Shown here one piece after another: positions 1-64,000 of a stretch of DNA of 64,000 bases. The position numbers and the translations under genes were made by a program. This stretch comes from Gemmatimonadaceae bacterium (lineage in GTDB: Bacteria; Gemmatimonadota; Gemmatimonadetes; Gemmatimonadales; Gemmatimonadaceae). The stretch covers positions 1 through 64,000 of the forward strand of contig CANGXD010000006.1 of NCBI GenBank assembly GCA_947457545.1. Reading direction: 5' to 3'. The notes under the pieces are model-generated. The model had not been told where the DNA came from. It searched no databases and saw only the letters and a program-made list of their open reading frames with translations. Every line of letters starts with the position of its first letter. Within the stretch, counting starts at the first letter, position 1.

Positions 1-112
1 GGAGGGGGACTACGGGAGGGGGACTACGGGAGGGGGACTACGGGAGGGGGACTACGGGAGGGGGACTACGGGAGGGGGACTACGGGAGGGCAACTACGGT
101 TGGGCAACTACG
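1..112. repeat. Left 14-bp tandem repeat array (G-rich)
   Basis: Eight head-to-tail 14-bp units are visible. Six copies read GGAGGGGGACTACG (1-84), then GGAGGGCAACTACG (85-98) and GTTGGGCAACTACG (99-112). The array runs off the left edge of the window, so the total copy number is unknown. There are no spacers. The unit is nearly the reverse complement of units found at 684-756 on the other side of the four-helix-bundle gene. In both arrays the GCAACTAC-type unit lies nearest the gene and the GGGGACTAC-type units lie farther out. The regularly spaced G-runs could also form quadruplexes (inference). Confidence 0.95.
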
Positions 113-186
113 CTATTGGCGTTTTCGGGATGATGCTGGCGTTCCTTTGGTGATACATGACCGGAACGCTGGCTATACCGTGACAC

Positions 187-567
187 ATGCTCGATTTACG
201 AACACTTCGCGTGCGCCAGGCGGCGCGTGCTTTGACGGAAGCAACTCATACACTCGCAGACGAGATGGACTGCCGGCGCGTTCCTACGCTGCGCGCGCAG
301 ATGTTGGCGGCGGCGGACTCCGTTCCGGCCAACATCGCCGAAGGGGCGCGACAAACGTCCACCGCGCAGTCGCTCCATTTCCTCCGCATTGCCCGCGGTT
401 CCGCCGACGAACTCGGCGTACACCTCGAGACCGCCATTGATGCCCGCGCCATTCCGCGCAGCCGCTACATAGCCTGCCAAGGCACTCGCACCGTCGTCTG
501 CACCATGCTCCACAGACTCATCAGGGCCATCGAAGAGCGCGATGCCCAAGAGAAACACTACGCCTAA
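187..567 (+). CDS. Four-helix bundle protein, S23/IVP family
   Basis: This 126-residue protein carries the family hallmark VPANIAEGARQ near residues 47-57, followed by amphipathic helices. This matches the small four-helix-bundle family found as the 23S rRNA intervening-sequence protein and related to Avd, the accessory protein of diversity-generating retroelements. Members form barrel-like pentamers and bind nucleic acid; the cellular role of stand-alone copies is not known. The start ATG at 187 has no clear Shine-Dalgarno sequence. The gene sits alone between two 14-bp repeat arrays of opposite orientation, so a transcript across the locus could fold into a long stem with the gene in the loop, as in rRNA intervening sequences (inference). 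No reverse transcriptase or rRNA is nearby. Confidence 0.88.
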   Translation: MLDLRTLRVRQAARALTEATHTLADEMDCRRVPTLRAQMLAAADSVPANIAEGARQTSTAQSLHFLRIARGSADELGVHLETAIDARAIPRSRYIACQGTRTVVCTMLHRLIRAIEERDAQEKHYA

Positions 568-571
568 CCGA

Positions 572-683
572 GCGGTCGCGGGGGCGCGGTCGCGGGGGCG
601 CGGTCGCGGGGGCGCGGTCGCGGGGTCGTGGTCGCGGGGTCGTGGTCGCGGGGTCGTGGTCGCGGGGTCGTGGTCGCGGGGTC
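572..683. repeat. GC-rich 14-bp tandem repeat array
   Basis: Eight 14-bp units follow the four-helix-bundle stop codon by 4 bp. Three copies read GCGGTCGCGGGGGC (572-613), one is the intermediate GCGGTCGCGGGGTC (614-627), and four read GTGGTCGCGGGGTC (628-683). The unit length equals that of the flanking arrays, but the sequence differs. The stepwise variants point to growth by slippage or unequal crossing-over. Confidence 0.93.
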
Positions 684-767
684 GTGGTTGCCCTCCCGTG
701 TTTCCCCTCGCGTAGTTCCCCTCCCGTAGTTCCCCTCCCGTCGTTCCCCTACCGTAGTTCACCCCAA
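684..767. repeat. Right 14-bp repeat array, inverted relative to the left array
   Basis: Units read outward as GTGGTTGCCCTCCC (684-697), GTGTTTCCCCTCGC (698-711), GTAGTTCCCCTCCC (712-725 and 726-739), GTCGTTCCCCTACC (740-753) and a partial GTAGTTCACCCC from 754. The reverse complement of the main unit, GGGAGGGGAACTAC, matches the left-array unit GGGAGGGGGACTAC at all but one position. The last unit overlaps the stop codon of the minus-strand esterase, so the array fills the whole intergenic space. Confidence 0.92.
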
Positions 768-1784
768 CCGCAGTACCGAAAGCAAGAACGCGACGCTTTC
801 CCGCACATGCTCCCTCCAGTACCCCCACGTGTGCGCCCCCGGGTACTCCCGGTAATCGTGCACCACACCGAGCCGCGTGAGCGACGCGTCGAAATCGCGG
901 TTATGCGGCAACCACGTGTCGTCCACACCGATGTCGAAGCGCAGCGCCGGCCACGCGGCCTCGCCGCGCCGCACGCGCGCGGCCAGTCGTTCGGCCAGGG
1001 TCGCCGGGTCGCGGCCGCGCCACGCGAGCGTGTCGGTGCCGAAAACGGCGCGCAGATTGGACCACAGGTGACGGGCCCCCGTAGCGAGTTCGGCGGTGGT
1101 GCGCCCGTACCGGTCGGGAGCGGTGGGAAGCGCGCCGATCCGCAAACGCGGTGACAACACCCCCGAATGGCTCGAGGCGGCGGCGAATACGTCGGGATAC
1201 GCCAGCGCGAGGGTGATCGCACCGTAGCCCCCCATGCTCAAGCCGGCGATGCCGCGGCTGTCGCGCGTGCCACCGGTGCGATAGGTGCGGTCCATGTGCG
1301 AGACGATGTCGTGCGCGACGTAATCGTCGTAGTGCGGCCACGGCACACAGAAGGTTGCGGCCGGCTCGCGGCGCACCGTGTCGGCGGCGCAGCCGGCGTC
1401 GGGGAGCGTGGCCCACGTGGTGTACCAGCCATCGTCGCCGTCGGGCATGGCGATGATCGCCTCTTTGCCACCCGCCGCGACGAGCGAATCCATGATGCGG
1501 TGCAGCGTCCCGGCGTTGATCCAGTCGCGCTCGTTCCCGCTCTTGCCGTGCAGCAGCACCAGCAGCGGGTAGCGTTGCGTGCCACGGCCATACGACGGCG
1601 GCAAGTACACCGTGAGCGACTTCTTCACCCCAAGCGACTGCGCCCACAGCGTATCCGTGCGGACGGTGCCGGCCGCGATGGGCGATGCGGGCGCGGCTTG
1701 CGCGGCCAACGGCGCAGCACCAACCGCCGAGCCCACCAGCAGCGCGGTCCCCAGCATGACCTGTCGAAGAGTCGTTCGCTTCAT
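759..1784 (-). CDS. Secreted alpha/beta-hydrolase esterase (esterase D/PHB depolymerase-like)
   Basis: The 341-residue protein begins with a signal peptide (residues 1-30, ending APLAAQA). A mature alpha/beta-hydrolase domain of the putative esterase family (PF00756) follows. LLVLLHG near residue 75 forms the oxyanion region, GLSMGGYGA places the nucleophile at Ser183, and HTWGYWREHV near the C-terminus carries the likely catalytic His. It probably hydrolyses carboxyl esters in the periplasm or outside; the substrate cannot be read. The open frame extends upstream into lepB, but the ATG at 1784, immediately before the signal peptide, is the sensible start. It lies 28 bp downstream of lepB in the same direction. 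Its stop codon lies inside the last unit of the right repeat array. Confidence 0.87.
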   Translation of the reverse strand: MKRTTLRQVMLGTALLVGSAVGAAPLAAQAAPASPIAAGTVRTDTLWAQSLGVKKSLTVYLPPSYGRGTQRYPLLVLLHGKSGNERDWINAGTLHRIMDSLVAAGGKEAIIAMPDGDDGWYTTWATLPDAGCAADTVRREPAATFCVPWPHYDDYVAHDIVSHMDRTYRTGGTRDSRGIAGLSMGGYGAITLALAYPDVFAAASSHSGVLSPRLRIGALPTAPDRYGRTTAELATGARHLWSNLRAVFGTDTLAWRGRDPATLAERLAARVRRGEAAWPALRFDIGVDDTWLPHNRDFDASLTRLGVVHDYREYPGAHTWGYWREHVRESVAFLLSVLRLG

Positions 1785-1812
1785 GACGGAGAGAGGACGA
1801 AAAGTGAGCGGA

Positions 1813-2640
1813 TCAGCGGATGATCGTCCCGATCCGTCCCCACCGGATATCCGTGATGAACGGCAGCGGGCGGTCGCTCTCGTCAGCGCGATACGAGTAG
1901 TACACGAACACCGGACGCCCTCGCACATTCTCACGCGGGACGAAGCCCCAGTAGCGGCCGTCCTTGGAGTCGTAGCGGTTGTCGCCGAGCATGAACAGCT
2001 TGCCGGCGGGCACGACGAGCGGGCCCCAGTCGTCGAGCGTCGGCTGTGCCGGCGGATCACCCGCCGACGTGCCGCGCACTTCGAACGGCTTCTGCCACTG
2101 GAAGAGCGGATGCGAAAAGCCGCCGTCGCCCTTGGGGTTTTCGTTTGCCCCGAAGCCCTGACGCTGCGGCATGCCGTTGACATGGAACAACCCGCCACGC
2201 ATCCACACCGTGTCACCCGCCACCGCCACCAGCCGCTTCACGAGCGTCGGGTTGGGATCTTCCGGCTGATCGACCTGATCGGGGGAGACGAAGACGACGA
2301 CATCTCCACGCTCGGGTTCGTCGTAGCCCGGCAGATTGATGCTCGTGAACGGCACGTGCGGGCCGTAGGCGAGCTTGTTCACGAAGAGCCAGTCGCCCAC
2401 CAGCAGCGTGGGGATCATCGAGCCCGACGGAATGCGGTAGGCCTCGATGAGGAAGGTGCGGATGACGAGAAAGATCGCCACCGTCACCAGCACCGCCTTG
2501 ATGTTCTCCCACAGGTTGGACGGCCCGCTGGCGGAACGCGCGGACTTGCCGCTCCGCAGCGAGGAGACCGAGTTGCCACTGGTGGAGCGATCGGAGGCAG
2601 ACTTCTTCGAGGCCACAGGCGGGACGGGTAGATAGACCAC
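1813..2640 (-). CDS. lepB: Signal peptidase I
   Basis: This is a 275-residue inner-membrane serine protease that removes signal peptides from exported proteins. After a basic/Ser-rich cytoplasmic tail (1-43) comes one transmembrane helix (about 46-65). The box PSGSMIPTLL follows with nucleophile Ser74, then RGDVVVF, and the general-base Lys135 in LVKRLVAVAGD. The late motif GDNRYDSKDGRYWG completes the S26 family signature. The start is GTG at 2640; no ATG exists upstream of the catalytic region in frame. Only one membrane helix precedes the catalytic domain, unlike E. coli LepB, which has two. It is probably co-transcribed with the downstream esterase. Confidence 0.95.
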   Translation of the reverse strand: MVYLPVPPVASKKSASDRSTSGNSVSSLRSGKSARSASGPSNLWENIKAVLVTVAIFLVIRTFLIEAYRIPSGSMIPTLLVGDWLFVNKLAYGPHVPFTSINLPGYDEPERGDVVVFVSPDQVDQPEDPNPTLVKRLVAVAGDTVWMRGGLFHVNGMPQRQGFGANENPKGDGGFSHPLFQWQKPFEVRGTSAGDPPAQPTLDDWGPLVVPAGKLFMLGDNRYDSKDGRYWGFVPRENVRGRPVFVYYSYRADESDRPLPFITDIRWGRIGTIIR

Positions 2641-2681
2641 TGCGTTGTCCGGGGGCGCCGGACTGCGAATACCGGAAATCT

Positions 2682-2713
2682 AAAGGGGCGCGTCCCGTGA
2701 GACGCGCCCCTTT
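2682..2713. terminator. Hairpin terminator between the SWIB gene and lepB
   Basis: A perfect 13-bp stem (AAAGGGGCGCGTC at 2682-2694, complement at 2701-2713) with a 6-nt loop lies just past the stop codon of the minus-strand SWIB gene. The flanking A/T tracts make it work best for minus-strand transcription. Confidence 0.85.
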
Positions 2714-2737
2714 CCCTACGCAACCACCGGTCGTGAG

Positions 2738-3166
2738 TTACGACAGGTGCTTGGAGACCAGCTTGGTCATGTCGAACATGCTGACCGAGGCCTTGCCGCC
2801 GAACACCTTCTTGAGCTTGTCGTCGGCGTTGATCTGGCGCTTGTTCTTCTGATCCTGCAGGCCGTTCTTCTTGATGTAGACCCAAAGCTTCTTCACGACT
2901 TCCGTGCGCGGAAGTCCCTTTTCGCCGACGATCGCGGCGAGTTCGGCGCTCGGGGTGAGCGGCTTCATGAACGCCGCGTTCGGCGCGCGCTTGGCGGCCT
3001 TCTTGGCGGGGGCCTTCTTCACGGCGGCCTTCTTGGCCGGCGCCGCCTTCTTGGCGGGAGCGGCCTTCTTGGCCGGAGCCTTCTTCGCAGCGGCCTTCTT
3101 GGCCGGGGCCTTCTTGGCAGCCTTCTTGGGTGCAGCCTTCTTCGCGGACTTTTTCGCAGCGGCCAT
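2738..3166 (-). CDS. Histone H1-like protein with SWIB domain
   Basis: The 142-residue protein has two parts. Residues 1-62 are a lysine/alanine tail of repeated AKKAPAKK-type elements, like eukaryotic H1 tails and bacterial HC1/AlgP-like proteins. Residues 65-142 form a SWIB/MDM2 domain ([56 protein letters not shown]). The tail should bind DNA non-specifically; SWIB domains mediate protein contacts in chromatin remodellers and occur in chlamydiae and other bacteria. A nucleoid-organising role is inferred. The ATG at 3166 is preceded by a clear Shine-Dalgarno sequence (CAGGAGACGAC-ATG), which suggests high expression. A strong hairpin terminator follows the gene. Confidence 0.9.
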
Positions 3167-3495
3167 GTCGTCTCCTGAGAGTGGTGACCGTGAGGGTCGC
3201 GTCGAGCAACCGAAATGATCTCGACAGATCGCGCGAAGACGTCACACGCTTCGCGGACGGGCACAAACTACAATCGCGCGTAGGTCGCGCAATAGTGGAT
3301 TTTGCGTTTTCCCTCTGAAAAACACGCTTTTTTGCCAACTTTTTTCATTTTTCCCCTCTGAAACGCGCATTTTTTCACTCGGAACGGCCCGCAAATTCGC
3401 CGACTATGCGCGCGCCACTCGCGACGGGACTCCATGTGTATAACGATAAAATGTGTTGTGCCCCGCTCGCGCCACACGTCGCGCACGCGTTTTCA
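3167..3495. promoter_or_regulatory. Upstream region of the SWIB/H1-like gene with phased T-tracts
   Basis: This 329-bp gap holds no convincing gene. It contains T-runs at 3307-3310, 3328-3333, 3340-3345, 3348-3352 and 3370-3375, in or near helical phase. A direct repeat CCCTCTGAAA occurs at 3311-3320 and 3354-3363, 43 bp apart. The DNA is much richer in A/T than its surroundings and is probably bent. It may contain the promoter of the minus-strand SWIB gene, but no -35/-10 pair was clear enough to name. Confidence 0.5.
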
Positions 3496-4395
3496 TCACG
3501 CGGTCTCGAGCGCGAGTTGTCGCAGGAGCGCCACGCTGCTCACATCCCACGGATCAGGTGTGGCATCCTCTTCACCGACCTCGGACACTTCCTGTGGCGT
3601 TTCGAGAATGAGCGGAATCCCCTGCGCCCGGCGGTCCTGCAACAGCCACCCGAATGGCGTCGCGCCGATGAGCCCCTGACCGATAAGGGCGTGGCGGTCC
3701 TTGTTGGAGCCTAGCGCCCCTTCACTGTCATTGAGGTGCAGAAAGGCGGGTGGCTCCCCCGTGGCCGCCTCGAACGCGTCCAGCACGCCCGTGAGCGCCT
3801 CCCGCGACGCGGAAATCGGGAAGCCCGAGGCAAAGAGGTGGCACGTGTCGAGCCCGTAGCCGGTGCGATGCCGCTGCTCGGCCGGAATGCCCTGCAACAT
3901 CAGCGCGACTTCTTCGGGCGTGCGCCCTACGGTGGTACCGGCGCCTGCCGTGTTCTCGATGAGCAGACGCGTGTGGCTCTCCGGCACCACGGCCAACGCC
4001 CGACGCATCGCTTCGCTCACGCGCGCGCACGCCTCGTCGCGATCGCCCGTCGTGGCCGCCCCGGGGTGAAAACAGACGCCGCCGACTCCCAGCGCCGTCG
4101 ACCGCTCGAATTCCTTCGCCAGGCCGGCCGCCGCGCGCCCCCATTTCTCCTCGTCGGGCGTCGCGCAATTGAGGACGTAGGCCGCGTGCACGATGACGTG
4201 CTCAGGCTTGATCCCCGCGTCGCTGAGCGCCTCGCGGAAGCGCGCCACGCGGTCGGGCTTCACGCCCACCTTGTCGTTGTAGTACTTGGGGATCGCACTG
4301 AAAATCTGCAGGGCCTGCATGCCGCCATTGCCGGCGCGCCGGGCCGCCATGGGAATGCCGCCGCTGTCGATGCAATGGGCGCCGATATGAAGCAT
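3496..4395 (-). CDS. nfo: Deoxyribonuclease IV (AP endonuclease, endonuclease IV)
   Basis: This is a 299-residue TIM-barrel enzyme that cleaves abasic sites in base-excision repair. The metal-binding motifs are all present in order: MLHIGAHC, VIVHAAYVLNCA, VCFHPGA, LLIENTAG, YGLDTCHLFASGFPI, FLHLNDSEGALGSNKDRHALIGQG and ILETP. These supply the His, Glu and Asp ligands of the trinuclear zinc centre. The frame is open further upstream, but ATG at 4395 gives the normal N-terminus. It lies 55 bp downstream of the lipoprotein gene on the same strand. Confidence 0.94.
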   Translation of the reverse strand: MLHIGAHCIDSGGIPMAARRAGNGGMQALQIFSAIPKYYNDKVGVKPDRVARFREALSDAGIKPEHVIVHAAYVLNCATPDEEKWGRAAAGLAKEFERSTALGVGGVCFHPGAATTGDRDEACARVSEAMRRALAVVPESHTRLLIENTAGAGTTVGRTPEEVALMLQGIPAEQRHRTGYGLDTCHLFASGFPISASREALTGVLDAFEAATGEPPAFLHLNDSEGALGSNKDRHALIGQGLIGATPFGWLLQDRRAQGIPLILETPQEVSEVGEEDATPDPWDVSSVALLRQLALETA

Positions 4396-4450
4396 GCGAA
4401 GATCCTGAATCGAGAATGGAGACCTGGCGACGTGAGACGGCAACCAATCG

Positions 4451-5479
4451 TCAGCGAAGAATAGCGCGGCGAATCGTGAACACCGGCTCCGCCGTCGCGG
4501 TGCCGAAGTCGCTCCACCCCACCACCACCGCCTTGCCACGCACGGCGACGTACGGGTCACGCGCGGTGGTTCCGCCGCTCGCGGCGAGACGCTCTTCGAA
4601 GAGATGCCCCGCGGTGCGCGAAATGGCGACACTCGTAAGGACCCGTCCACGACTGTTGGGGTCTTCGTACGCGACCGCCACCAGCTCGCCGTGCGAGGCC
4701 ACCCGCGCCTCGCCCAGTCGCTCTCCATAGAGAACCGCCACCGGCGGCTCAAAGCCGGCACGCGGGTCCATCTGGTGCGCGTAGAACACCCCTGGCCCTT
4801 CCGGACCCGTCAGCGCGTACGCGACGTGTACATATCCGTTGAGACTATCCACCGCGAGGCTTGGCGCCGGGCGGGCGCATCCATAGGCCCCACGGTCCGA
4901 CGCCTGCGCATCGCGCGGTCCCTGGTCGAGCGTGTCGACCATGATGGGTCCGCGCCACGCCCCGAGCCGCGATTCCGCGGGAATGGTGTCGCGCCACGCG
5001 GCGACCAGATGCACGCGCCCGCCGGGAGCCCGGCGCCACCACGTGGCCACACGGCCACGGCCGACCGCGATGGCCAGTCGCAGTGACCGCGCGCACCGGA
5101 GCGAATCGGCGGGCGTGTCGCCGTCGCCCAGCGAGGCCGCCGGGGCCGGTGCCATCTGCATGGGTGGCAGACTCGCCACGGCACTCAACGACGCGCGCGA
5201 CGCGCTCAGCGAGTCGAGCGCTCCCGCCAGGAGCGTCACCGCACCCAACTCGCGCAACTGATCCTGCGTGAGGAGGAACTGCGCCTCGGCCGTCCCCTCG
5301 CGCAGCGTGCTGTCGTAGGGGATGAAGGGCGGATGTGCGAGCGGGGAGGGCATACCCGTCGCGACGGGCGACGGGTCGACCCACTCCGCTACGGGCTGTT
5401 CACAGGCGGCCAGTCCGGCGCACAGCGTCAGCAGCGCCGCCATGCGGGGCGCCCGATAAGGAATTGCCTTCTGGGACAT
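4451..5479 (-). CDS. Predicted lipoprotein of unknown function
   Basis: About 342 residues if started at ATG 5479 (an alternative ATG lies at 5506). The N-terminus has basic residues, a hydrophobic stretch MAALLTLCAGLAAC and a lipobox cysteine, so it should be an acylated envelope protein. The middle and C-terminal parts have repeated beta-type segments (VHLVAAW, GYVHVAYALTG, VFYAHQMD, GELVAVAYED, VVVGWSD) that resemble blades of a beta-propeller. No enzyme motif was recognised. It lies immediately upstream of nfo on the same strand and is divergent from pruA. No function can be assigned. Confidence 0.75.
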   Translation of the reverse strand: MSQKAIPYRAPRMAALLTLCAGLAACEQPVAEWVDPSPVATGMPSPLAHPPFIPYDSTLREGTAEAQFLLTQDQLRELGAVTLLAGALDSLSASRASLSAVASLPPMQMAPAPAASLGDGDTPADSLRCARSLRLAIAVGRGRVATWWRRAPGGRVHLVAAWRDTIPAESRLGAWRGPIMVDTLDQGPRDAQASDRGAYGCARPAPSLAVDSLNGYVHVAYALTGPEGPGVFYAHQMDPRAGFEPPVAVLYGERLGEARVASHGELVAVAYEDPNSRGRVLTSVAISRTAGHLFEERLAASGGTTARDPYVAVRGKAVVVGWSDFGTATAEPVFTIRRAILR

Positions 5480-5550
5480 GCGCGAAGGGTACTGCAAGTT
5501 CCGCACGACGCTAGCTTTCAGCTTCCATTCCCGTCCATCGGAGAACCACG

Positions 5551-7182
5551 ATGTCCTTTGCTGCTTTCGACGGTACGCGCCGCGTGCCGCCTGCGGTTAA
5601 CGAGCCGGTGCGCAACTATGCCCCCGGTTCCCCTGAGCGTACCGCTCTGCAGACGCGCCTCGACGCCATGGCCGCAGAGCAGATCGACATTCCCATCGTC
5701 ATCGGTGGGCGCCGCATTCACACCGGCGATACCGGCACGGTGCGCATGCCCTGCGATCACCAGCACGTGCTCGCCACGTACCACAAGGCCACGCCGGCGC
5801 TGGTGCACGAGGCGATCGAGTCCGCGGTTGCCGCACGCGCCGAGTGGGCGAGCTGGCGCTGGGAAGAGCGCGCGGCCGTGTTTCTCCGTGCCGCCGAGCT
5901 GCTCACCACCACGTGGCGCAACACCCTGCTCGCGTCGACGATGCTCGGCCAGGCCAAGACGGTCCATCAGGCCGAAATCGACGCGACGTGTGAATTGATC
6001 GACTTCTGGCGCTTCAATGTGCAGTTCGCACAGGAGCTCTACGCCGAACAGCCGATCTCCGACCACAGCATGTGGAACCAGCTCGACTACCGTCCGCTGG
6101 AAGGGTTCGTGTATGCCGTTACGCCGTTCAACTTCACGGCGATCGGTGGCAACCTGCCCGGCGCCCCGGCGCTCATGGGCAACGGCGTCATCTGGAAGCC
6201 GTCGGCCACGGCACTGCTCTCCAGCTGGTATACGTACCTGCTGCTCGAAGAAGCCGGCCTGCCGGCGGGCGTGATCAATTTCATCCCGGGCGATGCGGCG
6301 ATGATTTCGGATATCGCGCTCACGCACCGGGATCTCGCCGGAGTGCACTTCACCGGCTCGACGGGCGTCTTCAACAGCATGTGGGAGACGGTGGGCAAGA
6401 ACATGGGCAAGTACCGGTCGTATCCGCGCATCGTGGGCGAGACGGGCGGCAAGGACTTCATCGTGGCCCATCCGAGTGCCGACCCGCAGGCGCTCGCCGT
6501 GGGTATGGTGCGCGGCGCGTTCGAGTATCAGGGGCAGAAGTGTTCGGCCGCGAGCCGCGCGTACATTCCGGCGTCGCTGTGGCCCACGGTGAAGGAACGG
6601 TGCCTCGCCATGATGGGCGAGATGAAGCAGGGCGACACGCGCGACTTCACCAACTTCGTGGCAGCCGTCATCGATGAGCGGGCTTTCGACCGCTTGGCCA
6701 AGGCGATCGACGAAGCCAAGGCCAACGCCACGATCGTCGCTGGTGGTGGCTACGACAAGTCGAAGGGGTGGTTCATCCAGCCCACGATCGTGGAGACGAA
6801 GGACCCGAACTACCGCACGCTGTGCGAAGAGCTGTTCGGTCCGCTGCTCACCGTCTACGTGTACGATGACGCGCAGTGGTCGGAAACGCTCAAGATCGTT
6901 GACGGCACGTCGCCGTACGCGCTCACGGGCGCCGTCTTCTCGCGCGACCGTCAGGGGGTGCGCGAAGCGATGTCGGCGCTGCGCAACGCCGCGGGCAACT
7001 TCTACATCAACGACAAGCCGACGGGCGCCGTGGTAGGCCAGCAGCCCTTCGGTGGCGCGCGCGGGTCGGGCACGAACGACAAGGCCGGCTCGAAGTCGAA
7101 CCTCATGCGCTGGGTGAGCACGCGCACGGTGAAGGAGACGTTCTCCAGTCCCTTGGATTGGAAGTATCCGTTTCTTGGCTGA
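5551..7182 (+). CDS. pruA: L-glutamate gamma-semialdehyde (P5C) dehydrogenase
   Basis: This 543-residue aldehyde dehydrogenase oxidises glutamate semialdehyde, which is in equilibrium with pyrroline-5-carboxylate, to glutamate with NAD in proline breakdown. The NAD-fold motif FTGSTGVF, the catalytic Glu297 in VGETGGKDF and the nucleophile Cys331 in YQGQKCSAASRAY are intact. The C-terminal PFGGARGSGTNDKAG motif is present. Its length and the motifs YAVTPFNFTAIGGNLP and GETGGKDF fit the P5C dehydrogenase group that includes the mitochondrial enzyme, rather than the bifunctional PutA form. No proline dehydrogenase gene is in the window. The start is ATG at 5551 after a weak GGAGAA element. Confidence 0.94.
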   Translation: MSFAAFDGTRRVPPAVNEPVRNYAPGSPERTALQTRLDAMAAEQIDIPIVIGGRRIHTGDTGTVRMPCDHQHVLATYHKATPALVHEAIESAVAARAEWASWRWEERAAVFLRAAELLTTTWRNTLLASTMLGQAKTVHQAEIDATCELIDFWRFNVQFAQELYAEQPISDHSMWNQLDYRPLEGFVYAVTPFNFTAIGGNLPGAPALMGNGVIWKPSATALLSSWYTYLLLEEAGLPAGVINFIPGDAAMISDIALTHRDLAGVHFTGSTGVFNSMWETVGKNMGKYRSYPRIVGETGGKDFIVAHPSADPQALAVGMVRGAFEYQGQKCSAASRAYIPASLWPTVKERCLAMMGEMKQGDTRDFTNFVAAVIDERAFDRLAKAIDEAKANATIVAGGGYDKSKGWFIQPTIVETKDPNYRTLCEELFGPLLTVYVYDDAQWSETLKIVDGTSPYALTGAVFSRDRQGVREAMSALRNAAGNFYINDKPTGAVVGQQPFGGARGSGTNDKAGSKSNLMRWVSTRTVKETFSSPLDWKYPFLG

Positions 7183-7226
7183 CGCGCTTTGAACTACGGG
7201 TGTCTGGTCCGGCGGTGAACTGGCGG

Positions 7227-7371
7227 CGGATCTAGCCCTCAGGAAAAAGAACGCAAGGGTAAAGGAAGAAGCGCGGTTCGCTCGGCGCGAAACAACGGGT
7301 TCGTTGTTCGTGTGGACGGCACCGCGCTTTTTCCTTCACCCTTGCGTTCTTTTCCCTGAGGGCTAGATCCG
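7227..7371. repeat. Long inverted repeat, 51-bp arms with 43-nt centre
   Basis: The left arm (7227-7277) and right arm (7321-7371) are reverse complements with only three mismatches out of 51. Both outer ends carry CGGATCTAGCCCTC. The centre holds a smaller hairpin, ACAACG-GGTT-CGTTGT. The element lies between pruA and the phzF-like gene on the same strand. It could be a very strong terminator for pruA, a MITE-like remnant, or a dispersed REP-type repeat. No transposase motif or target duplication was found. Confidence 0.92.
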
Positions 7372-7430
7372 TTACCAGTAGGTCGCCGGACCGCACCGCT
7401 GTTTCCGCCGCCACACACACCGCTATCCGC

Positions 7431-8387
7431 ATGCGCACCCTCCGCTTCGTCACCGCCGACGTCTTCACGTCGGTCGCCTTCACGGGCAATCAACTCGCCG
7501 TCGTGTTCGGCGCCGAAGGGCTGTCCACCGAGACGCTGCAGGCCATCACGCGCGAATTCAACTACGCGGAGAGCACGTTCGTCTTCGCACCAGAGACGCC
7601 GGGCACCACGCGGCGTGTGCGCATCTTCACGCCGGAACTCGAAGTGCCTTTTGCCGGGCATCCCACCATCGGTACGGCGCATGTGCTCGCGGCGACGGGT
7701 GAGGTGGCACCAACTGCTGCCGAGATCGCCGCCGGTGAAATGACCATCGTGCTGGGGGAGAACGTCGGGCCCGTGCCCGTGCGCATTCGCCTCGAGAACG
7801 GCGTGCCCGTGCACGGACAGTTCACGACCGCGCAACTGCCGGAAGAACGGGTGGAGGTCTCCGACCTCGAGGCGCTCGCCAGCACGCTCTCGCTGTCGGC
7901 GAATGATTTCGTGGGCGGCACGCACGCGCCGGCCGCGGCCAGCTGCGGGCTCCCGTTTCTCATCATGCCGCTCACGAGCGTGGACGCCGTGCGGCGCGCG
8001 CGGCTCAACATGGACGCGTGGCAGCGGGTCCTGCAGGGCAAGTGGGCCGCCTGGCCGATGGTGTTCGCGATGGAGCCGTCGGACAGCGCTGCATCACTGC
8101 CAGCGCATGTGCAGGGGTGCGACATTCGCGCGCGCGTGTTCGTGCCGGGGAGCACGGTGCCGGAAGATCCGGCCACCGGATCCGCGAACGCGGCACTCGC
8201 CGGCTATCTCGCGGCGCGGACGCCGCGCGAGGGCACGCTGCGTTGGGAAGTGGCGCAGGGGGTCGAGATGGGACGCCCAAGCCGGTTGTCGCTCGAAGCG
8301 CACAAGCAGAGTGGCGCGATCGACGCCATTCGCGTCGGCGGCGCGACGGTCATCATCTCCGAAGGCACGATGGTCGTGCCGGGCTGA
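7431..8387 (+). CDS. PhzF family isomerase/epimerase
   Basis: This 318-residue protein has the two-fold diaminopimelate-epimerase-like fold of the PhzF family. Diagnostic motifs are the N-terminal FVTADVFTSVAFTGNQLAVVF, the EFNYAESTFV segment with the likely catalytic Glu, EVPFAGHPTIGTAHVL, and the C-terminal PEDPATGSANAALAGYL. PhzF in phenazine producers isomerises trans-2,3-dihydro-3-hydroxyanthranilate. Here no phenazine genes are present, so the substrate is unknown and the symbol is withheld. The ATG at 7431 follows the large inverted repeat. It is convergent with the histidine kinase gene, with 16 bp between the ends. Confidence 0.9.
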   Translation: MRTLRFVTADVFTSVAFTGNQLAVVFGAEGLSTETLQAITREFNYAESTFVFAPETPGTTRRVRIFTPELEVPFAGHPTIGTAHVLAATGEVAPTAAEIAAGEMTIVLGENVGPVPVRIRLENGVPVHGQFTTAQLPEERVEVSDLEALASTLSLSANDFVGGTHAPAAASCGLPFLIMPLTSVDAVRRARLNMDAWQRVLQGKWAAWPMVFAMEPSDSAASLPAHVQGCDIRARVFVPGSTVPEDPATGSANAALAGYLAARTPREGTLRWEVAQGVEMGRPSRLSLEAHKQSGAIDAIRVGGATVIISEGTMVVPG

Positions 8388-8403
8388 AGCCGCCCCGCGG
8401 ACG

Positions 8404-10338
8404 TCAGTCTGCGCGCATGGTGGACGCGACGGTGCGCGCCGGCAGCAGCTCCTGCACCATGCGCAACAGATCGGCAGAGCTGACGGGTTTCTCGAGCACC
8501 CGAAGCCCCGGCGTATCGATGAACTGCACGGCGTCCCGCGTCACGGCGCCGCCACAGACCACGATCAAGTTGTCGCGCAGCGCTGGATAGTGGGTAGCCA
8601 AGTGCTGCGCGAGTTCCACGCCGGACATGTTCGGCATCATCAGGTCGGTGATGACCAGATCGACGGGCTCCTGGGCGAGGCGGGCCACGGCTTCGCGTCC
8701 GTCTTCGGCCGACACCACCCGATACCCCTGCCGCTCGAGCAACCGCACGAACGCCTGGAGCACCATCACTTCATCGTCCACCACCAGAATGGTCGGCGTG
8801 ATGTGCGGGTAATCAGCCGACGGGACCGCGCGGGCAACCGGTACCGTCGCGATGCCCGGCGTCACACGGTCGGTGCCCCCCACCGGTGCGGGGAACACCA
8901 ACGACACCAGCGCGCCTCCCGACGGAAGATTACCCACCGTTACCGTTCCGCCGTGCGCATGCACGATGCGATGGACCGAGTGCAGCCCGAGTCCGAGTGT
9001 CGTGCCACCGGGGAGAAACGGCTCCCCCACGTGCGCCAGGACTTCGGCGGGGAATCCGGGACCGGTGTCGCGCACGTCGACGGTGGCTGACCCGTCAACC
9101 GCGAGTCCGAGGTGAAGCGTGACGCGCGCCGGCCGGACAGCTCCCCGCGCCGACGCCTCGAACGCGTTGACCAGCACGGCAGCCAGCGCGCGCACCGTGG
9201 CGTGTTCATCACCAACGAGCGCGAAGCCGAGGTGATCGTACGTTGCCCGCAGTTCCACCTGCCCTTGCCAGGTGGGCGCCGTGAGCACGACCGCGGTTTG
9301 CAGCGCCCTCGTGAGATCGAAGGCGTCCTCGTGGTGCGGTTCGAGATCGGTGAGATCACGCAGCCGACGCCCGACCTCCTCGATGCGGCGCACGCTCACT
9401 TCGATATCGCGCAGATGCGCGGCGCTCTCGGGGGTGTTCGCCAAGGGCAGTCGCTGCAACTCGCCGAGGGCCAGCGTGACATGCTGCACCGGGTTGGAAA
9501 GCTGGTGCCCCACGCCGTTGGCAAGGCGCCCCACCGAAGCAACCTGTTCCTGCCGCACGAGCGCTTCGCGGGCGATGTCGCGCTCGGCAGTGCGAGAGGC
9601 CAATTGCCCACGCAATGACGACGACAGCCACGCGAGCCGTTCCGCGTCGGCCGCGAACTGGCGCTGCAGGAGGATGGCCACGGGCGCAATGGCGGCCAGG
9701 AAACCGACGGGCGCAGGGAACACCCACGGGACGCCGAAGTGCGCGATCGCCGCTTCCACGCACACGCTGGTAGCAAAGACCCCGAACCCGGCGAGCACGA
9801 GGCCATACCCGGGCTCCCGGCGTCGCCGGGTCAGCCCGGCCGCCGCAATGGCGAAGAGCCCTCCCATGGCGAGCATCGCGACCATTCCGAGCATCGACGT
9901 CCGCGGCTGCGGATGATCGATACCCATGGTGGGTAAGTACATGCGCGCTGGGTGCTCGAGGTCGAGCGCCCGGCCACTGAGTGCGACGGCGACGACGAGT
10001 CCGCCGACGCCGAAGACCGTGCGCTGCAGCCAGCTCGGCGCGTCGCCCCATGAGCGCGCGTCCGGCGCCCAGGCAAACCGGCACCAGGCAGCCGCGTGCC
10101 AGACACCGAAGACCAGCGCGAAGAGCCAAAAAACGGCTTGCTCCTGCAACGTCCCGACGCGGGCCCAACCGAGCGTGAAGTTCCCCGAGTACAGCGCCGC
10201 CGTAAACGCCACCATGGCGAAAGCGCGCGCACGGTGCCATCCCGGCGCGCGCCCGACAAAGCGCAGCTGCACCGCGACGGTGAACTGAATGGCCATCGAC
10301 GTCGCGCCGATGGCATACGGCCAGAGAATCCGCGACAT
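8404..10338 (-). CDS. Hybrid sensor histidine kinase with membrane sensor and C-terminal receiver
   Basis: A 644-residue protein. Residues 1-225 contain about six to seven hydrophobic membrane segments forming the sensor region. A short coiled stretch follows, then a HisKA-like box SVGRLANGVGHQLSNPVQ with His278, and an HATPase domain with the N-box VNAFEAS, DTGPGFP and GLGLHSVHRIV. The C-terminal receiver domain carries ILVVDDE, the phospho-acceptor Asp in VITDLMMPNMSG, and the conserved Lys in VLEKPVS. It should autophosphorylate and relay to its own receiver. Its ATG overlaps the stop of the upstream diguanylate cyclase gene by one base (TGATG), so the two are translationally coupled. The output partner is not visible. 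Confidence 0.9.
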   Translation of the reverse strand: MSRILWPYAIGATSMAIQFTVAVQLRFVGRAPGWHRARAFAMVAFTAALYSGNFTLGWARVGTLQEQAVFWLFALVFGVWHAAAWCRFAWAPDARSWGDAPSWLQRTVFGVGGLVVAVALSGRALDLEHPARMYLPTMGIDHPQPRTSMLGMVAMLAMGGLFAIAAAGLTRRRREPGYGLVLAGFGVFATSVCVEAAIAHFGVPWVFPAPVGFLAAIAPVAILLQRQFAADAERLAWLSSSLRGQLASRTAERDIAREALVRQEQVASVGRLANGVGHQLSNPVQHVTLALGELQRLPLANTPESAAHLRDIEVSVRRIEEVGRRLRDLTDLEPHHEDAFDLTRALQTAVVLTAPTWQGQVELRATYDHLGFALVGDEHATVRALAAVLVNAFEASARGAVRPARVTLHLGLAVDGSATVDVRDTGPGFPAEVLAHVGEPFLPGGTTLGLGLHSVHRIVHAHGGTVTVGNLPSGGALVSLVFPAPVGGTDRVTPGIATVPVARAVPSADYPHITPTILVVDDEVMVLQAFVRLLERQGYRVVSAEDGREAVARLAQEPVDLVITDLMMPNMSGVELAQHLATHYPALRDNLIVVCGGAVTRDAVQFIDTPGLRVLEKPVSSADLLRMVQELLPARTVASTMRAD

Positions 10339-11612
10339 CAGCTGCCGGGGGCGGCGGGTTTGCCTTCGGCGTGCTTGAGCTTCAAGGCATCCAGCCCACT
10401 CGACCACATCACCACGCGGTTTCTCCCGCTGCGTTTGGCCGCGTACAGCGCCTCGTCGGCGCGCGCGCGGAGATCTTCGGCAATGCCTTCGTTGGGCACG
10501 CCATCGGCCACCACGCCGATGCTCACGGTGAGCGACACCCGTGGCGACGGCTCCACGAAGATACGTCGTCGGAAGGCGTCCACAATACGAAGGGCAAGAT
10601 GCTGCGCGCCGTCGAGGGAGGTATTGGGGGCGAGAATCATGAACTCCTCGCCGCCGGTTCTGGCGACGACGTCGTCGGTGCGCGCACTCGCCCGCAGCAG
10701 CTCACCGACTTCCGCAATGACGCGATCGCCCACCAGGTGTCCGTGCGTGTCGTTCACCTGCTTGAAATGATCGAGATCGATGGCCAGCAGCGCGACATCG
10801 GTGTGCGCGCGGGCCGCGCGGGCGAGTTCGCGGCGGACCAACTGTTCGAACCCACGGCGGTTGTAGCAGCCAGAGAGCGGGTCGGTGAGCACGATCTCCG
10901 CCAGCTGCGTGCGCATGCGATTGTACGCGCGCCCCACGGAGGTGATGGAGTCAGGACGCCTGTCGGCGGCAACATCATAGCTGTCGGAAAAGTCTCCGCC
11001 TTCCGCCTTTTGAAACATCGACACCAGCGTATCGAGGCGCTCTTGCAGGTTGCTCTGCACGCGGGTCACGAGGATCGCCCCGGCGCCAAAAATAGTGAGC
11101 GTGACCCAGATGCGTCCCCAGGAGATCGTGGCGCCGTGCCGCTCGGCGACATCGTTGAGCAGGAGATACGCGACCGCGGTGGCGACGAGCATCAGCAGCG
11201 CTGGAGCCCGCCCGAAATACACGTGCGTGATCTGGAGCGATACGAAGGCGAGGAACAAGCCGAAAAAGTAGGCATCCGGTGCGGCGACCAGAAACACCAG
11301 CCAGAACACCACGGTGAGATCAGCCGCCATCATCAACGTCGATAGCGTGCGGTCGGCAGTACGGGTACGGCGAACGGTGGCGCGTATGAGCAGCACGAGC
11401 GCGGTGTACAGCACCGCAGCGATAGCCATGAGCCAGTCTGCGCGGTCCGGGCCCAAGGCGCTGTCTGCCACCGCCGAGAGTGGCAACGAGCCGACTACCC
11501 GCAGGGCGACGGTAATCACGCCCAACACGACGGCAAGCGCGAGTCGATAGCCCGTCTGCCAGATCAGTATGTCGGCCGAGACCGTATCGACGCGGGCGCG
11601 CTCACTCTCCAT
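10338..11612 (-). CDS. Membrane-bound diguanylate cyclase (GGDEF)
   Basis: A 424-residue protein with about six hydrophobic helices in residues 20-200, a short linker, and a C-terminal GGDEF domain. The active-site motif is GGEEF (ARTGGEEFMIL), a catalytically competent variant. An inhibitory-site RxxD (RTDD) lies exactly five residues upstream, so feedback inhibition by c-di-GMP is expected. DPLSGCYNRRGFEQL and IDLDHFKQVNDTHGH complete the domain. It should synthesise cyclic di-GMP in response to a membrane signal. It is the first gene of a two-gene unit with the hybrid kinase and is transcribed away from the PAS-GGDEF-EAL gene. Confidence 0.93.
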   Translation of the reverse strand: MESERARVDTVSADILIWQTGYRLALAVVLGVITVALRVVGSLPLSAVADSALGPDRADWLMAIAAVLYTALVLLIRATVRRTRTADRTLSTLMMAADLTVVFWLVFLVAAPDAYFFGLFLAFVSLQITHVYFGRAPALLMLVATAVAYLLLNDVAERHGATISWGRIWVTLTIFGAGAILVTRVQSNLQERLDTLVSMFQKAEGGDFSDSYDVAADRRPDSITSVGRAYNRMRTQLAEIVLTDPLSGCYNRRGFEQLVRRELARAARAHTDVALLAIDLDHFKQVNDTHGHLVGDRVIAEVGELLRASARTDDVVARTGGEEFMILAPNTSLDGAQHLALRIVDAFRRRIFVEPSPRVSLTVSIGVVADGVPNEGIAEDLRARADEALYAAKRSGRNRVVMWSSGLDALKLKHAEGKPAAPGS

Positions 11613-11798
11613 CCGTCATATGGTACTCGTTCCGGCGGCGTTCGGTAACGGGGCGTGTAGCCCGACGGTGACACGTTCGTTACCCGTCAGGAGGATTGAT
11701 GCCAGCGAGTTCCGGGCGCGAGCCGTCGATAGTACAGGGAGCCTCGGGTTCGAGCTGCGGGACGCTCCGCGGCACGGCTAGCCTTCTCGTGCTCACCA
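11613..11798. promoter_or_regulatory. Divergent promoter region between the two c-di-GMP genes
   Basis: This 186-bp region separates the minus-strand cyclase from the plus-strand GGDEF-EAL gene. It contains the inverted repeat GGTAACG (11644-11650) / CGTTACC (11678-11684) with inner GTGT/ACAC. This could be an operator or a long-loop hairpin. A GGAGG-like sequence near 11690 precedes an ATG at 11699, but that frame is only a shadow of the downstream gene. Confidence 0.35.
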
Positions 11799-13808
11799 AT
11801 GCATTCCAGCACGGCGCAATTCCGCACCCTCACCGCATCACGCCGCTCGCAGTGGCGGGCGGCGCTGCGCGCTTCCTTCGGAGGGGCGGTCCTCTTTCTG
11901 GTGTACGAAGCCAGCAAGTCCGCCATCTTTCCCGGACTGACCATCTGGGAGTCGCATTCCATCACGATCGGGTTTGGCGCCGTCATTGCCGGCGCCGCCG
12001 CGTGGGCCACGGTGCGCCGGCAATCCGACCTGCTGCAAACGATCGCCATCGAAGAGGCGCGCCGCGAAGGGCTGGAACTCCGCCAACGGGCACTGCTCGA
12101 GAGCGAGACGCGCTATCGGATCCTGGTGGAAAAATCACCGGAAGCCATTGCCGTACACCGCGGTGGCCAGGTGCTGTACGTGAACTCGTCGGCCGCCCAC
12201 CTCGTGGGCGCGATGGACACGGCCGTACTCGTCGGCTGCCGCATGGCCGAGTTCATCCACCCCGACGATCGCGATCGCTGGTATCGCCGGCGGGTCGAAA
12301 GCCACACCGGCTCGTTCCGGCTCGTGCGGGTCGACCAGACGATCCGCGAAGTCGAAGTGGTGTCCGCGGACACGGAATTCGGCGGCGCGCGCGCCGTGCA
12401 AACCGTCTTTCGAGACGTCACGGAACAACGCTCGCTCGAGGCACGGCTGCTCCACGAGGCGTTTCACGATAGCCTGACGGGGCTGGCCAATCGCGCCCTG
12501 TTCCGGGATCGGCTCGAGCATGCGCTCGCCCTGCACCGCCGGGATGCAGGACATCAGCTGGCCGTGCTGTTTCTCGACCTCGACAACTTCAAGAGCATCA
12601 ACGATCGCCTGGGACACGAGGCCGGCGACCGCGTGCTGTGTACGGTGGCCAGTCGCCTCCGTCACGAGACACGCGCCACCGATACCGTGGCCCGTTTTGG
12701 TGGCGATGAATTCGCGATCCTGCTCGAGCGGTTGCCGACGGAGCAGGAAGTCCTCTCGATTGTCAATCGCATTCGGGTCGCGCTCACCGAAGCGCTCGAG
12801 TTCGACCATCGTCATTTTGCGCTCTCCGCGTCGATTGGTGTTGCTATCGGCACCGTCGCTGACGACGTAGACAGCATGTTGCGCAACGCCGATGTGGCGA
12901 TGTACGAAGCGAAGGGCGCGGGCAAGGCACGCCATGCGGTGTTCGAGCCGGTCATGTACGACGCGATCGTCCAGCGCCTTCGCCTCGAAGCCGACTTGCG
13001 CGCCGCGGTGCGGGCACCGGAAACGTCGGGGCTTTCGCTCGTTTTCCAACCCATCGTCGATTTGGCGAGCAGCGAAGTGCGGAGCCTCGAGGCGCTGTTG
13101 CGCTGGACGCATCCCGAACACGGCATGATCTCCCCGTCCGTGTTCATCCCCATCGCAGAGCAAACGGGGGCTATCGTGCAGCTCGGTCGATGGGTGCTCG
13201 AGCGGGCCTGCGAGCAGATGAAGATCTGGCGCGCGCAGTGGTGGCGGGCGGGTCTTCCCATGGACGAGTTCCCGACGCTCTCGGTGAATATCTCGGGACG
13301 GCAGCTGGCCGAACGCGATTTCGTGTACGAACTCCAGGAACTCGTGCAACGGGTAAACGTCCCCGCAGAATTGTTGGTGCTCGAGATTACCGAAACCGTC
13401 ATCATGCAGGACACCGATCGCACGCTCTCCTCGCTGTCGGCACTCAAGGCACTCGGCGTCCAGCTGGCAATCGATGATTTCGGCACGGGATATTCCAGTC
13501 TGAGCTATCTGCAACGTTTCCCGGTCGACGTCCTCAAGATCGATCGTGCGTTCGTCGAAGGAATGGGACTCGGTACGTCGGACACGGCGTTGGCGCGCAC
13601 GATCGTCACCTTGGGGCGCACCTTGGGACTTCGCACGGTGGCCGAGGGGATTGAGACCGAGGCCCAGCGGGTGGCGTTGGAGGACATGGGGTGCCATCTC
13701 GGGCAAGGCTACCTGTTTGCGAAGCCGCTCGCCGCTCATGCGGTGGCCGAACTCCTGTTGCGCCGCAGCGCCAGTGGTGCGCCCCCCCGCACGCGATCGG
13801 TGGGGTGA
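11799..13808 (+). CDS. PAS-GGDEF-EAL bifunctional c-di-GMP signalling protein
   Basis: 669 residues. Two hydrophobic segments (about 25-70) anchor it in the membrane. A PAS domain (about 105-215; YRILVEKSPEAIAV) is followed by a GGDEF domain (about 225-385) with intact ARFGGDEFAIL and an I-site RATD five residues upstream. The EAL domain (about 405-655) has intact EALLRW, LEITETVIM, DDFGTGYSSLSYL, VLKIDRAFV and TVAEGIET. Both synthesis and degradation of c-di-GMP look possible; which one dominates cannot be read from sequence. The ATG at 11799 lacks an obvious ribosome-binding site. It is divergent from the cyclase/kinase pair, which suggests a shared local c-di-GMP circuit. Confidence 0.93.
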   Translation: MHSSTAQFRTLTASRRSQWRAALRASFGGAVLFLVYEASKSAIFPGLTIWESHSITIGFGAVIAGAAAWATVRRQSDLLQTIAIEEARREGLELRQRALLESETRYRILVEKSPEAIAVHRGGQVLYVNSSAAHLVGAMDTAVLVGCRMAEFIHPDDRDRWYRRRVESHTGSFRLVRVDQTIREVEVVSADTEFGGARAVQTVFRDVTEQRSLEARLLHEAFHDSLTGLANRALFRDRLEHALALHRRDAGHQLAVLFLDLDNFKSINDRLGHEAGDRVLCTVASRLRHETRATDTVARFGGDEFAILLERLPTEQEVLSIVNRIRVALTEALEFDHRHFALSASIGVAIGTVADDVDSMLRNADVAMYEAKGAGKARHAVFEPVMYDAIVQRLRLEADLRAAVRAPETSGLSLVFQPIVDLASSEVRSLEALLRWTHPEHGMISPSVFIPIAEQTGAIVQLGRWVLERACEQMKIWRAQWWRAGLPMDEFPTLSVNISGRQLAERDFVYELQELVQRVNVPAELLVLEITETVIMQDTDRTLSSLSALKALGVQLAIDDFGTGYSSLSYLQRFPVDVLKIDRAFVEGMGLGTSDTALARTIVTLGRTLGLRTVAEGIETEAQRVALEDMGCHLGQGYLFAKPLAAHAVAELLLRRSASGAPPRTRSVG

Positions 13809-13897
13809 AAGCAAAGGGCGGCCGCGCGCGGTAGATTCGATCTCCGGGACCATGGGGTATCGTCACCCTCGTCGTTTGATCATCCGCCCGGACTCCA

Positions 13898-16800
13898 ATG
13901 CACGCACATCTGGCTCGTGGTTCGTTTCACGACGATTTCGTTGGCTCCCCGTATGCCCCGCGCGACGCCTGCGGCGTAGGGTTCATCGCCCGTCAAAGCG
14001 GCGAACGGACGCACGAGGTCGTGAGCCTGGCGCTCGAGGCCGCGGCTCGGCTGGCGCACCGTGGCGCCTCCTCTACGGACAACTCCGCCGACGGCGCCGG
14101 CCTCCTCACGCAGATTCCGCGGCGGTTGTTCATCCTGGCGGCATCACGCCTCGGCATCCATCTGCCCGCCGACGCCGCGATCGGCGTCGGCATGTGCTTC
14201 CTCCCCGCCGAGCCGCAGGCGTGCGAAGAAGCGATGTCGCTCGTGAATGAGGTGCTGCTGGGCGACGGGATTCCGGTGTTGGGGTGGCGCGACGTGCCGG
14301 TGCGCCCGGAGGTCCTTGGCGCCACCGCGCGCGCGGCCATGCCGTTCATCAAGCAGGTGCTCGTGGGTCGACCGGCGGGCAGCGATGACGACAGCTGGGA
14401 GCGTCAGCTGTATCTCTCGCGCCGCGAGATGGAGCATCGCGCCATCGCGCGTGGGCTCGAGCCGTTCTACATCTGCTCATTGTCGTGCCGCACCGTGGTG
14501 TACAAGGGGCTGCTCACCGGCGGCCAGTTGGGAGATTTCTTCCCTGACCTGCGCGACCCGGCATTCGAGACCGCAATCGCGGTCTTTCACGAACGCTACG
14601 CCACCAACACCATGCCGCGCTGGGAGCTGGCGCAGCCGTTCCGCATGCTGGCCCACAACGGCGAAATCAACACGCTCTGGGGGAACCGCAACGGCATGGA
14701 GATGCGTGGCTCGCTTCTCGAGGCTCCGGCATTCGGCGACCATGCGGCGCGCGTACGTGATCCGATCCGGCCCCGCGGCAGCGACTCGGCCAGTCTCGAC
14801 AACGCGCTCGAACTGCTGTCGCGCGCCGGCCGCGCGCCGGTACACGCGGCCATGATGCTCGTGCCGCAAGCGTGGGAGAAGTTTCCCGACGTCGAGCCGG
14901 CGGTGAAGGCGTTCTACGAATTCCATCAGTGCGTCATCGAGCCGTGGGACGGTCCCGCCGCGCTGGCGTTCAGTGATGGCGTCACGGTCGCCGTGTCACT
15001 CGATCGCAATGGCCTGCGCCCCTGCCGCTACAAAATTCGCGCCGATGGCATGGTGGTCGCCGGCTCGGAAGTCGGCATCGTCGACTTCGACCCGCGCGAT
15101 GTCGTGGAGACGGGCAAGCTCGGTCCCGGTGGCGTCTTCCTCATCGATACTGCCGGCAAGCGCATCGTGCGCAACATGGCCGCCAAGCGCGAAGTGGCCA
15201 CGCGGCGTCCGTACGCCAAGTGGATTGCGCAGCACATGTCTACGCTCCCCACGAGTGATGGCGCCGAACCGCTGGTACGCTCCAGCGACCAACTGCGCGC
15301 CACGCAGATGGCGTTCGGCTATGGGCACGAAGATCTCCGCATGGTGCTCGAGCCCATGGCCAGCACCGCCGCCGAAGTCGTGTGGAGCATGGGTGACGAT
15401 GCACCGCTGGCGGTGCTTTCCCCGAACTCTCCGCCGCTGTACGCCTTCTTCCGCCAGCGTTTCGCGCAGGTGACGAATCCGCCCATGGATTCGCTGCGCG
15501 AGAGCATGGTCATGTCGTTGCGCATGCATCTCGGTCGGCGTGGATCACCGTTGGTGGAAAAGTCGTCGTACGCACGCATGCTGCGGGTGGAGCATCCGGT
15601 GTTGCTTCCCGACGAGATGGCGGCGCTGCGGGCGTTCCCGCAGTTCCCCAGTGCCACCCTCGACGCTACGTACAACGCGCGCTCCCGGTCGGAAGCGCTT
15701 GAGGCTGCGCTCGACTCGCTCTGCCGTCGCGCCGAAGTCGCGGCACGGAAAGGCGCGCGCTTGCTGATCATCAGCGATCGCAGGGTGAGCGCCGACCGCG
15801 CCCCCATTCCGGCGCTGCTGGCGCTCGGCTCGGTACGACAGCATCTCGTGCGCACCGGTCTTCGCGCACGCGTTGGACTCGTGGTGGAGGTCGGCGATGC
15901 CATCGAACAACATCACATGGCGACGCTCTTCGGCTACGGTGCCGAAGCGGTGCATCCGTGGCTCGCCATGGAAACCGTGGCCACGGTGTTTGCCGAGGCG
16001 CACGGCAAAGCGGACGCTGACCCTGAGCGCCCGGGACCGGCACTTGCCCAGTCGCGATATCGTGCCGCCATCGAGAAGGGGTTGCTCAAGGTGCTCGCGA
16101 AGATGGGCATCAGCACACTCTCGAGTTATTGCGGCGCGCAGACATTCGATGCGCTTGGCCTTGGCTCCGACGTCATCGATCGCTGTTTCTCGGGTACGGC
16201 GTCGCCGCTGGGCGGGCTCTCGCTGCGCGAACTGAGTGAAGATGTGCTGCAGCGTCACCGCCGCGCGTACACCGCCGATGGCGCGCCGCAGGCCACGCTC
16301 CCCGATCACGGTCGTGTGCGCTTCCGCAAGGAGGGTGAGGTCCATGCGTGGGCCCCACAAACCGTGCTCGCCCTGCAGCAATCCGTTGGGAGTGCCCGTG
16401 CCACGCGCGCCGGTACCAGCTCTGATGATGCCTGGCGCACCTTCGCGCAGCGCCTCGACGGCGGTGCGCCGGCGAGCATTCGCGATCTGCTCGGCATTCG
16501 AGCGGGCACCGCCGTGCCCATCGACGAAGTCGAGCCCATGGAAGCCATTCGCGCGCGATTCATTTCGAGTGCGATGTCGCTTGGTGCCCTGTCGCCGGAA
16601 GCACACGAAACGCTCACGATCGCGATGAATCGGATGCAGGCGCGATCGAACAGCGGCGAAGGCGGTGAAGACCCGGCGTTCTATCGAGATGAGGGCAGCG
16701 ATCGTCGCGACAGCCGCATCAAGCAGGTCGCGTCGGCGCGCTTTGGTGTGACAACGGAATACCTGGTCCGCGCCGAAGAAATTGAGATCAAGATCGTGCA

Positions 16801-18472
16801 GGGAGCCAAACCTGGTGAAGGCGGGCAGCTGCCCGGACACAAGGTGACGGAGCTCATCGCGCGGTTGCGGCACAGTACGCCGGGCGTCGGCCTTATTTCG
16901 CCGCCGCCGCACCACGACATCTACAGCATCGAGGATCTTGCGCAGCTCGTGCACGACCTCAAGACCGTCAACCCGCGGGCACGCGTTGGCGTGAAGCTGG
17001 TGGCGGAGAGCGGAGTCGGTACGGTGGCGGCGGGCGTCGCCAAAGCGTTTGCAGACTACGTGCTCATTGCCGGCCACAACGGTGGCACGGGGGCGTCGCC
17101 GCTGTCGAGTATCAAGCACGCCGGCTCACCGTGGGAACTCGGCCTCGCGGAAGCCCAGCAGGTACTGGTGGCGAACGGCCTGCGGCATCGCGTGGAGGTG
17201 CGCGTGGACGGCGGCCTCAAGACCGCACGCGATGTAATCATTGCCGCACTGCTCGGCGCCGAGTCATTCGGCTTCGGGACGGCGCCGCTCGTGGCCATGG
17301 GCTGCGACATGGCGCGCCAGTGCCATCTGAACACCTGCCCCACCGGCATCGCGACACAGCGCGAGGATTTGCGCGCCAAGTTCCGTGGCACGCCCGAACA
17401 GGTGATCGCCTATTTCTCACGCATTGCCGAAGACGTGCGCACCGAGTTGGCACTCATGGGCGCTCGCTCGCTTGGGGAGATCATCGGGCAAGTAGAACGA
17501 CTGCAACGCGCCGAACGACCGGAGATGCCGCGGTCAACGATGCTCGACTTGTCGCTGGTCCTCGGTGCTCCGCGCCGCGGCGACGAATCGCGCACGCGCA
17601 CGGTCGCGCAGAATTTCCGCCCGGGCGCTGACGCCTTCGACGATCGCATTCTGCGGGATGCTGCGGAGACCGTGCGTTCGGGGGTGCCGTTCAGTGGCAG
17701 CTACGACGTGCGAAATCACCACCTGACCGTGGGCGCTCGCGTCGCCGGCGCGCTCGCCGAACGCTTTGGCGATGCCGGCCTCCCCCCGGGCACCATGCAG
17801 TTGTCGTTTACGGGAAGCGCCGGACAGAGTTTTGGCGCGTTTGGTGTACGTGGCATGCGGTTTTCGCTCGAAGGGGAAGCGAACGACTATGTCGGCAAGG
17901 GACTCAACGGCGCGGAGATCACAGTGCGCCCCTTCCGGAACGCGCGCTATCGGGGTGCGAGCCATCTCAACATGATCCTTGGCAATACCGTGTTGTATGG
18001 CGCGACCGATGGACTGCTCTGTGCCGCCGGACAAGCGGGCGACCGCTTCGCGGTGCGCAACTCCGGCGCCTGCGCCGTGGTGGAGGGCGTCGGCAATCAC
18101 GCCTGCGAATACATGACCGGCGGCATCGTCACGGTGCTGGGACGTGCTGGCCGAAACTTCGGGGCGGGGATGTCGAACGGTGTGGCGTACGTGTTCGATG
18201 AGTCCGAAACGTTTGCCGGCCGACTCAATCACGAGATGGTGCTGCTTGCCGATCTGGACAACGAGGACACTGCGCTGCTCAAGAAGTTGCTGGGGCTGCA
18301 CATTACGCGTACGGGCAGTGCACGCGCCCGGTGGCTGCTGGACGACTGGGAGCACCAGCATGTGCGGTGGCGCAAGGTGAAGCCCCGCGGCGCAGGGGAA
18401 CACGTGGCACGCACTCGCGAAGAGTGGATGACGCGGTTGTCCGCCCTGAGCGATGCCCCTGTGAGCGTCTGA
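13898..18472 (+). CDS. gltB: Glutamate synthase large (alpha) subunit
   Basis: A 1,524-residue enzyme of the usual GltB length that makes glutamate from glutamine and 2-oxoglutarate. Residues 1-24 look like a propeptide cleaved before Cys25 (RDACGVGFIA), the class-II amidotransferase nucleophile. Later motifs include MLAHNGEINTLWGNRNG, the FMN-binding barrel (SNSGEGGEDP, QGAKPGEGGQLPGHKV, GHNGGTGASPLSS), and a cysteine cluster CDMARQCHLNTCPTG for the 3Fe-4S centre. A C-terminal GXGXG beta-helix domain (GRAGRNFGAGMSNG) closes the protein. The NADPH-oxidising small subunit GltD is not adjacent. The gene is convergent with the HEAT-repeat gene, with only 5 bp between the stops. Confidence 0.97.
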   Translation: MHAHLARGSFHDDFVGSPYAPRDACGVGFIARQSGERTHEVVSLALEAAARLAHRGASSTDNSADGAGLLTQIPRRLFILAASRLGIHLPADAAIGVGMCFLPAEPQACEEAMSLVNEVLLGDGIPVLGWRDVPVRPEVLGATARAAMPFIKQVLVGRPAGSDDDSWERQLYLSRREMEHRAIARGLEPFYICSLSCRTVVYKGLLTGGQLGDFFPDLRDPAFETAIAVFHERYATNTMPRWELAQPFRMLAHNGEINTLWGNRNGMEMRGSLLEAPAFGDHAARVRDPIRPRGSDSASLDNALELLSRAGRAPVHAAMMLVPQAWEKFPDVEPAVKAFYEFHQCVIEPWDGPAALAFSDGVTVAVSLDRNGLRPCRYKIRADGMVVAGSEVGIVDFDPRDVVETGKLGPGGVFLIDTAGKRIVRNMAAKREVATRRPYAKWIAQHMSTLPTSDGAEPLVRSSDQLRATQMAFGYGHEDLRMVLEPMASTAAEVVWSMGDDAPLAVLSPNSPPLYAFFRQRFAQVTNPPMDSLRESMVMSLRMHLGRRGSPLVEKSSYARMLRVEHPVLLPDEMAALRAFPQFPSATLDATYNARSRSEALEAALDSLCRRAEVAARKGARLLIISDRRVSADRAPIPALLALGSVRQHLVRTGLRARVGLVVEVGDAIEQHHMATLFGYGAEAVHPWLAMETVATVFAEAHGKADADPERPGPALAQSRYRAAIEKGLLKVLAKMGISTLSSYCGAQTFDALGLGSDVIDRCFSGTASPLGGLSLRELSEDVLQRHRRAYTADGAPQATLPDHGRVRFRKEGEVHAWAPQTVLALQQSVGSARATRAGTSSDDAWRTFAQRLDGGAPASIRDLLGIRAGTAVPIDEVEPMEAIRARFISSAMSLGALSPEAHETLTIAMNRMQARSNSGEGGEDPAFYRDEGSDRRDSRIKQVASARFGVTTEYLVRAEEIEIKIVQGAKPGEGGQLPGHKVTELIARLRHSTPGVGLISPPPHHDIYSIEDLAQLVHDLKTVNPRARVGVKLVAESGVGTVAAGVAKAFADYVLIAGHNGGTGASPLSSIKHAGSPWELGLAEAQQVLVANGLRHRVEVRVDGGLKTARDVIIAALLGAESFGFGTAPLVAMGCDMARQCHLNTCPTGIATQREDLRAKFRGTPEQVIAYFSRIAEDVRTELALMGARSLGEIIGQVERLQRAERPEMPRSTMLDLSLVLGAPRRGDESRTRTVAQNFRPGADAFDDRILRDAAETVRSGVPFSGSYDVRNHHLTVGARVAGALAERFGDAGLPPGTMQLSFTGSAGQSFGAFGVRGMRFSLEGEANDYVGKGLNGAEITVRPFRNARYRGASHLNMILGNTVLYGATDGLLCAAGQAGDRFAVRNSGACAVVEGVGNHACEYMTGGIVTVLGRAGRNFGAGMSNGVAYVFDESETFAGRLNHEMVLLADLDNEDTALLKKLLGLHITRTGSARARWLLDDWEHQHVRWRKVKPRGAGEHVARTREEWMTRLSALSDAPVSV

Positions 18473-18477
18473 TTGCG

Positions 18478-19830
18478 CTAGTTCGACAACACGGCCTGCG
18501 CCCGCTCGCGGATGAGGCTGTGCTCGTCCTGCGTGAGTGTCTTGAGCGCTGCATCGGCGGCGGGTCGATGGCCCGCCGCCAGGGCGTTGATGGCCGCAAG
18601 GCGGATTTGCAAATCATCGAGCGAGCGCGATCGTTCGGCCGTGAGCTCAATCAGTTTTTGTCGTGCTCTGGGCGTCTGCACGTGTGAGAGTGCCGAGATG
18701 ATTTCGAGCTGGTAGTCGATCGCACTCTCTTCCTGCACCGCGAGCATGAGACGGTCGGCCAACGGGTCGGCGTCTGGCGCGGCGAAGACAATGGACAGCG
18801 CGCGATTACGCACGTCAGGGGAATTGTCAAAGAGGACCGACTCGAGGCGGGCCATGGCGGTTGGCCCACCGATTTGCCCGAGCGCGACGACGGCCGCGAT
18901 GCGAACGCGGAGATCTGAATGCTTGAGCAACCGTGACAGGTCGGGGATGGCCGACTGGTTCTTCATTTCGCCGAGCAAGCCGGCGGCGTTTCTCGCCACG
19001 AACCAGGTCGGGCTGGCGGAGTATTGACGCGCGACCGCCAAGGTGGCGGGCATCGACGCGGCGATATCATAGAGAAAGCGACGATCGGCCAGCTCCGTCG
19101 CAGCGATCAGCTGTTCGAACACCGCGCGTGCGCCCGGAACGCCACTGCGCAGGAGAAACGCCTGTACGGGCTCGTGATCCGTCTTGGCGTCGAGCAGAAG
19201 CTCCACGATCAGCTGGAGAGCGGATGGCGTCGCGAGTTGCTCCAGCAACACCGGCTCATCGATCGCATCGAGCAGTTTGAACACCGCTTTCCCATCGCCG
19301 CGGGTGACGGCCGCCGTCGCCGACTGCTCGATGACGTCGTGGCCGACCTTGGGAGGGGTGGTGACCGCCGCCGTGGCCGCAGCGCCGGCGGATGCCGCGT
19401 TGACTGTGGCCGGCGCGACGGCGGCCATCCCGCGCGGCGTCGGGCGCAGCGGCAATCCCTCGGCGCGCAGACGCACATTCCAAATCGACATCGCGTCGAC
19501 GCTTTCGAGAATGGCGCCGCGTACGGACGACGGCGGGCCCACCAGAATGCCGCCAAGCTTCAGCAGTTCGGTGTCGGTGACCGTTGACGCGATGTCGACC
19601 GCGGTGATGCCATGCTCCATGAGCAGTGCCCGCAGGAACTGTGCGCTTTCGCGCGTGGCATCGATCGCGTCCGCGTCATTGAAGACGCGTTGATCGATGG
19701 TCACGTTCCCTACATGCGCCAGCGCGCAGAGGCGATTCACACTGGACAGCACTTCGGTCGTCGCGGCGCGCTCGCGCAGTTGCCGGAGCAACATCGCAAG
19801 TGCCGCGACATACACGATTTCGAACGGCAC
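18478..19830 (-). CDS. HEAT-repeat protein of unknown function
   Basis: A 450-residue protein starting at GTG 19830. Residues 1-155 have no recognised domain; an Ala-rich linker follows. From about 175 onward there are helical repeats typical of HEAT/PBS-lyase type: DRRFLYDIAASMPATLAVA, WFVARNAAGLLGEM, SDLRVRIAAVVALGQIGG, SPDVRNRALSIVF and DDLQIRLAAINALAAG. Such repeats usually form protein-binding scaffolds. There is no signal peptide, so it is probably cytoplasmic. It is transcribed upstream of, and in the same direction as, nothing obvious in its pathway; its partner is unknown. Confidence 0.8.
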   Translation of the reverse strand: MPFEIVYVAALAMLLRQLRERAATTEVLSSVNRLCALAHVGNVTIDQRVFNDADAIDATRESAQFLRALLMEHGITAVDIASTVTDTELLKLGGILVGPPSSVRGAILESVDAMSIWNVRLRAEGLPLRPTPRGMAAVAPATVNAASAGAAATAAVTTPPKVGHDVIEQSATAAVTRGDGKAVFKLLDAIDEPVLLEQLATPSALQLIVELLLDAKTDHEPVQAFLLRSGVPGARAVFEQLIAATELADRRFLYDIAASMPATLAVARQYSASPTWFVARNAAGLLGEMKNQSAIPDLSRLLKHSDLRVRIAAVVALGQIGGPTAMARLESVLFDNSPDVRNRALSIVFAAPDADPLADRLMLAVQEESAIDYQLEIISALSHVQTPRARQKLIELTAERSRSLDDLQIRLAAINALAAGHRPAADAALKTLTQDEHSLIRERAQAVLSN

Positions 19831-19907
19831 TAGGCGCTCCGGTGGAACGGGGATACGGGTAAACTAGGCTCGCCGTATCCTTTCGCCACAGCGGTGACGC
19901 TAGCTGG

Positions 19908-22511
19908 TCAGAGCGGTGCTTCGAGATAGAGATCGAGACGCCACTTCTTGGACGGATACAGGCCGCGGGCAATATCGAAGCGCATGAGTCCATCGAGCAG
20001 GCCGAAACCCAGCCCCGCACCGCGCTGCGGTTGGATACTGCCGAACGTCTTGCGGCTGCCCGCCCACCCTACGTCGAAGAAGGCGACAGGGCGGAAGGCT
20101 CCGGAGCGGGTCCCGATTTCTGCACGCGAGAACCAGAAGGCATCGCCCAGCTGCGTTCCTGGCAACTGGCCGCGCACGGTGCGCAAGCCGCCAACGGCGA
20201 AGCCGCGCTGGAAGGGTACGCGTCCGATGCTGCTGCCAATCGAGCCCGTCAGCGCCGTGGCAAAGCGCCCCAGCGGGCGGGAGATCGTGCTCTCGAGGGC
20301 ACCACGCGCATACTCGAAGGTGCCGGTGGCCGCTTCGACGCGCGCGATACCGGTCATGCGGACGCCGCGCGGACGCTCGAGGAGCATGCGCGTCCACGTG
20401 CCGCTGACGCCCGCGTACGAGCCGGGCTCGGACACGAGATTTTCGCGGAAGCGATTGTCGCCGAAGGCACGTGCGAGCGAAAAGGTGTTCACGACGTCGC
20501 TGTCACCAGCGGTCCACTGCCGCTCGACGAACAGGCGATACTCGAGCGCGCCTCGGCGCTGTTCGCGGCGTTCGCCGAGCTCGAAGCCGTAGGTGCGATA
20601 GTAGAAGCCTTCGTCGCGTCCGTACAGGAATGCAGGGAGCGACGGGCCCAGCGTCAGCGCGCCAGCCCACTCAGGATTCATGGCCGCGAGGCGATGGTAG
20701 ACGGTGGCCGACACGGTCCGTGCACCGTTGCTCCGGATGAGCGAGAGTTCACCGTTGGCGTGCAGATCGGCGTGACCGATACGACCGAGGCCACGGAGTG
20801 TGTATCCGGCCCCCAACACCTGCTTGACCTCCACACCAGCGGAGAGCCCTTCGACGCGATTGTACCGGAAGAGATCACTCCCACTACGAATCGTGGGAAG
20901 CTGCGGGGCGAATGGCACCTGCAACGACATGCTGAGGGCGTTGGCCAGCTGCTCCGCGCTGCGCAGGTCGAAGAGTTCTTCGTCGTTCGCATCGAGCGCC
21001 GGCAGTGCGGGTGATGTTGCCAGGCGATCCATGTCGCAGGGCATGTCGTAGGCAATGCGCAGCGAACGGTCATAGCGCTCCTCCACCTTCGTCCACGTGC
21101 TATCGGTGCGGCACTGTGTCACCTTGCCTCGGCCATAGCGACGACGCTCGAGGGAGTCGCGACCCGCCGAATCGGTCGGCACACGGCTCTTTCCGGGGGC
21201 GGAGACGGTGACATCCACGCCATTGTCGAGATCCACGTTGGTCGAGTCCCGTCCCGGACCGGCTTCGAAGCGATTACGTGCCGCTGGCAGCGCGGCCAGC
21301 GTGAAGTCGCCGTCGACGTCCTCGTAGGTGAATTTCTCGTCCATGCGGAACGGGATGCGCATGAACATGATGTCGGCGCTGGCGGTCGCGCTGTGCGAGC
21401 GCGGCAACCAGAACTTGCCTTTGTAGAGCGCATATTCCACGGTGATGGCATCGAGCTTTGCCCGCATGGGGCGCATCGTGGCCGTCACCCACGCGGGCGC
21501 CTCATCGTCCGGATTCTGCCCTTGCCACTTGCCCACGCGCGCCCGCTCGACGCTGTCCTTCACGTACACCTCGCGCGGCAGCTGCGCCCGCAGCACGGAA
21601 TCACGCACCGGGTTGAGCGACGCGTTTTCCAGAATGTCCTTCTTGGTCTCTTCCGAAGCGACGCCCCAGATGTCGATTTCGGTGGAGAGCCGGTACGCCG
21701 CGCGCACCAATTGCCCGCCGTCGCGATCGAACCAGAAGGAACCGACGAACGTGCGCCAGTCGGGCTTGCGCGCGCTGATACGCAGCTCCTGCAGGCGGAT
21801 CACGCGTCCTTCGGGGAGCGTGATGCTCGCCGAGTCGCCGGTGTCGTAGCGATAAAAACGCTCAGCGCCGCGCGCGAGCGGATGGATGATGTCGCGATCG
21901 TCGACCTCGGTTTTCACCTTGCCGAAGTCTGACGACGGGAACCAGAGTTGCTCGCGCCCCGGGAAGTACGGAATGCTGACCGCCGACACAAAGTCACCGG
22001 ACACCTCGCTGGCCAAGGGGACAGTCATGCGGGAGCCCACGGGACGCACCCGCACACCGACATCGCGGCGCCACGAGATGTTTGCGACGTTTTCGCCGCG
22101 GAAGAGCAACTTCTCGAGCCCCAGCCGTCGCGCGCCCATGTGCACCGACATGCGCTGCGTGGTGGTGGCGCGGTAGGACCGGAGCGCGCTGTCCTGCGCT
22201 TCACGCGCCTGACGAGCCCGATCGAAGACGGCGCGGGCGTCCGGGCTGCCAAAGGCCGACGAGGCGGCCTCCTCGTTGAGGCGCGCCAAGGTCGCGCTGT
22301 CGCCTCGCAACCGACGGCGATTGACGGAACGGGCGTCGCGTACCGCTTCCCGAACGGCCCGCCGCTCCTCCGCGCTCAGGGTGTCGGCCTTGCGGGTGGT
22401 GTCGCGGGATGCCGCCGGACGCTGGCCGGCCTGCGCCTGCGCCAATACGGGCAGGAGCGTGGACGCGAGGAGGACCGAAGTACCGACGGTGCGGCGTAGA
22501 CCAGTGCGCAT
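19908..22511 (-). CDS. Large outer-membrane beta-barrel protein (DUF5686/BamA-like C-terminus)
   Basis: An 867-residue protein that starts best at ATG 22511, directly ahead of a signal peptide ending VLAQAQ. An Arg/Ala-rich helical segment (about 30-110) follows, then a beta-rich region of unknown fold. The last 350 residues alternate polar and hydrophobic residues like barrel strands. The segment PFQRGFAVGGLRTVRGQLPG resembles the conserved GG-x-x-x-RG turn of Omp85-type surface-antigen barrels. The C-terminus is WRLDLYLEAPL, with Leu rather than Phe at the end. It probably sits in the outer membrane as a transporter, assembly factor or receptor; the cargo is unknown. It is divergent from the amidohydrolase genes. 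Confidence 0.72.
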   Translation of the reverse strand: MRTGLRRTVGTSVLLASTLLPVLAQAQAGQRPAASRDTTRKADTLSAEERRAVREAVRDARSVNRRRLRGDSATLARLNEEAASSAFGSPDARAVFDRARQAREAQDSALRSYRATTTQRMSVHMGARRLGLEKLLFRGENVANISWRRDVGVRVRPVGSRMTVPLASEVSGDFVSAVSIPYFPGREQLWFPSSDFGKVKTEVDDRDIIHPLARGAERFYRYDTGDSASITLPEGRVIRLQELRISARKPDWRTFVGSFWFDRDGGQLVRAAYRLSTEIDIWGVASEETKKDILENASLNPVRDSVLRAQLPREVYVKDSVERARVGKWQGQNPDDEAPAWVTATMRPMRAKLDAITVEYALYKGKFWLPRSHSATASADIMFMRIPFRMDEKFTYEDVDGDFTLAALPAARNRFEAGPGRDSTNVDLDNGVDVTVSAPGKSRVPTDSAGRDSLERRRYGRGKVTQCRTDSTWTKVEERYDRSLRIAYDMPCDMDRLATSPALPALDANDEELFDLRSAEQLANALSMSLQVPFAPQLPTIRSGSDLFRYNRVEGLSAGVEVKQVLGAGYTLRGLGRIGHADLHANGELSLIRSNGARTVSATVYHRLAAMNPEWAGALTLGPSLPAFLYGRDEGFYYRTYGFELGERREQRRGALEYRLFVERQWTAGDSDVVNTFSLARAFGDNRFRENLVSEPGSYAGVSGTWTRMLLERPRGVRMTGIARVEAATGTFEYARGALESTISRPLGRFATALTGSIGSSIGRVPFQRGFAVGGLRTVRGQLPGTQLGDAFWFSRAEIGTRSGAFRPVAFFDVGWAGSRKTFGSIQPQRGAGLGFGLLDGLMRFDIARGLYPSKKWRLDLYLEAPL

Positions 22512-22668
22512 ACGGGAAAGCAGCAAGAGAGAGCCAAGTCACGGAAGCGGGTGGACCACCCCGCGGATCTCCTCCATACGGCACGACGGGTCGAGCGGTT
22601 TCCGTGCACGGAACGTAACTTCCGCAATTGGACACCGGCCATATGCCTTTCGTTTCAGGAGACCCGAC

Positions 22669-24360
22669 GTGCACTTCAGCAACACCATGTTCCGTTCGGC
22701 CCGGTCGCGTTGCGCGGCCGCCTTGCTGTCCGCGCTGACCATCGGGGGCGCCCCGGCCATCGCGCAGGACGCACCCGCAAAGCCGGCGGCCACACCCGCC
22801 GCCCCGGCCGACCCGCGGCTCGTGAAGCTGAAAGAAGAGGCGCTGCAGATGGTCCAGGCACGCTCGAAGCAGGTCCAGGAAATTGTGGACATGCTCTTCT
22901 CGTTTCAGGAGCTTGGCTTTCAGGAGTGGGAATCACAGAAGTACCTGACCGGCCTCCTCGAAAAGGAAGGCTTCAAGGTCGAACGCGGGGTGGCCGGCAT
23001 TCCTACTGCGTGGACCGCGAAGTGGAGCTACGGCACGGGGAAGCCGGAAATCTCCCTCGGATCTGACGTCGACGGCATTCCGCAGGCCAGCAACAAGCCT
23101 GGCGTCGGCTACAAGGATGCCATGGTGAGCGGTGGCCCCGGGCACGGCGAAGGGCATAACGCCGGCCAGGCGCTCAACGTCGTGGCGTCTATTGTCGTGA
23201 AGCAGCTCATGCAGCGCGACAAGATCAACGGCACGCTGCTGCTCTGGCCCGGTATCGCCGAAGAGCAGATGGCCGGCAAGGCGTTTCTGGTCCGTTCGGG
23301 CGTGTTCAAGAACACCGACGTCACCCTCTTCACGCACGTCGGCAACGACCTCGGCGTTTCGTGGGGCGCGAGTGGCTCCAGTGCCCTTATCTCGGCGGAG
23401 TTCCGCTTCAAGGGATCCAGCGCGCATGCGGCCGGCGCTCCGTGGCGTGGCCAGTCAGCGCTCGATGCCGTGATGCTGATGGCGCAGGGATGGGAGTACC
23501 GCCGTGAGCATCTCCGGCTGCAGCAGCGCTCGCACTACGTGATCAAGGACGGCGGGGACCAGCCCAATGTCGTGCCCAGCACGGCGAGCATCTGGTTCTA
23601 CTTCCGCGAGCAGGATTATCCGCGCACGATGGAGCTGTTCGAAACCGGCCAGAAGGTGGCGCAGGGCGCCGCCATGATGACGGACACCAAGCTCGATACC
23701 GTCATGATTCTCGGGTCGGGATGGTCGGCCCACTTCAGCAAGCCCATCGCCGAGGCGATGCACCAGAACATCCAGACGGTGGGCATGCCGGTATGGGATG
23801 ACAAGGACCAGACGCTCGCCAAAGGCATTCAGCGCGAACTCGGTCAACCGGACTTCGGTCTGTCGTCCGAAGTGAACAAGCAGCTGCGTGGTGCGGAAAC
23901 GCCGCAGAACTGGATGGGTGGTGGCTCCGACGACATTGGCGATATCGCGTGGAACGTGCCCACTGTCACGCTACGCTTCCCGTCCAACATTCCGTCGTTG
24001 CCCGGACACAACTGGGCGAACGCGATTTCGATGGCCACGCCTATCGCGCACAAGGGAGCCCTGGCCGGCGCCAAGGTGCAGGCGCTCACGCTGCTCGACA
24101 TCCTGCTCACCCCCAAGGTGGTGGCCGATGCGTGGGACTATTTCAACAACGTGCAAACCAAGACGGTGAAGTACAAGCCGTTCATTCGCCCGTCCGACCA
24201 GCCGCCCATCTGGCTCAACGCCGACATCATGGCGCGCTACAAGCCGCAGTTGCAGAAGTTCTACTACGATCCGAGCAAGTACAAAACGTATCTCGAGCAG
24301 CTTGGCATCGAGTATCCCACGGTGCGTCCGGTGGAAGCGAAGCCCAAGGGAAACAACTGA
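22669..24360 (+). CDS. Secreted M20-family amidohydrolase/peptidase
   Basis: 563 residues from GTG 22669, which has an AGGAG sequence seven bases upstream; ATG 22687 is the alternative. A signal peptide ends near GGAPAIAQ. The body resembles the M20D amidohydrolase group that includes the aminobenzoyl-glutamate hydrolase subunits: SLGSDVDGIPQASNKPG, GGPGHGEGHNAGQALN, LLLWPGIAEEQMAGKAFLVRSG, and the dimerisation segment FRFKGSSAHAAGAPWRGQSALDAV. It likely hydrolyses an N-acyl or peptide bond in the periplasm using two metal ions. It lies two bases upstream of a second M20 gene, so both are probably one operon. Confidence 0.87.
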   Translation: MHFSNTMFRSARSRCAAALLSALTIGGAPAIAQDAPAKPAATPAAPADPRLVKLKEEALQMVQARSKQVQEIVDMLFSFQELGFQEWESQKYLTGLLEKEGFKVERGVAGIPTAWTAKWSYGTGKPEISLGSDVDGIPQASNKPGVGYKDAMVSGGPGHGEGHNAGQALNVVASIVVKQLMQRDKINGTLLLWPGIAEEQMAGKAFLVRSGVFKNTDVTLFTHVGNDLGVSWGASGSSALISAEFRFKGSSAHAAGAPWRGQSALDAVMLMAQGWEYRREHLRLQQRSHYVIKDGGDQPNVVPSTASIWFYFREQDYPRTMELFETGQKVAQGAAMMTDTKLDTVMILGSGWSAHFSKPIAEAMHQNIQTVGMPVWDDKDQTLAKGIQRELGQPDFGLSSEVNKQLRGAETPQNWMGGGSDDIGDIAWNVPTVTLRFPSNIPSLPGHNWANAISMATPIAHKGALAGAKVQALTLLDILLTPKVVADAWDYFNNVQTKTVKYKPFIRPSDQPPIWLNADIMARYKPQLQKFYYDPSKYKTYLEQLGIEYPTVRPVEAKPKGNN

Positions 24361-24362
24361 GC

Positions 24363-25697
24363 ATGTCACGTACCACTACGGCTCACATGAAGTCACTGCT
24401 CTTCGCCACGCTTGTTGCCGTGTTGCCTCTTGGCGCACAGCAGCCGGTGACCGATGCCGCGTTGCAGGCGGAGATCGACAAGAGGACTGCTGCCATTGCG
24501 GACAAGGTGACGGCATGGCGGCACGACATTCATCAGCATCCTGAGCTTGGCTATCAGGAAAAGCGCACCGCGGCCCTGGTGGCCGCGCACCTGCGCGCTC
24601 TGGGCATCGAGGTGCAGGAAAATGTCGGTGGCATTCCGGGTGTGGTGGGCATTCTCAAGGGGGGTAAGCCGGGTCCGACGGTCGCCCTGCGCGCCGACAT
24701 GGATGCCCTCCCCGTGACCGAGCAGGTGGACGTCCCGTACAAGAGCATGGTACGCACCGTGTACAACGGCGTCGAAACGGGCGTCATGCACGCGTGCGGT
24801 CACGACATGCATACGGCGATGCTCATGGGCACCGCCGAAGTGCTGGCGGGTCTGCGGGCACGACTCCCGGGTACGGTAAAGTTCCTCTTTCAGCCGGCTG
24901 AAGAGGTGCCACCGCGAGGCGGAGCGCAGCCCATGATCGATGCGGGTGTCATGACCGGCGTCGACGGGGTGTTCGGCCTGCATGTGGGCCCCGGACCGTT
25001 GGGCGCGATGAGTTATCGCAGTGGTTCGATCAGCGCGGCCGCCGACACGTGGAAGATCATCGTGCGCGGCCGACAGGGTCACGGCGCGTTTCCCAGCGCC
25101 GCGGTAGACCCGATCGTCGTGAGCGCGGAAATCGTGTCGGCCATTCAGACCATCGTCTCCCGTTCTCTCGATCTCACTGCGGGGCCGGCCGTCGTTACCG
25201 TGGGGGCGATTCACGGCGGGCTGCGCGAGAACATCATCCCCGATTCCGTGTGGATGATCGGCACCATTCGCACCTTCGATCCGAAGGCGCGCGAAACAGT
25301 GGCGAAGCGTCTTGCGCAGCTGGCGCAGAAGATCGCCGAGGCGCACGGCGCAACGGCAGTGGTGGACGTGGTGCCGGGCTACGGCAGCACGATCAACAAC
25401 ACGGCAATGGTGTCAACATTCTCGCAGACGCTCAAGCGCGTGGGCACGAGCGCGGGAGTATTCGAAAGCAAGGCCGGCAGCATGGCAGGCGAAGACTTCT
25501 CCCGCTTTGCCGAGAAGGCACCGGGGTTTTTCTTCAACTTGTCCGTCACACCGGCAAACGTCGAGCTGTTTGGCGTGGCCGGGAACCACTCACCGCTCTT
25601 TCAGGGCGATGACAAGGCTCTGCCTGTTGGCGTTCGCGCCATGAGTACGCTCGCCGTGGAGTTTCTTGTGAGCGGAGGCATTCCTCGGGTCCCGTAA
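24363..25697 (+). CDS. Secreted M20D amidohydrolase (hippurate hydrolase/N-acyl-amino-acid deacylase-like)
   Basis: 444 residues from ATG 24363, two bases after the previous stop; Met9 is an alternative start. A signal peptide ends near VLPLGAQQ. The metal-binding and catalytic motifs are complete: WRHDIHQHPELGYQE, LRADMDALPV, HACGHDMHTAMLMG, FQPAEEVPPRGGAQPMID, the lid/dimer motif GRQGHGAFPSAAVDPIV and SMAGEDFSRFAEKAPG. The family removes acyl groups from amino acids or peptides such as hippurate and N-acetyl-amino acids. The tandem arrangement of two exported M20 enzymes suggests scavenging of amidated amino acids or peptides (inference). Confidence 0.92.
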   Translation: MSRTTTAHMKSLLFATLVAVLPLGAQQPVTDAALQAEIDKRTAAIADKVTAWRHDIHQHPELGYQEKRTAALVAAHLRALGIEVQENVGGIPGVVGILKGGKPGPTVALRADMDALPVTEQVDVPYKSMVRTVYNGVETGVMHACGHDMHTAMLMGTAEVLAGLRARLPGTVKFLFQPAEEVPPRGGAQPMIDAGVMTGVDGVFGLHVGPGPLGAMSYRSGSISAAADTWKIIVRGRQGHGAFPSAAVDPIVVSAEIVSAIQTIVSRSLDLTAGPAVVTVGAIHGGLRENIIPDSVWMIGTIRTFDPKARETVAKRLAQLAQKIAEAHGATAVVDVVPGYGSTINNTAMVSTFSQTLKRVGTSAGVFESKAGSMAGEDFSRFAEKAPGFFFNLSVTPANVELFGVAGNHSPLFQGDDKALPVGVRAMSTLAVEFLVSGGIPRVP

Positions 25698-25709
25698 CGC
25701 GCGACGAGG

Positions 25710-26144
25710 TCAGGCCGCGCGTCGCTCCTGGCGCGCCAGATCGTCGAGAAATGCGGCGGCCTGCGCTCCAGTCATGTGATTGGGTTCGAAGACGGCGCGT
25801 CCCGAGTGTCTCATCACCAGGGCGCGCCGTTTTGCGGTTGGCTGATCGTCGAGTCCCACCAGCTTCATCGACCATTCGTTGAAGCCGCGTGTCACGATAC
25901 GTCCGTAGCGCAGGATCTCGCAGTCGGTATGGCGAGGATCCGCGATGATGTGATTGTACAATCGGTTCACACTCGCCCGGTCACCCTCGAGTGCTTGCAG
26001 GAATGCACCGTTGCCCACGGTCAGGATGCCCGTGATGCCTTTCGACTCGTTATGTGTCGTCGCGGTGCGGAGAATGGCCGTCAGCTCCGAGTAGTCCAAT
26101 CCGTCTCGGGCGACGCTGGCGTAAATCAGTCGGATGAGGTTCAT
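25710..26144 (-). CDS. BLUF domain blue-light receptor protein
   Basis: A 144-residue single-domain protein. The BLUF flavin-binding residues are all visible: Tyr8 in RLIYAS, Asn32 in HNESKGITGIL, Gln50 in GAFLQALEG, and the Trp91-Ser-Met93 triad in FNEWSMKLVG. It should bind FAD and signal on blue light through the Tyr-Gln hydrogen-bond switch. The remaining 45 residues contain no output domain, so it must act through a partner. It is divergent from the chemotaxis operon, sharing a 236-bp promoter region, which makes light input to that pathway a plausible inference. It converges with the second M20 gene. Confidence 0.93.
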   Translation of the reverse strand: MNLIRLIYASVARDGLDYSELTAILRTATTHNESKGITGILTVGNGAFLQALEGDRASVNRLYNHIIADPRHTDCEILRYGRIVTRGFNEWSMKLVGLDDQPTAKRRALVMRHSGRAVFEPNHMTGAQAAAFLDDLARQERRAA

Positions 26145-26380
26145 ACCTTTTCAATTTCGACGTCATGCGTGACGACTTGAGCATGCGCGCGCTCTATGAA
26201 TTTCATCAAATGCGCACGTATGCATCGGCAATCAAATCGCATCTGCATGCGCGGATTAATTGTAAGTCAGACATGACACTTCACTGTCAAGTGTGGTGAT
26301 TCGCGTGCCGAGATTGGAACATACGCCTGCGAAGCCGCCGGTAGTAGGTTCACGCGCCAGAAGCACCGCGCGAGGCATCG
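26145..26380. promoter_or_regulatory. Divergent regulatory region between BLUF and cheA
   Basis: This 236-bp region is locally A/T-rich compared with the genes. It contains a 9-bp direct repeat GCATGCGCG (26181-26189, 26245-26253). It also has two inverted repeats: CGTCA-TGCG-TGACG (26161-26174) and ACACTT-CACTGTC-AAGTGT (26276-26294). These are candidate operators for coordinated control of the light receptor and the chemotaxis operon. No canonical sigma-28 promoter was recognised. Confidence 0.45.
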
Positions 26381-28639
26381 ATGGACGACTTGCTTCGGGA
26401 TTTTCTTACCGAGAGCACAGAAAATCTCGCCAAGCTCGACAACGATCTTGTATCGCTCGAGCAGCATCCTGAAGAGACCGCTCTTCTCAATAGCATCTTC
26501 CGCACGATTCACACGATCAAAGGGACGTGTGGATTCATCGGGCTCTGCCGTCTGGAAGGGGTAGCGCACGCAGCCGAGAACGTGCTCGATGCACTGCGTT
26601 CCGGGAAGTTGCAGGTGCAGTCTGCCGTGATCGGGGACGTGCTCGCGGCCATCGACTGTATCAAGGCCATTCTCGAGCATCTTGATGCCACGGAAGTGGA
26701 GCCCGAGGGCGACGACAGCGCCTTGATCGAATGTCTCGAGCACTGGCTCAGCGAGCAGGCGCACGACGCGCCTGTTGTGGCGCCCGTTGCGGCGCCTGTT
26801 GCGGCGCCGGCACCCGAGCCTGTCTCCGCTTCCACGCCAGCGCCGTCGGTAGCGGCGGCACCGGTACCCGCACCCGCACCCGCGGTCAAGCCAGCGCAGC
26901 CAGCGGGCAACGGGTGGGATGGCGTGGATCGTCGCAAGAAGAGCGATGAGGAAGCCGGCGGCGACCACACGCTCCGTGTAGGCATCGTGGTGCTCGACCA
27001 GCTCATGAACCTGGTTGGTGAGCTCGCGCTGAGCCGGAATCAACTGCTGCAGCTCATGGGCGCGAACGAAGACACCGAGTTCGCCAAACCCGTTCAGCAA
27101 CTCAATCGCGTCACCACGGATCTATTGGAAGCCGTGATGAAGACGCGCATGCAACCGATTGCCAACGTCTGGACCAAGCTCCCGCGCATCATTCGCGATC
27201 TGGGTCAGGCGAGCGGAAAGAAACTCACCCTCGAATGCGTCGGTGCCGAAACGGAACTGGACCGACAGATTCTGCAAGCGATTCAGGATCCCTTGACCCA
27301 CATGATTCGCAATTCCGCGGATCACGGCGTCGAGCAATGCGAGATCCGCCGTGCCGCCGGGAAACCGGAGCACGGGACCATCACGCTCTCCGCACGCCAC
27401 GAAGGCGGCCATGTCGTCATCGAGATTTCTGACGACGGTGCCGGTATCGATGCGCAGCGCGTGAAGCGCAAAGCCGTCGAGCGGGGCCTCGTGCGCGCCG
27501 ACATCGCCGAACAGATGTCGGAACAGCAGATTCTGCGCCTCGTGTTCGAACCCGGCTTTTCGACCGCCGAGCAGATCACCAACATTTCCGGCCGCGGCGT
27601 GGGAATGGATGTGGTGCGCAGCAACATCGAAGCAATCGGCGGCACGGTCGATCTGACGTCGACGCTGGGCAAAGGCACCAGGATCCGGGTCAAGATCCCG
27701 CTCACGCTCGCCATCATCCAAGCATTGCTAGTGGGCACCGGTGGCGAAACGTTCGCCGTTCCGCAGATCGGCGTGGTGGAGCTGGTGCGCATCACGGAAG
27801 AGCAGGCACATCTCGTGGAAGTGGTACACGGCGCGGAGTTCTATCGCCTGCGCGAAGCCCTGCTGCCGCTGGTCCGGCTTGACGAACTGCTCAAACTGCG
27901 GAGCGACCGTCAGGTGGCCGACTGCAACATCGTCGTCTGCCAGATCGGTGATCGCCGCTTCGGGCTCGTCGTCGACGAGGTGTTCGACACCCAGGAAATC
28001 GTGGTCAAGCCGGTAGGGCGCCTGGTGAAGCACCTCACGGCCTATGCCGGATGCACCATCACCGGCGACGGTCGTGTGATCATGATCCTCGACACCACCG
28101 GAGTCGGCACGTTGGCCAACATCGCCAACCGGACCGAAGACACGCAGGCCACCAACGGTGTATCGCGCGTCTCCGGCAGCGCCGACAGTGAAAGCACCGA
28201 AAGTGTCCTGCTCTTCGATGGCGGGTATCCTGCGCTGCAGGCCGTACCACTCTCGCGTGTGGCCCGCCTCGAAGAGGTCGCCGCCGACACGCTCGAACAG
28301 GCCGACGGGCGTTTCCTCGTACAGTATCGTGGCGCCCTCATGCCGGTACTGCCTTCCCATCCGGCGATGGATATCATGGCACGGGATCCGCGACCGGTCA
28401 TCGTCTTCTCCAATGGCGAGCAGTCCCTCGGCATCGCGGTGGACGACATCCGCGACATCGTCGAGGATCACATCGTCCTGCAACGCGCGGCGTCGCGAGC
28501 CGGTGTGCTTGGCGTCAGTGTCATCGCGGAACGCGCCACCGAAGTGGTGGATCTCGACTGGTTCTTCCGTGAAGCCTTTGGCACCGGTCGCACGCCGTCG
28601 CTGACCCCGGTGATGAGCCATGCGAGGATTGCCGCATGA
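26381..28639 (+). CDS. cheA: Chemotaxis histidine kinase CheA
   Basis: A 752-residue cytoplasmic kinase. The P1 HPt domain has phospho-acceptor His44 in RTIHTIKGTCGFIG. A Pro/Ala-rich linker (about 125-180) replaces a recognisable P2 domain. The dimerisation P3 (VLDQLMNLVGELALSRNQLL) is followed by the ATP-binding P4 (DPLTHMIRNSADHGVE, ISDDGAGID, GFSTAEQITNISGRGVGMDVV). Two CheW-like domains follow rather than one, at about 455-590 and 605-735; the second is degenerate. CheA phosphorylates CheY and CheB. It is the first gene of the operon, and its stop overlaps the start of cheW (ATGA). Confidence 0.95.
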   Translation: MDDLLRDFLTESTENLAKLDNDLVSLEQHPEETALLNSIFRTIHTIKGTCGFIGLCRLEGVAHAAENVLDALRSGKLQVQSAVIGDVLAAIDCIKAILEHLDATEVEPEGDDSALIECLEHWLSEQAHDAPVVAPVAAPVAAPAPEPVSASTPAPSVAAAPVPAPAPAVKPAQPAGNGWDGVDRRKKSDEEAGGDHTLRVGIVVLDQLMNLVGELALSRNQLLQLMGANEDTEFAKPVQQLNRVTTDLLEAVMKTRMQPIANVWTKLPRIIRDLGQASGKKLTLECVGAETELDRQILQAIQDPLTHMIRNSADHGVEQCEIRRAAGKPEHGTITLSARHEGGHVVIEISDDGAGIDAQRVKRKAVERGLVRADIAEQMSEQQILRLVFEPGFSTAEQITNISGRGVGMDVVRSNIEAIGGTVDLTSTLGKGTRIRVKIPLTLAIIQALLVGTGGETFAVPQIGVVELVRITEEQAHLVEVVHGAEFYRLREALLPLVRLDELLKLRSDRQVADCNIVVCQIGDRRFGLVVDEVFDTQEIVVKPVGRLVKHLTAYAGCTITGDGRVIMILDTTGVGTLANIANRTEDTQATNGVSRVSGSADSESTESVLLFDGGYPALQAVPLSRVARLEEVAADTLEQADGRFLVQYRGALMPVLPSHPAMDIMARDPRPVIVFSNGEQSLGIAVDDIRDIVEDHIVLQRAASRAGVLGVSVIAERATEVVDLDWFFREAFGTGRTPSLTPVMSHARIAA

Positions 28640-29094
28640 GCCAGCACACGATGAGTGAGACGCCGGCGGAGTTCGTCACGTTCCGCCTGGCGCACCAGTG
28701 GATCGGCATTCCGGTGCTCATGGTGCAGGAAGTGCTGATGACCCATCGCATTGCCCGAGTCCCGTTGGCGCAGGATGCCATCCCCGGCCTGCTCAACCTG
28801 CGCGGTCAAATCGTGACGGCGGTCGATTTGCGCACGACGCTCGGGTTACCCGCGCGCGCGGTTCACACCGAGTACATGAACGTGGTCGTGCGGTACGAGG
28901 GCGAGTTGTTCGCCTTCATGGTAGACGACGTCGGCGACGTGGTCACGGTGGCCCCACACGCCATCGAACCCGCACCACCGACGCTCGATGAACGATGGCG
29001 AGCGGCAACATCCGGCATCGTGCGCCGGGAGAGTGACCTGCTCGTGGTCATGAACGTTCCCGCGCTGTTGAAGCTCGAGCTCATCGCTGTCTGA
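28636..29094 (+). CDS. cheW: Chemotaxis coupling protein CheW
   Basis: A 152-residue single CheW domain that links receptor and CheA. It shows the family pattern: [48 protein letters not shown], and [23 protein letters not shown]. The start ATG 28636 overlaps the end of cheA by 4 bp; Met5 or so is a possible alternative. It lies 55 bp upstream of the receptor gene. Confidence 0.94.
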
Positions 29095-29149
29095 CCGCCG
29101 CTGGTCACTCCCCTCCGTACATCTCTGCGACTTTCCAAGGATTCATCCA

Positions 29150-31252
29150 ATGCCCATCGACCGCACTCCCAAGACCGATTCGCGCAGCACCAAGAAGAAC
29201 GCCGCCACCAAACGCTCCGGTGGACGGGCCGCCACGGTCTCCGCACCGCGCTCCCGACGCGCGACCGTGGCCGCCGCTGCGGCTGATGCGGCGATCGCCA
29301 GTGCCGCGAGCGAGATCGAAACATTCCGGACGCTGTTTGCCGAGTATGAAGCGCAGGTGAACGCCATTCACGCGTCCATGGCCGTGATTGAGTTCGACCT
29401 CGACGGGACGGTGCTCACCGCCAACGACAACTTTCTCAAAACGCTCGGGTACGCCCTCAGCGAGATTCAGGGGCAGCATCACAGCCTTTTTGTCGATGAG
29501 AGCTATCGCAGCAGCGATGCCTACCGCGCGTTCTGGGCGAAGCTTCGCCGTGGCGAATTCGATGCCGGCGAATACAAGCGGATTGGGAAAGGCGGCCGTG
29601 AAGTGTGGATTCAAGCGTCGTACAATCCGGTACGAGACGCGGATGGTCGCATCACCAAAGTGGTGAAGTATGCGCAGGACGTGACCGCGCGCAGCGAGCA
29701 ACTTGCGGACTTCGCGGGTCAGGTCGCGGCGATCAGCCGGTCGAATGCCGTGATCGAGTTCGATCTCGACGGCACGATTCGCCATGCCAATGAAAACTTC
29801 CTGGCCGTGCTTGGCTACCAGTTGGCCGACGTGGCCGGCAAGCACCACAGCATGTTCGTCGATGATGGTTACAAGGCCAGCAGTGAATACCGGGAGTTCT
29901 GGGCGAAGTTAGGCCGCGGAGAATTCCACTCCGGCGAGTACCGGCGTCTCGGCAGGGGAGGCAAGGAGGTATTCATCAATGCCTCGTACAACCCCATCCG
30001 GGACCGCGACGGTCGCCTGGTGAAGGTGGTCAAGTACGCGACCGACGTCACCGACATCGTTCGTGCGCGAGAAGAGATGGCCATCTTCAAGCCCATGGTC
30101 GAGAACGCGAGCGTCAACCTCATGCTCTGCGACCTGGACTTCAATATCCGGTACATCAACCCGGCATCACTCCGGACGCTCAGGCAGATCGAGCAGCACT
30201 TGCCGGTGAAGGCCGATCAGGTTGTGGGGTCCAAGATCGACATCTTCCACAAGGATCCCGCGCATCAGCGCAGTATGCTGGCGACGGACAAGCACCTGCC
30301 GCACAGCGCGAAGATCCGTGTGGGCCCGGAGCATCTCGACCTCAATGCCTCGGCCATGTACGACACAAACGGCAAGTATGTGGGACCCATGGTCAACTGG
30401 TCGGTCACCACGCCGCAGGTCCGTATGGCTGACGATTTTGAAAGCACCGTAGCCGCCATCGCGAGTGTCGTGAGTTCGTCCAGCACCGAGCTCGAAGCCA
30501 GTGCGCAGGGCATGGCGGCGTCGTCGGAACAGACCTCTCGGCAGGCACAGGCCGTCGCAGCCGCCTCCGAGCAGGCCACGCGCAATGTGCAGACGGTGGC
30601 AAGCTCCGCCGAGGAACTGACGGCGAGCATCCGGGAGATTGCCAGTCGCGTGCAGGAGGCCTCGCAGATTTCCCAGGTGGCGGTCAAGAAGGCCGGAGAA
30701 ACGACGGACACGATGGCGCGCCTCGGAAACTCCAGCCAGGAAATCGGTCAGGTCGTCAAGGTCATTACGTCGATTGCGCAGCAAACGAACCTGCTGGCGC
30801 TCAACGCGACCATCGAAGCCGCGCGGGCGGGTGAGGCTGGCAAGGGCTTCGCGGTGGTGGCCAACGAGGTGAAGGAACTCGCGCGTCAGACGGCGAAGGC
30901 CACCGAAGAAATCGGCAGCAAGATTGCCGGAGTCCAGTCGGAGACGAACAGCGCGATCGGCGCAATCCGCGAGATCACCGAGGTGATTTCCAAGATCAAC
31001 GAGATCTCGACGACGATTGCTGGTGCCGTGGAGGAGCAGAACGCGGCCACGAGCGAAATCTCGCGCAACGTTGGCGAGGCGGCGCGCGGTACCGCCGAGG
31101 TGAGTTCGAGCATCTCGATGGTGACGCAGGTAGCGGCTGAAGGTGGCCGCACGGCGGAATCCATCAAGGGCGCGGCGTCACAGCTGTCGCATGAATCGGA
31201 ACGGCTCAATGCCGCCGTGAACGAGTTCCTCACGAAAATGCGTTCCGTCTGA
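29150..31252 (+). CDS. Soluble methyl-accepting chemotaxis protein with three PAS domains
   Basis: 700 residues with no transmembrane helix, so it is a cytoplasmic receptor. Residues 1-55 are a basic, Ala-rich tail. PAS1 (from about 78) and PAS2 (from about 200) are close duplicates: [16 protein letters not shown] versus [16 protein letters not shown], and HHSLFVDE versus HHSMFVDD. A divergent third PAS (about 320-425) follows, then the MCP signalling hairpin with the tip [37 protein letters not shown] region. The layout resembles BdlA/Aer-type PAS receptors for redox or oxygen, but no cofactor ligand can be assigned. There is no CheR-docking pentapeptide; the protein ends LTKMRSV. A Shine-Dalgarno-like AAGGAT precedes ATG 29150. 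Confidence 0.92.
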
Positions 31253-31316
31253 TCACCACGTCGGGGCGGGTGGCGCCACGCGCACCACCTGCCCCGCTTC
31301 CCGAGCTGAGGATTCG

Positions 31317-31685
31317 ATGAAGCACATACTTGTGGTTGACGATTCGCCCACGATTCGCAAGGCGATCCGCCGCATTCTGGAGCAACTGGGGCATGTCGTG
31401 GAGGAGGCTGGCGATGGGGAAGAGGCCATCGCCCGCCTGCAGGGACCCGCGCGGTACGACGCCGTGCTCTGCGACATCGACATGCCGAACATGGACGGGC
31501 TCGCGTTCCTTGGGGCCCTGCCGAAGTTTCCGGCGATCTCGCCGCCGCCGATCATCATGTGCACCACGCACACGAGTTTCGACAAGATCGCCCTCGCGCT
31601 CACCCTGGGTGCGTCGGAGTACATCATGAAGCCGTTCGACAGCGAGATCATCGCCTCCAAGCTCGACGCCTGCGGGGTCACGTGA
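31317..31685 (+). CDS. cheY: Chemotaxis response regulator CheY
   Basis: A 122-residue stand-alone receiver domain: ILVVDDSPTIRKAI supplies the acidic pocket, the phosphorylated Asp lies in VLCDIDMPNMDG, and Thr and Lys follow in MCTTHTS and YIMKPFD. It is the diffusible output of the CheA kinase. A good ribosome-binding site (GAGGATTCG-ATG) is present. Its stop overlaps the GTG start of cheB. What it acts on is unknown, because no flagellar or pilus genes are in the window. Confidence 0.93.
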   Translation: MKHILVVDDSPTIRKAIRRILEQLGHVVEEAGDGEEAIARLQGPARYDAVLCDIDMPNMDGLAFLGALPKFPAISPPPIIMCTTHTSFDKIALALTLGASEYIMKPFDSEIIASKLDACGVT

Positions 31686-32797
31686 CCACCGCGGCCGCTG
31701 CCATCCGCGTGTTGATTGTCGACGACAGCGCGGTGATTCGCGGCGCCTTGGGGCGTATCATCGATGCCGAGGCCGACATGACGGTGGCCACGACAGCACC
31801 GAACGGTCGCATGGCGCTCGATGCGCTCAAGCACACGGCGGTGGACATCGTCCTCCTTGATGTCGAGATGCCGGAGATGGATGGGATCACGGCGCTGCCT
31901 CGAATCTTGTCCGGATATCCGAACACGCGCGTCATCATGGCCAGCAGTCTTACGCAGAGCGGCGCGGAGGTTACGCTGCAGGCGCTTGCGCTGGGTGCCG
32001 CCGACTATATCACGAAGCCGGCCGCACGGTCCGGGTCCAGTACACTCGCCGCGATGCAGGCGGAAATCGTCAGCAAGGTCCGGGCAATCGGCCGTGCCGC
32101 GCAACGACGCGACCCGCGCGCGCAGGCGTCCGGCGCAAGAACGACAGCAGCTCCATCGGCGGGGGGCACCGGACACACGCCCCCTGCCGCGCTCCTGGCA
32201 TCAAAGCAGGGAAGTGCGTCACCGCGGGTGGTCGCCATCGCCTCGAGTACCGGTGGGCCGAACGCGTTGGCCGATGTCCTCAGTGGTCTACCGACAGACT
32301 TTCCGCTCCCCATTCTCATCACGCAACACATGCCGGCGGTGTTTACCGCCTTGCTCGCCCAACGACTCGAGCGGGATACCGGTCGCGCGTGCCGAGAAGC
32401 TGTTGACGGCGAACCGGTGCTCGCGCATCACACGTATGTTGCCCCTGGCGGTTATCACATGATTGTGCGAACGGAAGAAGCGAAGCCGTATATCCAGCTC
32501 ACGCTTGCTGAGCCGGAGAACTATTGCCGCCCGTCGGCCGACCCGATGTTCCGGTCCATCGCCTCAGTGTACGGGGCGAGTACGCTCGCGGTCGTGCTGA
32601 CCGGCATGGGCGAAGATGGCATGCGCGGGGCACGAGTCATCCACGAGCGTGGTGGTCGCATTCTGGCGCAAGATGAAGCCTCCAGTGTGGTGTGGGGCAT
32701 GCCCGGGGCCGTGGTCCACGCCGGATTGGCGTCGGCCGTGCTGCCACTCGCGAACATCGCCGACGCCATTCAGACCTCCTGCGGAGCACACGTATGA
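31682..32797 (+). CDS. cheB: Chemotaxis methylesterase CheB
   Basis: 371 residues from GTG 31682, which overlaps the cheY stop (GTGA). The receiver domain has VLIVDDSAVIRGAL and the acceptor Asp in VLLDVEMPEMDG. After an Ala-rich linker, the methylesterase domain carries the Ser in IASSTGGPNAL, the His in ITQHMPAVF and the Asp in TGMGEDGMRG. The QDEASSVVWGMPGAV motif closes it. It removes methyl or amide groups from the receptor during adaptation. The frame is open further upstream inside cheY, but the domain begins at the GTG. Confidence 0.95.
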   Translation: MTTAAAAIRVLIVDDSAVIRGALGRIIDAEADMTVATTAPNGRMALDALKHTAVDIVLLDVEMPEMDGITALPRILSGYPNTRVIMASSLTQSGAEVTLQALALGAADYITKPAARSGSSTLAAMQAEIVSKVRAIGRAAQRRDPRAQASGARTTAAPSAGGTGHTPPAALLASKQGSASPRVVAIASSTGGPNALADVLSGLPTDFPLPILITQHMPAVFTALLAQRLERDTGRACREAVDGEPVLAHHTYVAPGGYHMIVRTEEAKPYIQLTLAEPENYCRPSADPMFRSIASVYGASTLAVVLTGMGEDGMRGARVIHERGGRILAQDEASSVVWGMPGAVVHAGLASAVLPLANIADAIQTSCGAHV

Positions 32798-33642
32798 TCT
32801 CCCCTGACGACTACGCATTCATCAGCGACTTGCTCAAGAAGCAGAGCGGTTTGGCGCTTGGCCCCGGCAAAGAGTATCTGCTCGAAAGCCGTCTGCCATC
32901 GGTGGCGGTGACGTATGGCCACGACGACATCGGCGCGCTCATGAAAGCGCTGCGCGCCATGCCATCGAAGCAACTGGTCAAGCATGTCTGCGATGCGATG
33001 ACCACCAACGAGACGATGTTCTTCCGTGACGGGAAGCCGTTCGTGACGCTGGAGAAGGAACTGCTCCCTGCTGCCGCCAAGCGGGCCAAGGCTTTGGGCC
33101 GACCGGTACGAATCTGGTGCGCCGCAAGCTCGACGGGACAGGAGCCCTACACGATCGCCATGATCGTGGCACAGATGGAAGCGCAACTCGCTGGGGTGCG
33201 TGTGGAGATCACCGCCACAGACTACTCGAGCGCAGCCCTCGCACGCGCCAAGTCGGGTATCTACAATCAGTTTGAGGTGCAGCGCGGCTTGCCCGTCCAG
33301 CTGCTCATGAAGTACTTCAAGCCACACCCCGACGGCTTCGAGCTCTTGCCGGATATTCGTAACCGGGTGACGTATCAGGAGATCAATCTGCTGGACCCGT
33401 TTCCGATATCCTGGCAGTTCGACATCATCTTCTGCCGCAATGTGCTGATCTACTTCGATGTGCCCACCAAGAAGGACATCATCGATCGGATGGCCAGGAT
33501 TTTGACCCCCGGTGGGGGATTGTTTCTCGGTGGGACGGAAAGTACGCTGGGCATCACCGAAAGCGTGGTGCGCGTCACCGGCAATGCGGGTGGCCTGTTC
33601 TGCAAGCCCGGGGATATTCAGCATCATCTGGCGGCGGCCTGA
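32794..33642 (+). CDS. cheR: Chemotaxis receptor methyltransferase CheR
   Basis: 282 residues from ATG 32794, overlapping the cheB stop (ATGA). The N-terminal helical domain (ISPDDYAFISDLLKKQSG) precedes the SAM-binding domain: TTNETMFFRD, IWCAASSTGQEPYTIAM, EITATDYSSAALARAKSG and FDIIFCRNVLIYF. It methylates glutamates of the receptor for adaptation. It is the last gene of the operon; a GC-rich hairpin begins at its stop codon. Confidence 0.95.
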   Translation: MISPDDYAFISDLLKKQSGLALGPGKEYLLESRLPSVAVTYGHDDIGALMKALRAMPSKQLVKHVCDAMTTNETMFFRDGKPFVTLEKELLPAAAKRAKALGRPVRIWCAASSTGQEPYTIAMIVAQMEAQLAGVRVEITATDYSSAALARAKSGIYNQFEVQRGLPVQLLMKYFKPHPDGFELLPDIRNRVTYQEINLLDPFPISWQFDIIFCRNVLIYFDVPTKKDIIDRMARILTPGGGLFLGGTESTLGITESVVRVTGNAGGLFCKPGDIQHHLAAA

Positions 33643-33699
33643 CGGCCGCCGCCCCCTGAACGCACAACGGACCACGGCGAGCATACCGTGGTCCGTTGT
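33630..33699 (+). terminator. Double hairpin at the end of the che operon
   Basis: The first stem is GGCGGCGGCC (33630-33639) with its complement at 33644-33653, looped across the cheR stop codon. The second is a perfect 14-bp stem ACAACGGACCACGG (33664-33677) with its complement at 33686-33699. No long T-run follows. The second hairpin also lies downstream of the minus-strand gene at 33750, so it may act for both directions. Confidence 0.75.
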
Positions 33700-33749
33700 C
33701 GTTCGTGGCGCAAAAATCGGGCAAAGCATGCAAAAGGATCTGCGCGTGG

Positions 33750-34064
33750 CTATTCGAGCCAGACGTCGATCTGCCGGTGCGCTTCGGTGAGTGTGAAGAT
33801 GCGCCGCGGATAGTGCACCGTTTCTTCGTGCAACTCTTCCATCATGGCATCCAGCGGGATCTCCTCCGCGCGGATCTTGTCCTGCACGTCTTTGGGGATC
33901 ACTTCCATCAGCCAACGCGCACTGCGGGCTGGCAGGGTAACGAGCACTCGCTGTTCGCCGTCGCGAACGACACGAACTCGCAGATGTTGCGCGGGTTCGC
34001 CGGGCGCGGCGGCGGAGGGGGTGCTGAAGAAACTACGCACCCAAGTGTAGGGGCAGCGGGCCAT
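33750..34064 (-). CDS. Small conserved-looking hypothetical protein
   Basis: A protein of about 104 residues if begun at ATG 34064; upstream in-frame starts are possible but enter Arg/Pro-rich sequence typical of a shadow frame. The C-terminal 75 residues are well-formed: RVRVVRDGEQRVLVTLPARS, WLMEVIPKDVQDKIRAEEIPL and EELHEETVHYPRRIFTLTEAHRQIDVWLE. The pattern (a beta-hairpin, then acidic amphipathic helices) suggests a small soluble protein. No known family was recognised. It is convergent with cheR and divergent from the decarboxylase. Confidence 0.6.
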   Translation of the reverse strand: MARCPYTWVRSFFSTPSAAAPGEPAQHLRVRVVRDGEQRVLVTLPARSARWLMEVIPKDVQDKIRAEEIPLDAMMEELHEETVHYPRRIFTLTEAHRQIDVWLE

Positions 34065-34180
34065 GAGGCGGTCGGCAGGGAGGAGCGCACAGTGTGGCCG
34101 CGTCGGCGCGGGTACTGGCAAGTATCGGCGTGCGACGCTGCCGCTTGATGTCCACAGGGTCCTGAAGGCATGATTCGTCC

Positions 34181-35650
34181 ATGAATAGTGCATCAGCAAC
34201 CGGAGACCTCTCCCCGGACGAATTCCGCACGGCGGCCCATGCGGCAGTCGACTGGATTGCCGACTACCTCGAGTCGAGCGGCCAGTATCCGGTTCGCAGC
34301 CGGGTTGCACCGGGTGATGTACGCGCAGCGCTGCCGTCGGCGCCGCCGCAACACGGCGAATCACTCGACAGCATGATGCGCGACTTTCACAGCACGATCA
34401 TGCCGGGGATCACGCACTGGAATCATCCGGCATTCTTCGCGTATTTCGCGAACTCGGCATCGTATCCCGGCATTCTCGGCGAGTTGCTGACGGCGGGGCT
34501 GAATGCCAACGGCATGTTGTGGATCACCAGTCCGGCGGTCACTGAGCTCGAAGAGGTCACGCTCGACTGGTTGCGGCAACTCATGGGGCTTGGCGACGGG
34601 TGGTTCGGCCAGATCACCGATACGGCGAGCATCAGTACGTTCTACGCCCTTGCCGCGGCGCGCGAGCGCGCGGGACTCGACATCCGCACCAAGGGGATGG
34701 CGGCGCGCCATGATGTGCCGCGCCTGCGCGTGTATTGCAGCGAACACGCACATTCGTCGATCGACAAAGCCGTGATTGCGCTGGGACTTGGGCATGAGAA
34801 CCTGGTGAAGATTCCTGCCGACGAGCAGTTCCGGCTTCGTCCCGAGGCGTTTGCCGCCGCGATCGCTGCCGATGCGGCGGCAGGGTTCATACCGTTGGCG
34901 GTCGTCCCCTGCGTGGGAACGACGAGCACGACGAGCATCGATCCGGTCGTCGACGTCGTGCGCATTGCGCGTCAGTATGGGTGCTGGGTGCACGTGGACG
35001 CGGCGTACGGCGGCGTGGCGGCCATTGTCCCCGAGCTGCAGTATCTCATGGACGGCGTCGATGGCGCGGACTCGCTGGTCGTCAATCCACACAAGTGGCT
35101 CTTCACGCCCATGGATTGCTCGGTGTTCTACACGCGCGACGCACGCGCACTCAAACAGGCGTTCGCGCTGCTTCCCGAGTATCTCGTGACCAGCACGTCC
35201 ACCGAGGCCACGAACCTCATGGACTACGGCGTGCAACTTGGCCGCCGCTTCCGCGCACTCAAGTTGTGGATGGTACTGCGGGCGTTCGGTCGCGATGGTT
35301 TGGCGGAACGTATTCGTTTTCACTGCGAGCTCGCACGCGAGTTCGCGGGCATGGTCCATTTCGAAGGGGGCTGGGACATTACCGCTCCGGTCACGCTGTC
35401 GCTCGTATGCTTCCGTCGCACGCCTGACGGCGCCAGCGAAGCGGAGATCGCGCGACTCAACGCCGCCATCATGGAGCGGGTGAACGCGCGCGGCCAGATC
35501 TACCTGTCACATACCAAACTCGGCGGCCGCTTCACGCTGCGCCTCGCCATCGGCAACATCCGCACGGACCGTCAACATGTGGAGCTGGCGTGGCGCGAAC
35601 TGCGCGATGCCGCGCAGTTCGTCGAACAATCAGACGAAGGTCGCGAGTAG
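34181..35650 (+). CDS. PLP-dependent group II amino-acid decarboxylase (aromatic-type)
   Basis: A 489-residue enzyme of the aromatic-L-amino-acid decarboxylase family. Motifs include the N-terminal AAVDWIADYLES, the substrate region HWNHPAFFAYFANSASYPGILGELL, HSSIDKA, WVHVDAAYGG (the Asp that holds PLP) and the Schiff-base Lys305 in VVNPHKWLFTPMDCS. It should decarboxylate an aromatic amino acid such as tryptophan, tyrosine or DOPA to the amine; the substrate is not determined. The start ATG 34181 gives the usual family length. Its 3' end overlaps the convergent response-regulator gene by 21 bp. Confidence 0.93.
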   Translation: MNSASATGDLSPDEFRTAAHAAVDWIADYLESSGQYPVRSRVAPGDVRAALPSAPPQHGESLDSMMRDFHSTIMPGITHWNHPAFFAYFANSASYPGILGELLTAGLNANGMLWITSPAVTELEEVTLDWLRQLMGLGDGWFGQITDTASISTFYALAAARERAGLDIRTKGMAARHDVPRLRVYCSEHAHSSIDKAVIALGLGHENLVKIPADEQFRLRPEAFAAAIAADAAAGFIPLAVVPCVGTTSTTSIDPVVDVVRIARQYGCWVHVDAAYGGVAAIVPELQYLMDGVDGADSLVVNPHKWLFTPMDCSVFYTRDARALKQAFALLPEYLVTSTSTEATNLMDYGVQLGRRFRALKLWMVLRAFGRDGLAERIRFHCELAREFAGMVHFEGGWDITAPVTLSLVCFRRTPDGASEAEIARLNAAIMERVNARGQIYLSHTKLGGRFTLRLAIGNIRTDRQHVELAWRELRDAAQFVEQSDEGRE

Positions 35651-36007
35651 CTCGCGCAGAGCGGCGCGGTCAATCGGCTTGGTCACGAACGCCCGAACGC
35701 CGTCCCGCGCCGCATCGTCGAGCTGATAATGCTCGCTGTAGCCGCTACACAATACCACGATCAGGTCCGGCCGACTCGCGAGTGCCGCACGCGCGAGGGC
35801 ATCACCCGTCATGCCGGGCATCGTCTGATCGGTGAAGAGCAAATCGAACGCGTGCGGATCGCGGCGAATGCGCGCCTCGGCCGCCTGCGGGTCGTGTTCG
35901 ACCGTCACCTCGTGGCCAAGCGAGATCAGCAGCCTGGACACGGCGCGCGCCACCGCCGGCTCATCGTCCACGAGCAGGATCCGCAACGCGTTCGGCTCAG
36001 GACTCAT
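35630..36007 (-). CDS. Single-domain response regulator (CheY-like)
   Basis: A 125-residue receiver domain: ILLVDDEPAVARAV, the acceptor Asp in DLLFTDQTMPGMTG, the Ser in VLCSGYSE, and the Lys in AFVTKPIDR. There is no output domain. ATG 36007 lies within the last codons of the DedA gene (11-bp overlap), so translation is probably coupled. The 3' end overlaps the decarboxylase stop by 21 bp on the opposite strand. The kinase that feeds it is not adjacent; the hybrid kinase at 8404-10338 is one candidate only by proximity. Confidence 0.9.
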   Translation of the reverse strand: MSPEPNALRILLVDDEPAVARAVSRLLISLGHEVTVEHDPQAAEARIRRDPHAFDLLFTDQTMPGMTGDALARAALASRPDLIVVLCSGYSEHYQLDDAARDGVRAFVTKPIDRAALRELLATFV

Positions 36008-36650
36008 TCGACTCGACCGCAGACGCGCGACGCGCCAGCGCACGCCGTTCAGCCTTCCGTTCGCGACGACGACGCTGCCAGCGAAGGAATGCGAACACCG
36101 CGATCGTGACCACCAGCGCCCCCACGATCTCTCCCGCTCGGCCGAGGTGCCCGATGGCCTGTACCGCGGCCTCTCCCGCGACATAGCCGAGCCCGGTGAA
36201 CACTGACGTCCATGCGAGGGACCCGATGAGCGACATCGGGAGAAAGACGAACAGCGGCACCCGCGCGGCGCCACAGGCCATCGGGAGCACGATGCGCAGC
36301 CCGAATGCGAAGCGCACCAAAAACGAGGCCGTGAGCGGATTGCGACGTACGACGCGTAAGGCGACCGTGCCCGTGGCGCGCGTGCTGGGGAAGCGCCGGC
36401 GGATGGCCTCCCACTTGATGCGCCCGACCGTATACAGCAGCGCCGTCGCGAGCCATCCCCCGAGCGTAATCGCCATGATCAGGGGCACCAGCCGCAGTTC
36501 CTTTTCGTGCACGGCGATGCCGCCGAATATCGGCGCCAGTTCTTCCGTGATAATGGCAGACGCGCCGAGGACGATGTACGTCCACGGCGCGTCGGTCAGC
36601 ACGGAAAGCCAGGTGGCTTCGGCAATCAGGAGGGAGACCGGCAGGCGCAT
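35997..36650 (-). CDS. DedA family membrane protein
   Basis: A 217-residue inner-membrane protein with about five hydrophobic segments. The DedA/SNARE-associated signature is visible in FLVRFAFGLRIVLPMACGAARVPLFVFLPMSLIGSLAW, here with F-x-x-R-F-x-x-G-x-R. An acidic pair (ITEELAPIFGG) lies in the first re-entrant segment. Members move undecaprenyl phosphate or phospholipids across the membrane. The C-terminal tail is strongly basic (RWQRRRRERKAERR). It is the first gene of a two-gene unit with the receiver protein. Confidence 0.88.
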   Translation of the reverse strand: MRLPVSLLIAEATWLSVLTDAPWTYIVLGASAIITEELAPIFGGIAVHEKELRLVPLIMAITLGGWLATALLYTVGRIKWEAIRRRFPSTRATGTVALRVVRRNPLTASFLVRFAFGLRIVLPMACGAARVPLFVFLPMSLIGSLAWTSVFTGLGYVAGEAAVQAIGHLGRAGEIVGALVVTIAVFAFLRWQRRRRERKAERRALARRASAVESNES

Positions 36651-36704
36651 ACCCTTGTAATCTAATGCGAGAGGGATGCGCCTTGCGCGGGGCCTGCGGC
36701 GGCG

Positions 36705-39700
36705 TCAGTCGCCCGCTTCGGGAACGGGCATTTCGAACGTCCGGAATTCTCCGGTCCGGGGAGGCGTGAGCCCCACCAGGCGCGAGAAGCGCGTGCGCAT
36801 GTTGTCGAAGATTTCGTAGAAGGTGGGAATGACCAGCAGCGTGAGCACGGTGCTGGTGATCACGCCACCGATGACCGCGACTCCGAGTGGGGCGCGGAAC
36901 TGCGCGCCTTCTCCCCGCCCCAGCGCGACCGGTACCATGCCGGCAATGAGCGCGAAGGTGGTCATGAGAATGGGCCGAAGACGGATGGCACCGGCCTCGA
37001 TGAGCGCTTCGCGCAACGGCAACCCGTTCTTTTCGCGGGCGAATTTGGCGAAGTCGATGAGCAGAATGGCGTTCTTGGCCACGATGCCGCACAACAGAAT
37101 CACCCCGATGAGACTCATGAGGTTGATGGTGTTGCCCGTAATCGCGAGCGCCCCCATGACGCCAATGAGCGACAGCGGCAGCGAAATCAGAATGGCGATG
37201 GGATCGAGGAACGACTCGAACTGCACCACCAGAATGAGATACATGAGCGCCACGGCGACACCGAGCGCGATGAAGATGTTGGTGAACACCTCCTGCTGCT
37301 GCTGAACCTGCCCACCCGCCGAAAGCTGAACCCCCGGCGGCATGACGACCGCGGCGACGCGCGCATCGATGTCGGCCTTCACTTCGGAGAGCGAGCGGCC
37401 GGCCACGTTGGCTTCCACCTTGATCACGTTGTCGCGATTGAGGTGATTGACGACCGCCGGACCGAGTTCGCTCTTGATGCGCGCAACCTGCTGCAGCGGA
37501 ATGAGCGCGGTGTTGCTTCCCGTTCCGATGGCGACCGGGAGCAGCGCGAGGTCGTTGGTGCGCACACGCGCTTCCGGCGACAGGCGCAACATCACCTTGC
37601 GCGTTTCGTTCATCGGGTCCACCCAGTCGCCCGCGTCAAGACCGGCGAAGGCCGGACGGATGGCCTGCGCAACCTGCCCCACGCTGAGGCCGAGCGAACC
37701 GGCCAACCCACGGTCAACCTGCACCGTGAGCTCCGGCTTCTGTCCCTTCGTGCTCAGCCCCACGTCGACCGCACCCGGCACGCTCTTGACTGCGGCCAGG
37801 TACTGATCGGCGACCGACTGCAGCGCGGCCTTGTCCTGTCCACGCAGCTCCATGGAGATTTGCTTCTGCTGGCCGGCGAAGTCGTTGGTGAATACCGAAA
37901 TCTGTGCACCACCAATGCGCTCCACATCTTTGCGCAACACGGCCGCCAGATCTTCAGCAATGCGCTGTCCATCCTTCAGGCGATCGGCTTTCGGGCGCAG
38001 CTTGAAGTAGATGCTCGCCTTGTCGACGGCACCGTTGGCACCGCCGGCGCTCACGAAGCTGTACTTCACTTCGGGATACTGCGACCCGATGGCCAGCGTT
38101 TCCGTCACCTTCTGCCGCAGGTAGTCGAGATTCGCCCCCGGCGGCGTTTCCAGCGTCATGTTCAGTTCGGCGTTGTCCTCGAGCGGGAAGAAGCTTCCAC
38201 CAACCAGTCCCGTCGCCGGCATCGCCAGCGCGAGCACAAAGCTGCCGACCGCCAGCAGGACCATGCTCTTGGGATGATCGAGTGCCCAGGCAATCAGACC
38301 ACGGTAGCCGTTGGCGAGACCGTTGAACCAGCGGTTGAACGCATCGAGCTTCTTCGTGAGCCACCCCTTCTGGTGCTCTTCGAGATGTGGATCGGGCCAA
38401 TAGGCCGACAACATCGGGTCGAGAGAGAACGACACGAAGAGTGAGACGAGTACCGAACAGGCAATGGTGAGCGCGAACGGCTTGAACCACTGCCCCGAGA
38501 GGCCCTGGAGGAACGCGATGGGTATGAAGACGGCGACGATGGAGAACGTCGTCGCGGCGACGGCCAAACCGATTTCGGCCGTGCCTTCGCGTGCCGCGGT
38601 GTAGTGGTCCTTCCCCATCTCCACGTGTCGCACGATGTTCTCGCGCACGACGATGGCGTCGTCGATGAGAATACCGATGGCGAGCGACAGCCCCAGCAGC
38701 GACATGGTATTGAGCGTGAACCCGAACGCCCACACGGCGACAAAGCTCGCCAGCACCGACACCGGAAGCGCAAGCCCCGTGATGACGGTGGAGCGCCAGG
38801 AGTTGAGGAACACGAATACCACGAGCACCGTAAGCAGTGCGCCTTCAATGAGCGCGCTCTGCACGTTGTCCACCGAGTTCTCGACGCGGACACCCTTGTT
38901 CTTCACGACTTCGAAGTTCGCGCCCTTGGGGAGCGTGGGGCGAAGCTCATCCACCTTGCGGATGATCGCCTCCGACACCGCCGTGGTGCTGTAGCCCTTC
39001 GTCTTCTTCACTTCGAGACCGACCGCATCGCGGCCGTTGTACAGCGACATGGTGCGCTGCTCTTCAATGCCGTCGGTGGCGGTCGCGACGTCACCCAGAC
39101 GCACCACGCGGCCGGCCTTCTCGGCGATCACGAGCGCCATGAAGTCCTGCGGGCCGTCGAGACGACCGCGCAACCGAATCGTGCGTTCGTCGAGCGCGCC
39201 GGTGAGACGACCCACGGGCACCGCCAGGTTGCCCTGCTGCAGCGCGCCCACGACCTGCGGCACGCTCACACCGGCGGCCTGCATGCGCAGCGGATCGAGG
39301 TTCACCGTGAGCTCGCGCTTCACGGCACCAGTGACCGAGACGTCGGCGACGCCGGGAATCGCGCGCAGTTCGCGCGAGATCGCCGGATCAGCGAGAAGTG
39401 TGAGCTGCGCGGGCGAAAGTGAGTTCGACCACATCGACAGCGTCACAATGGGACCGTCGGTGTCGTTGAACTTCTTGATGATCGGCTCTTCGAGCTCCTG
39501 TGGCAGATCCTGACGCTTGGTGGAGATGGCGTCGCGGATATCCTGCGTGGCTTCCTGCACATCCTTCGAGAAGACGAACTCGACGCGGATGAGGGCGAAA
39601 CCGTCGCGCGCTTCGCCGTTGATGGATTTGACGCCGGAGATCGACTGAATGGCTTCTTCGATCGGCTCGAGCACTTCGCGCTCGACCTGCTCCGGCGACG

Positions 39701-39860
39701 CACCGGGATAGACCGCCGTCGTCACGACGATGGGCGGCTGCACCTCGGGGAACTCGTCGGTTTGCAACTGGAGCAACGAGACCAGACCGAAGCCCACCAA
39801 CGCCAACATGGCGACGACGGTGATGAGCGGTCGCTTGATCGCAAAATCTGAAATGAACAT
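36705..39860 (-). CDS. RND multidrug/solute efflux pump, AcrB-type (HAE1-like)
   Basis: A 1,051-residue inner-membrane proton antiporter of the usual RND length. It has the N-terminal helix FAIKRPLITVVAMLALVGFG, the two large periplasmic loops, and the TM4 proton-relay pair in GILIDDAIVVREN. A TM10 Lys is in AKNAILLIDFAKF, and the C-terminal motif is RLRPILMTTFALIAGMVPVALGRG. It exports drugs or other hydrophobic compounds through the adjacent TolC channel. It lies 7 bp after the membrane fusion protein gene. It is the last gene of the TetR-controlled operon. Confidence 0.95.
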   Translation of the reverse strand: MFISDFAIKRPLITVVAMLALVGFGLVSLLQLQTDEFPEVQPPIVVTTAVYPGASPEQVEREVLEPIEEAIQSISGVKSINGEARDGFALIRVEFVFSKDVQEATQDIRDAISTKRQDLPQELEEPIIKKFNDTDGPIVTLSMWSNSLSPAQLTLLADPAISRELRAIPGVADVSVTGAVKRELTVNLDPLRMQAAGVSVPQVVGALQQGNLAVPVGRLTGALDERTIRLRGRLDGPQDFMALVIAEKAGRVVRLGDVATATDGIEEQRTMSLYNGRDAVGLEVKKTKGYSTTAVSEAIIRKVDELRPTLPKGANFEVVKNKGVRVENSVDNVQSALIEGALLTVLVVFVFLNSWRSTVITGLALPVSVLASFVAVWAFGFTLNTMSLLGLSLAIGILIDDAIVVRENIVRHVEMGKDHYTAAREGTAEIGLAVAATTFSIVAVFIPIAFLQGLSGQWFKPFALTIACSVLVSLFVSFSLDPMLSAYWPDPHLEEHQKGWLTKKLDAFNRWFNGLANGYRGLIAWALDHPKSMVLLAVGSFVLALAMPATGLVGGSFFPLEDNAELNMTLETPPGANLDYLRQKVTETLAIGSQYPEVKYSFVSAGGANGAVDKASIYFKLRPKADRLKDGQRIAEDLAAVLRKDVERIGGAQISVFTNDFAGQQKQISMELRGQDKAALQSVADQYLAAVKSVPGAVDVGLSTKGQKPELTVQVDRGLAGSLGLSVGQVAQAIRPAFAGLDAGDWVDPMNETRKVMLRLSPEARVRTNDLALLPVAIGTGSNTALIPLQQVARIKSELGPAVVNHLNRDNVIKVEANVAGRSLSEVKADIDARVAAVVMPPGVQLSAGGQVQQQQEVFTNIFIALGVAVALMYLILVVQFESFLDPIAILISLPLSLIGVMGALAITGNTINLMSLIGVILLCGIVAKNAILLIDFAKFAREKNGLPLREALIEAGAIRLRPILMTTFALIAGMVPVALGRGEGAQFRAPLGVAVIGGVITSTVLTLLVIPTFYEIFDNMRTRFSRLVGLTPPRTGEFRTFEMPVPEAGD

Positions 39861-39867
39861 GGTCAGC

Positions 39868-41034
39868 TCAGTTCTTGGAGGGCTTTGCCGAGTCCGGCGT
39901 CACAGTGGCGCTCTTCGGCGTCGTGCTGCGTGCGGCATCCGTGGGCGCCGCGACCCGGACCGTCGTCCCAATGGTGATGCCGCGAGCGGCGCCCAGCAGG
40001 ACCGTGTCGCCGCCGGCGAGACCTGCGGTGATTTCGACACGTTCCGCCGCGTCGTCACGCAATCCCACCTGCACTTCGATCTTCTCCACCTTGCCGCCCT
40101 TGAGGCGCATGACATTGGGCACGATACCCGTCTGATCGACGGCGGCCTCGGGCACCAGGACGCCAACGCGCTTCTCCGCCGACACACGCCCGTCGACAAA
40201 CAAACCGGCGACGAGCACGCCTGCGCTGTTGGGGATGGAGGCCTGAATGGCGACCTGCTTGGTTTGCGCATTCACCATGGGTGAGACGCGCGTGATGCGT
40301 CCCTCGAGTTCGCGATCGGCACCGTTCACGGTGAAACGTACCGGTGCACCGACTTTCACCTCACTCAGTGCGGCAGCGGGCACCGACGCCTCGACGCGCA
40401 GACTGCGCGGGTCGATCACGGTGAACAACGCGCCCCCCGGTGCGACGATATCACCCGGACTCACGCTCTTTTCCGCGACCACACCGGCGAAGGGCGCGCG
40501 CACCTGCGTGTTGCGGAGGTTCTTCTCGGCCGACGAAAGTCGGGCGCGCGCGTCCGCAAGGACGGCCTGCGCCGACAGATTGCCACGTTCGGCGCCTTCG
40601 ACGTCGCGTTCGGCAATCGCACCGGCCGCTACCAGCGACCGCGCGCGCTGCAGCTCTTTCTCGGCCTGCTGCGCGGCGACGGTGGCCTGCGTTACGCCGG
40701 AGCGTGCTGAGATGGCGGCATCCCGAACGGCCGAGTCGTCGATGCGGGCGAGCAGCGTGCCTTCGCTGACCCGCTCACCGGCGTCGACGTACACCTGCAG
40801 CACCGCGCCGCCCACTTCGGCGCGAATACGTGCGTCACGATCGGCGGTGAGCGTACCGGAAATGGCCGGCCCGCTGCTCAAGGTATCGACGGCAGCGACT
40901 GCGATATTGTCGGGACCGATGGTCTGAGGCGAGTTGGAGGCATCGGGCGCTTCGGCCGCGTCCTTCTTGCCGCACGCGGCAACCGAAAGCATCAACAGAG
41001 CGAGAGGCGCCGTGCGGCGCAACGTGGTAATCAT
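39868..41034 (-). CDS. RND efflux periplasmic adaptor (membrane fusion lipoprotein)
   Basis: 388 residues. The N-terminus MITTLRRTAPLALLMLSVAAC is a lipoprotein signal with lipobox Cys. The barrel-sandwich hybrid (DARIRAEVGGAVLQVYVDAGERVSEGTLLARID), a helical hairpin, and the second half (VRAPFAGVVAEKSVSPGDIVAPGG) form the RND adaptor pattern, followed by beta-barrel domains. It bridges the inner-membrane pump and the TolC channel. ATG 41034 overlaps the TolC stop by 4 bp. Confidence 0.94.
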   Translation of the reverse strand: MITTLRRTAPLALLMLSVAACGKKDAAEAPDASNSPQTIGPDNIAVAAVDTLSSGPAISGTLTADRDARIRAEVGGAVLQVYVDAGERVSEGTLLARIDDSAVRDAAISARSGVTQATVAAQQAEKELQRARSLVAAGAIAERDVEGAERGNLSAQAVLADARARLSSAEKNLRNTQVRAPFAGVVAEKSVSPGDIVAPGGALFTVIDPRSLRVEASVPAAALSEVKVGAPVRFTVNGADRELEGRITRVSPMVNAQTKQVAIQASIPNSAGVLVAGLFVDGRVSAEKRVGVLVPEAAVDQTGIVPNVMRLKGGKVEKIEVQVGLRDDAAERVEITAGLAGGDTVLLGAARGITIGTTVRVAAPTDAARSTTPKSATVTPDSAKPSKN

Positions 41035-42590
41035 CGCGAAGGTCCAGTAGTCGTGGAGGCCGACGGCGCGGCAGACGCGCTGCCGGACTGCGACAGCGGA
41101 AGGTACGGGAGAAGTTCCAGGCGCTTGCGCGCGACCTGCAGATCACGCGCAGCACGCGCGCGGTTGGCGAGTGCCTGCTGCAACTGCACGCGCGTTTCGG
41201 AAAGTTCGAGCTGCGTGGAGATGCCTTCGCGGAAGCGGACTTCCGCGATTTCGTAGGCCCGCTGCGCCTGCGAGGCGGTGCCGATGCTCGCCTGCCAGTT
41301 GGATTCGGCTTCAGTCAGTTGCAGCGCGGCCAATCGGGCATCGAGCGTGGCGCCTTCCTGCGCCAGCTTCAGCCGCTGACGCGCTTCGATGACACCCGCT
41401 TCCGCGGCCACGATTTCGTTGCGCACGCGACCGCCGGTAAAGAGCGGGTACGAGAGACCGATCCCGACCGTCCAGTTCGGGAAGAAGTCCGCGAGGCTTC
41501 GCGGCAACACGCCCGTGGGGTAGGCGAGGCGCTGATAGTTCGTCGTGGCCGACAGCTGCGGCAGTCGCTGCGACTTGGTGGACTTGAGCTGCAACTGCGC
41601 CACATCGACACTTTTCTGCGCCTGACGGACGGCGGCCCGCGCGCGCGCCGTGGTGTCGGTGGCCGACACGACACTCGCCACGCTGCGCTGCACACGCGGA
41701 TCGAGCGCGAGCACCTGTGCGGCGTCCACGTTCACCGAGGTGAATGTTTCGGCTGCCTCTACGGGCGCCGTCGATTCGGCAATGCTGTCGGTGAGCTGGA
41801 GCGGCTGGTTGGCCGGCAGGTCGAGCAGCTGCCGCAGTCGAATGAGCGCCGCTTCCCGGTTGGTACGCGCCTGCAGCAGCTGCGGCCGCTGATTGTCGCG
41901 CGTGACGCGGGCACGGATCAGTTCGAACTCAGACGTCGACCCCACGTTGCGCGTGAGCTGTACCTGACGGAGGGTACGCTCCGCCTGCACGAGCGTACTG
42001 TCAGCGATGGCCGACAAACGTTCGGTGAGGAGCGCATCGTAGTACGCCTGCGTGACATCGAGCTGCACCTGCGCTTCGGCGCTGGTGATGCCGATCTCCG
42101 CCGACTCCCGCGCCACCTGCGCCGCGCGCACGTCGGCCCGAAGACGACCACCGGTGAAGATCGGCTGACTCGCCGACAGCCCGAAATTGAAGTTGTACTG
42201 GGAGGCGAAGATCCGCGTGATGGGATTGTCGGCGGCCGACGTCGTGTCGCTGCCACCACCCGTGCCGCCCCCGGCACCAGACGAGTTACTGCGCTCCGCA
42301 ATTGCGGCAAACTGATTCTGCAGCTGCTTCTGCCAGTTGAGCGTCGTGTTGATTTGCGGCAGCAGCGCCGCGCGCCGCTGGCCAACCTGACCACGCGCGC
42401 GCTGTTCGCCGGCACGCGCAATCCCGACACTTTCGCTGCTGCCCTTGGCGAGACGCAGCGCTTCGGCCAGCGACAACGGTGTTGGTGCTTGCGGCGCCTG
42501 CGCCGGCAGCGCGCCGGGTACCATCAGGTACGCGACACCGGCGAGCGGCAGTGCCACACACCAACGGCGGGCACGAGAGAGAGCCATCAT
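41031..42590 (-). CDS. TolC-like outer-membrane efflux channel
   Basis: 519 residues with a signal peptide ending GALPAQAPQ. Two long OEP-family repeats follow, each with coiled-coil helices and beta strands: SLAEALRLAKGSSESVGIARAG, ASQPIFTGGRLRADVRAAQVA and LSYPLFTGGRVRNEIVAAEAG. A Gly/Ser-rich insert lies at about 112-125. It forms the trimeric exit duct of the efflux system. ATG 42590 overlaps the TetR gene stop by 4 bp (ATGA). Confidence 0.94.
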   Translation of the reverse strand: MMALSRARRWCVALPLAGVAYLMVPGALPAQAPQAPTPLSLAEALRLAKGSSESVGIARAGEQRARGQVGQRRAALLPQINTTLNWQKQLQNQFAAIAERSNSSGAGGGTGGGSDTTSAADNPITRIFASQYNFNFGLSASQPIFTGGRLRADVRAAQVARESAEIGITSAEAQVQLDVTQAYYDALLTERLSAIADSTLVQAERTLRQVQLTRNVGSTSEFELIRARVTRDNQRPQLLQARTNREAALIRLRQLLDLPANQPLQLTDSIAESTAPVEAAETFTSVNVDAAQVLALDPRVQRSVASVVSATDTTARARAAVRQAQKSVDVAQLQLKSTKSQRLPQLSATTNYQRLAYPTGVLPRSLADFFPNWTVGIGLSYPLFTGGRVRNEIVAAEAGVIEARQRLKLAQEGATLDARLAALQLTEAESNWQASIGTASQAQRAYEIAEVRFREGISTQLELSETRVQLQQALANRARAARDLQVARKRLELLPYLPLSQSGSASAAPSASTTTGPSR

Positions 42591-43252
42591 TCGGAGCCCA
42601 CGGGTGAAGGCGGAACGGAGGACGATTGATCGCGGTCGGACGCAGCGACCGTCGCGAGAGGGAGAGAGACCCCGAGGCCGCGAAGGAAAAACCGCACGTA
42701 GGAGCGCAGGCTGACGTCGACCGGCTGCGGGAACATCTCCGGCATCAGATCGCGGTTCATGCTATCGGCAAAGACAGCGCCCATGAGCATCGTGACGGCG
42801 GCCGACTGGTCGGCGACGCTCGTCGAATCGTGGTGCTCGACGAAGCCCATGGTGTGCAGTCGCTCGACATAGCCGCGCAGCTGGGAGGTCGCGCTGTTGG
42901 GGCCGTTGGTGGCGCAGGGGTGCAGATCGGGGTGCTCCTGCAGATCAGAAACGAGCTGCCGGATAAACGGGCGCCGGGCACACATCTCGGTGTGGTGCGC
43001 ACGTACCCAGCCCTCGAGCTCCGCCGCCGGATCGCCCGGAACGGCCGGAAGGGTCATCCCCTCCTTGGGCTCCGTGAGGTGCAGCATCATCTGCTCGAGG
43101 AGCGCGTCCTTGGCGCCGAAATGACGGAACAGCGTCACTTCGTTCACCCCGGCCTCCTCGGCGATGCGCTTGGTCGTCGACCCGCGCCACCCGTGTTGGG
43201 CGTAGACGCGGGCGGCGGCCTGCAGGATGCGATGTCTGTGGTCGTCGGTCAT
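42587..43252 (-). CDS. TetR family transcriptional regulator of the efflux operon
   Basis: 221 residues. The N-terminal helix-turn-helix is clear (RILQAAARVYAQHGWRGSTT and VNEVTLFRHFGAKDALLEQM). The C-terminal ligand-binding domain is helical; a TetR_C-like region follows. It should repress its own operon and release DNA when a pump substrate binds. It is the first gene of the regulator-tolC-mfp-rnd operon, so repression would be autogenous. A 36-bp nested palindrome begins 15 bp upstream of its start codon. Confidence 0.93.
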   Translation of the reverse strand: MTDDHRHRILQAAARVYAQHGWRGSTTKRIAEEAGVNEVTLFRHFGAKDALLEQMMLHLTEPKEGMTLPAVPGDPAAELEGWVRAHHTEMCARRPFIRQLVSDLQEHPDLHPCATNGPNSATSQLRGYVERLHTMGFVEHHDSTSVADQSAAVTMLMGAVFADSMNRDLMPEMFPQPVDVSLRSYVRFFLRGLGVSLPLATVAASDRDQSSSVPPSPVGSE

Positions 43253-43266
43253 ATATCACTAGAATA

Positions 43267-43302
43267 TGCAAGTACATGCTTGCAGGCAAGTGGGTACTTG
43301 CA
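43267..43302. promoter_or_regulatory. Nested palindromic operator upstream of the TetR gene
   Basis: Perfect outer arms TGCAAGTAC (43267-43275) and GTACTTGCA (43294-43302) enclose perfect inner arms CTTGC (43279-43283) and GCAAG (43286-43290) around a 2-bp centre. This gives four half-sites of CAAG/CTTG type in 36 bp, a pattern that could accept two TetR dimers. It lies between position 15 and 50 upstream of the regulator start codon, where a bound repressor would block the promoter. That TetR binds here is inferred. Confidence 0.82.
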
Positions 43303-43509
43303 GTCACCACAGATAAACATCGTTAGGTGGAATAACGACGCGGGGATCGCCAAGGTTTCGGTGCTCGGGACCGCCACGCCGGTCGAGGCGCGCCGGCTGG
43401 TCGGCTCGGTTGGCGGGCGGTCGCGACGCGCCCTATTCTTCCCGGGTTAGGGATCCGCTCGCATTCTGCGGGCGCCCCGCTCGCATGTCCCCGAGACGCT
43501 GGAGCGTCC

Positions 43510-44742
43510 GTGACCGGCTTTGTCGAACTCGCGCGCGCGGCACAGGCCGCGCGTCAGGCTCGCCCGCAAGTGCCGCTGGCGCTCGCGACGCTCGTGCAGG
43601 TAGACGGGTCGTCGTACCGACAGCCCGGCGCCCGCTTGCTGGTGGACGCCGAAGGTCGCGTGTTGGCTGGCGCCGTGAGCGGCGGCTGCCTCGAGGGCGA
43701 TGTCGCCGCGCGTGCCGCTGAAGTGTGCGCCACCGGACGCGCTGCGCGCCTCATGTATGATTTGCGCGCCGACCTCGAAAGCATCTGGGGATTCGGCGCC
43801 CGTTGTGATGGCGTCGCCCATCTGCTGCTCGAACCGCTCACCGACTGGCGCTGGATGGCCCAGGCGGAAGCCGTGCGCGCGCGCCGCTCAGGTGGCGCCG
43901 TCGTGACCGTCCTCAACGCGAGCAGTGGGGGGGCCACCTGTGTCCTGCTCGATGGCGTACACACGCCCGGGAAGTGGCACGTATTGCACGACGACGCGAG
44001 TCTCGTGTCCACGGCCGAACTGTTGCCACTGGCCCGTACGGCCATGCGCACCGGGAACGCCATGCAGCATGCGGTCGCCGACGACATCACCGTCTTTATC
44101 GAACCACTGGTGGCGCCGATCGCGCTGCACTGCGTGGGAGCCGGCCGCGGTGCCGAGGCTTTCGCGCGCATCGCGCACACGCTGGGCTGGCAGGTCACGG
44201 TGCTGGACCACCGCCCCGCCCTGCTCGATAGCATCGACGTCCCTGATGGGATCGTGCGACGCCATGTTCGTCAGCTCGACGCCGTGCACCAGGCACTAAC
44301 CGAATTGCCACACGACGGCCGCACGGCGGTCGCGCTGTTGTCGCACATCTTCGATGTGGATAGCGCGTGGTTGACGTCGACGCTGCCACTCCCATTGGGG
44401 TATGTGGGGGTGTTGGGGTCGCGCAAACGCGCCGAGCAATTGGTGGAGCACGCCGAGGCCGCGCTGCTCGCGCTGGGAACGCCGCTCACCGCGCGCATGC
44501 GCCACAAGTTGTACGCCCCGATTGGTCTCGATCTGGGGGGCGAAAGTCCCGCGTCGATTGCATTGGCTGCGATCGGTGAAATCGAAGCGGTCATGCACGG
44601 GCGCCCCGCGGGATTCTTGCGCGAGCGCCAGAGCCCCATTCATTCGCGCACACCGACGCCGCAGCTGCTCACCCGTGACATCGCGCCCATCGTGCCCGAG
44701 GTGCCGCTGCGCTGTGACCTGCCCGAGCCGCCGGAGCCCTGA
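43510..44742 (+). CDS. XdhC/CoxI family molybdoenzyme maturation protein
   Basis: 410 residues from GTG 43510. The N-terminal XdhC/CoxI domain has LATLVQVDGSSYRQPGARLLV, GAVSGGCLEGDVAARA and DLRADLESIWGFGARCDG. The C-terminal Rossmann domain has LHCVGAGRGAEAFARIAHTLGW, DHRPALL, VALLSHIFDVD, YVGVLGSRKRAEQL and APIGLDLGGESPASIALAAIGEI. XdhC binds molybdenum cofactor and delivers the sulfurated form to xanthine dehydrogenase-like enzymes. It is followed by a MocA-like gene, but no molybdoenzyme subunits lie in the window. Confidence 0.92.
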   Translation: MTGFVELARAAQAARQARPQVPLALATLVQVDGSSYRQPGARLLVDAEGRVLAGAVSGGCLEGDVAARAAEVCATGRAARLMYDLRADLESIWGFGARCDGVAHLLLEPLTDWRWMAQAEAVRARRSGGAVVTVLNASSGGATCVLLDGVHTPGKWHVLHDDASLVSTAELLPLARTAMRTGNAMQHAVADDITVFIEPLVAPIALHCVGAGRGAEAFARIAHTLGWQVTVLDHRPALLDSIDVPDGIVRRHVRQLDAVHQALTELPHDGRTAVALLSHIFDVDSAWLTSTLPLPLGYVGVLGSRKRAEQLVEHAEAALLALGTPLTARMRHKLYAPIGLDLGGESPASIALAAIGEIEAVMHGRPAGFLRERQSPIHSRTPTPQLLTRDIAPIVPEVPLRCDLPEPPEP

Positions 44743-44745
44743 GTT

Positions 44746-45357
44746 GTGCCGACACCGACCGGCGTAGCCGGCGTGTTGCTCGCCGCGGGCGCGTCTCGGC
44801 GATTGGGCGCGCCCAAGCAACTCTTGGAAGATCATTCCGGTACGACGGCCGTCGCGCGCATGACGCGGGCGCTACGCGAGGCCGGCTGTGACATGGTCGT
44901 GGTGGTACTGGGCGCCGAAGCGGCGCGCGTGCGGGATGCGCTGATCGGCGAAACCGTGCACGTCGTGGAGAACCCCGCGTGGGCCGATGGGATGGGACGC
45001 TCGATTGCCGTGGGTGTCGAGACGGTGCGTCTGCATGGGCCCGATGTGGGGGCGGTACTCATTGCGGCCTGCGACATGCCGTCGGTCTCCGCGTCGCACC
45101 TGCGAGCCCTGTGCGGGCGCGCCGAGGGGCGTCGCCGAGTCGCGTCACTGTACACCCGTGATGACGGCGTGCAGGTTCGTGGCATTCCCGCCGTATTGCC
45201 GTGCGAGGATTGGCCGTGGCTCGAACAGCTCAGCGGTGATCAGGGCGCGCGCCCGCTGTTGCAACACGCCGACACCCTGACGGAGTTTCTCGCCGACGGG
45301 GTCTTCGATCTGGATACACCGGCGGATGTGCAGCGGTGGCGACTCGCGCAGGAGTGA
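44746..45357 (+). CDS. MocA/MobA-like molybdenum cofactor nucleotidyltransferase
   Basis: 203 residues from GTG 44746, three bases after the XdhC stop. The nucleotidyltransferase signature GVLLAAGASRRLGAPKQLLEDHSG is followed by VVVLGAEAARVRDAL, ENPAWADGMGRSIAVGVE and VLIAACDMPSVSASHL, the metal-binding Asp region. This pattern matches the MocA/YgfJ group that attaches a nucleotide to molybdopterin for xanthine-dehydrogenase-type enzymes. CTP as the donor is inferred from the family. Confidence 0.9.
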   Translation: MPTPTGVAGVLLAAGASRRLGAPKQLLEDHSGTTAVARMTRALREAGCDMVVVVLGAEAARVRDALIGETVHVVENPAWADGMGRSIAVGVETVRLHGPDVGAVLIAACDMPSVSASHLRALCGRAEGRRRVASLYTRDDGVQVRGIPAVLPCEDWPWLEQLSGDQGARPLLQHADTLTEFLADGVFDLDTPADVQRWRLAQE

Positions 45358-45463
45358 TCTCCGTAAGTGCTCGCCTCCGAGACCAATGAGACGTTGCAGC
45401 CCACGTGGAAGTCGACAGCCGGTGGTGATTGGGACTGCTAGCGACTCTCGATGCAGGAAACGA

Positions 45464-45498
45464 CAACGGGGACCATCAGCGCGCGATGGTCCCCGTTG
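45464..45498 (-). terminator. Hairpin terminator after the LTXXQ gene
   Basis: A perfect 13-bp stem CAACGGGGACCAT (45464-45476) with its complement at 45486-45498 and a 9-nt loop lies just past the stop codon of the minus-strand gene at 45514. It may also end transcription arriving from the MocA-like gene. No long T-run follows on either strand. Confidence 0.78.
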
Positions 45499-45513
45499 CC
45501 GTACTGTCGTGAG

Positions 45514-46221
45514 TCAGACGCTGTCCGGCGGCAAATCCTGACCGGCTGGCGGCATCATGCCGCGACGCCGGTTGCCGTTTGGCGCCATTGGCGGCTGTCC
45601 CATGCCGGGACCTCCCATCCCACGGCCGCGCATCCCACCGGCGCCCATCCCTGGGGCACCCTGTCCACGCGGTCCCTGACCACGATTCATGCCGCGGCCG
45701 CCCTGCCCGCGTCCACGCCGCGCCTTCCCCGCACGCTGCTGGCGCAAATTGTCGAGGGTCGACTTCTGCGCCGTGGTGAGCACGGCCCGGACCTCCTGAC
45801 GCTGCCGCAAGGCGGTAATCATCTGCTCGTTGCGTAACGCACTCATGCGGTCGAGTGCCGTCCGCGCTTTCGCGAGGTTTCCGTCACCCTGCATGGCGTC
45901 CATAAGGTCGGCCTGCGCCCGCAAACGGTCGGATGCGTTCGGCTTCGGGGACGCGCTGTTCTGCAGCGATTCCAACTTTTTCACCTGCTCGTCGGTGAGG
46001 CTGAGCTGACTCCGCAGGCGGAGCAGCATGGCTGCCGGATTGCCGCGCGCGCCGCCCCTCGCCTGAGCGTCGGCACCGCGCGCCATTCCTGGGGCGCCGC
46101 CTTGCGCACCACGCGGACGGGGACCACCAGGTCCGCCGGGCCCCTGCGCCGACGCGCCACTGGAGAATGCCAATCCCGCCACAGTCGCGGCGAGAAACAG
46201 ATGGGAACGGATATGTGTCAT
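45514..46221 (-). CDS. Periplasmic LTXXQ-type (Spy/CpxP-like) protein
   Basis: 235 residues from ATG 46221, which sits directly before a signal peptide ending SSGASAQ. Mature residues 27-60 and 170-235 are low-complexity Gly/Arg/Pro/Met segments. The middle (about 60-165) is helical and carries LSLTDEQVKKLESLQ, matching the LTxxQ repeat of stress-related periplasmic chaperones such as Spy and CpxP; a second copy is degenerate (LTTAQKSTLDNLRQQ). A role in envelope stress or metal binding is inferred. The unusually long RGRGQGGRG/GMGGPGMG tail is not part of Spy. Confidence 0.75.
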   Translation of the reverse strand: MTHIRSHLFLAATVAGLAFSSGASAQGPGGPGGPRPRGAQGGAPGMARGADAQARGGARGNPAAMLLRLRSQLSLTDEQVKKLESLQNSASPKPNASDRLRAQADLMDAMQGDGNLAKARTALDRMSALRNEQMITALRQRQEVRAVLTTAQKSTLDNLRQQRAGKARRGRGQGGRGMNRGQGPRGQGAPGMGAGGMRGRGMGGPGMGQPPMAPNGNRRRGMMPPAGQDLPPDSV

Positions 46222-46479
46222 CAGAGCCTTCCGGTTGAGTGCAGCGGTCGCCCGCACGGCGCCCGCCTCACCTTCTTGGACGACATTCCGGACCGGGCGT
46301 TAATAACCGGGTCGGTGGCGCAGCGCCTACAACATCCCGTGGTGCTGCTGCGTCAACAGTGGACGGCAGCCGTGCCGCGCTGCACTGTCTGTTGACGGCC
46401 ATGTATCTCGGGCAGGCGCACCGTTTGCCCGATTGCGGTGTCCAATGTTCCGGCAGTCCCCTTCACCAGCTGAGCACAC
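46222..46479. other. Intergenic region with inverted repeats, upstream of the vWA operon
   Basis: This 258-bp region divides the LTXXQ gene (minus) from the vWA operon (plus) and should hold both promoters. Inverted repeats: CGTCAACAG (46351-46359) with CTGTTGACG (46389-46397), and CGGGCA with TGCCCG shortly after. No clear promoter was identified. Confidence 0.35.
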
Positions 46480-48771
46480 GTGGGATCCTGGCTCGACACG
46501 ATTGGCACGTGGCTCTTCAAGTATCCCCCGCGCGCATTTGCCCGCGGGGAGTTCGTCGTGGCGCCCGTGTTGCCCGTGGTCCTGCTCTCGGCGGCGGCGA
46601 TTGCGTTCGTGCTGCTCGTGCTCTTCACGCACAGTCGGTTGCGCACGCTCCCGCTTCGTGATCGCGCGGTGCTCGGCGCGCTGCGCCTGGCGGCGTTGCT
46701 TTTGGTGGTTGCCTGTCTGTTTCGTCCGGGGCTGGTGACCGCCGCAGCGGTGCCGCAGCGCAATGTGCTCGCGGTGCTCTACGACGATTCACGCAGCATG
46801 CGCATTGCCGATGCCGACAGCAGCACACGGCTCGCAGCGGTCCAGCGCACGTTTGCCGACAGCAGCGCGCTCATGCGATCGCTGGCCACGCGCTTCGCCT
46901 TGCGGCGTTTCCGTTTTGCCGCCGGGGCGACACCGGTGCGCAGCGCCGGAGAGGTGCAAGCCACCGGCACGCGCTCGGACCTTGCACAATCCCTGCAGGA
47001 CGCGCGCGACGACCTCGAAGGGATGCCGCTTGCCGGTGTGGTGCTGGTATCCGACGGTGCCGACAACGGCACCGCATCCATGGACGACGCGTTGCTCGCG
47101 CTGCGCGCACGGCGCGTGCCGGTCTACACGGTTGGTGTGGGGCGCGAGCGATTTGATCGCGATATCGCCATCGAGCGGGTGCAGGCGCCGCGGCGCATGC
47201 TTTCCGGAGCGGCTGGTGTAGTCGAAGTCGATGTTCGTGTGCGTGGCCTTGGCCGAAACGCCGTGCCGCTCACACTCGAAGCCGACGGGCGCGTCGTCGC
47301 CACAGAAACCGTCGCGCCGCCCGCGCGCGGTGATCTCACGACCGTACGCGTGCGCGTTCCGCCGCTGCCGGTGGGCGTGCATCGGCTCGCGGTGCGGGTC
47401 GCGCCGCTCGCCAGCGAAATCGTGACGCAGAACAACGAATGGCAGACGAGCCTCGAAGTGCGCGGCGGTCCCGATCGGGTGTTGTACGTCGAAGGTGAAC
47501 CGCGACCGGAGTTTGCTTTTCTGCGTCGCGCCGTGAACGACGACAGCGCGGTGGTCGTGGTGGGACTCATGCGGAGCGCCGACAAGAAGTATCTGCGCCT
47601 TGGCGTGCGCGATAGCCTCGAACTGCTCAACGGCTTCCCCACCACGCGCGACGAACTGTTTGCGTATCGCGCCATCATTCTCGGGAGTGTCGAAGCGGCG
47701 TTCTTCACCGGCGATCAGCTGCGCATGCTCGCCGACTTCGTGAGCGTGCGCGGCGGCGCCCTGCTCGTGCTCGGCGGACGCGCGTCGCTCGCGGAGGGCG
47801 GATTTGCCGGAACGCCGCTGTCCGACGTGCTGCCGCTGACCGTCGCGCGCGGCGAGGTGAATGCCGAGGGCCCCGCGACCGAAGTGCAGCTGCGCCCCAC
47901 GCGTGCTGGTGAGGTGCACCCGGCGTTGCAGTTGCGCGAATCGCTCGCGGGCTCTCGGCAGCGTTGGGATTCGCTGCCATCGCTGACGATCGTCAATCGC
48001 CTCGGCGCGCTGCGCGCCGGCGCGACGATGCTGTTGAGTGGTCGGAGCACTGATGGACGCAGCGACATTCCGATTTTGTCGTGGCAGCGGTATGGCCGCG
48101 GGATGAGTGCGGTGTTCGGCGCCCAGGACTCGTGGCTCTGGCGCATGGACGTGAATACGCCCGTCGAAGACCGCACGCACCAGACATTCTGGCGCCAGAT
48201 GATCCGCTGGCTGGTGGATGATGTGCCGGCGCCGTTTGCCGTCACCGCAACACCGGCGCGTGTGGCCCCGGGAGAACCGGTGGTGTTGCGCGCGCAGGTT
48301 GCCACCGCAGAGTTCGCCGACATCAACGACGCCACCGTTTCGGCAACGGTGACGAGCCCGACTGGCACTAGTGAACTGCTGTCGCTCGAGTGGTCATTGC
48401 GCGACGACGGCAGCTACAGTGCGACGTTCACGCCGCGCGATACGGGTCGTTACACCGTCGACGCGCTCGCGCGGACCGGCCGCGACTCGGTGCAGGCGGT
48501 CACGACGACGGTGCTCGTCGATGAGCGCGGCGCCGACGTGGCGCAGGCCGAGCTGCGCACACCGCTGCTGCGCCGAATTGCCGACGAAACCGGCGGTCGA
48601 TATTACCCGCTCGACGAGGCGGCGCGGCTCGCCGACGACGCCACCTTCACCAACGCCGGCGTGACGGTGCGCGAAGCGAAGGATCTGTGGGACATGCCGG
48701 CGGTATTCCTCGTGTTGGCGGTCATGCTGATCGCGGAATGGAGCTACCGTCGGTGGAGGGGGTTGGCATGA
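46480..48771 (+). CDS. Membrane-anchored vWA/glutamine-amidotransferase-like protein
   Basis: 763 residues from GTG 46480. Two hydrophobic helices lie at about 27-50 and 63-88. A von Willebrand A-type domain follows, with MIDAS motif DDSRSM (D-x-S-x-S), TGTRSDL and VLVSDGADNG. Immunoglobulin-like beta regions come next. About 340-480 is a glutamine-amidotransferase-like fold without the catalytic Cys: VLYVEGEPRPEFAFLRRAV, AIILGSVEAAFF and GGALLVLGGRAS. A final hydrophobic helix is near the C-terminus. It likely acts as a metal-dependent protein-binding component in the periplasm. It heads the MoxR-type operon, and its stop overlaps the next start (ATGA). Confidence 0.85.
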   Translation: MGSWLDTIGTWLFKYPPRAFARGEFVVAPVLPVVLLSAAAIAFVLLVLFTHSRLRTLPLRDRAVLGALRLAALLLVVACLFRPGLVTAAAVPQRNVLAVLYDDSRSMRIADADSSTRLAAVQRTFADSSALMRSLATRFALRRFRFAAGATPVRSAGEVQATGTRSDLAQSLQDARDDLEGMPLAGVVLVSDGADNGTASMDDALLALRARRVPVYTVGVGRERFDRDIAIERVQAPRRMLSGAAGVVEVDVRVRGLGRNAVPLTLEADGRVVATETVAPPARGDLTTVRVRVPPLPVGVHRLAVRVAPLASEIVTQNNEWQTSLEVRGGPDRVLYVEGEPRPEFAFLRRAVNDDSAVVVVGLMRSADKKYLRLGVRDSLELLNGFPTTRDELFAYRAIILGSVEAAFFTGDQLRMLADFVSVRGGALLVLGGRASLAEGGFAGTPLSDVLPLTVARGEVNAEGPATEVQLRPTRAGEVHPALQLRESLAGSRQRWDSLPSLTIVNRLGALRAGATMLLSGRSTDGRSDIPILSWQRYGRGMSAVFGAQDSWLWRMDVNTPVEDRTHQTFWRQMIRWLVDDVPAPFAVTATPARVAPGEPVVLRAQVATAEFADINDATVSATVTSPTGTSELLSLEWSLRDDGSYSATFTPRDTGRYTVDALARTGRDSVQAVTTTVLVDERGADVAQAELRTPLLRRIADETGGRYYPLDEAARLADDATFTNAGVTVREAKDLWDMPAVFLVLAVMLIAEWSYRRWRGLA

Positions 48772-49703
48772 GCATCGAGCGTGGCGTACGGTGTTCGTTG
48801 TTGGCGGCGTCGCTAATACTGAGTACGGCGGTGCCGGTCATGGCACAGCGTACTCATGCGCTCGTCGTCGCCGGGCTGTCCGGCGATCCGGCGTTTCGTA
48901 CCCGCTTCACCACTGCGGTGACGGCCACGCGCAGTGCGGCGATCGAACGCTGGGGAGTCGCCGATTCTAGTCTCATCGTGCTGACCGAAGACTCTGCCGC
49001 GTTCAACGGGCGCTCGACGAAAGAGAACATCGGCCAGGCGTTCGTGACCCTTTCGAAGCGCGTAGCGCCCGGCGACATCCTGCTCGTGATGCTGCTGGGG
49101 CATGGTAGCGGCGAAGGCGCGGGTTCCAAGGTGAACCTGCCGGGTCCCGATGCGACGGCCGCCGAGTACGCGAGTTGGCTTGCGCCATTTGCGAAGCAGC
49201 AAGTGGTGTTCGTCAACGCGGCCACGGGCAGCGGCGATTTCGTGCCCGTTCTTGCTACTCCCGGGCGAGTAGTGGTGACGGCGACGCGGTCGGCAGTGGA
49301 GAAGAACGATGCCGAATTCCTGCAGTTCTTCACGCGGGCGCTGACGAGTGACGACGCCGATGCCGACAAGGATGGTCGACTCTCGGTGCTCGAGGCATTC
49401 CGCTTTGCCCGTACCGAGGTCGGGAAGTCATACGAGGCCGGCAATCGGATGCTCACCGAACATGCCGTGTTGAGTGACTCGGTCGTCGCGGCACGTATTG
49501 CCTTCGGCAAGCGCGGGAGTTCGACCAATCCGAAGGTCGCCGCGCTGTTGGCGGAACGGCAGGTATTGGAGTCGCAGGTGGCGGCACTGCGCACGCGCAA
49601 ATCCACCATGGAGGCCGCCGCCTACGAGGCGGAGTTGGAGCGTCTGCTTCTGGCGCTCGCGGAAAAGTCGGCGGCCATCAAGGCGGCAGGCGGCAGCCAA
49701 TGA
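48768..49703 (+). CDS. Exported caspase/legumain-like protein, probable pseudo-enzyme, with EF-hand
   Basis: 311 residues from ATG 48768 with a signal peptide ending VPVMAQ. The fold pattern matches clan CD cysteine peptidases (legumain/caspase): THALVVAGLSGD, a GDILLVMLLGHGSGEG strand with His112, and VVFVNAATGSGDFVPVL where the catalytic Cys is expected. At that place the residue is Thr153, so proteolysis is doubtful. A textbook EF-hand loop lies at 198-209 (D-x-D-x-DG-x-x-S-x-x-E), suggesting calcium control. The C-terminus is a coiled coil. It overlaps both neighbours by 4 bp, so it is an integral part of the operon. Confidence 0.72.
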   Translation: MSIERGVRCSLLAASLILSTAVPVMAQRTHALVVAGLSGDPAFRTRFTTAVTATRSAAIERWGVADSSLIVLTEDSAAFNGRSTKENIGQAFVTLSKRVAPGDILLVMLLGHGSGEGAGSKVNLPGPDATAAEYASWLAPFAKQQVVFVNAATGSGDFVPVLATPGRVVVTATRSAVEKNDAEFLQFFTRALTSDDADADKDGRLSVLEAFRFARTEVGKSYEAGNRMLTEHAVLSDSVVAARIAFGKRGSSTNPKVAALLAERQVLESQVAALRTRKSTMEAAAYEAELERLLLALAEKSAAIKAAGGSQ

Positions 49704-52027
49704 TGCGCCCACCTTTCTTCCCGCTGGGGCTCGCGCTCGCTACCGCGGTCGCGGCCGGCGCCGCCGCGGCACAACCCGCTGCACGGGTTGATCGTTTCGA
49801 AGGCGACGTCGCCGCCGCCGAAGCGCTGGCGCGACGCGGCGCGCATTCCGATGCCGCGCAGCGCGCCCGTCGCGTGACGGCGGCGTACGAACAGCAAGGC
49901 GCGCGCAACAGCAGCGAATACAACTCAGCTGGCCGCGCCTACGTGTTGCTCGGCACGGGCAATGCCGGTGCCGTGCGGTCGGCGCTTTCGGCCTTTGACC
50001 GCGCGGTGAAGGCCGACTCGTCGAACTTCGACGCACAACGGCGCATCGGCGCGCTTTTCCTGGACAAGTACAACGCCCCCGAAGCACGCGCCTCGTACGA
50101 AGCGGTGCTGAAGCGCGCCCCGAACGATGTGGACGCGTTGTTGGGGCTGGCGCAGGTGGAGGAGTTCGAGGGCAAGGGCACGGCGCTCGTGACCGCACGA
50201 CGCGCGCTGGCCATCGCGCCACAGCATGCGGGCGTACTGGCGTACGTGGCACGCCTGCACCTCGATGCGGAAACGTTCGACTCGGCCCGAAGTACGGCGC
50301 AGCGCGCCATCGCCGCCGACAGCAGCTCGATCGACGCGTGGTCGGTACTTGGCGCGCACGCCTGGCTGAGCGGCGACTCGGCGGCGTATCGACGTGCGCT
50401 GCAGGCAGCTACCGCGTTGCAGCCGCAGCCGAGTGCCTTTTTTACGGCGCTGGCCGAAGCGGCAGGCAGACAGCGACGATATGCGGAGTCGGTGCAGCTG
50501 GCTCAGCTGGCCGTGCGATACGACAGCAGCTCCACCAAGGCGTTAGGTGTGCTGGGCACTACCCAACTGCGCGTGGGGCAGATGATCGAAGGGCGTGCTG
50601 CTGTAGAGCGGGCCTTTGCACTCGATCCCTTCAACCTGTGGCACAAGAACACCCTCGATCTGCTGGACAAGATGCGAAGCTTTCGCACGGTCTCGCGCGG
50701 TCGATTCGAAGTCGTCGCACCGGTCGACGATGCCGAACTGCTGGCGCTGTACATCATCCCGTTGCTCGAGCGGGCGTACGATTCGTTGTCGGTGCGCTAC
50801 GCGTATCGCGCACCGACGCCGGTCCGCCTCGAGTTCTTCCGGCAACACGCCGACTTCTCGGTACGGACCGTGGGGTTGGTGGGGCTGGGCGCTCTGGGGG
50901 TGAGCTTTGGGAGTCTGCTGGCGATGGACACCCCCAATGCGCGCGAACGTGGCACGTTCAACTGGGGCAGCACGGCGTGGCACGAACTCACGCACGCGTT
51001 CACACTCGGTGCCTCGGCGCATCGCGTGCCGCGGTGGCTGTCCGAGGGGCTATCGGTGCACGAGGAGCGGCGCGCCAATAGCGGCTGGGGAGCGCGCACG
51101 ACACTGCCATGGATTCTGGCTTACAAGAACGGACGCTTGCGCCCCATCAGCCAACTCACCGATGGCTTCATGCGGCCGCGCTACGCCGAAGAGACCTCAT
51201 TCAGCTATTACCACGCCTCACTGTTCTGTGAGTGGGTGGAGCGCACCAAGGGGGCAGCCGCGTTGCCAGCGCTGCTGATGGCGTATCGTGATGGCCTCGA
51301 CACGCCCGCGGTGATGCAGCGTGTTCTGGGATTGACCATGCCTCAAGTCGACGCGCAGTTCGATCTGTGGCTCACGCAGCGGTTCTCACAGGAGCTCGCG
51401 GCAGTGGCATCGAGTGCGCCGGGCGACAGTAGTGGCGGCACCTTCGTACAGACGATGCGACGTGCCGTCGAATTGGTCGATTCGCCGCGTGAAGCGCAGC
51501 GCGACTCGGCGCGGGCATTGCTCGAGCGCGCACGTCGGGCCTTTCCCTCGTACGCCGGCGATGACGGTCCCGCATGGTACCTCACGCGCGTGGCGTTATC
51601 GGTCCACGATACCGCGTTGGCGTTGCAGATGATCGAGCAGGTCACCGACCGTGATGAAACCGCGTACACCGCCAACAAACTCGAAGCGGAGCTCCGCGAG
51701 CGCCGTGGAGATCTCGCCGGCGCGGTGGCGGCGCTGGAGCGCATGATCTGGGTGTGGCCGTATGTGGCAGGCGATCACGAGGCTCTGGCCGTTCTGGCGG
51801 GCAAGCAGGGAGATCACGCGCGTGCCATTCGTGAGCGGCGCGCGGTGATTGCATTGCGCCCGCCCGATCTCACCGAGGCGCGTTACGAGCTGGCGCGGGC
51901 GTTGGCGGCTGGCGGCGACATCCCGGGCGCGCGCCGTGAACTGCTGAGCATTCTCGAAGACGCGCCGAGCTACGAGAACGCGCAGCTGTTGCTGCTCGAA
52001 CTGCGCAAGCGCGGCGGTGGCGCATGA
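49700..52027 (+). CDS. TPR protein with gluzincin metallopeptidase-like domain
   Basis: 775 residues with a signal peptide ending GAAAAQ. Residues 35-310 are tetratricopeptide repeats. A peptidase-MA-like domain follows with the zinc motif HELTH at 428-432 and a third ligand Glu449 in RWLSEGLSVHEE, so the metal site looks intact. More TPR-like helices fill residues 560-775 (ALERMIWVWPYVAGDHEALAVLAG). It is probably a periplasmic peptidase or peptide-binding scaffold. ATG 49700 overlaps the previous stop, and its own stop overlaps the DUF4159 start, both as ATGA. Confidence 0.85.
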   Translation: MMRPPFFPLGLALATAVAAGAAAAQPAARVDRFEGDVAAAEALARRGAHSDAAQRARRVTAAYEQQGARNSSEYNSAGRAYVLLGTGNAGAVRSALSAFDRAVKADSSNFDAQRRIGALFLDKYNAPEARASYEAVLKRAPNDVDALLGLAQVEEFEGKGTALVTARRALAIAPQHAGVLAYVARLHLDAETFDSARSTAQRAIAADSSSIDAWSVLGAHAWLSGDSAAYRRALQAATALQPQPSAFFTALAEAAGRQRRYAESVQLAQLAVRYDSSSTKALGVLGTTQLRVGQMIEGRAAVERAFALDPFNLWHKNTLDLLDKMRSFRTVSRGRFEVVAPVDDAELLALYIIPLLERAYDSLSVRYAYRAPTPVRLEFFRQHADFSVRTVGLVGLGALGVSFGSLLAMDTPNARERGTFNWGSTAWHELTHAFTLGASAHRVPRWLSEGLSVHEERRANSGWGARTTLPWILAYKNGRLRPISQLTDGFMRPRYAEETSFSYYHASLFCEWVERTKGAAALPALLMAYRDGLDTPAVMQRVLGLTMPQVDAQFDLWLTQRFSQELAAVASSAPGDSSGGTFVQTMRRAVELVDSPREAQRDSARALLERARRAFPSYAGDDGPAWYLTRVALSVHDTALALQMIEQVTDRDETAYTANKLEAELRERRGDLAGAVAALERMIWVWPYVAGDHEALAVLAGKQGDHARAIRERRAVIALRPPDLTEARYELARALAAGGDIPGARRELLSILEDAPSYENAQLLLLELRKRGGGA

Positions 52028-52797
52028 GGACTACAATGCGTCGTTTACTGTTGGCGAGCGTGTACCTCTCAGGCCTGCTGTATGCGTCGGCCGCCCAGGC
52101 GCAGCGCCGGCGGGCGCCGGAGTTCGAACCCAACGTCGCGTACGACGGGCGCTTCACGTGGGTGCGCGTGAAGTACATGCTGCCCGACTTGAGCAGTGGC
52201 AGCGGCTTCCGCGGCGGTCGCGACCTGCCCTGGTCGCATGACTATCCGCGCGGCGAGCGGAACTTCACCAAAATCCTGAGCACGCTGTCAACGGCCCGCG
52301 TTCGATTGGGATCGAGCAATATCCTCACGCTCGACGACCCGGAGTTGGGCAAGTTCCCGGTGGCGTACATGGCTGAGCCGGGCTTCTGGCGTCCGAACGA
52401 CAAGGAAGTGCTCGGTCTGCGGAGCTATCTCGCCAAAGGCGGTTTCATCATTTTCGACGATTTTGCCGGCCAGCACTGGCTCAACTTCGAGAGTCAGATG
52501 CGCCGGGTGCTGCCGAACGCCCGCGCCATCCCGATGGAGCTCACGCATCCGGTGTTCGATGCGTTCTACAAAGTGAAGACGCTCGCGTACACGCATCCGT
52601 TTTTCGGGCTCAAGTCGGAGTTCTACGGTTACTTCGAGGACAACGACCCCAAGAAGCGACTGCTGGCGATCGCGAACTACAACAACGACCTGTCCGAAAT
52701 GTGGGAGTTCTCCGACGTGGGAATGTTTCCTGTGGATCTGTCGAACGAAGCGTACAAGCTGGGCGTGAATTACATCATCTACGCGTTGACGCGTTGA
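52024..52797 (+). CDS. DUF4159 family exported protein
   Basis: 257 residues with a signal peptide ending ASAAQA. The body matches the DUF4159 pattern: FTWVRVKY, WSHDYPRGERNFTKILS, YMAEPGFWRPNDKEVLGLRSYLAKGGFIIFDDF, and WEFSDVGMFPVDLSNEAYKLGVNYIIYALTR at the C-terminus. The fold is similar to a class I glutamine amidotransferase without its catalytic residues. It is commonly found beside MoxR, DUF58 and BatA-type genes, as here. Its molecular role is not known. Confidence 0.88.
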   Translation: MRTTMRRLLLASVYLSGLLYASAAQAQRRRAPEFEPNVAYDGRFTWVRVKYMLPDLSSGSGFRGGRDLPWSHDYPRGERNFTKILSTLSTARVRLGSSNILTLDDPELGKFPVAYMAEPGFWRPNDKEVLGLRSYLAKGGFIIFDDFAGQHWLNFESQMRRVLPNARAIPMELTHPVFDAFYKVKTLAYTHPFFGLKSEFYGYFEDNDPKKRLLAIANYNNDLSEMWEFSDVGMFPVDLSNEAYKLGVNYIIYALTR

Positions 52798-52824
52798 CCC
52801 TTCCCCTCTCTGCCGAGGACCTGC

Positions 52825-53853
52825 GTGACTGCTCCCCTCAATGAACTGGACCGCCTCGACGACGCGGCGCTGGCCGACCGTCTGCAAGGCGCGGGACAGC
52901 GTATTGCTAGCGAACTCCGCAAGGTGATCGTCGGGCAGGACGCCGTAGTGGAACAGGCGCTGGTTGCGCTGTTCGCGGGCGGCAACTGCCTGCTCGTTGG
53001 CGTGCCGGGATTGGCAAAGACGCTGCTCATCTCGACGCTTGCACGCGCGCTCGATCTCAAGTTCTCGCGTATCCAGTTCACCCCCGACCTCATGCCCAGT
53101 GACGTCACGGGCACTGATGTCATTCAGGATGATCCGGCCACGGGGCAGCGACGCCTGGCGTTCATGCCGGGACCGGTGTTCGCCAACGTGCTGCTCGCCG
53201 ACGAGATCAACCGCACGCCGCCCAAAACACAGGCGGCGTTGCTCGAGGCGATGCAGGAGCGGCGCGTCACTGTTCAGGGGCGCACCTACGAGCTCGACAA
53301 ACCGTTCTTCGTGTTTGCGACACAGAACCCCATCGAACTCGAAGGGACGTATCCATTGCCGGAAGCGCAGCTCGACCGCTTCATGCTCGAGGTAATGCTC
53401 GACTATCTGCCGGAAGAAGACGAAGTCGCCGTCGTCAAGGCGACTACGGCGCTCCCCCCGGAGGCCGTGCAGCCAGTGGTGTCGAAGGAGGAGATCCTGG
53501 CGTACCAGCGCGTGGTGCGCCGGCTGCCTATTGCCGATGCGGTCACACGCTACGCGGTAAAGCTCGTGCGCTGCACGCGTCCCACCGACGTGGGAAGCCC
53601 GGATTACGTGAAGCAGTATGTGAGCTACGGCGCATCCGTTCGCGCGGCGCAGGCGCTGGTGCTGGGCGCGAAGGCGCGGGCGCTGTTGCAGGGGCGCGCC
53701 AGCGCCAGCTTCGATGACGTCAAGGCACTCGCACGCCCGGTGCTGCGTCACCGTGTGCTCGTGAACTTTCAGGCGCAGTCGGAAAAGGTCACCACCGACA
53801 GCATGGTGGCGCGCCTGCTCGAATCGGTGTCCGTGCCCAAGTCTTCGCTCTGA
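52825..53853 (+). CDS. MoxR-type AAA+ ATPase
   Basis: 342 residues from GTG 52825 after a GAGGA element. The Walker A is GVPGLAKTLL, the Walker B is ANVLLADEINRTPPKTQ, sensor 1 is FVFATQNPIELEGTYPLPEAQLDRFM, and an arginine-finger/sensor 2 region follows (GASVRAAQALVLGAKA). MoxR ATPases act as chaperones that mature or insert metal cofactors or complexes, working with DUF58 and vWA proteins. All of these partners follow directly downstream. It is cytoplasmic. Confidence 0.95.
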   Translation: MTAPLNELDRLDDAALADRLQGAGQRIASELRKVIVGQDAVVEQALVALFAGGNCLLVGVPGLAKTLLISTLARALDLKFSRIQFTPDLMPSDVTGTDVIQDDPATGQRRLAFMPGPVFANVLLADEINRTPPKTQAALLEAMQERRVTVQGRTYELDKPFFVFATQNPIELEGTYPLPEAQLDRFMLEVMLDYLPEEDEVAVVKATTALPPEAVQPVVSKEEILAYQRVVRRLPIADAVTRYAVKLVRCTRPTDVGSPDYVKQYVSYGASVRAAQALVLGAKARALLQGRASASFDDVKALARPVLRHRVLVNFQAQSEKVTTDSMVARLLESVSVPKSSL

Positions 53854-53865
53854 CCGGTATCTCCT

Positions 53866-54765
53866 GTGTCCGCTGCTCCGGCTGCCTTTCTCGACCCTGC
53901 GCTGCTCGCGAAGATCTCCGATCTCGCGCTATTGGCGCGTACCGTCGTGGACGGCTTCATGCACGGTCAGCATCGTTCCATGCGCAAAGGGTCGTCGCTC
54001 GACTTTGCGGAACATCGGTCGTATCAGCCGGGGGACGACCTTCGGCGCATCGACTGGCGTGTGTACGGTCGCACCGACCGGTTCTACATCAAGGAGTACG
54101 ACGCCGACACCAATGCGAGCGTGCTCTTCGCGGTCGACACCTCTGGGAGCATGAACTACGGCAGCGGCACGGTCACGAAGTTCGCGTACGCGCGTATGCT
54201 GACCGCCAGTCTGGCCTGGCTCTCCAAAACGCAGGGTGACCGCGTTGGACTGGCGACGTTCACACAGGAGCTCGTCGACGTCATCCCGCCGTCGGTACGG
54301 CATCTGCAGCGCATGCTGCACACGCTGGCGGCGACCAAGGCTGGCGGGCCAAGCCAGCTGATCACGTCGCTCGAGAAGGTGGGACTGCTCTCGCAGCGTG
54401 CCGGCATTCTGGTGCTGGTGAGCGATTGTTACGAGCAGCCCGACGCCGTGGGGCGCGCTGTCGACGCGCTGCGCATGCACGGGCACGATGTCATCGTGTT
54501 CCACGTGGTCGATCCGAGCGAACGCGACTTGCCCGGCGACGACGACACGACGTTCGAGGATGCCGAGACCGGCGCGCTGCTTCCACTCAAGCCGGCGGCC
54601 TTGCGCGACAAGTACAAGGCGCTCGTGACGGCACACCATGAGGCGCTGCAGTCGCGCTTCACCGCAGCCGGCGCTGATTACGTGCGCCTCGACACCAGCG
54701 AGCCACTCGATCGCGCGCTGCACAGTTATCTCGACGCGCGGCTGTCGCGCAGCCGGGTGCGCTGA
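53866..54765 (+). CDS. DUF58 domain protein (MoxR partner)
   Basis: 299 residues from GTG 53866, 12 bases after moxR. The DUF58 core is visible: HGQHRSMRKGSSLDFAEHRSYQPGDDLRRIDWRVYGRTDRFYIKEY. A vWA-like fold follows with MIDAS residues in FAVDTSGSMNYG and VLVSDCYE. It usually links the MoxR ATPase to membrane vWA proteins. It lacks the N-terminal membrane helices seen in some DUF58 proteins. The gene is tightly packed with its neighbours (2 bp to the next start). Confidence 0.93.
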   Translation: MSAAPAAFLDPALLAKISDLALLARTVVDGFMHGQHRSMRKGSSLDFAEHRSYQPGDDLRRIDWRVYGRTDRFYIKEYDADTNASVLFAVDTSGSMNYGSGTVTKFAYARMLTASLAWLSKTQGDRVGLATFTQELVDVIPPSVRHLQRMLHTLAATKAGGPSQLITSLEKVGLLSQRAGILVLVSDCYEQPDAVGRAVDALRMHGHDVIVFHVVDPSERDLPGDDDTTFEDAETGALLPLKPAALRDKYKALVTAHHEALQSRFTAAGADYVRLDTSEPLDRALHSYLDARLSRSRVR

Positions 54766-54767
54766 CG

Positions 54768-56795
54768 ATGGGATTCCTCGTCCCGGCGTTTCTCGCCGCC
54801 ATGGCCGCACTGGCCGTGCCGCTGCTGCTGCACTTGCGCCACCGTGATCGCGACAAGCCTCAGCTGTTCCCGTCGCTGATGTTCCTCGAGAAGCTGACTA
54901 TCCGCACCGAACAGCGGCAGCGGGTCAGCGACTGGCCGCTCCTGCTGCTGCGTCTCGCGGCGCTGGCGCTGCTCGTCTTTGCTTTCTCGCGCCCACTCTT
55001 CCGATCGCAGCGCGCGAGTGCGGGCGATGCCCGAAGCCGCGCCGTGGTCCTGCTCGTCGACCGCTCACTGAGCATGGGCTACGAGGGCACGTGGCCCCGC
55101 GCACTCGATTCGGCGCGCGCCGTGATCGCGACACTTGGCAACAACGATCGTGTCGCGATCGTGGTGTACGACGATATGGCAGAAACACGTCAGCGTCTGA
55201 CCACCGACAAAGCCGCGGCCGTCGCTTCGCTGGCGAGCCTGTCACCGCGGGCACGCGGTACCCGCCTCGCGCCAGCGCTGCGCGTCGCACGACAACAACT
55301 GCTCGATGCGCCGTTTGCCGCGGCACAGATCGTCGTCATATCCGACCTGCAACGGTCCGGCGCCGTGGGGGTTGCGGGCGTGGAACTCCCAACCGGCGTA
55401 TCGGTGCGAGGCATCGCCGTTGGTCCTGAACGTTGGGAGAACAGCACGGTACACGCCATCGATGCGCGACGCGTGGTGAGTGGCGAGCGGACGCTACTTG
55501 CGGTGAAGGCGCGCCTGCAGCGTCACGGGGGAACGGCGCCGCAGGAGCGCACGGTGCGCCTCGTGCTCAATGGACGCGAAGCCGCCACACAACCGGTCAC
55601 CCTTGCCCCAACCGGAGAAACGGTCGTCACGTTTGCGCCGGTGCCGGCGCCGGAAGGTGCCGTGGCGGTGCAACTCTCACTGTCGCCGGATGCGCTCGCC
55701 GCAGACGACACGCTGGTGGCCGTAGTGCCCCGCGACGATGACCTGCGAGTGACGCTCATCAACGGTGGCGCCGAAACGCTGTTCCTCGAGCGCGCACTCG
55801 ACATCGGACGCGCGCCGTCGGTCCAGCTGACACGCGATGCGAGCGCAGCGGCCCCCTCGGCGCGCACTGGTGTCATGGTGTATTGGGACGCCGTGCCCGG
55901 GAGCAGCATTACCCCTTGGCTGGAAGCCGGCGGCGGTGCGGTGGTCGTCGTTGGTCGACGGCTTGGGGCTCGCCGCGGCAGCCTGTCTCCGCTCATTCCG
56001 GCGACGGTGGCCGGCAACGCTGACCGCCTGAGTGATCGTGGTGGCACGCTGCGCGATGTCCGCACGGAGCACCCGCTCTTCGCGCCCTTTCGCGAGGTAC
56101 CCGATGCCCTCGGCGCGGTACGCCTCTTCCGATACGCTCGGCTCGACGCTGCGCCCGAAGGCGATGTCCTGGCACGGTTTGATGATGGGCTCCCTGCAGT
56201 GGTCGAGCGACGCGTCGGTCAGGGACGGGTGCTCGTGTTGGCACTGCCGCTCGACAACAATGCTGGAGACTTCCCGCTGCAGCCCGCGTTTCTCCCGTTC
56301 GTGCGACAGCTGGTCATGCACGCGTCCGGGCGTGACGCGACGCCGCTCTGGCGCACCACGGGTGAGCGCTGGGCGCTCTCGCGTGCCATTGCGTCGCCAG
56401 TGGTAGAAGCACCCGATGGATCACTCATTCGTCCGGTGGCCGATTCGCAGGGCACCGCGATTCCACTAACCGACGCCGGCGTGTACCGCGCGTACGCCGA
56501 ACGTGTTGGTGGCGATGCGGTCAGTGTGCTCGCCGTGAATGTGCCCACGTCGGAGTCAGTCCTCACGCCAATGGACACCGCCGAGCTGTTGCTTGGCGTG
56601 CAGACCGGCGCGGACAGCTCGGGCCGCGCCGCCGACGCACCGCAGTCCGACGAGGAACTCGAACGTCGACAGTCTCCATGGCGCTTGCTCTTGCTGGCCG
56701 CGCTGTTGCTGTTGGTGCTGGAAACATTTGTCGCCACACGCGGTCGCCGTGGTACGGCGCGTCGTATCGTGTCACAGGCGCGGAGTCAGTCGTGA
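54768..56795 (+). CDS. BatA/vWA membrane protein
   Basis: 675 residues. The BatA N-terminal region (LVPAFLAAMAALAVPLLLHLRHRD) and a second helix (DWPLLLLRLAALALLVFAFSRP) are followed by a vWA domain with MIDAS motif VDRSLSMG and VVISDLQRSG. The long periplasmic portion (about 210-640) contains Ig-like and amidotransferase-like regions. A C-terminal helix (LLLLAALLLLVLETFVATRG) anchors it. It resembles the aerotolerance Bat proteins that work with MoxR in envelope stress resistance. A 52-bp gap separates it from the DUF4175 gene. Confidence 0.9.
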   Translation: MGFLVPAFLAAMAALAVPLLLHLRHRDRDKPQLFPSLMFLEKLTIRTEQRQRVSDWPLLLLRLAALALLVFAFSRPLFRSQRASAGDARSRAVVLLVDRSLSMGYEGTWPRALDSARAVIATLGNNDRVAIVVYDDMAETRQRLTTDKAAAVASLASLSPRARGTRLAPALRVARQQLLDAPFAAAQIVVISDLQRSGAVGVAGVELPTGVSVRGIAVGPERWENSTVHAIDARRVVSGERTLLAVKARLQRHGGTAPQERTVRLVLNGREAATQPVTLAPTGETVVTFAPVPAPEGAVAVQLSLSPDALAADDTLVAVVPRDDDLRVTLINGGAETLFLERALDIGRAPSVQLTRDASAAAPSARTGVMVYWDAVPGSSITPWLEAGGGAVVVVGRRLGARRGSLSPLIPATVAGNADRLSDRGGTLRDVRTEHPLFAPFREVPDALGAVRLFRYARLDAAPEGDVLARFDDGLPAVVERRVGQGRVLVLALPLDNNAGDFPLQPAFLPFVRQLVMHASGRDATPLWRTTGERWALSRAIASPVVEAPDGSLIRPVADSQGTAIPLTDAGVYRAYAERVGGDAVSVLAVNVPTSESVLTPMDTAELLLGVQTGADSSGRAADAPQSDEELERRQSPWRLLLLAALLLLVLETFVATRGRRGTARRIVSQARSQS

Positions 56796-56847
56796 AGTCC
56801 ACTGTGAGCTATCCCATGTGCGTTCCCAGCAAGCCGGAGCACTACGC

Positions 56848-59800
56848 ATGAGCCCCGATCGGCAGTTGCTCACCACGTTGGCTGCCCTGCGTCGGCAGTG
56901 GCGTCTGCGCGTGTTGCTCGAATCACTCGTCTGGTTGGCCGTCGCGGTCGTGCTGGCCACAGTGGCGGCACTGGTGGTGATGCGATTGACCGACGGAAGC
57001 GCTACCGGCCCCGTCATCGCGCGCGCATTCGGTTACATGGTGGTTGCCGGCGCGCTGGTATATGGCCTGTTTGTGCCATTGCTGCGTCGCGCTTCGGATG
57101 AGCGGTTTGCCTTGTACGTCGAGGAGCGGGAACCATCGCTCAAGCAGGCACTCCTCACCGCGGTGCAGGAAGCGCAGCTCCCGGAACATGAGCGTCCGTC
57201 ACCATCGCTGTCGGCGCGACTCATGTCACGTGCGGCGGCGGCCATTCGCCCGCTCGAAGCGCACATGGCGCTCGAGCGGCCTCGCATGATTCGCGCGGGA
57301 CAGGCGTTTGCCGGTGTGTCCGCTGGCGCCGCGCTGCTGTTGTTCTTCGGGCCGCAGGCAGTGCGCGATGTGGCCCGGTTGCTGTTCGTGCCGTACAGCA
57401 CCGCACAAGCCGCGGTACCGGTCCGTATGCTTAGCGTAACGCCCGGAAACACGAGCGTCCCGCGTGGCGGCGCCATCGAGGTGGAAGCGGCGCTGGTGGG
57501 CTTTGCGGCGTCGAATGCGGAGCTCGTGTTCCGGAGCGACAGTGCGGGCGAATGGCAGCGTCTGCCGATGGCCCCCGACGCGGATTCGTCGCGTTTCGGT
57601 TCGCGGTTGTTCGACATCGTGCAGCGCACTGAGTACTACGTGGAGTCGGCCGAGGTGCGCTCTGCGATCTTCACACTCACGGTGAACGATCTGCCGGCCG
57701 TCTCGCGCGTGTCGCTCGACCTGCAGTTCCCGTCGTACAGCGGATTGCCCGCCGAGCACATTGAAGACACGGGCGACCTGGCGGCTGTCGTTGGAACGAC
57801 GGTGGTCGTACGCGCCAAGGTGACGCGCGCCGTCGCCGGCGGCACACTCCGTTTCGACGATGGTCGTACGGTGGCGATGGCGCGCGAGAGCGACAGCACG
57901 GTCGTGGGGCGCTTCACGGTGCAGAAGAGCGGCTTCTATCACGTGGATCTCTCCACCGCCGACGGCACGGTGGTGGCGGGCGGCGTGGAGTACGTGGTCG
58001 ATGCCATTCCCGACCGCGCGCCCATCGTGCGCATCGAGGAGCCCGGCCGCGATACCAAGGTGAGCAACACCGATGAAGTCACGATTGCCGTACAGGCGTC
58101 GGACGACTTGGGAGTGCGCTCGCTCGAGCTGCGCTATCGCGTCAACGGCGGTGACGAGAAGCGGGTGACGATCGCGAGTGGATCGAGTCGCCCGCGCGAC
58201 ACGCGCGGTGCACACACGCTCTTTCTCGAGGAGATGTCGCTGCAGCCCGGCGACCTGGTGGCGTACCACGCGGTCGCCAAGGATGGTGCGGGGCTCGTGG
58301 GGAGCAGCGACGTCTACTTTCTCGAAGTGCGTCCCTTCGGGAAGGATTATCGGCAATCGGACCAACGCGCGCAGCAGCAGCAGCAGGGTGGTGGTGGTCA
58401 ACCGCAAGGCGATTCGCCCGACGGGTTCGTCGCGCGTCAGCGTGAAGTGGTGGCGGGCACCTTCAACTGGTTGCGCGACAGTGCGGCCACGAATGCCAAG
58501 CAGCGTCGCGAAAACATGACGACGCTGGCGATTGCCGAAGGGCGTTTGCGCGAGGACGTCGATCAGCTGGTGAAGCGTTTGGCCGAACGAGGCGTGGCCG
58601 CGCAGGACACCAACTTCGCGAAGATTCGCGCCGAACTGCAGCAAGCCACCGTCGAGCTCAAGAGCGCCGAGGAGCAACTGGGGCTGGTGCGCGGTAACGA
58701 CGCTCTGGGGCCGGAACAGCGCGCCCTGCAGCGGCTGCAGCGTGCCGAGGCGCTGTATCGCGATGTGCAGGTGCAGATGGGCGGCGGTGGTGGTGGTGGC
58801 GGAGGCGGCGGGGGTGGGCAGCAGCGTGCAGAAGATCTCGCCGACCTGTTCGAGTTGCAGAACGACAAACAGCGCAACCAGTACGAGACGGTGCAGCAGC
58901 AGCGTGCGCAGGACGGCGCGCAGCCTCAGGTCGACGAAACGCTCGACCGGTTGCGTCAATTGGCGAGTCGTCAGCAGCAGGAGAACGAACGGATGCAGCG
59001 CATGGCAGAAGCCATGCGGCAGCGAATGGCACAGGACGGTGGCGCGTCGGGGTCGTCTGCCGGCGGCGCGTCGTCTGGCGGTGCATCATCCGGTGCGGCG
59101 GGACGTTCGTCTTCGGGGAGCCCGAGCGGCGGCAACAATGCGAGCGGTGCACAGCGTGAGCTGGCGCGGCAGGCCGAAGAAGAAGCGCGCCGCCTCGAGC
59201 GGTTGGCGCGCGAGGAAAACAACCAGGAGCTGCAGCGTGCCGCGCAGCAGTTGCAGCAGGCGGCCGACAACATGCGCCGCGCGGCGACCGGGTCGTCGGC
59301 GCAAGGCAGCGCGGCGCTCGAGGAGTTGAACAGAGCGGCGCGCAACCTGGAGGGGGCGCGGGCATCGGGCACCACGCGCGGCATCCAGGAGCTCGCCGAC
59401 AAGGCGCGCGATCTCGAGGCACGTCAGCAGCAGATTGCGGAAAGCGTGAAGGAGATGCAGGGCGCATCGGCCGGCGAGCGCGCACAGCGTCAGCAGCAGC
59501 TTTCGCAGCAGAAGGACAAGCTCAGTGCCGATGTGCGTCAGCTGGAGAGTGCTGCCGACAGACTGTCGCGTGCAGCGCGGCGCGAGCAGCCCAAGGCCGC
59601 CGGCCAAGTTGCCGGCGCCGCCGATGCCATTCGCGAAACGCGCCTTGCGGACAAGATCGACTTCTCCAAGCAGGTCGCGCGAAGCGGCAGCGCGGAGTAC
59701 GCCGAGGCCTTCGAGAATCAGATCGGCGAGAATCTGCGCGACGTGTCGGAACGTCTCCGCAGCGCGTCCGGGGCGTTGCAGGGCGAGTCGGCGTCACGCG

Positions 59801-60462
59801 GGCAGGAACGCACACTCGAGCGCACGCGTGATCTCGTGTCGGGGATGGAATCGCTGCGCGAACGCGTGGCGCAACGCGCGCAGGGACAGCAGGGACAGCA
59901 AGGCCAGCAGGGCCAGCAGGGCCAGCAGGGCCAGCAAGGCCAGCAAGGCCAGCAAGGCCAGCAGGGCCAGCAGGGCCAGCAGGGCCAGGGCCAACAGGGG
60001 CAACAGGGCGCACGCGGCGGTGCGGCACAAGGCGCGGCGCGTCCCGGTGGACAGCCTGGCAATCAGATGGGACGTGGTGGAGGTGCGATGCCTACCGGGG
60101 TCACGCGCGCCGACGCTGAGCAGTTCGCACGGGAAATGCGCATGCGCAGGCAGAGCGCCGAAGAGGTGCGCCGTGACGCCGCCGCGCAGGGCGTCGGCAC
60201 GCAAGATCTCGATCGGGCCATTCAGGCGATGCGCGAGTTCGAGAACAGCGGCGGCTTTGGCGATCCCAAAGGCGTAGAGCAGCTCCAGAGCGCGCTGGTC
60301 GAACGGCTCAAGGACTTCGAGTTCTCGCTCTATCGCGCCGTGGCCGGCAGCGCGGAAGGTCGCCCCGCGGTTGGCGCGCGGACGAGTGCGCCCGCGGAAT
60401 ACCGCCAGATGGTCGAGGAGTACTACCGCTCGCTGGCCGGCGGAAAGAAACGGGCGCCGTAA
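56848..60462 (+). CDS. DUF4175 family large membrane protein with Gln/Gly repeats
   Basis: About 1,204 residues from ATG 56848; the longer open frame upstream overlaps the BatA-like gene and is not used. Two N-terminal hydrophobic helices (about 28-80) and a third near 155-175 precede a beta-rich domain. The C-terminal half is helical and very rich in Gln, Glu, Arg and Ala, typical of coiled coil. Low-complexity segments are a 10-Gly tract at about 647-656 and roughly 14 QQG repeats at 1,011-1,053. DUF4175 is a poorly understood family often found at the end of MoxR operons. It ends at a strong bidirectional hairpin. Confidence 0.88.
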   Translation: MSPDRQLLTTLAALRRQWRLRVLLESLVWLAVAVVLATVAALVVMRLTDGSATGPVIARAFGYMVVAGALVYGLFVPLLRRASDERFALYVEEREPSLKQALLTAVQEAQLPEHERPSPSLSARLMSRAAAAIRPLEAHMALERPRMIRAGQAFAGVSAGAALLLFFGPQAVRDVARLLFVPYSTAQAAVPVRMLSVTPGNTSVPRGGAIEVEAALVGFAASNAELVFRSDSAGEWQRLPMAPDADSSRFGSRLFDIVQRTEYYVESAEVRSAIFTLTVNDLPAVSRVSLDLQFPSYSGLPAEHIEDTGDLAAVVGTTVVVRAKVTRAVAGGTLRFDDGRTVAMARESDSTVVGRFTVQKSGFYHVDLSTADGTVVAGGVEYVVDAIPDRAPIVRIEEPGRDTKVSNTDEVTIAVQASDDLGVRSLELRYRVNGGDEKRVTIASGSSRPRDTRGAHTLFLEEMSLQPGDLVAYHAVAKDGAGLVGSSDVYFLEVRPFGKDYRQSDQRAQQQQQGGGGQPQGDSPDGFVARQREVVAGTFNWLRDSAATNAKQRRENMTTLAIAEGRLREDVDQLVKRLAERGVAAQDTNFAKIRAELQQATVELKSAEEQLGLVRGNDALGPEQRALQRLQRAEALYRDVQVQMGGGGGGGGGGGGGQQRAEDLADLFELQNDKQRNQYETVQQQRAQDGAQPQVDETLDRLRQLASRQQQENERMQRMAEAMRQRMAQDGGASGSSAGGASSGGASSGAAGRSSSGSPSGGNNASGAQRELARQAEEEARRLERLAREENNQELQRAAQQLQQAADNMRRAATGSSAQGSAALEELNRAARNLEGARASGTTRGIQELADKARDLEARQQQIAESVKEMQGASAGERAQRQQQLSQQKDKLSADVRQLESAADRLSRAARREQPKAAGQVAGAADAIRETRLADKIDFSKQVARSGSAEYAEAFENQIGENLRDVSERLRSASGALQGESASRGQERTLERTRDLVSGMESLRERVAQRAQGQQGQQGQQGQQGQQGQQGQQGQQGQQGQQGQQGQGQQGQQGARGGAAQGAARPGGQPGNQMGRGGGAMPTGVTRADAEQFAREMRMRRQSAEEVRRDAAAQGVGTQDLDRAIQAMREFENSGGFGDPKGVEQLQSALVERLKDFEFSLYRAVAGSAEGRPAVGARTSAPAEYRQMVEEYYRSLAGGKKRAP
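58781..58818. repeat. Glycine-codon tract in the DUF4175 gene
   Basis: A run of GGN codons encoding ten or more glycines. It is a likely flexible linker between the coiled-coil segments and a slippage-prone site. Confidence 0.8.
59881..60008. repeat. 9-bp tandem repeats encoding QQG in the DUF4175 gene
   Basis: About 14 units of CAGCAAGGC type with synonymous variants (CAGCAGGGC, CAGCAGGGA) keep the frame because the unit is 9 bp. One unit is shortened to QG near 59987. Copy number should vary between strains by slippage without breaking the protein. Confidence 0.9.
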
Positions 60463-60493
60463 GCAGGCCACTCCGCCCCTGCCATCTGTGTGG

Positions 60494-60568
60494 CTGCCGT
60501 CTGCCCGTCTCGGCGCGATACCGCAGCATCGCGCCGAGAACGCAGACGGCAGAAACTACAGACGGCAG
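60494..60568. terminator. Nested hairpin between convergent DUF4175 and symporter genes
   Basis: The outer stem is CTGCCGTCTGC (60494-60504) with GCAGACGGCAG (60542-60552). The inner stem is CTCGGCGCGAT (60509-60519) with ATCGCGCCGAG (60528-60538). Both are perfect 11-bp stems. A further CAGACGGCAG copy at 60559-60568 could pair alternatively with the left arm. The position between converging stops suggests bidirectional termination. Confidence 0.85.
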
Positions 60569-60587
60569 TAACGCAGCAACCGCGGTG

Positions 60588-62468
60588 TTACCCCTCGCTC
60601 GCCGCCCACAGCTTTCTGGTTACGCTCAACAACACCAGGCCGCTCACCGCGAAGACGCCCGTGAGGATCCACGCGTCCGCCACGCGCGACGGATCGCCCG
60701 ACGCGTAGAGGAAGTTGCCGATCGCGAAGAGCGACGACCAGATCACGACGCAGCCGGACACCCACCCGATCATCGACGTGCCGATGCGATTCTCTTCGGC
60801 GACTTCGCGATCGCTGATGCCCGCTTCGGCGCGTTGCGCGGTCCATCCCGGCCCGGCGGGTTTCACCTTGCGCACGAAGCTGAGCAGCGTCGCGCGGTCC
60901 GTCTGCGGTCCAACGAAGGCGGTAATGAGCCACGCCAAGGTCGTGATGCCCACCTGCACGATCGTGGTCGTGGCAAAGTCGGCGCCGGGCATGAGACGTG
61001 GCACGGCGAGTGACGTGACCAGCGACACGACCATGGCCACGATTTCACACCACGCCGAGACGCGCCACCAGAACCATCGCGCGATGTACAGCAGGCCCGT
61101 GCCCGCACCGATGGACAGCAACACCTGAAACGCCTGCTGCGCGGAGCTCATCGTGAGACTGAGGAGCGCCGCAAAGACATACAGCACGACCGTCAAGACG
61201 CGTCCGGCATTCACGTAGTGCGAGTCCGGTGCATCCTTGCGCACGAAGCGGCGATAGAAGTCGTGCACCAGATACGACGACCCCCAGTTGAGGTGCGTGA
61301 GAATCGTCGAGGAATTCGCGGCGAGCAGTCCACCGATCATGAGCCCAACAAAGCCCACCGGCAGAAACTTGAGCATGGCCGGGAACGCCGAATCGTGCCC
61401 AATGAGGGTAGGGTCGGCCGTGGGGAACGCCGCCTTGATGGAGGCGAGATCAGGGTAGACGATGATCGAGCAGAGTGCCGTGATGATCCACGGCCACGGG
61501 CGCAGGACGTAGTGCGCAATGTTGAAGAACAGCGTACCACCCAACGAGTCCTTTTCGGACTTGGAGGCAAGCATGCGCTGCGCGATGTACGAACCACCGC
61601 CCGGTTCTGCGCCCGGATACCAGTTGGCCCACCAGCTGATGGCGATGGGCAGAATGAAAATCATGAGCGCCAAATCCGACATGCTGAAGTTCGGCATCAT
61701 GTCGAGAATGGGCTGACCGGTGCCGTTCTGCGTCGACATGACCGGCTGCGCGTCACCAGCGCCCTGCACCACCTGCAACGTGGAGAGTCGCTCGACGAGC
61801 AACTTGAGCCCCAACCAGCCGTTCGCGTCGTTCCCCAAGCGGCGGCCGACCTCGACGAGCGAGAACCACGCCGCAGCAAACACAGCCGTCATCTTGATGA
61901 AGAACTGAATCATGTCGATGACGAGCACGCCCCACAGCCCCGAGTGCGCGGCGAACACCACGTTGAGCACGCCGGTCAGCAGAATCGTCTGCCACGGCGA
62001 GAGCCCGAACAGAATGTTGGCGATCTTGCAGGCGGCCAGCGTCACCATGCCCATGATGAAGCAGTTGAAAAACAGGCCGAGGTACACCGCGCGGAACCCG
62101 CGCACGAGCGACGCCTCCTTGCCGGAGTAGCGCAGCTCGTAGAACTCGAGGTCGGTGAGCACGCCCGAGCGGCGCCAGAGGCGCGCGAAAAAGAACACCG
62201 TGGCGATCCCGGTGAGCACGAAGGCCCACCACTGCCAGTTGCCCGCCACGCCGTAGCGTCGCACCTGCTCCGTCACCCAGTTGGGGGTGTCGGAGGAGAA
62301 GGTCGTGGCGACCATGGACAGGCCGGCGAGCCACCAGGGGACAGAGCGGCCGGAGGCGAAGAATTCGGTGGTGCTCGACCCCGATCGCTTGGCCAGGAAG
62401 AGCGCGGGCACGAAGCAGACCAGAATCGTGATCAGGACGATGACCCAGTCGATCCATGAAATGGTCAT
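60588..62468 (-). CDS. Sodium/solute symporter (SSS family)
   Basis: A 626-residue inner-membrane transporter with about 13 hydrophobic helices. It starts best at ATG 62468 (MTISWIDWVIVLITILVC). The SSS signature is visible in FASGRSVPWWLAGLSMVATTFSSDTPNWVTEQ and in the long central part (PVGFVGLMIGGLLAANSSTILTHLNWGSSYLVHDFYRRFV). It co-transports a solute with Na+; the solute cannot be read. A longer open frame upstream is Pro-rich non-coding-like sequence. It is divergent from the PYP-like gene. Confidence 0.92.
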   Translation of the reverse strand: MTISWIDWVIVLITILVCFVPALFLAKRSGSSTTEFFASGRSVPWWLAGLSMVATTFSSDTPNWVTEQVRRYGVAGNWQWWAFVLTGIATVFFFARLWRRSGVLTDLEFYELRYSGKEASLVRGFRAVYLGLFFNCFIMGMVTLAACKIANILFGLSPWQTILLTGVLNVVFAAHSGLWGVLVIDMIQFFIKMTAVFAAAWFSLVEVGRRLGNDANGWLGLKLLVERLSTLQVVQGAGDAQPVMSTQNGTGQPILDMMPNFSMSDLALMIFILPIAISWWANWYPGAEPGGGSYIAQRMLASKSEKDSLGGTLFFNIAHYVLRPWPWIITALCSIIVYPDLASIKAAFPTADPTLIGHDSAFPAMLKFLPVGFVGLMIGGLLAANSSTILTHLNWGSSYLVHDFYRRFVRKDAPDSHYVNAGRVLTVVLYVFAALLSLTMSSAQQAFQVLLSIGAGTGLLYIARWFWWRVSAWCEIVAMVVSLVTSLAVPRLMPGADFATTTIVQVGITTLAWLITAFVGPQTDRATLLSFVRKVKPAGPGWTAQRAEAGISDREVAEENRIGTSMIGWVSGCVVIWSSLFAIGNFLYASGDPSRVADAWILTGVFAVSGLVLLSVTRKLWAASEG

Positions 62469-62694
62469 GCGGGGGTCACCGGGGACAGGAGGCGGGAGAA
62501 GACAGGTACCATGAGGCGGGAATGTGGGGGGCGGTGGCGCTCCGGGCAACGAGGTTGGCACCCTAGGGACGAATTGTGTGGTCCTAGGACTAAAGTCGTA
62601 CCTCGGAGGGGCCGACCCTCATTTCTGGGGGCCGTCCCGTCGGTCGATGTCGACCACGCCGCCCCCACCGGATGTGGTCCCGCGTCACCGTCCA
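62469..62694. promoter_or_regulatory. Divergent promoter region between the symporter and the PYP-like gene
   Basis: Contains the palindromes CCCTAGGG (62561-62568) and GTCCTAGGAC (62581-62590), with centres 21 bp apart (two helical turns). Overlapping the second is a 16-bp dyad TAGGACTAAAGTCGTA (62585-62600), arranged as 7-2-7 half-sites like binding sites of NarL/FixJ-type regulators. The regulator is unknown. Confidence 0.5.
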
Positions 62695-63102
62695 ATGCCC
62701 CTCGACACCACCACCCGCATTCTCGCGCCATTCCTCGACCGCCTGACGGTCGAGGAACTCGACGCTATCCCCTACGGCATCATTCAACTCGATCCCACCG
62801 GCGCGGTCCTGAGCTACAACCGCACGGAACGCGAGCAGGCGGGCAGCATTCCCCGCCCGTTGGGCCAGGACTTCTTCCAGGATGTATGCCCGGGAGCGCG
62901 GATTCCGGCCTTCTTCGACCGATTTCAGGATGGCGTGCGCGACGAGAAGCTGGATGAGACGTTTTCATTCACGTTCACCTGCGCGCCGTCGCCGCGCCGC
63001 GTGCTGGTACGCATGTACTACTCGGTGCGCTCGAAGTCGGTCTGGGTGTTCGTGGCCAAGCCCGATGGCTCGCCGCTTACGGCGCCTGCGGTGGCAGCGT
63101 GA
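62695..63102 (+). CDS. Photoactive yellow protein-like PAS protein
   Basis: 135 residues from ATG 62695; ATG 62647 is a longer alternative. It aligns end to end with photoactive yellow protein: DAIPYGIIQLDPTGAVLSYN, NRTEREQAG, GQDFFQDVCPGA, FFDRFQDGV and a final VRMYY...VWVFVAKPDG strand pair. Tyr41 and Glu45 match the chromophore-contacting Tyr42 and Glu46 of Halorhodospira PYP. The chromophore-bearing Cys69 is replaced by Gly67, but Cys65 sits two residues earlier. It may be a light sensor with shifted attachment or a non-photoactive PAS sensor. It is convergent with the methyltransferase gene, overlapping 26 bp. Confidence 0.85.
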   Translation: MPLDTTTRILAPFLDRLTVEELDAIPYGIIQLDPTGAVLSYNRTEREQAGSIPRPLGQDFFQDVCPGARIPAFFDRFQDGVRDEKLDETFSFTFTCAPSPRRVLVRMYYSVRSKSVWVFVAKPDGSPLTAPAVAA

Positions 63103-63748
63103 ACTGACCGTTGGGAGGCACGAGCGCCTTGGTGGTCCACTTCACGCCGCGCTTGTTCACCATCGTGACTTCATCGAGCGCCGTGTAGCGCGCGTGTACC
63201 TCGGCCCAGATGGCATCGTTGCGCTCCTTGCCATGCATGGAGATCAACACGACCCCGTCGGGGTTGAGGAACTGCTCGTAGCGCTGCAATCCCTTCTGCG
63301 TGTCGTGCAGATAGTAGATGCTTTCGTTGAACACGATGACATCGAAGCGTTCGGTCGTGGTGAACTCATTCATGTCGCCGACCACGAAGCGCGTGTTCGC
63401 ATTGTTCTTGTGGGCCGCCTTCTGAATGGGCGCTTCGAAATCCACGCCAAGATACCGGCCCGCCGCGCCGCGCAGCTGCTCCTGAAAGACGCCCTCGCCG
63501 CAGCCCACGTCGAGCAGGCTGCCACCCGGCTTGAGGTAGCTGACATAGCCGGCCAACACGCAGTGGTGCGCCAGTTCGTCGATGTTGCGCAACCAGTCCC
63601 AGCCCCCCTCGGTGTACTCGCGATTCCAGCGGCTCTCGCGGTCGACGCCCAGCGCTTTGCGGACACCGCGCGTGAGGCGGGCCGTGAGCGGCAACGCAGA
63701 GCTGTCGGCGCCGATGACCGGCGTATCGGTGGGGTGCTGTTCACTCAT
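63077..63748 (-). CDS. SAM-dependent class I methyltransferase
   Basis: 223 residues from ATG 63748. Motif I is LLDVGCGEGVFQEQL, motif II/acidic loop YLGVDFEAPIQ, then FVVGDMNEF, FDVIVFNESIYYL and LNPDGVVLISMHG. These place it in the Rossmann-fold class I methyltransferase family. The conserved WNREYTEGGWDWL at the N-terminus resembles sugar- or polyketide-modifying methyltransferases. The downstream member of a minus-strand pair with a polysaccharide deacetylase gene, it may act on surface polysaccharide (inference). Confidence 0.88.
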   Translation of the reverse strand: MSEQHPTDTPVIGADSSALPLTARLTRGVRKALGVDRESRWNREYTEGGWDWLRNIDELAHHCVLAGYVSYLKPGGSLLDVGCGEGVFQEQLRGAAGRYLGVDFEAPIQKAAHKNNANTRFVVGDMNEFTTTERFDVIVFNESIYYLHDTQKGLQRYEQFLNPDGVVLISMHGKERNDAIWAEVHARYTALDEVTMVNKRGVKWTTKALVPPNGQFTLPPQAP

Positions 63749-63780
63749 GAGGACGGCTTCGTCGGAAGAAGGATGGTCGG

Positions 63781-64000
63781 TCAGGAAAACGACGGGGTGA
63801 AGAACATCTTGGTGAGCTTGGCGCGCAGCTTCCACGGCGGCAGCGGACCGCCCACGCTCATGCGTCCCAGTCGATAGGGATTGGTGCGCGCGCCATTGGC
63901 CCAACGCTTGAGCGTGAGCGCGCCCCGGTATCCCGCCCGCTGCACGCGCGCGAGTGTGTCCGGATCGTGCGAGCCATACGGGAACGCCACGCTCTCGCAC
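63781..64000 (-). CDS. Polysaccharide deacetylase (C-terminal part, cut by window edge)
   Basis: The C-terminal 72 or so residues of a NodB-type polysaccharide deacetylase. The fragment contains VAFPYGSHDPDTLARVQRAGYRGALTL, matching the motif FPYG...G family near the end of the domain. The catalytic Asp/His motifs lie beyond the right edge of the window. A GTG at 63990 could be mistaken for a start, but the frame continues to the edge. It removes N- or O-acetyl groups from surface glycans. It lies 32 bp upstream of the methyltransferase gene on the same strand. Confidence 0.8.
   Translation of the reverse strand, partial: CESVAFPYGSHDPDTLARVQRAGYRGALTLKRWANGARTNPYRLGRMSVGGPLPPWKLRAKLTKMFFTPSFS

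What the first reader, a model, noticed from the sequence alone, without database searches (positions are those of the whole stretch)
1..767. Four-helix-bundle gene enclosed by mirror-image 14-bp repeat arrays
Seen: the left unit GGAGGGGGACTACG and the right unit GTAGTTCCCCTCCC are near reverse complements, and the order of variants is also mirrored (GCCC/GGGC-type unit nearest the gene on both sides). Known: the S23/IVP protein in Leptospira and Coxiella is encoded inside a 23S rRNA intervening sequence flanked by inverted repeats, and Avd is its relative. Inference: a transcript of this locus could form a long repeat-built stem with the gene in its loop. This would be a free-standing, rRNA-independent version of the intervening-sequence element, possibly mobile or processed by a double-strand RNase.
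Basis: partly seen in the sequence, partly recalled or inferred. Interest (0 to 1): 0.8.

Follow-up and report, generated by a model that had tools for sequence, protein, structure and literature searches.

The report
S23 genes inside dispersed repeat hairpins
A small bacterial protein gene of unknown function (the S23 or 23S-rRNA-intervening-sequence family) sits in the loop of a long palindrome built of short repeats; the same palindromes are scattered gene-free through the genome, and the arrangement recurs across many bacterial phyla, which suggests an undescribed family of mobile repeat elements.

Summary
Window 187-567 encodes a PF05635 (S23/IVP) four-helix-bundle protein enclosed by inverted 14-bp arrays. 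Window position 1 is a contig end; the left half continues in contig C90, as sibling genomes confirm. The element ends in ACTGCGGTT(G/T)GGG..., and about a dozen gene-less palindromes with the same ends and units are scattered through this genome. Most congeners lack the element at this locus; three carry palindromes of other families there. In Gemmatimonadales 29 of 40 S23 genes are enclosed by long inverted repeats (control positions 0/1339), and in other phyla 47/74 (14/1495). The arms are usually heptanucleotide arrays (lag-7 identity 0.69 against 0.26), and dispersed copies were found in a cyanobacterium and alphaproteobacteria. In one genome 20 of 23 sampled heptamer arrays match the arms of its own S23 genes and none match arms from 12 other genomes. 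Reverse transcriptase was absent from 8 genomes tested, Y1 transposase from two palindrome-bearing ones. Best explanation: a free-standing, rRNA-independent S23 element whose gene-less derivatives supply many bacterial heptamer palindromes, working like REP/RAYT but with an unrelated protein. Anatomy and dispersal are shown. Mobilisation by S23 is inferred.

The parts
1..112 (-). Left inverted array, 14-bp unit GGAGGGGGACTACG x8; truncated by the contig end. It continues in contig C90:15208-15362, where the left terminal repeat ACTGCGGTTGGGGTGAACTACG lies
187..567 (+). S23/IVP (PF05635) four-helix-bundle protein gene, 126 aa, in the loop; purifying selection, dN/dS 0.10-0.18
572..688 (+). Inner 14-bp array GCGGTCGCGGGGTC/GTGGTCGCGGGGTC x8.4, equivalent to the inner arms of gene-less copies
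683..766 (+). Right inverted array, unit CGTAGTTCCCCTCC, about 6 copies
753..774 (-). Right terminal inverted repeat ACTGCGGTTGGGGTGAACTACG (element end); its TGA is the stop codon of the neighbouring esterase-like gene
759..1784 (-). Neighbouring esterase-like gene (start approximate). The element sits between it and the C90 gene; most congeners have the two genes adjacent without it

Best explanation
It is a free-standing S23 element: a mobile, palindromic repeat element whose loop carries a gene for an S23/IVP four-helix-bundle protein. SHOWN: the gene lies between inverted arrays; many gene-less palindromes with the same ends and units are dispersed in the same genome; sites are occupied, empty, or occupied by unrelated palindrome families in related genomes; the gene is under purifying selection; the same anatomy recurs across phyla with arms mostly of 7-nt repeats. 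INFERRED: the S23 protein, structurally like the nucleic-acid-binding Avd, recognises the repeat arms as a hairpin (single-stranded DNA or RNA) and promotes copying or insertion of the hairpin at new sites, often just downstream of stop codons. Gene-less copies are then non-autonomous derivatives moved in trans, and array length changes by slippage. The 23S rRNA intervening sequences of Leptospira and Coxiella would be the rRNA-inserted members of this wider kind.
For: Inverted repeats enclose 29/40 Gemmatimonadales S23 genes against 0/1339 control positions; 7 of the other 11 have shorter inverted repeats of 25-37 bits. Across other phyla 47/74 against 14/1495. Periodicity of the arms at lags 7, 14 and 21 only. 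Own genome: about a dozen gene-less copies with the same ends. G028: the ends of its L107 S23 element match 43 places, control 0. Bosea 50 vs 0, Phormidium 162 vs 2, Rhizobiaceae 15 vs 0. G035: 20/23 arrays from sampled regions match its own S23 arms and 0 match S23 arms of 12 other genomes. Heptamer arrays per about 200 kb: 23 and 10 in genomes with 10 and 12 S23 genes; 0, 2, 0, 0 in four genomes without S23. Empty or differently occupied sites. The 14-bp arrays occur in own, G006 and G017 only, of 30 congeners. No RVT_1 in 8 genomes; no Y1_Tnp in G028 or G035. dN/dS 0.10-0.18. Fold: S23 structures 2gsc and 2rld, then Avd 8ub7 and 4dwl.
Against: No movement was observed and no biochemical link between S23 and the arms exists. 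S23 has no recognisable catalytic motif. G029 has 5 S23 genes but few palindromes or arrays in the regions sampled, and G028 has few arrays by this detector; in G037 only 2 of 10 arrays matched any sampled S23 arm. Some S23 genes lack detectable inverted repeats. DDE transposases were not searched for (argued against only by the lack of target-site duplication). The window family has period 14 with no 7-nt sub-period. Co-occurrence of the 14-bp family with its S23 gene rests on one clade of three siblings.
Confidence: 0.6

Rival explanations
1. Post-transcriptional regulator: S23 binds heptamer hairpins in transcripts, its own included, and the dispersed palindromes at gene 3' ends are its regulon, spread by other means such as recombination or template switching. 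The S23 locus is an autoregulated member.
For: Elements often lie near stop codons and 3' ends. A gene-less copy folds into a near-perfect RNA hairpin (-252 kcal/mol, z -23.8). MacGregor 2015 (PMC4679880) proposed a regulatory network for TAACTGA heptamers and an unidentified repeat-binding protein.
Against: Orthologous sites are empty or carry unrelated palindrome families between congeners, so there is no conserved regulon. Families differ wholly between genomes. A regulator gene need not lie inside its own target in most cases.
Confidence: 0.2
2. Passenger: palindromes are spread by another machinery and S23 genes are separate mobile ORFs that insert into hairpin loops, in palindromes as in rRNA helices.
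For: In rRNA, intervening sequences replace hairpin loops (PMC4990558). Gene-less copies greatly outnumber gene-bearing ones. Gene-less centres show no evident remnant of the gene.
Against: No common alternative enzyme was found: no reverse transcriptase in 8 genomes and no Y1 transposase in two palindrome-bearing genomes. In G035, 20 of 23 arrays belong to families that flank an S23 gene. Four genomes without S23 have almost no heptamer arrays.
Confidence: 0.15
3. Ordinary intergenic repeat expansion, or a composition or assembly artefact.
For: The left array lies at a contig end; tandem arrays slip easily.
Against: Sibling genomes carry the intact element. Reversed-pattern controls are 0. 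Empty sites exist, and the anatomy recurs across phyla.
Confidence: 0.02

Closest known systems
23S rRNA intervening sequence (IVS) with S23 ORF (Leptospira, Coxiella; PMC4990558)
   Same: S23/IVP ORF in the loop of an inverted-repeat stem, with a transcript that could form a long hairpin
   Different: Here in intergenic DNA, not rRNA; arms are repeat arrays, longer than the 28-bp Coxiella stem; dispersed gene-less copies exist
REP/BIME palindromes with RAYT (TnpA-REP, Y1 transposase)
   Same: Dispersed intergenic palindromes in many copies, and one protein gene flanked by inverted copies of its own family, specific to each genome
   Different: The protein is an unrelated four-helix bundle without a Y1 transposase domain; Y1_Tnp is absent from G028 and G035
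Heptanucleotide repeats: cyanobacterial STRR (own knowledge), GGGAATC of Xanthomonas (PMC4692102), TAACTGA of Beggiatoaceae (PMC4679880)
   Same: 7-nt tandem arrays in intergenic DNA, in Xanthomonas often as inverted pairs (70 pairs reported in X. campestris)
   Different: Searched for S23, 23S and four-helix terms, the two papers held do not mention an S23 gene or a carrier element
Avd of diversity-generating retroelements
   Same: Same four-helix-bundle fold (8ub7 and 4dwl come next after the S23 structures)
   Different: No reverse transcriptase in 8 genomes tested and low sequence identity (10-12%)
MITEs of DDE transposons
   Same: Short, gene-less, inverted-repeat elements related to a gene-bearing one
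   Different: No target-site duplication seen at own-genome insertions; long repeat-built arms; the gene inside is not a transposase

Membership tests
S23/IVP protein family (PF05635) | Match over the curated cut-off and the S23 four-helix-bundle fold | tested here: met
   73.3 bits vs 33.8; AF2 pLDDT 95, best PDB matches 2gsc and 2rld
23S rRNA IVS element | Located inside an rRNA gene | tested here: not met
   Window locus lies between an esterase-like gene and the C90 gene; no rRNA in 20 further S23 loci
23S rRNA IVS element | S23 ORF enclosed by inverted repeats able to form a stem | tested here: met
23S rRNA IVS element | Excision of the transcript by RNase III | not testable with these tools
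   Needs RNA data
REP/RAYT system | Y1/HUH transposase gene flanked by the palindromes | tested here: not met
   Y1_Tnp absent in G028 and G035; the single own-genome Y1 gene has no element ends in its flanks
REP/RAYT system | Dispersed palindromes of the same family as those flanking the gene | tested here: met
Diversity-generating retroelement | Reverse transcriptase in the genome | tested here: not met
   RVT_1 in 0 of 8 genomes
DDE-type MITE | Target-site duplication | tested here: not met
   Flanks of own-genome elements show no direct repeats at the element ends
DDE-type MITE | A full-length DDE transposon with the same terminal repeats | not tested
   No search for DDE families was made
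Heptanucleotide STRR-type repeats | 7-nt tandem period | tested here: inconclusive
   Met for most families; the window's own arrays have period 14 with lag-7 identity 0.18-0.29

The most novel reading that the evidence does not exclude
A new, phylum-spanning class of mobile hairpin element in which a four-helix-bundle protein (S23) without a known catalytic motif, and without transposase or reverse transcriptase, drives the spread of inverted heptamer arrays. It would be the source of heptanucleotide repeats in many bacteria and the ancestor of 23S rRNA intervening sequences.
Probability: 0.4. Interest if true: 0.93.

Novelty: new variant of a known kind. Interest (0 to 1): 0.82.

Why it matters
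S23 proteins are widespread and of unknown function, and heptanucleotide intergenic repeats (STRR, GGGAATC, TAACTGA) have no established origin; one author proposed an unidentified repeat-binding protein. Tying the two together gives a candidate function, explains 23S rRNA intervening sequences as members of a wider element class, and makes both open questions testable with one small protein and a few oligonucleotides.

Tried and rejected
Literature searches for a published link between S23 or four-helix-bundle genes and repeats found none in the held open-access library; the only lead was 23S rRNA IVP in a figure legend on CRISPR-associated proteins (PMC10910872). Reverse transcriptase and Y1 transposase as movers were tested and rejected. 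Target-site duplication was looked for and not seen. Testing Xanthomonas S23 (XCC0516) against its GGGAATC repeats failed because no genome handle from that class was available. The reading of 14 bp as 2x7 within the window family was not supported by lag-7 identity. A first array detector was too strict to be informative. Arms within one element match each other only slightly better than arms of other elements (permutation p 0.015), so coupled evolution of the arms is weak evidence only. Integron cassettes were considered for the toxin-antitoxin-like island and not pursued: by eye the ends do not resemble attC cores.

Full report
OBSERVATION. The window is the start of contig C6 of a draft genome of 321 contigs; homologues in named records and the finding itself point to Gemmatimonadota. 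Positions 1-112 hold 8 copies of GGAGGGGGACTACG and 683-766 hold the inverted unit. Between them ORF 187-567 encodes a PF05635 protein (73.3 bits). A third array at 572-688 (GCGGTCGCGGGGTC) follows the gene. The right end of the element is ACTGCGGTTGGGGTGAACTACG on the minus strand at 753-774. The left half is cut off by the assembly. C90 ends in 27 bases identical to window 79-105 and carries the matching left end at 15208-15229. Sibling genomes G006 and G017 have the whole locus in one piece, with elements of 888 and 709 bp.

ANATOMY IN THE OWN GENOME. The same ends and units occur at about a dozen further places as gene-less palindromes of roughly 260-400 bp (C11, C37, C48, C88, C151, C163, C218 three times, C283, C292). 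They have outer 14-bp arrays, inner GACCCCG-type arrays and a short loop. A gene-less copy folds as RNA to -252 kcal/mol, z -23.8. No target-site duplication is visible. Several copies start at or next to what reads as a stop codon; at the window locus the esterase stop TGA lies in the terminal repeat.

EMPTY AND RE-OCCUPIED SITES. The esterase-like gene and the C90 gene are adjacent with only tens of bases between them in most congeners examined. G028 has a gene-less palindrome of another family there, the family whose S23-bearing member is L107. G015 and G005 have a third family. Joined flanks of six own gene-less elements gave empty sites for C11 (G028), C151 (G028, G013, G023), C163 (G025, G015, G005) and C292 (G025), while the C292 site holds several unrelated palindromes in other genomes. 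The 14-bp array pattern has 75, 85 and 59 matches in own, G006 and G017 and is absent from the other 27 congeners apart from two single weak matches; these three are the genomes with the element at the window locus.

GENERALITY IN THE ORDER. PF05635 occurs in 52 of 61 genomes searched (own and relatives), up to 12 per genome. Of 40 loci fetched, 29 are enclosed by inverted repeats of at least 40 bits within 400 bp, against 0 of 1339 control positions in the same loci. Seven of the remaining 11 have shorter inverted repeats of 25-37 bits. Arm sequences differ from locus to locus.

GENERALITY ACROSS PHYLA. A genome-contig scan returned 80 loci from many phyla. Of 74 usable, 47 are enclosed at 32 bits or more, against 14 of 1495 control positions. 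The arms show identity 0.69 at lag 7 against 0.26 background, with peaks at 14 and 21 and at no other lag; in Gemmatimonadales the value is 0.48. The window's own family is an exception: period 14, lag-7 identity 0.18-0.29. None of 20 such loci scanned lies in rRNA.

DISPERSAL TIED TO S23. In complete genome G028 the ends of the L107 element match 43 places, control 0. In G035, 20 of 23 heptamer arrays found in 200 kb of sampled regions match arms of that genome's own S23 genes and none match arms of S23 genes from 12 other genomes. In G037, where only 4 of 12 S23 loci were in the arm set, only 2 of 10 arrays matched any arm. Heptamer arrays per about 200 kb were 23 (10 S23 genes), 10 (12 S23), 1 (4 S23), 0 (5 S23), and 0, 2, 0, 0 in four genomes without S23, so the trend is suggestive and not strict. 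Outside the phylum a heptamer pattern built from the arms of the S23 loci matches 162 places in Phormidium sp. FACHB-1136 (control 2), 50 in Bosea sp. OK403 (control 0) and 15 in a Rhizobiaceae genome (control 0); most Bosea copies read directly are short gene-less palindromes.

THE PROTEIN. AlphaFold2 gives a four-helix bundle (pLDDT 95) closest to the S23 structures 2gsc and 2rld, then to Avd (8ub7, 4dwl). Residues Q38, N49, A51, E52, G53, S72 and E75 are among the invariant ones in the alignment. dN/dS between siblings is 0.10-0.18, so the protein is under purifying selection.

MECHANISM. No reverse transcriptase was found in 8 genomes and no Y1 transposase in G028 or G035. The S23 gene is the only gene found regularly inside these palindromes in the loci read here. 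The most likely account is a mobile hairpin element in which S23 recognises the repeat arms and promotes their spread in cis and in trans, with host enzymes doing the chemistry. The anatomy, dispersal, site polymorphism and selection are shown; the role of S23 is inferred. Rivals are a regulatory role for S23 at transcript hairpins and a passenger role.

KNOWN AND NEW. Intervening sequences in 23S rRNA with an S23 ORF and inverted repeats are known and have been suspected of mobility (PMC4990558). Heptamer repeats with inverted pairs are known in Xanthomonas, with heptamer repeats also in Nostoc (PMC4692102) and in Beggiatoaceae, where an unidentified repeat-binding protein was proposed (PMC4679880). 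No paper found in the held library links S23 genes to such repeats. The free-standing form, the gene-less dispersed copies and the link to heptamer arrays appear to be new; papers outside the held library could not be checked.

LIMITS. Control positions are mostly coding, where inverted repeats are rarer than in intergenic DNA. The relatives are draft genomes in part. Occupied and empty sites were compared at roughly 70-95% identity, so exact junctions are not resolved, and loss cannot be told from gain at each single site. DDE transposases were not searched.

Noticed in passing
L039 (G000:C218:1-5896): A small island of genes that look like toxin-antitoxin and Fic genes (by eye, no family search), in which successive genes are separated by copies of the 14-bp palindrome; in sibling G017 (L176) one palindrome is followed by the same right flank, which suggests genes accumulated between element copies.
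   Followed up: partly
G000:C207:5582-5890 (L001, L044); G006:C24:28959 and C4:2069: The second S23 gene of the own genome lies among long compound repeats (CTGCCGTCTGCC... ...GGACGGCAGG) of another family; G006 has two S23 hits of identical score and length (134 aa, 90.2 bits), one of which (C24) sits among the same kind of repeat, possibly a recent duplication.
   Followed up: no
G000:C89:7797-7936 (L035), G017:C127:27561-27644 (L478): 14-bp arrays found in one orientation only, probably decayed or half elements.
   Followed up: partly
window 2738-3166 (-): Lys/Ala/Pro-rich histone-H1-like ORF ([10 protein letters not shown] repeats).
   Followed up: no
window 59880-59988: Tandem array of a 9-bp unit GCAGGGCCA, 12 copies.
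   Followed up: no
PMC10910872, figure legend: 23S rRNA IVP is named in a figure on proteins associated with CRISPR adaptation modules and arrays; repeat arrays of the kind described here may underlie that association.
   Followed up: no
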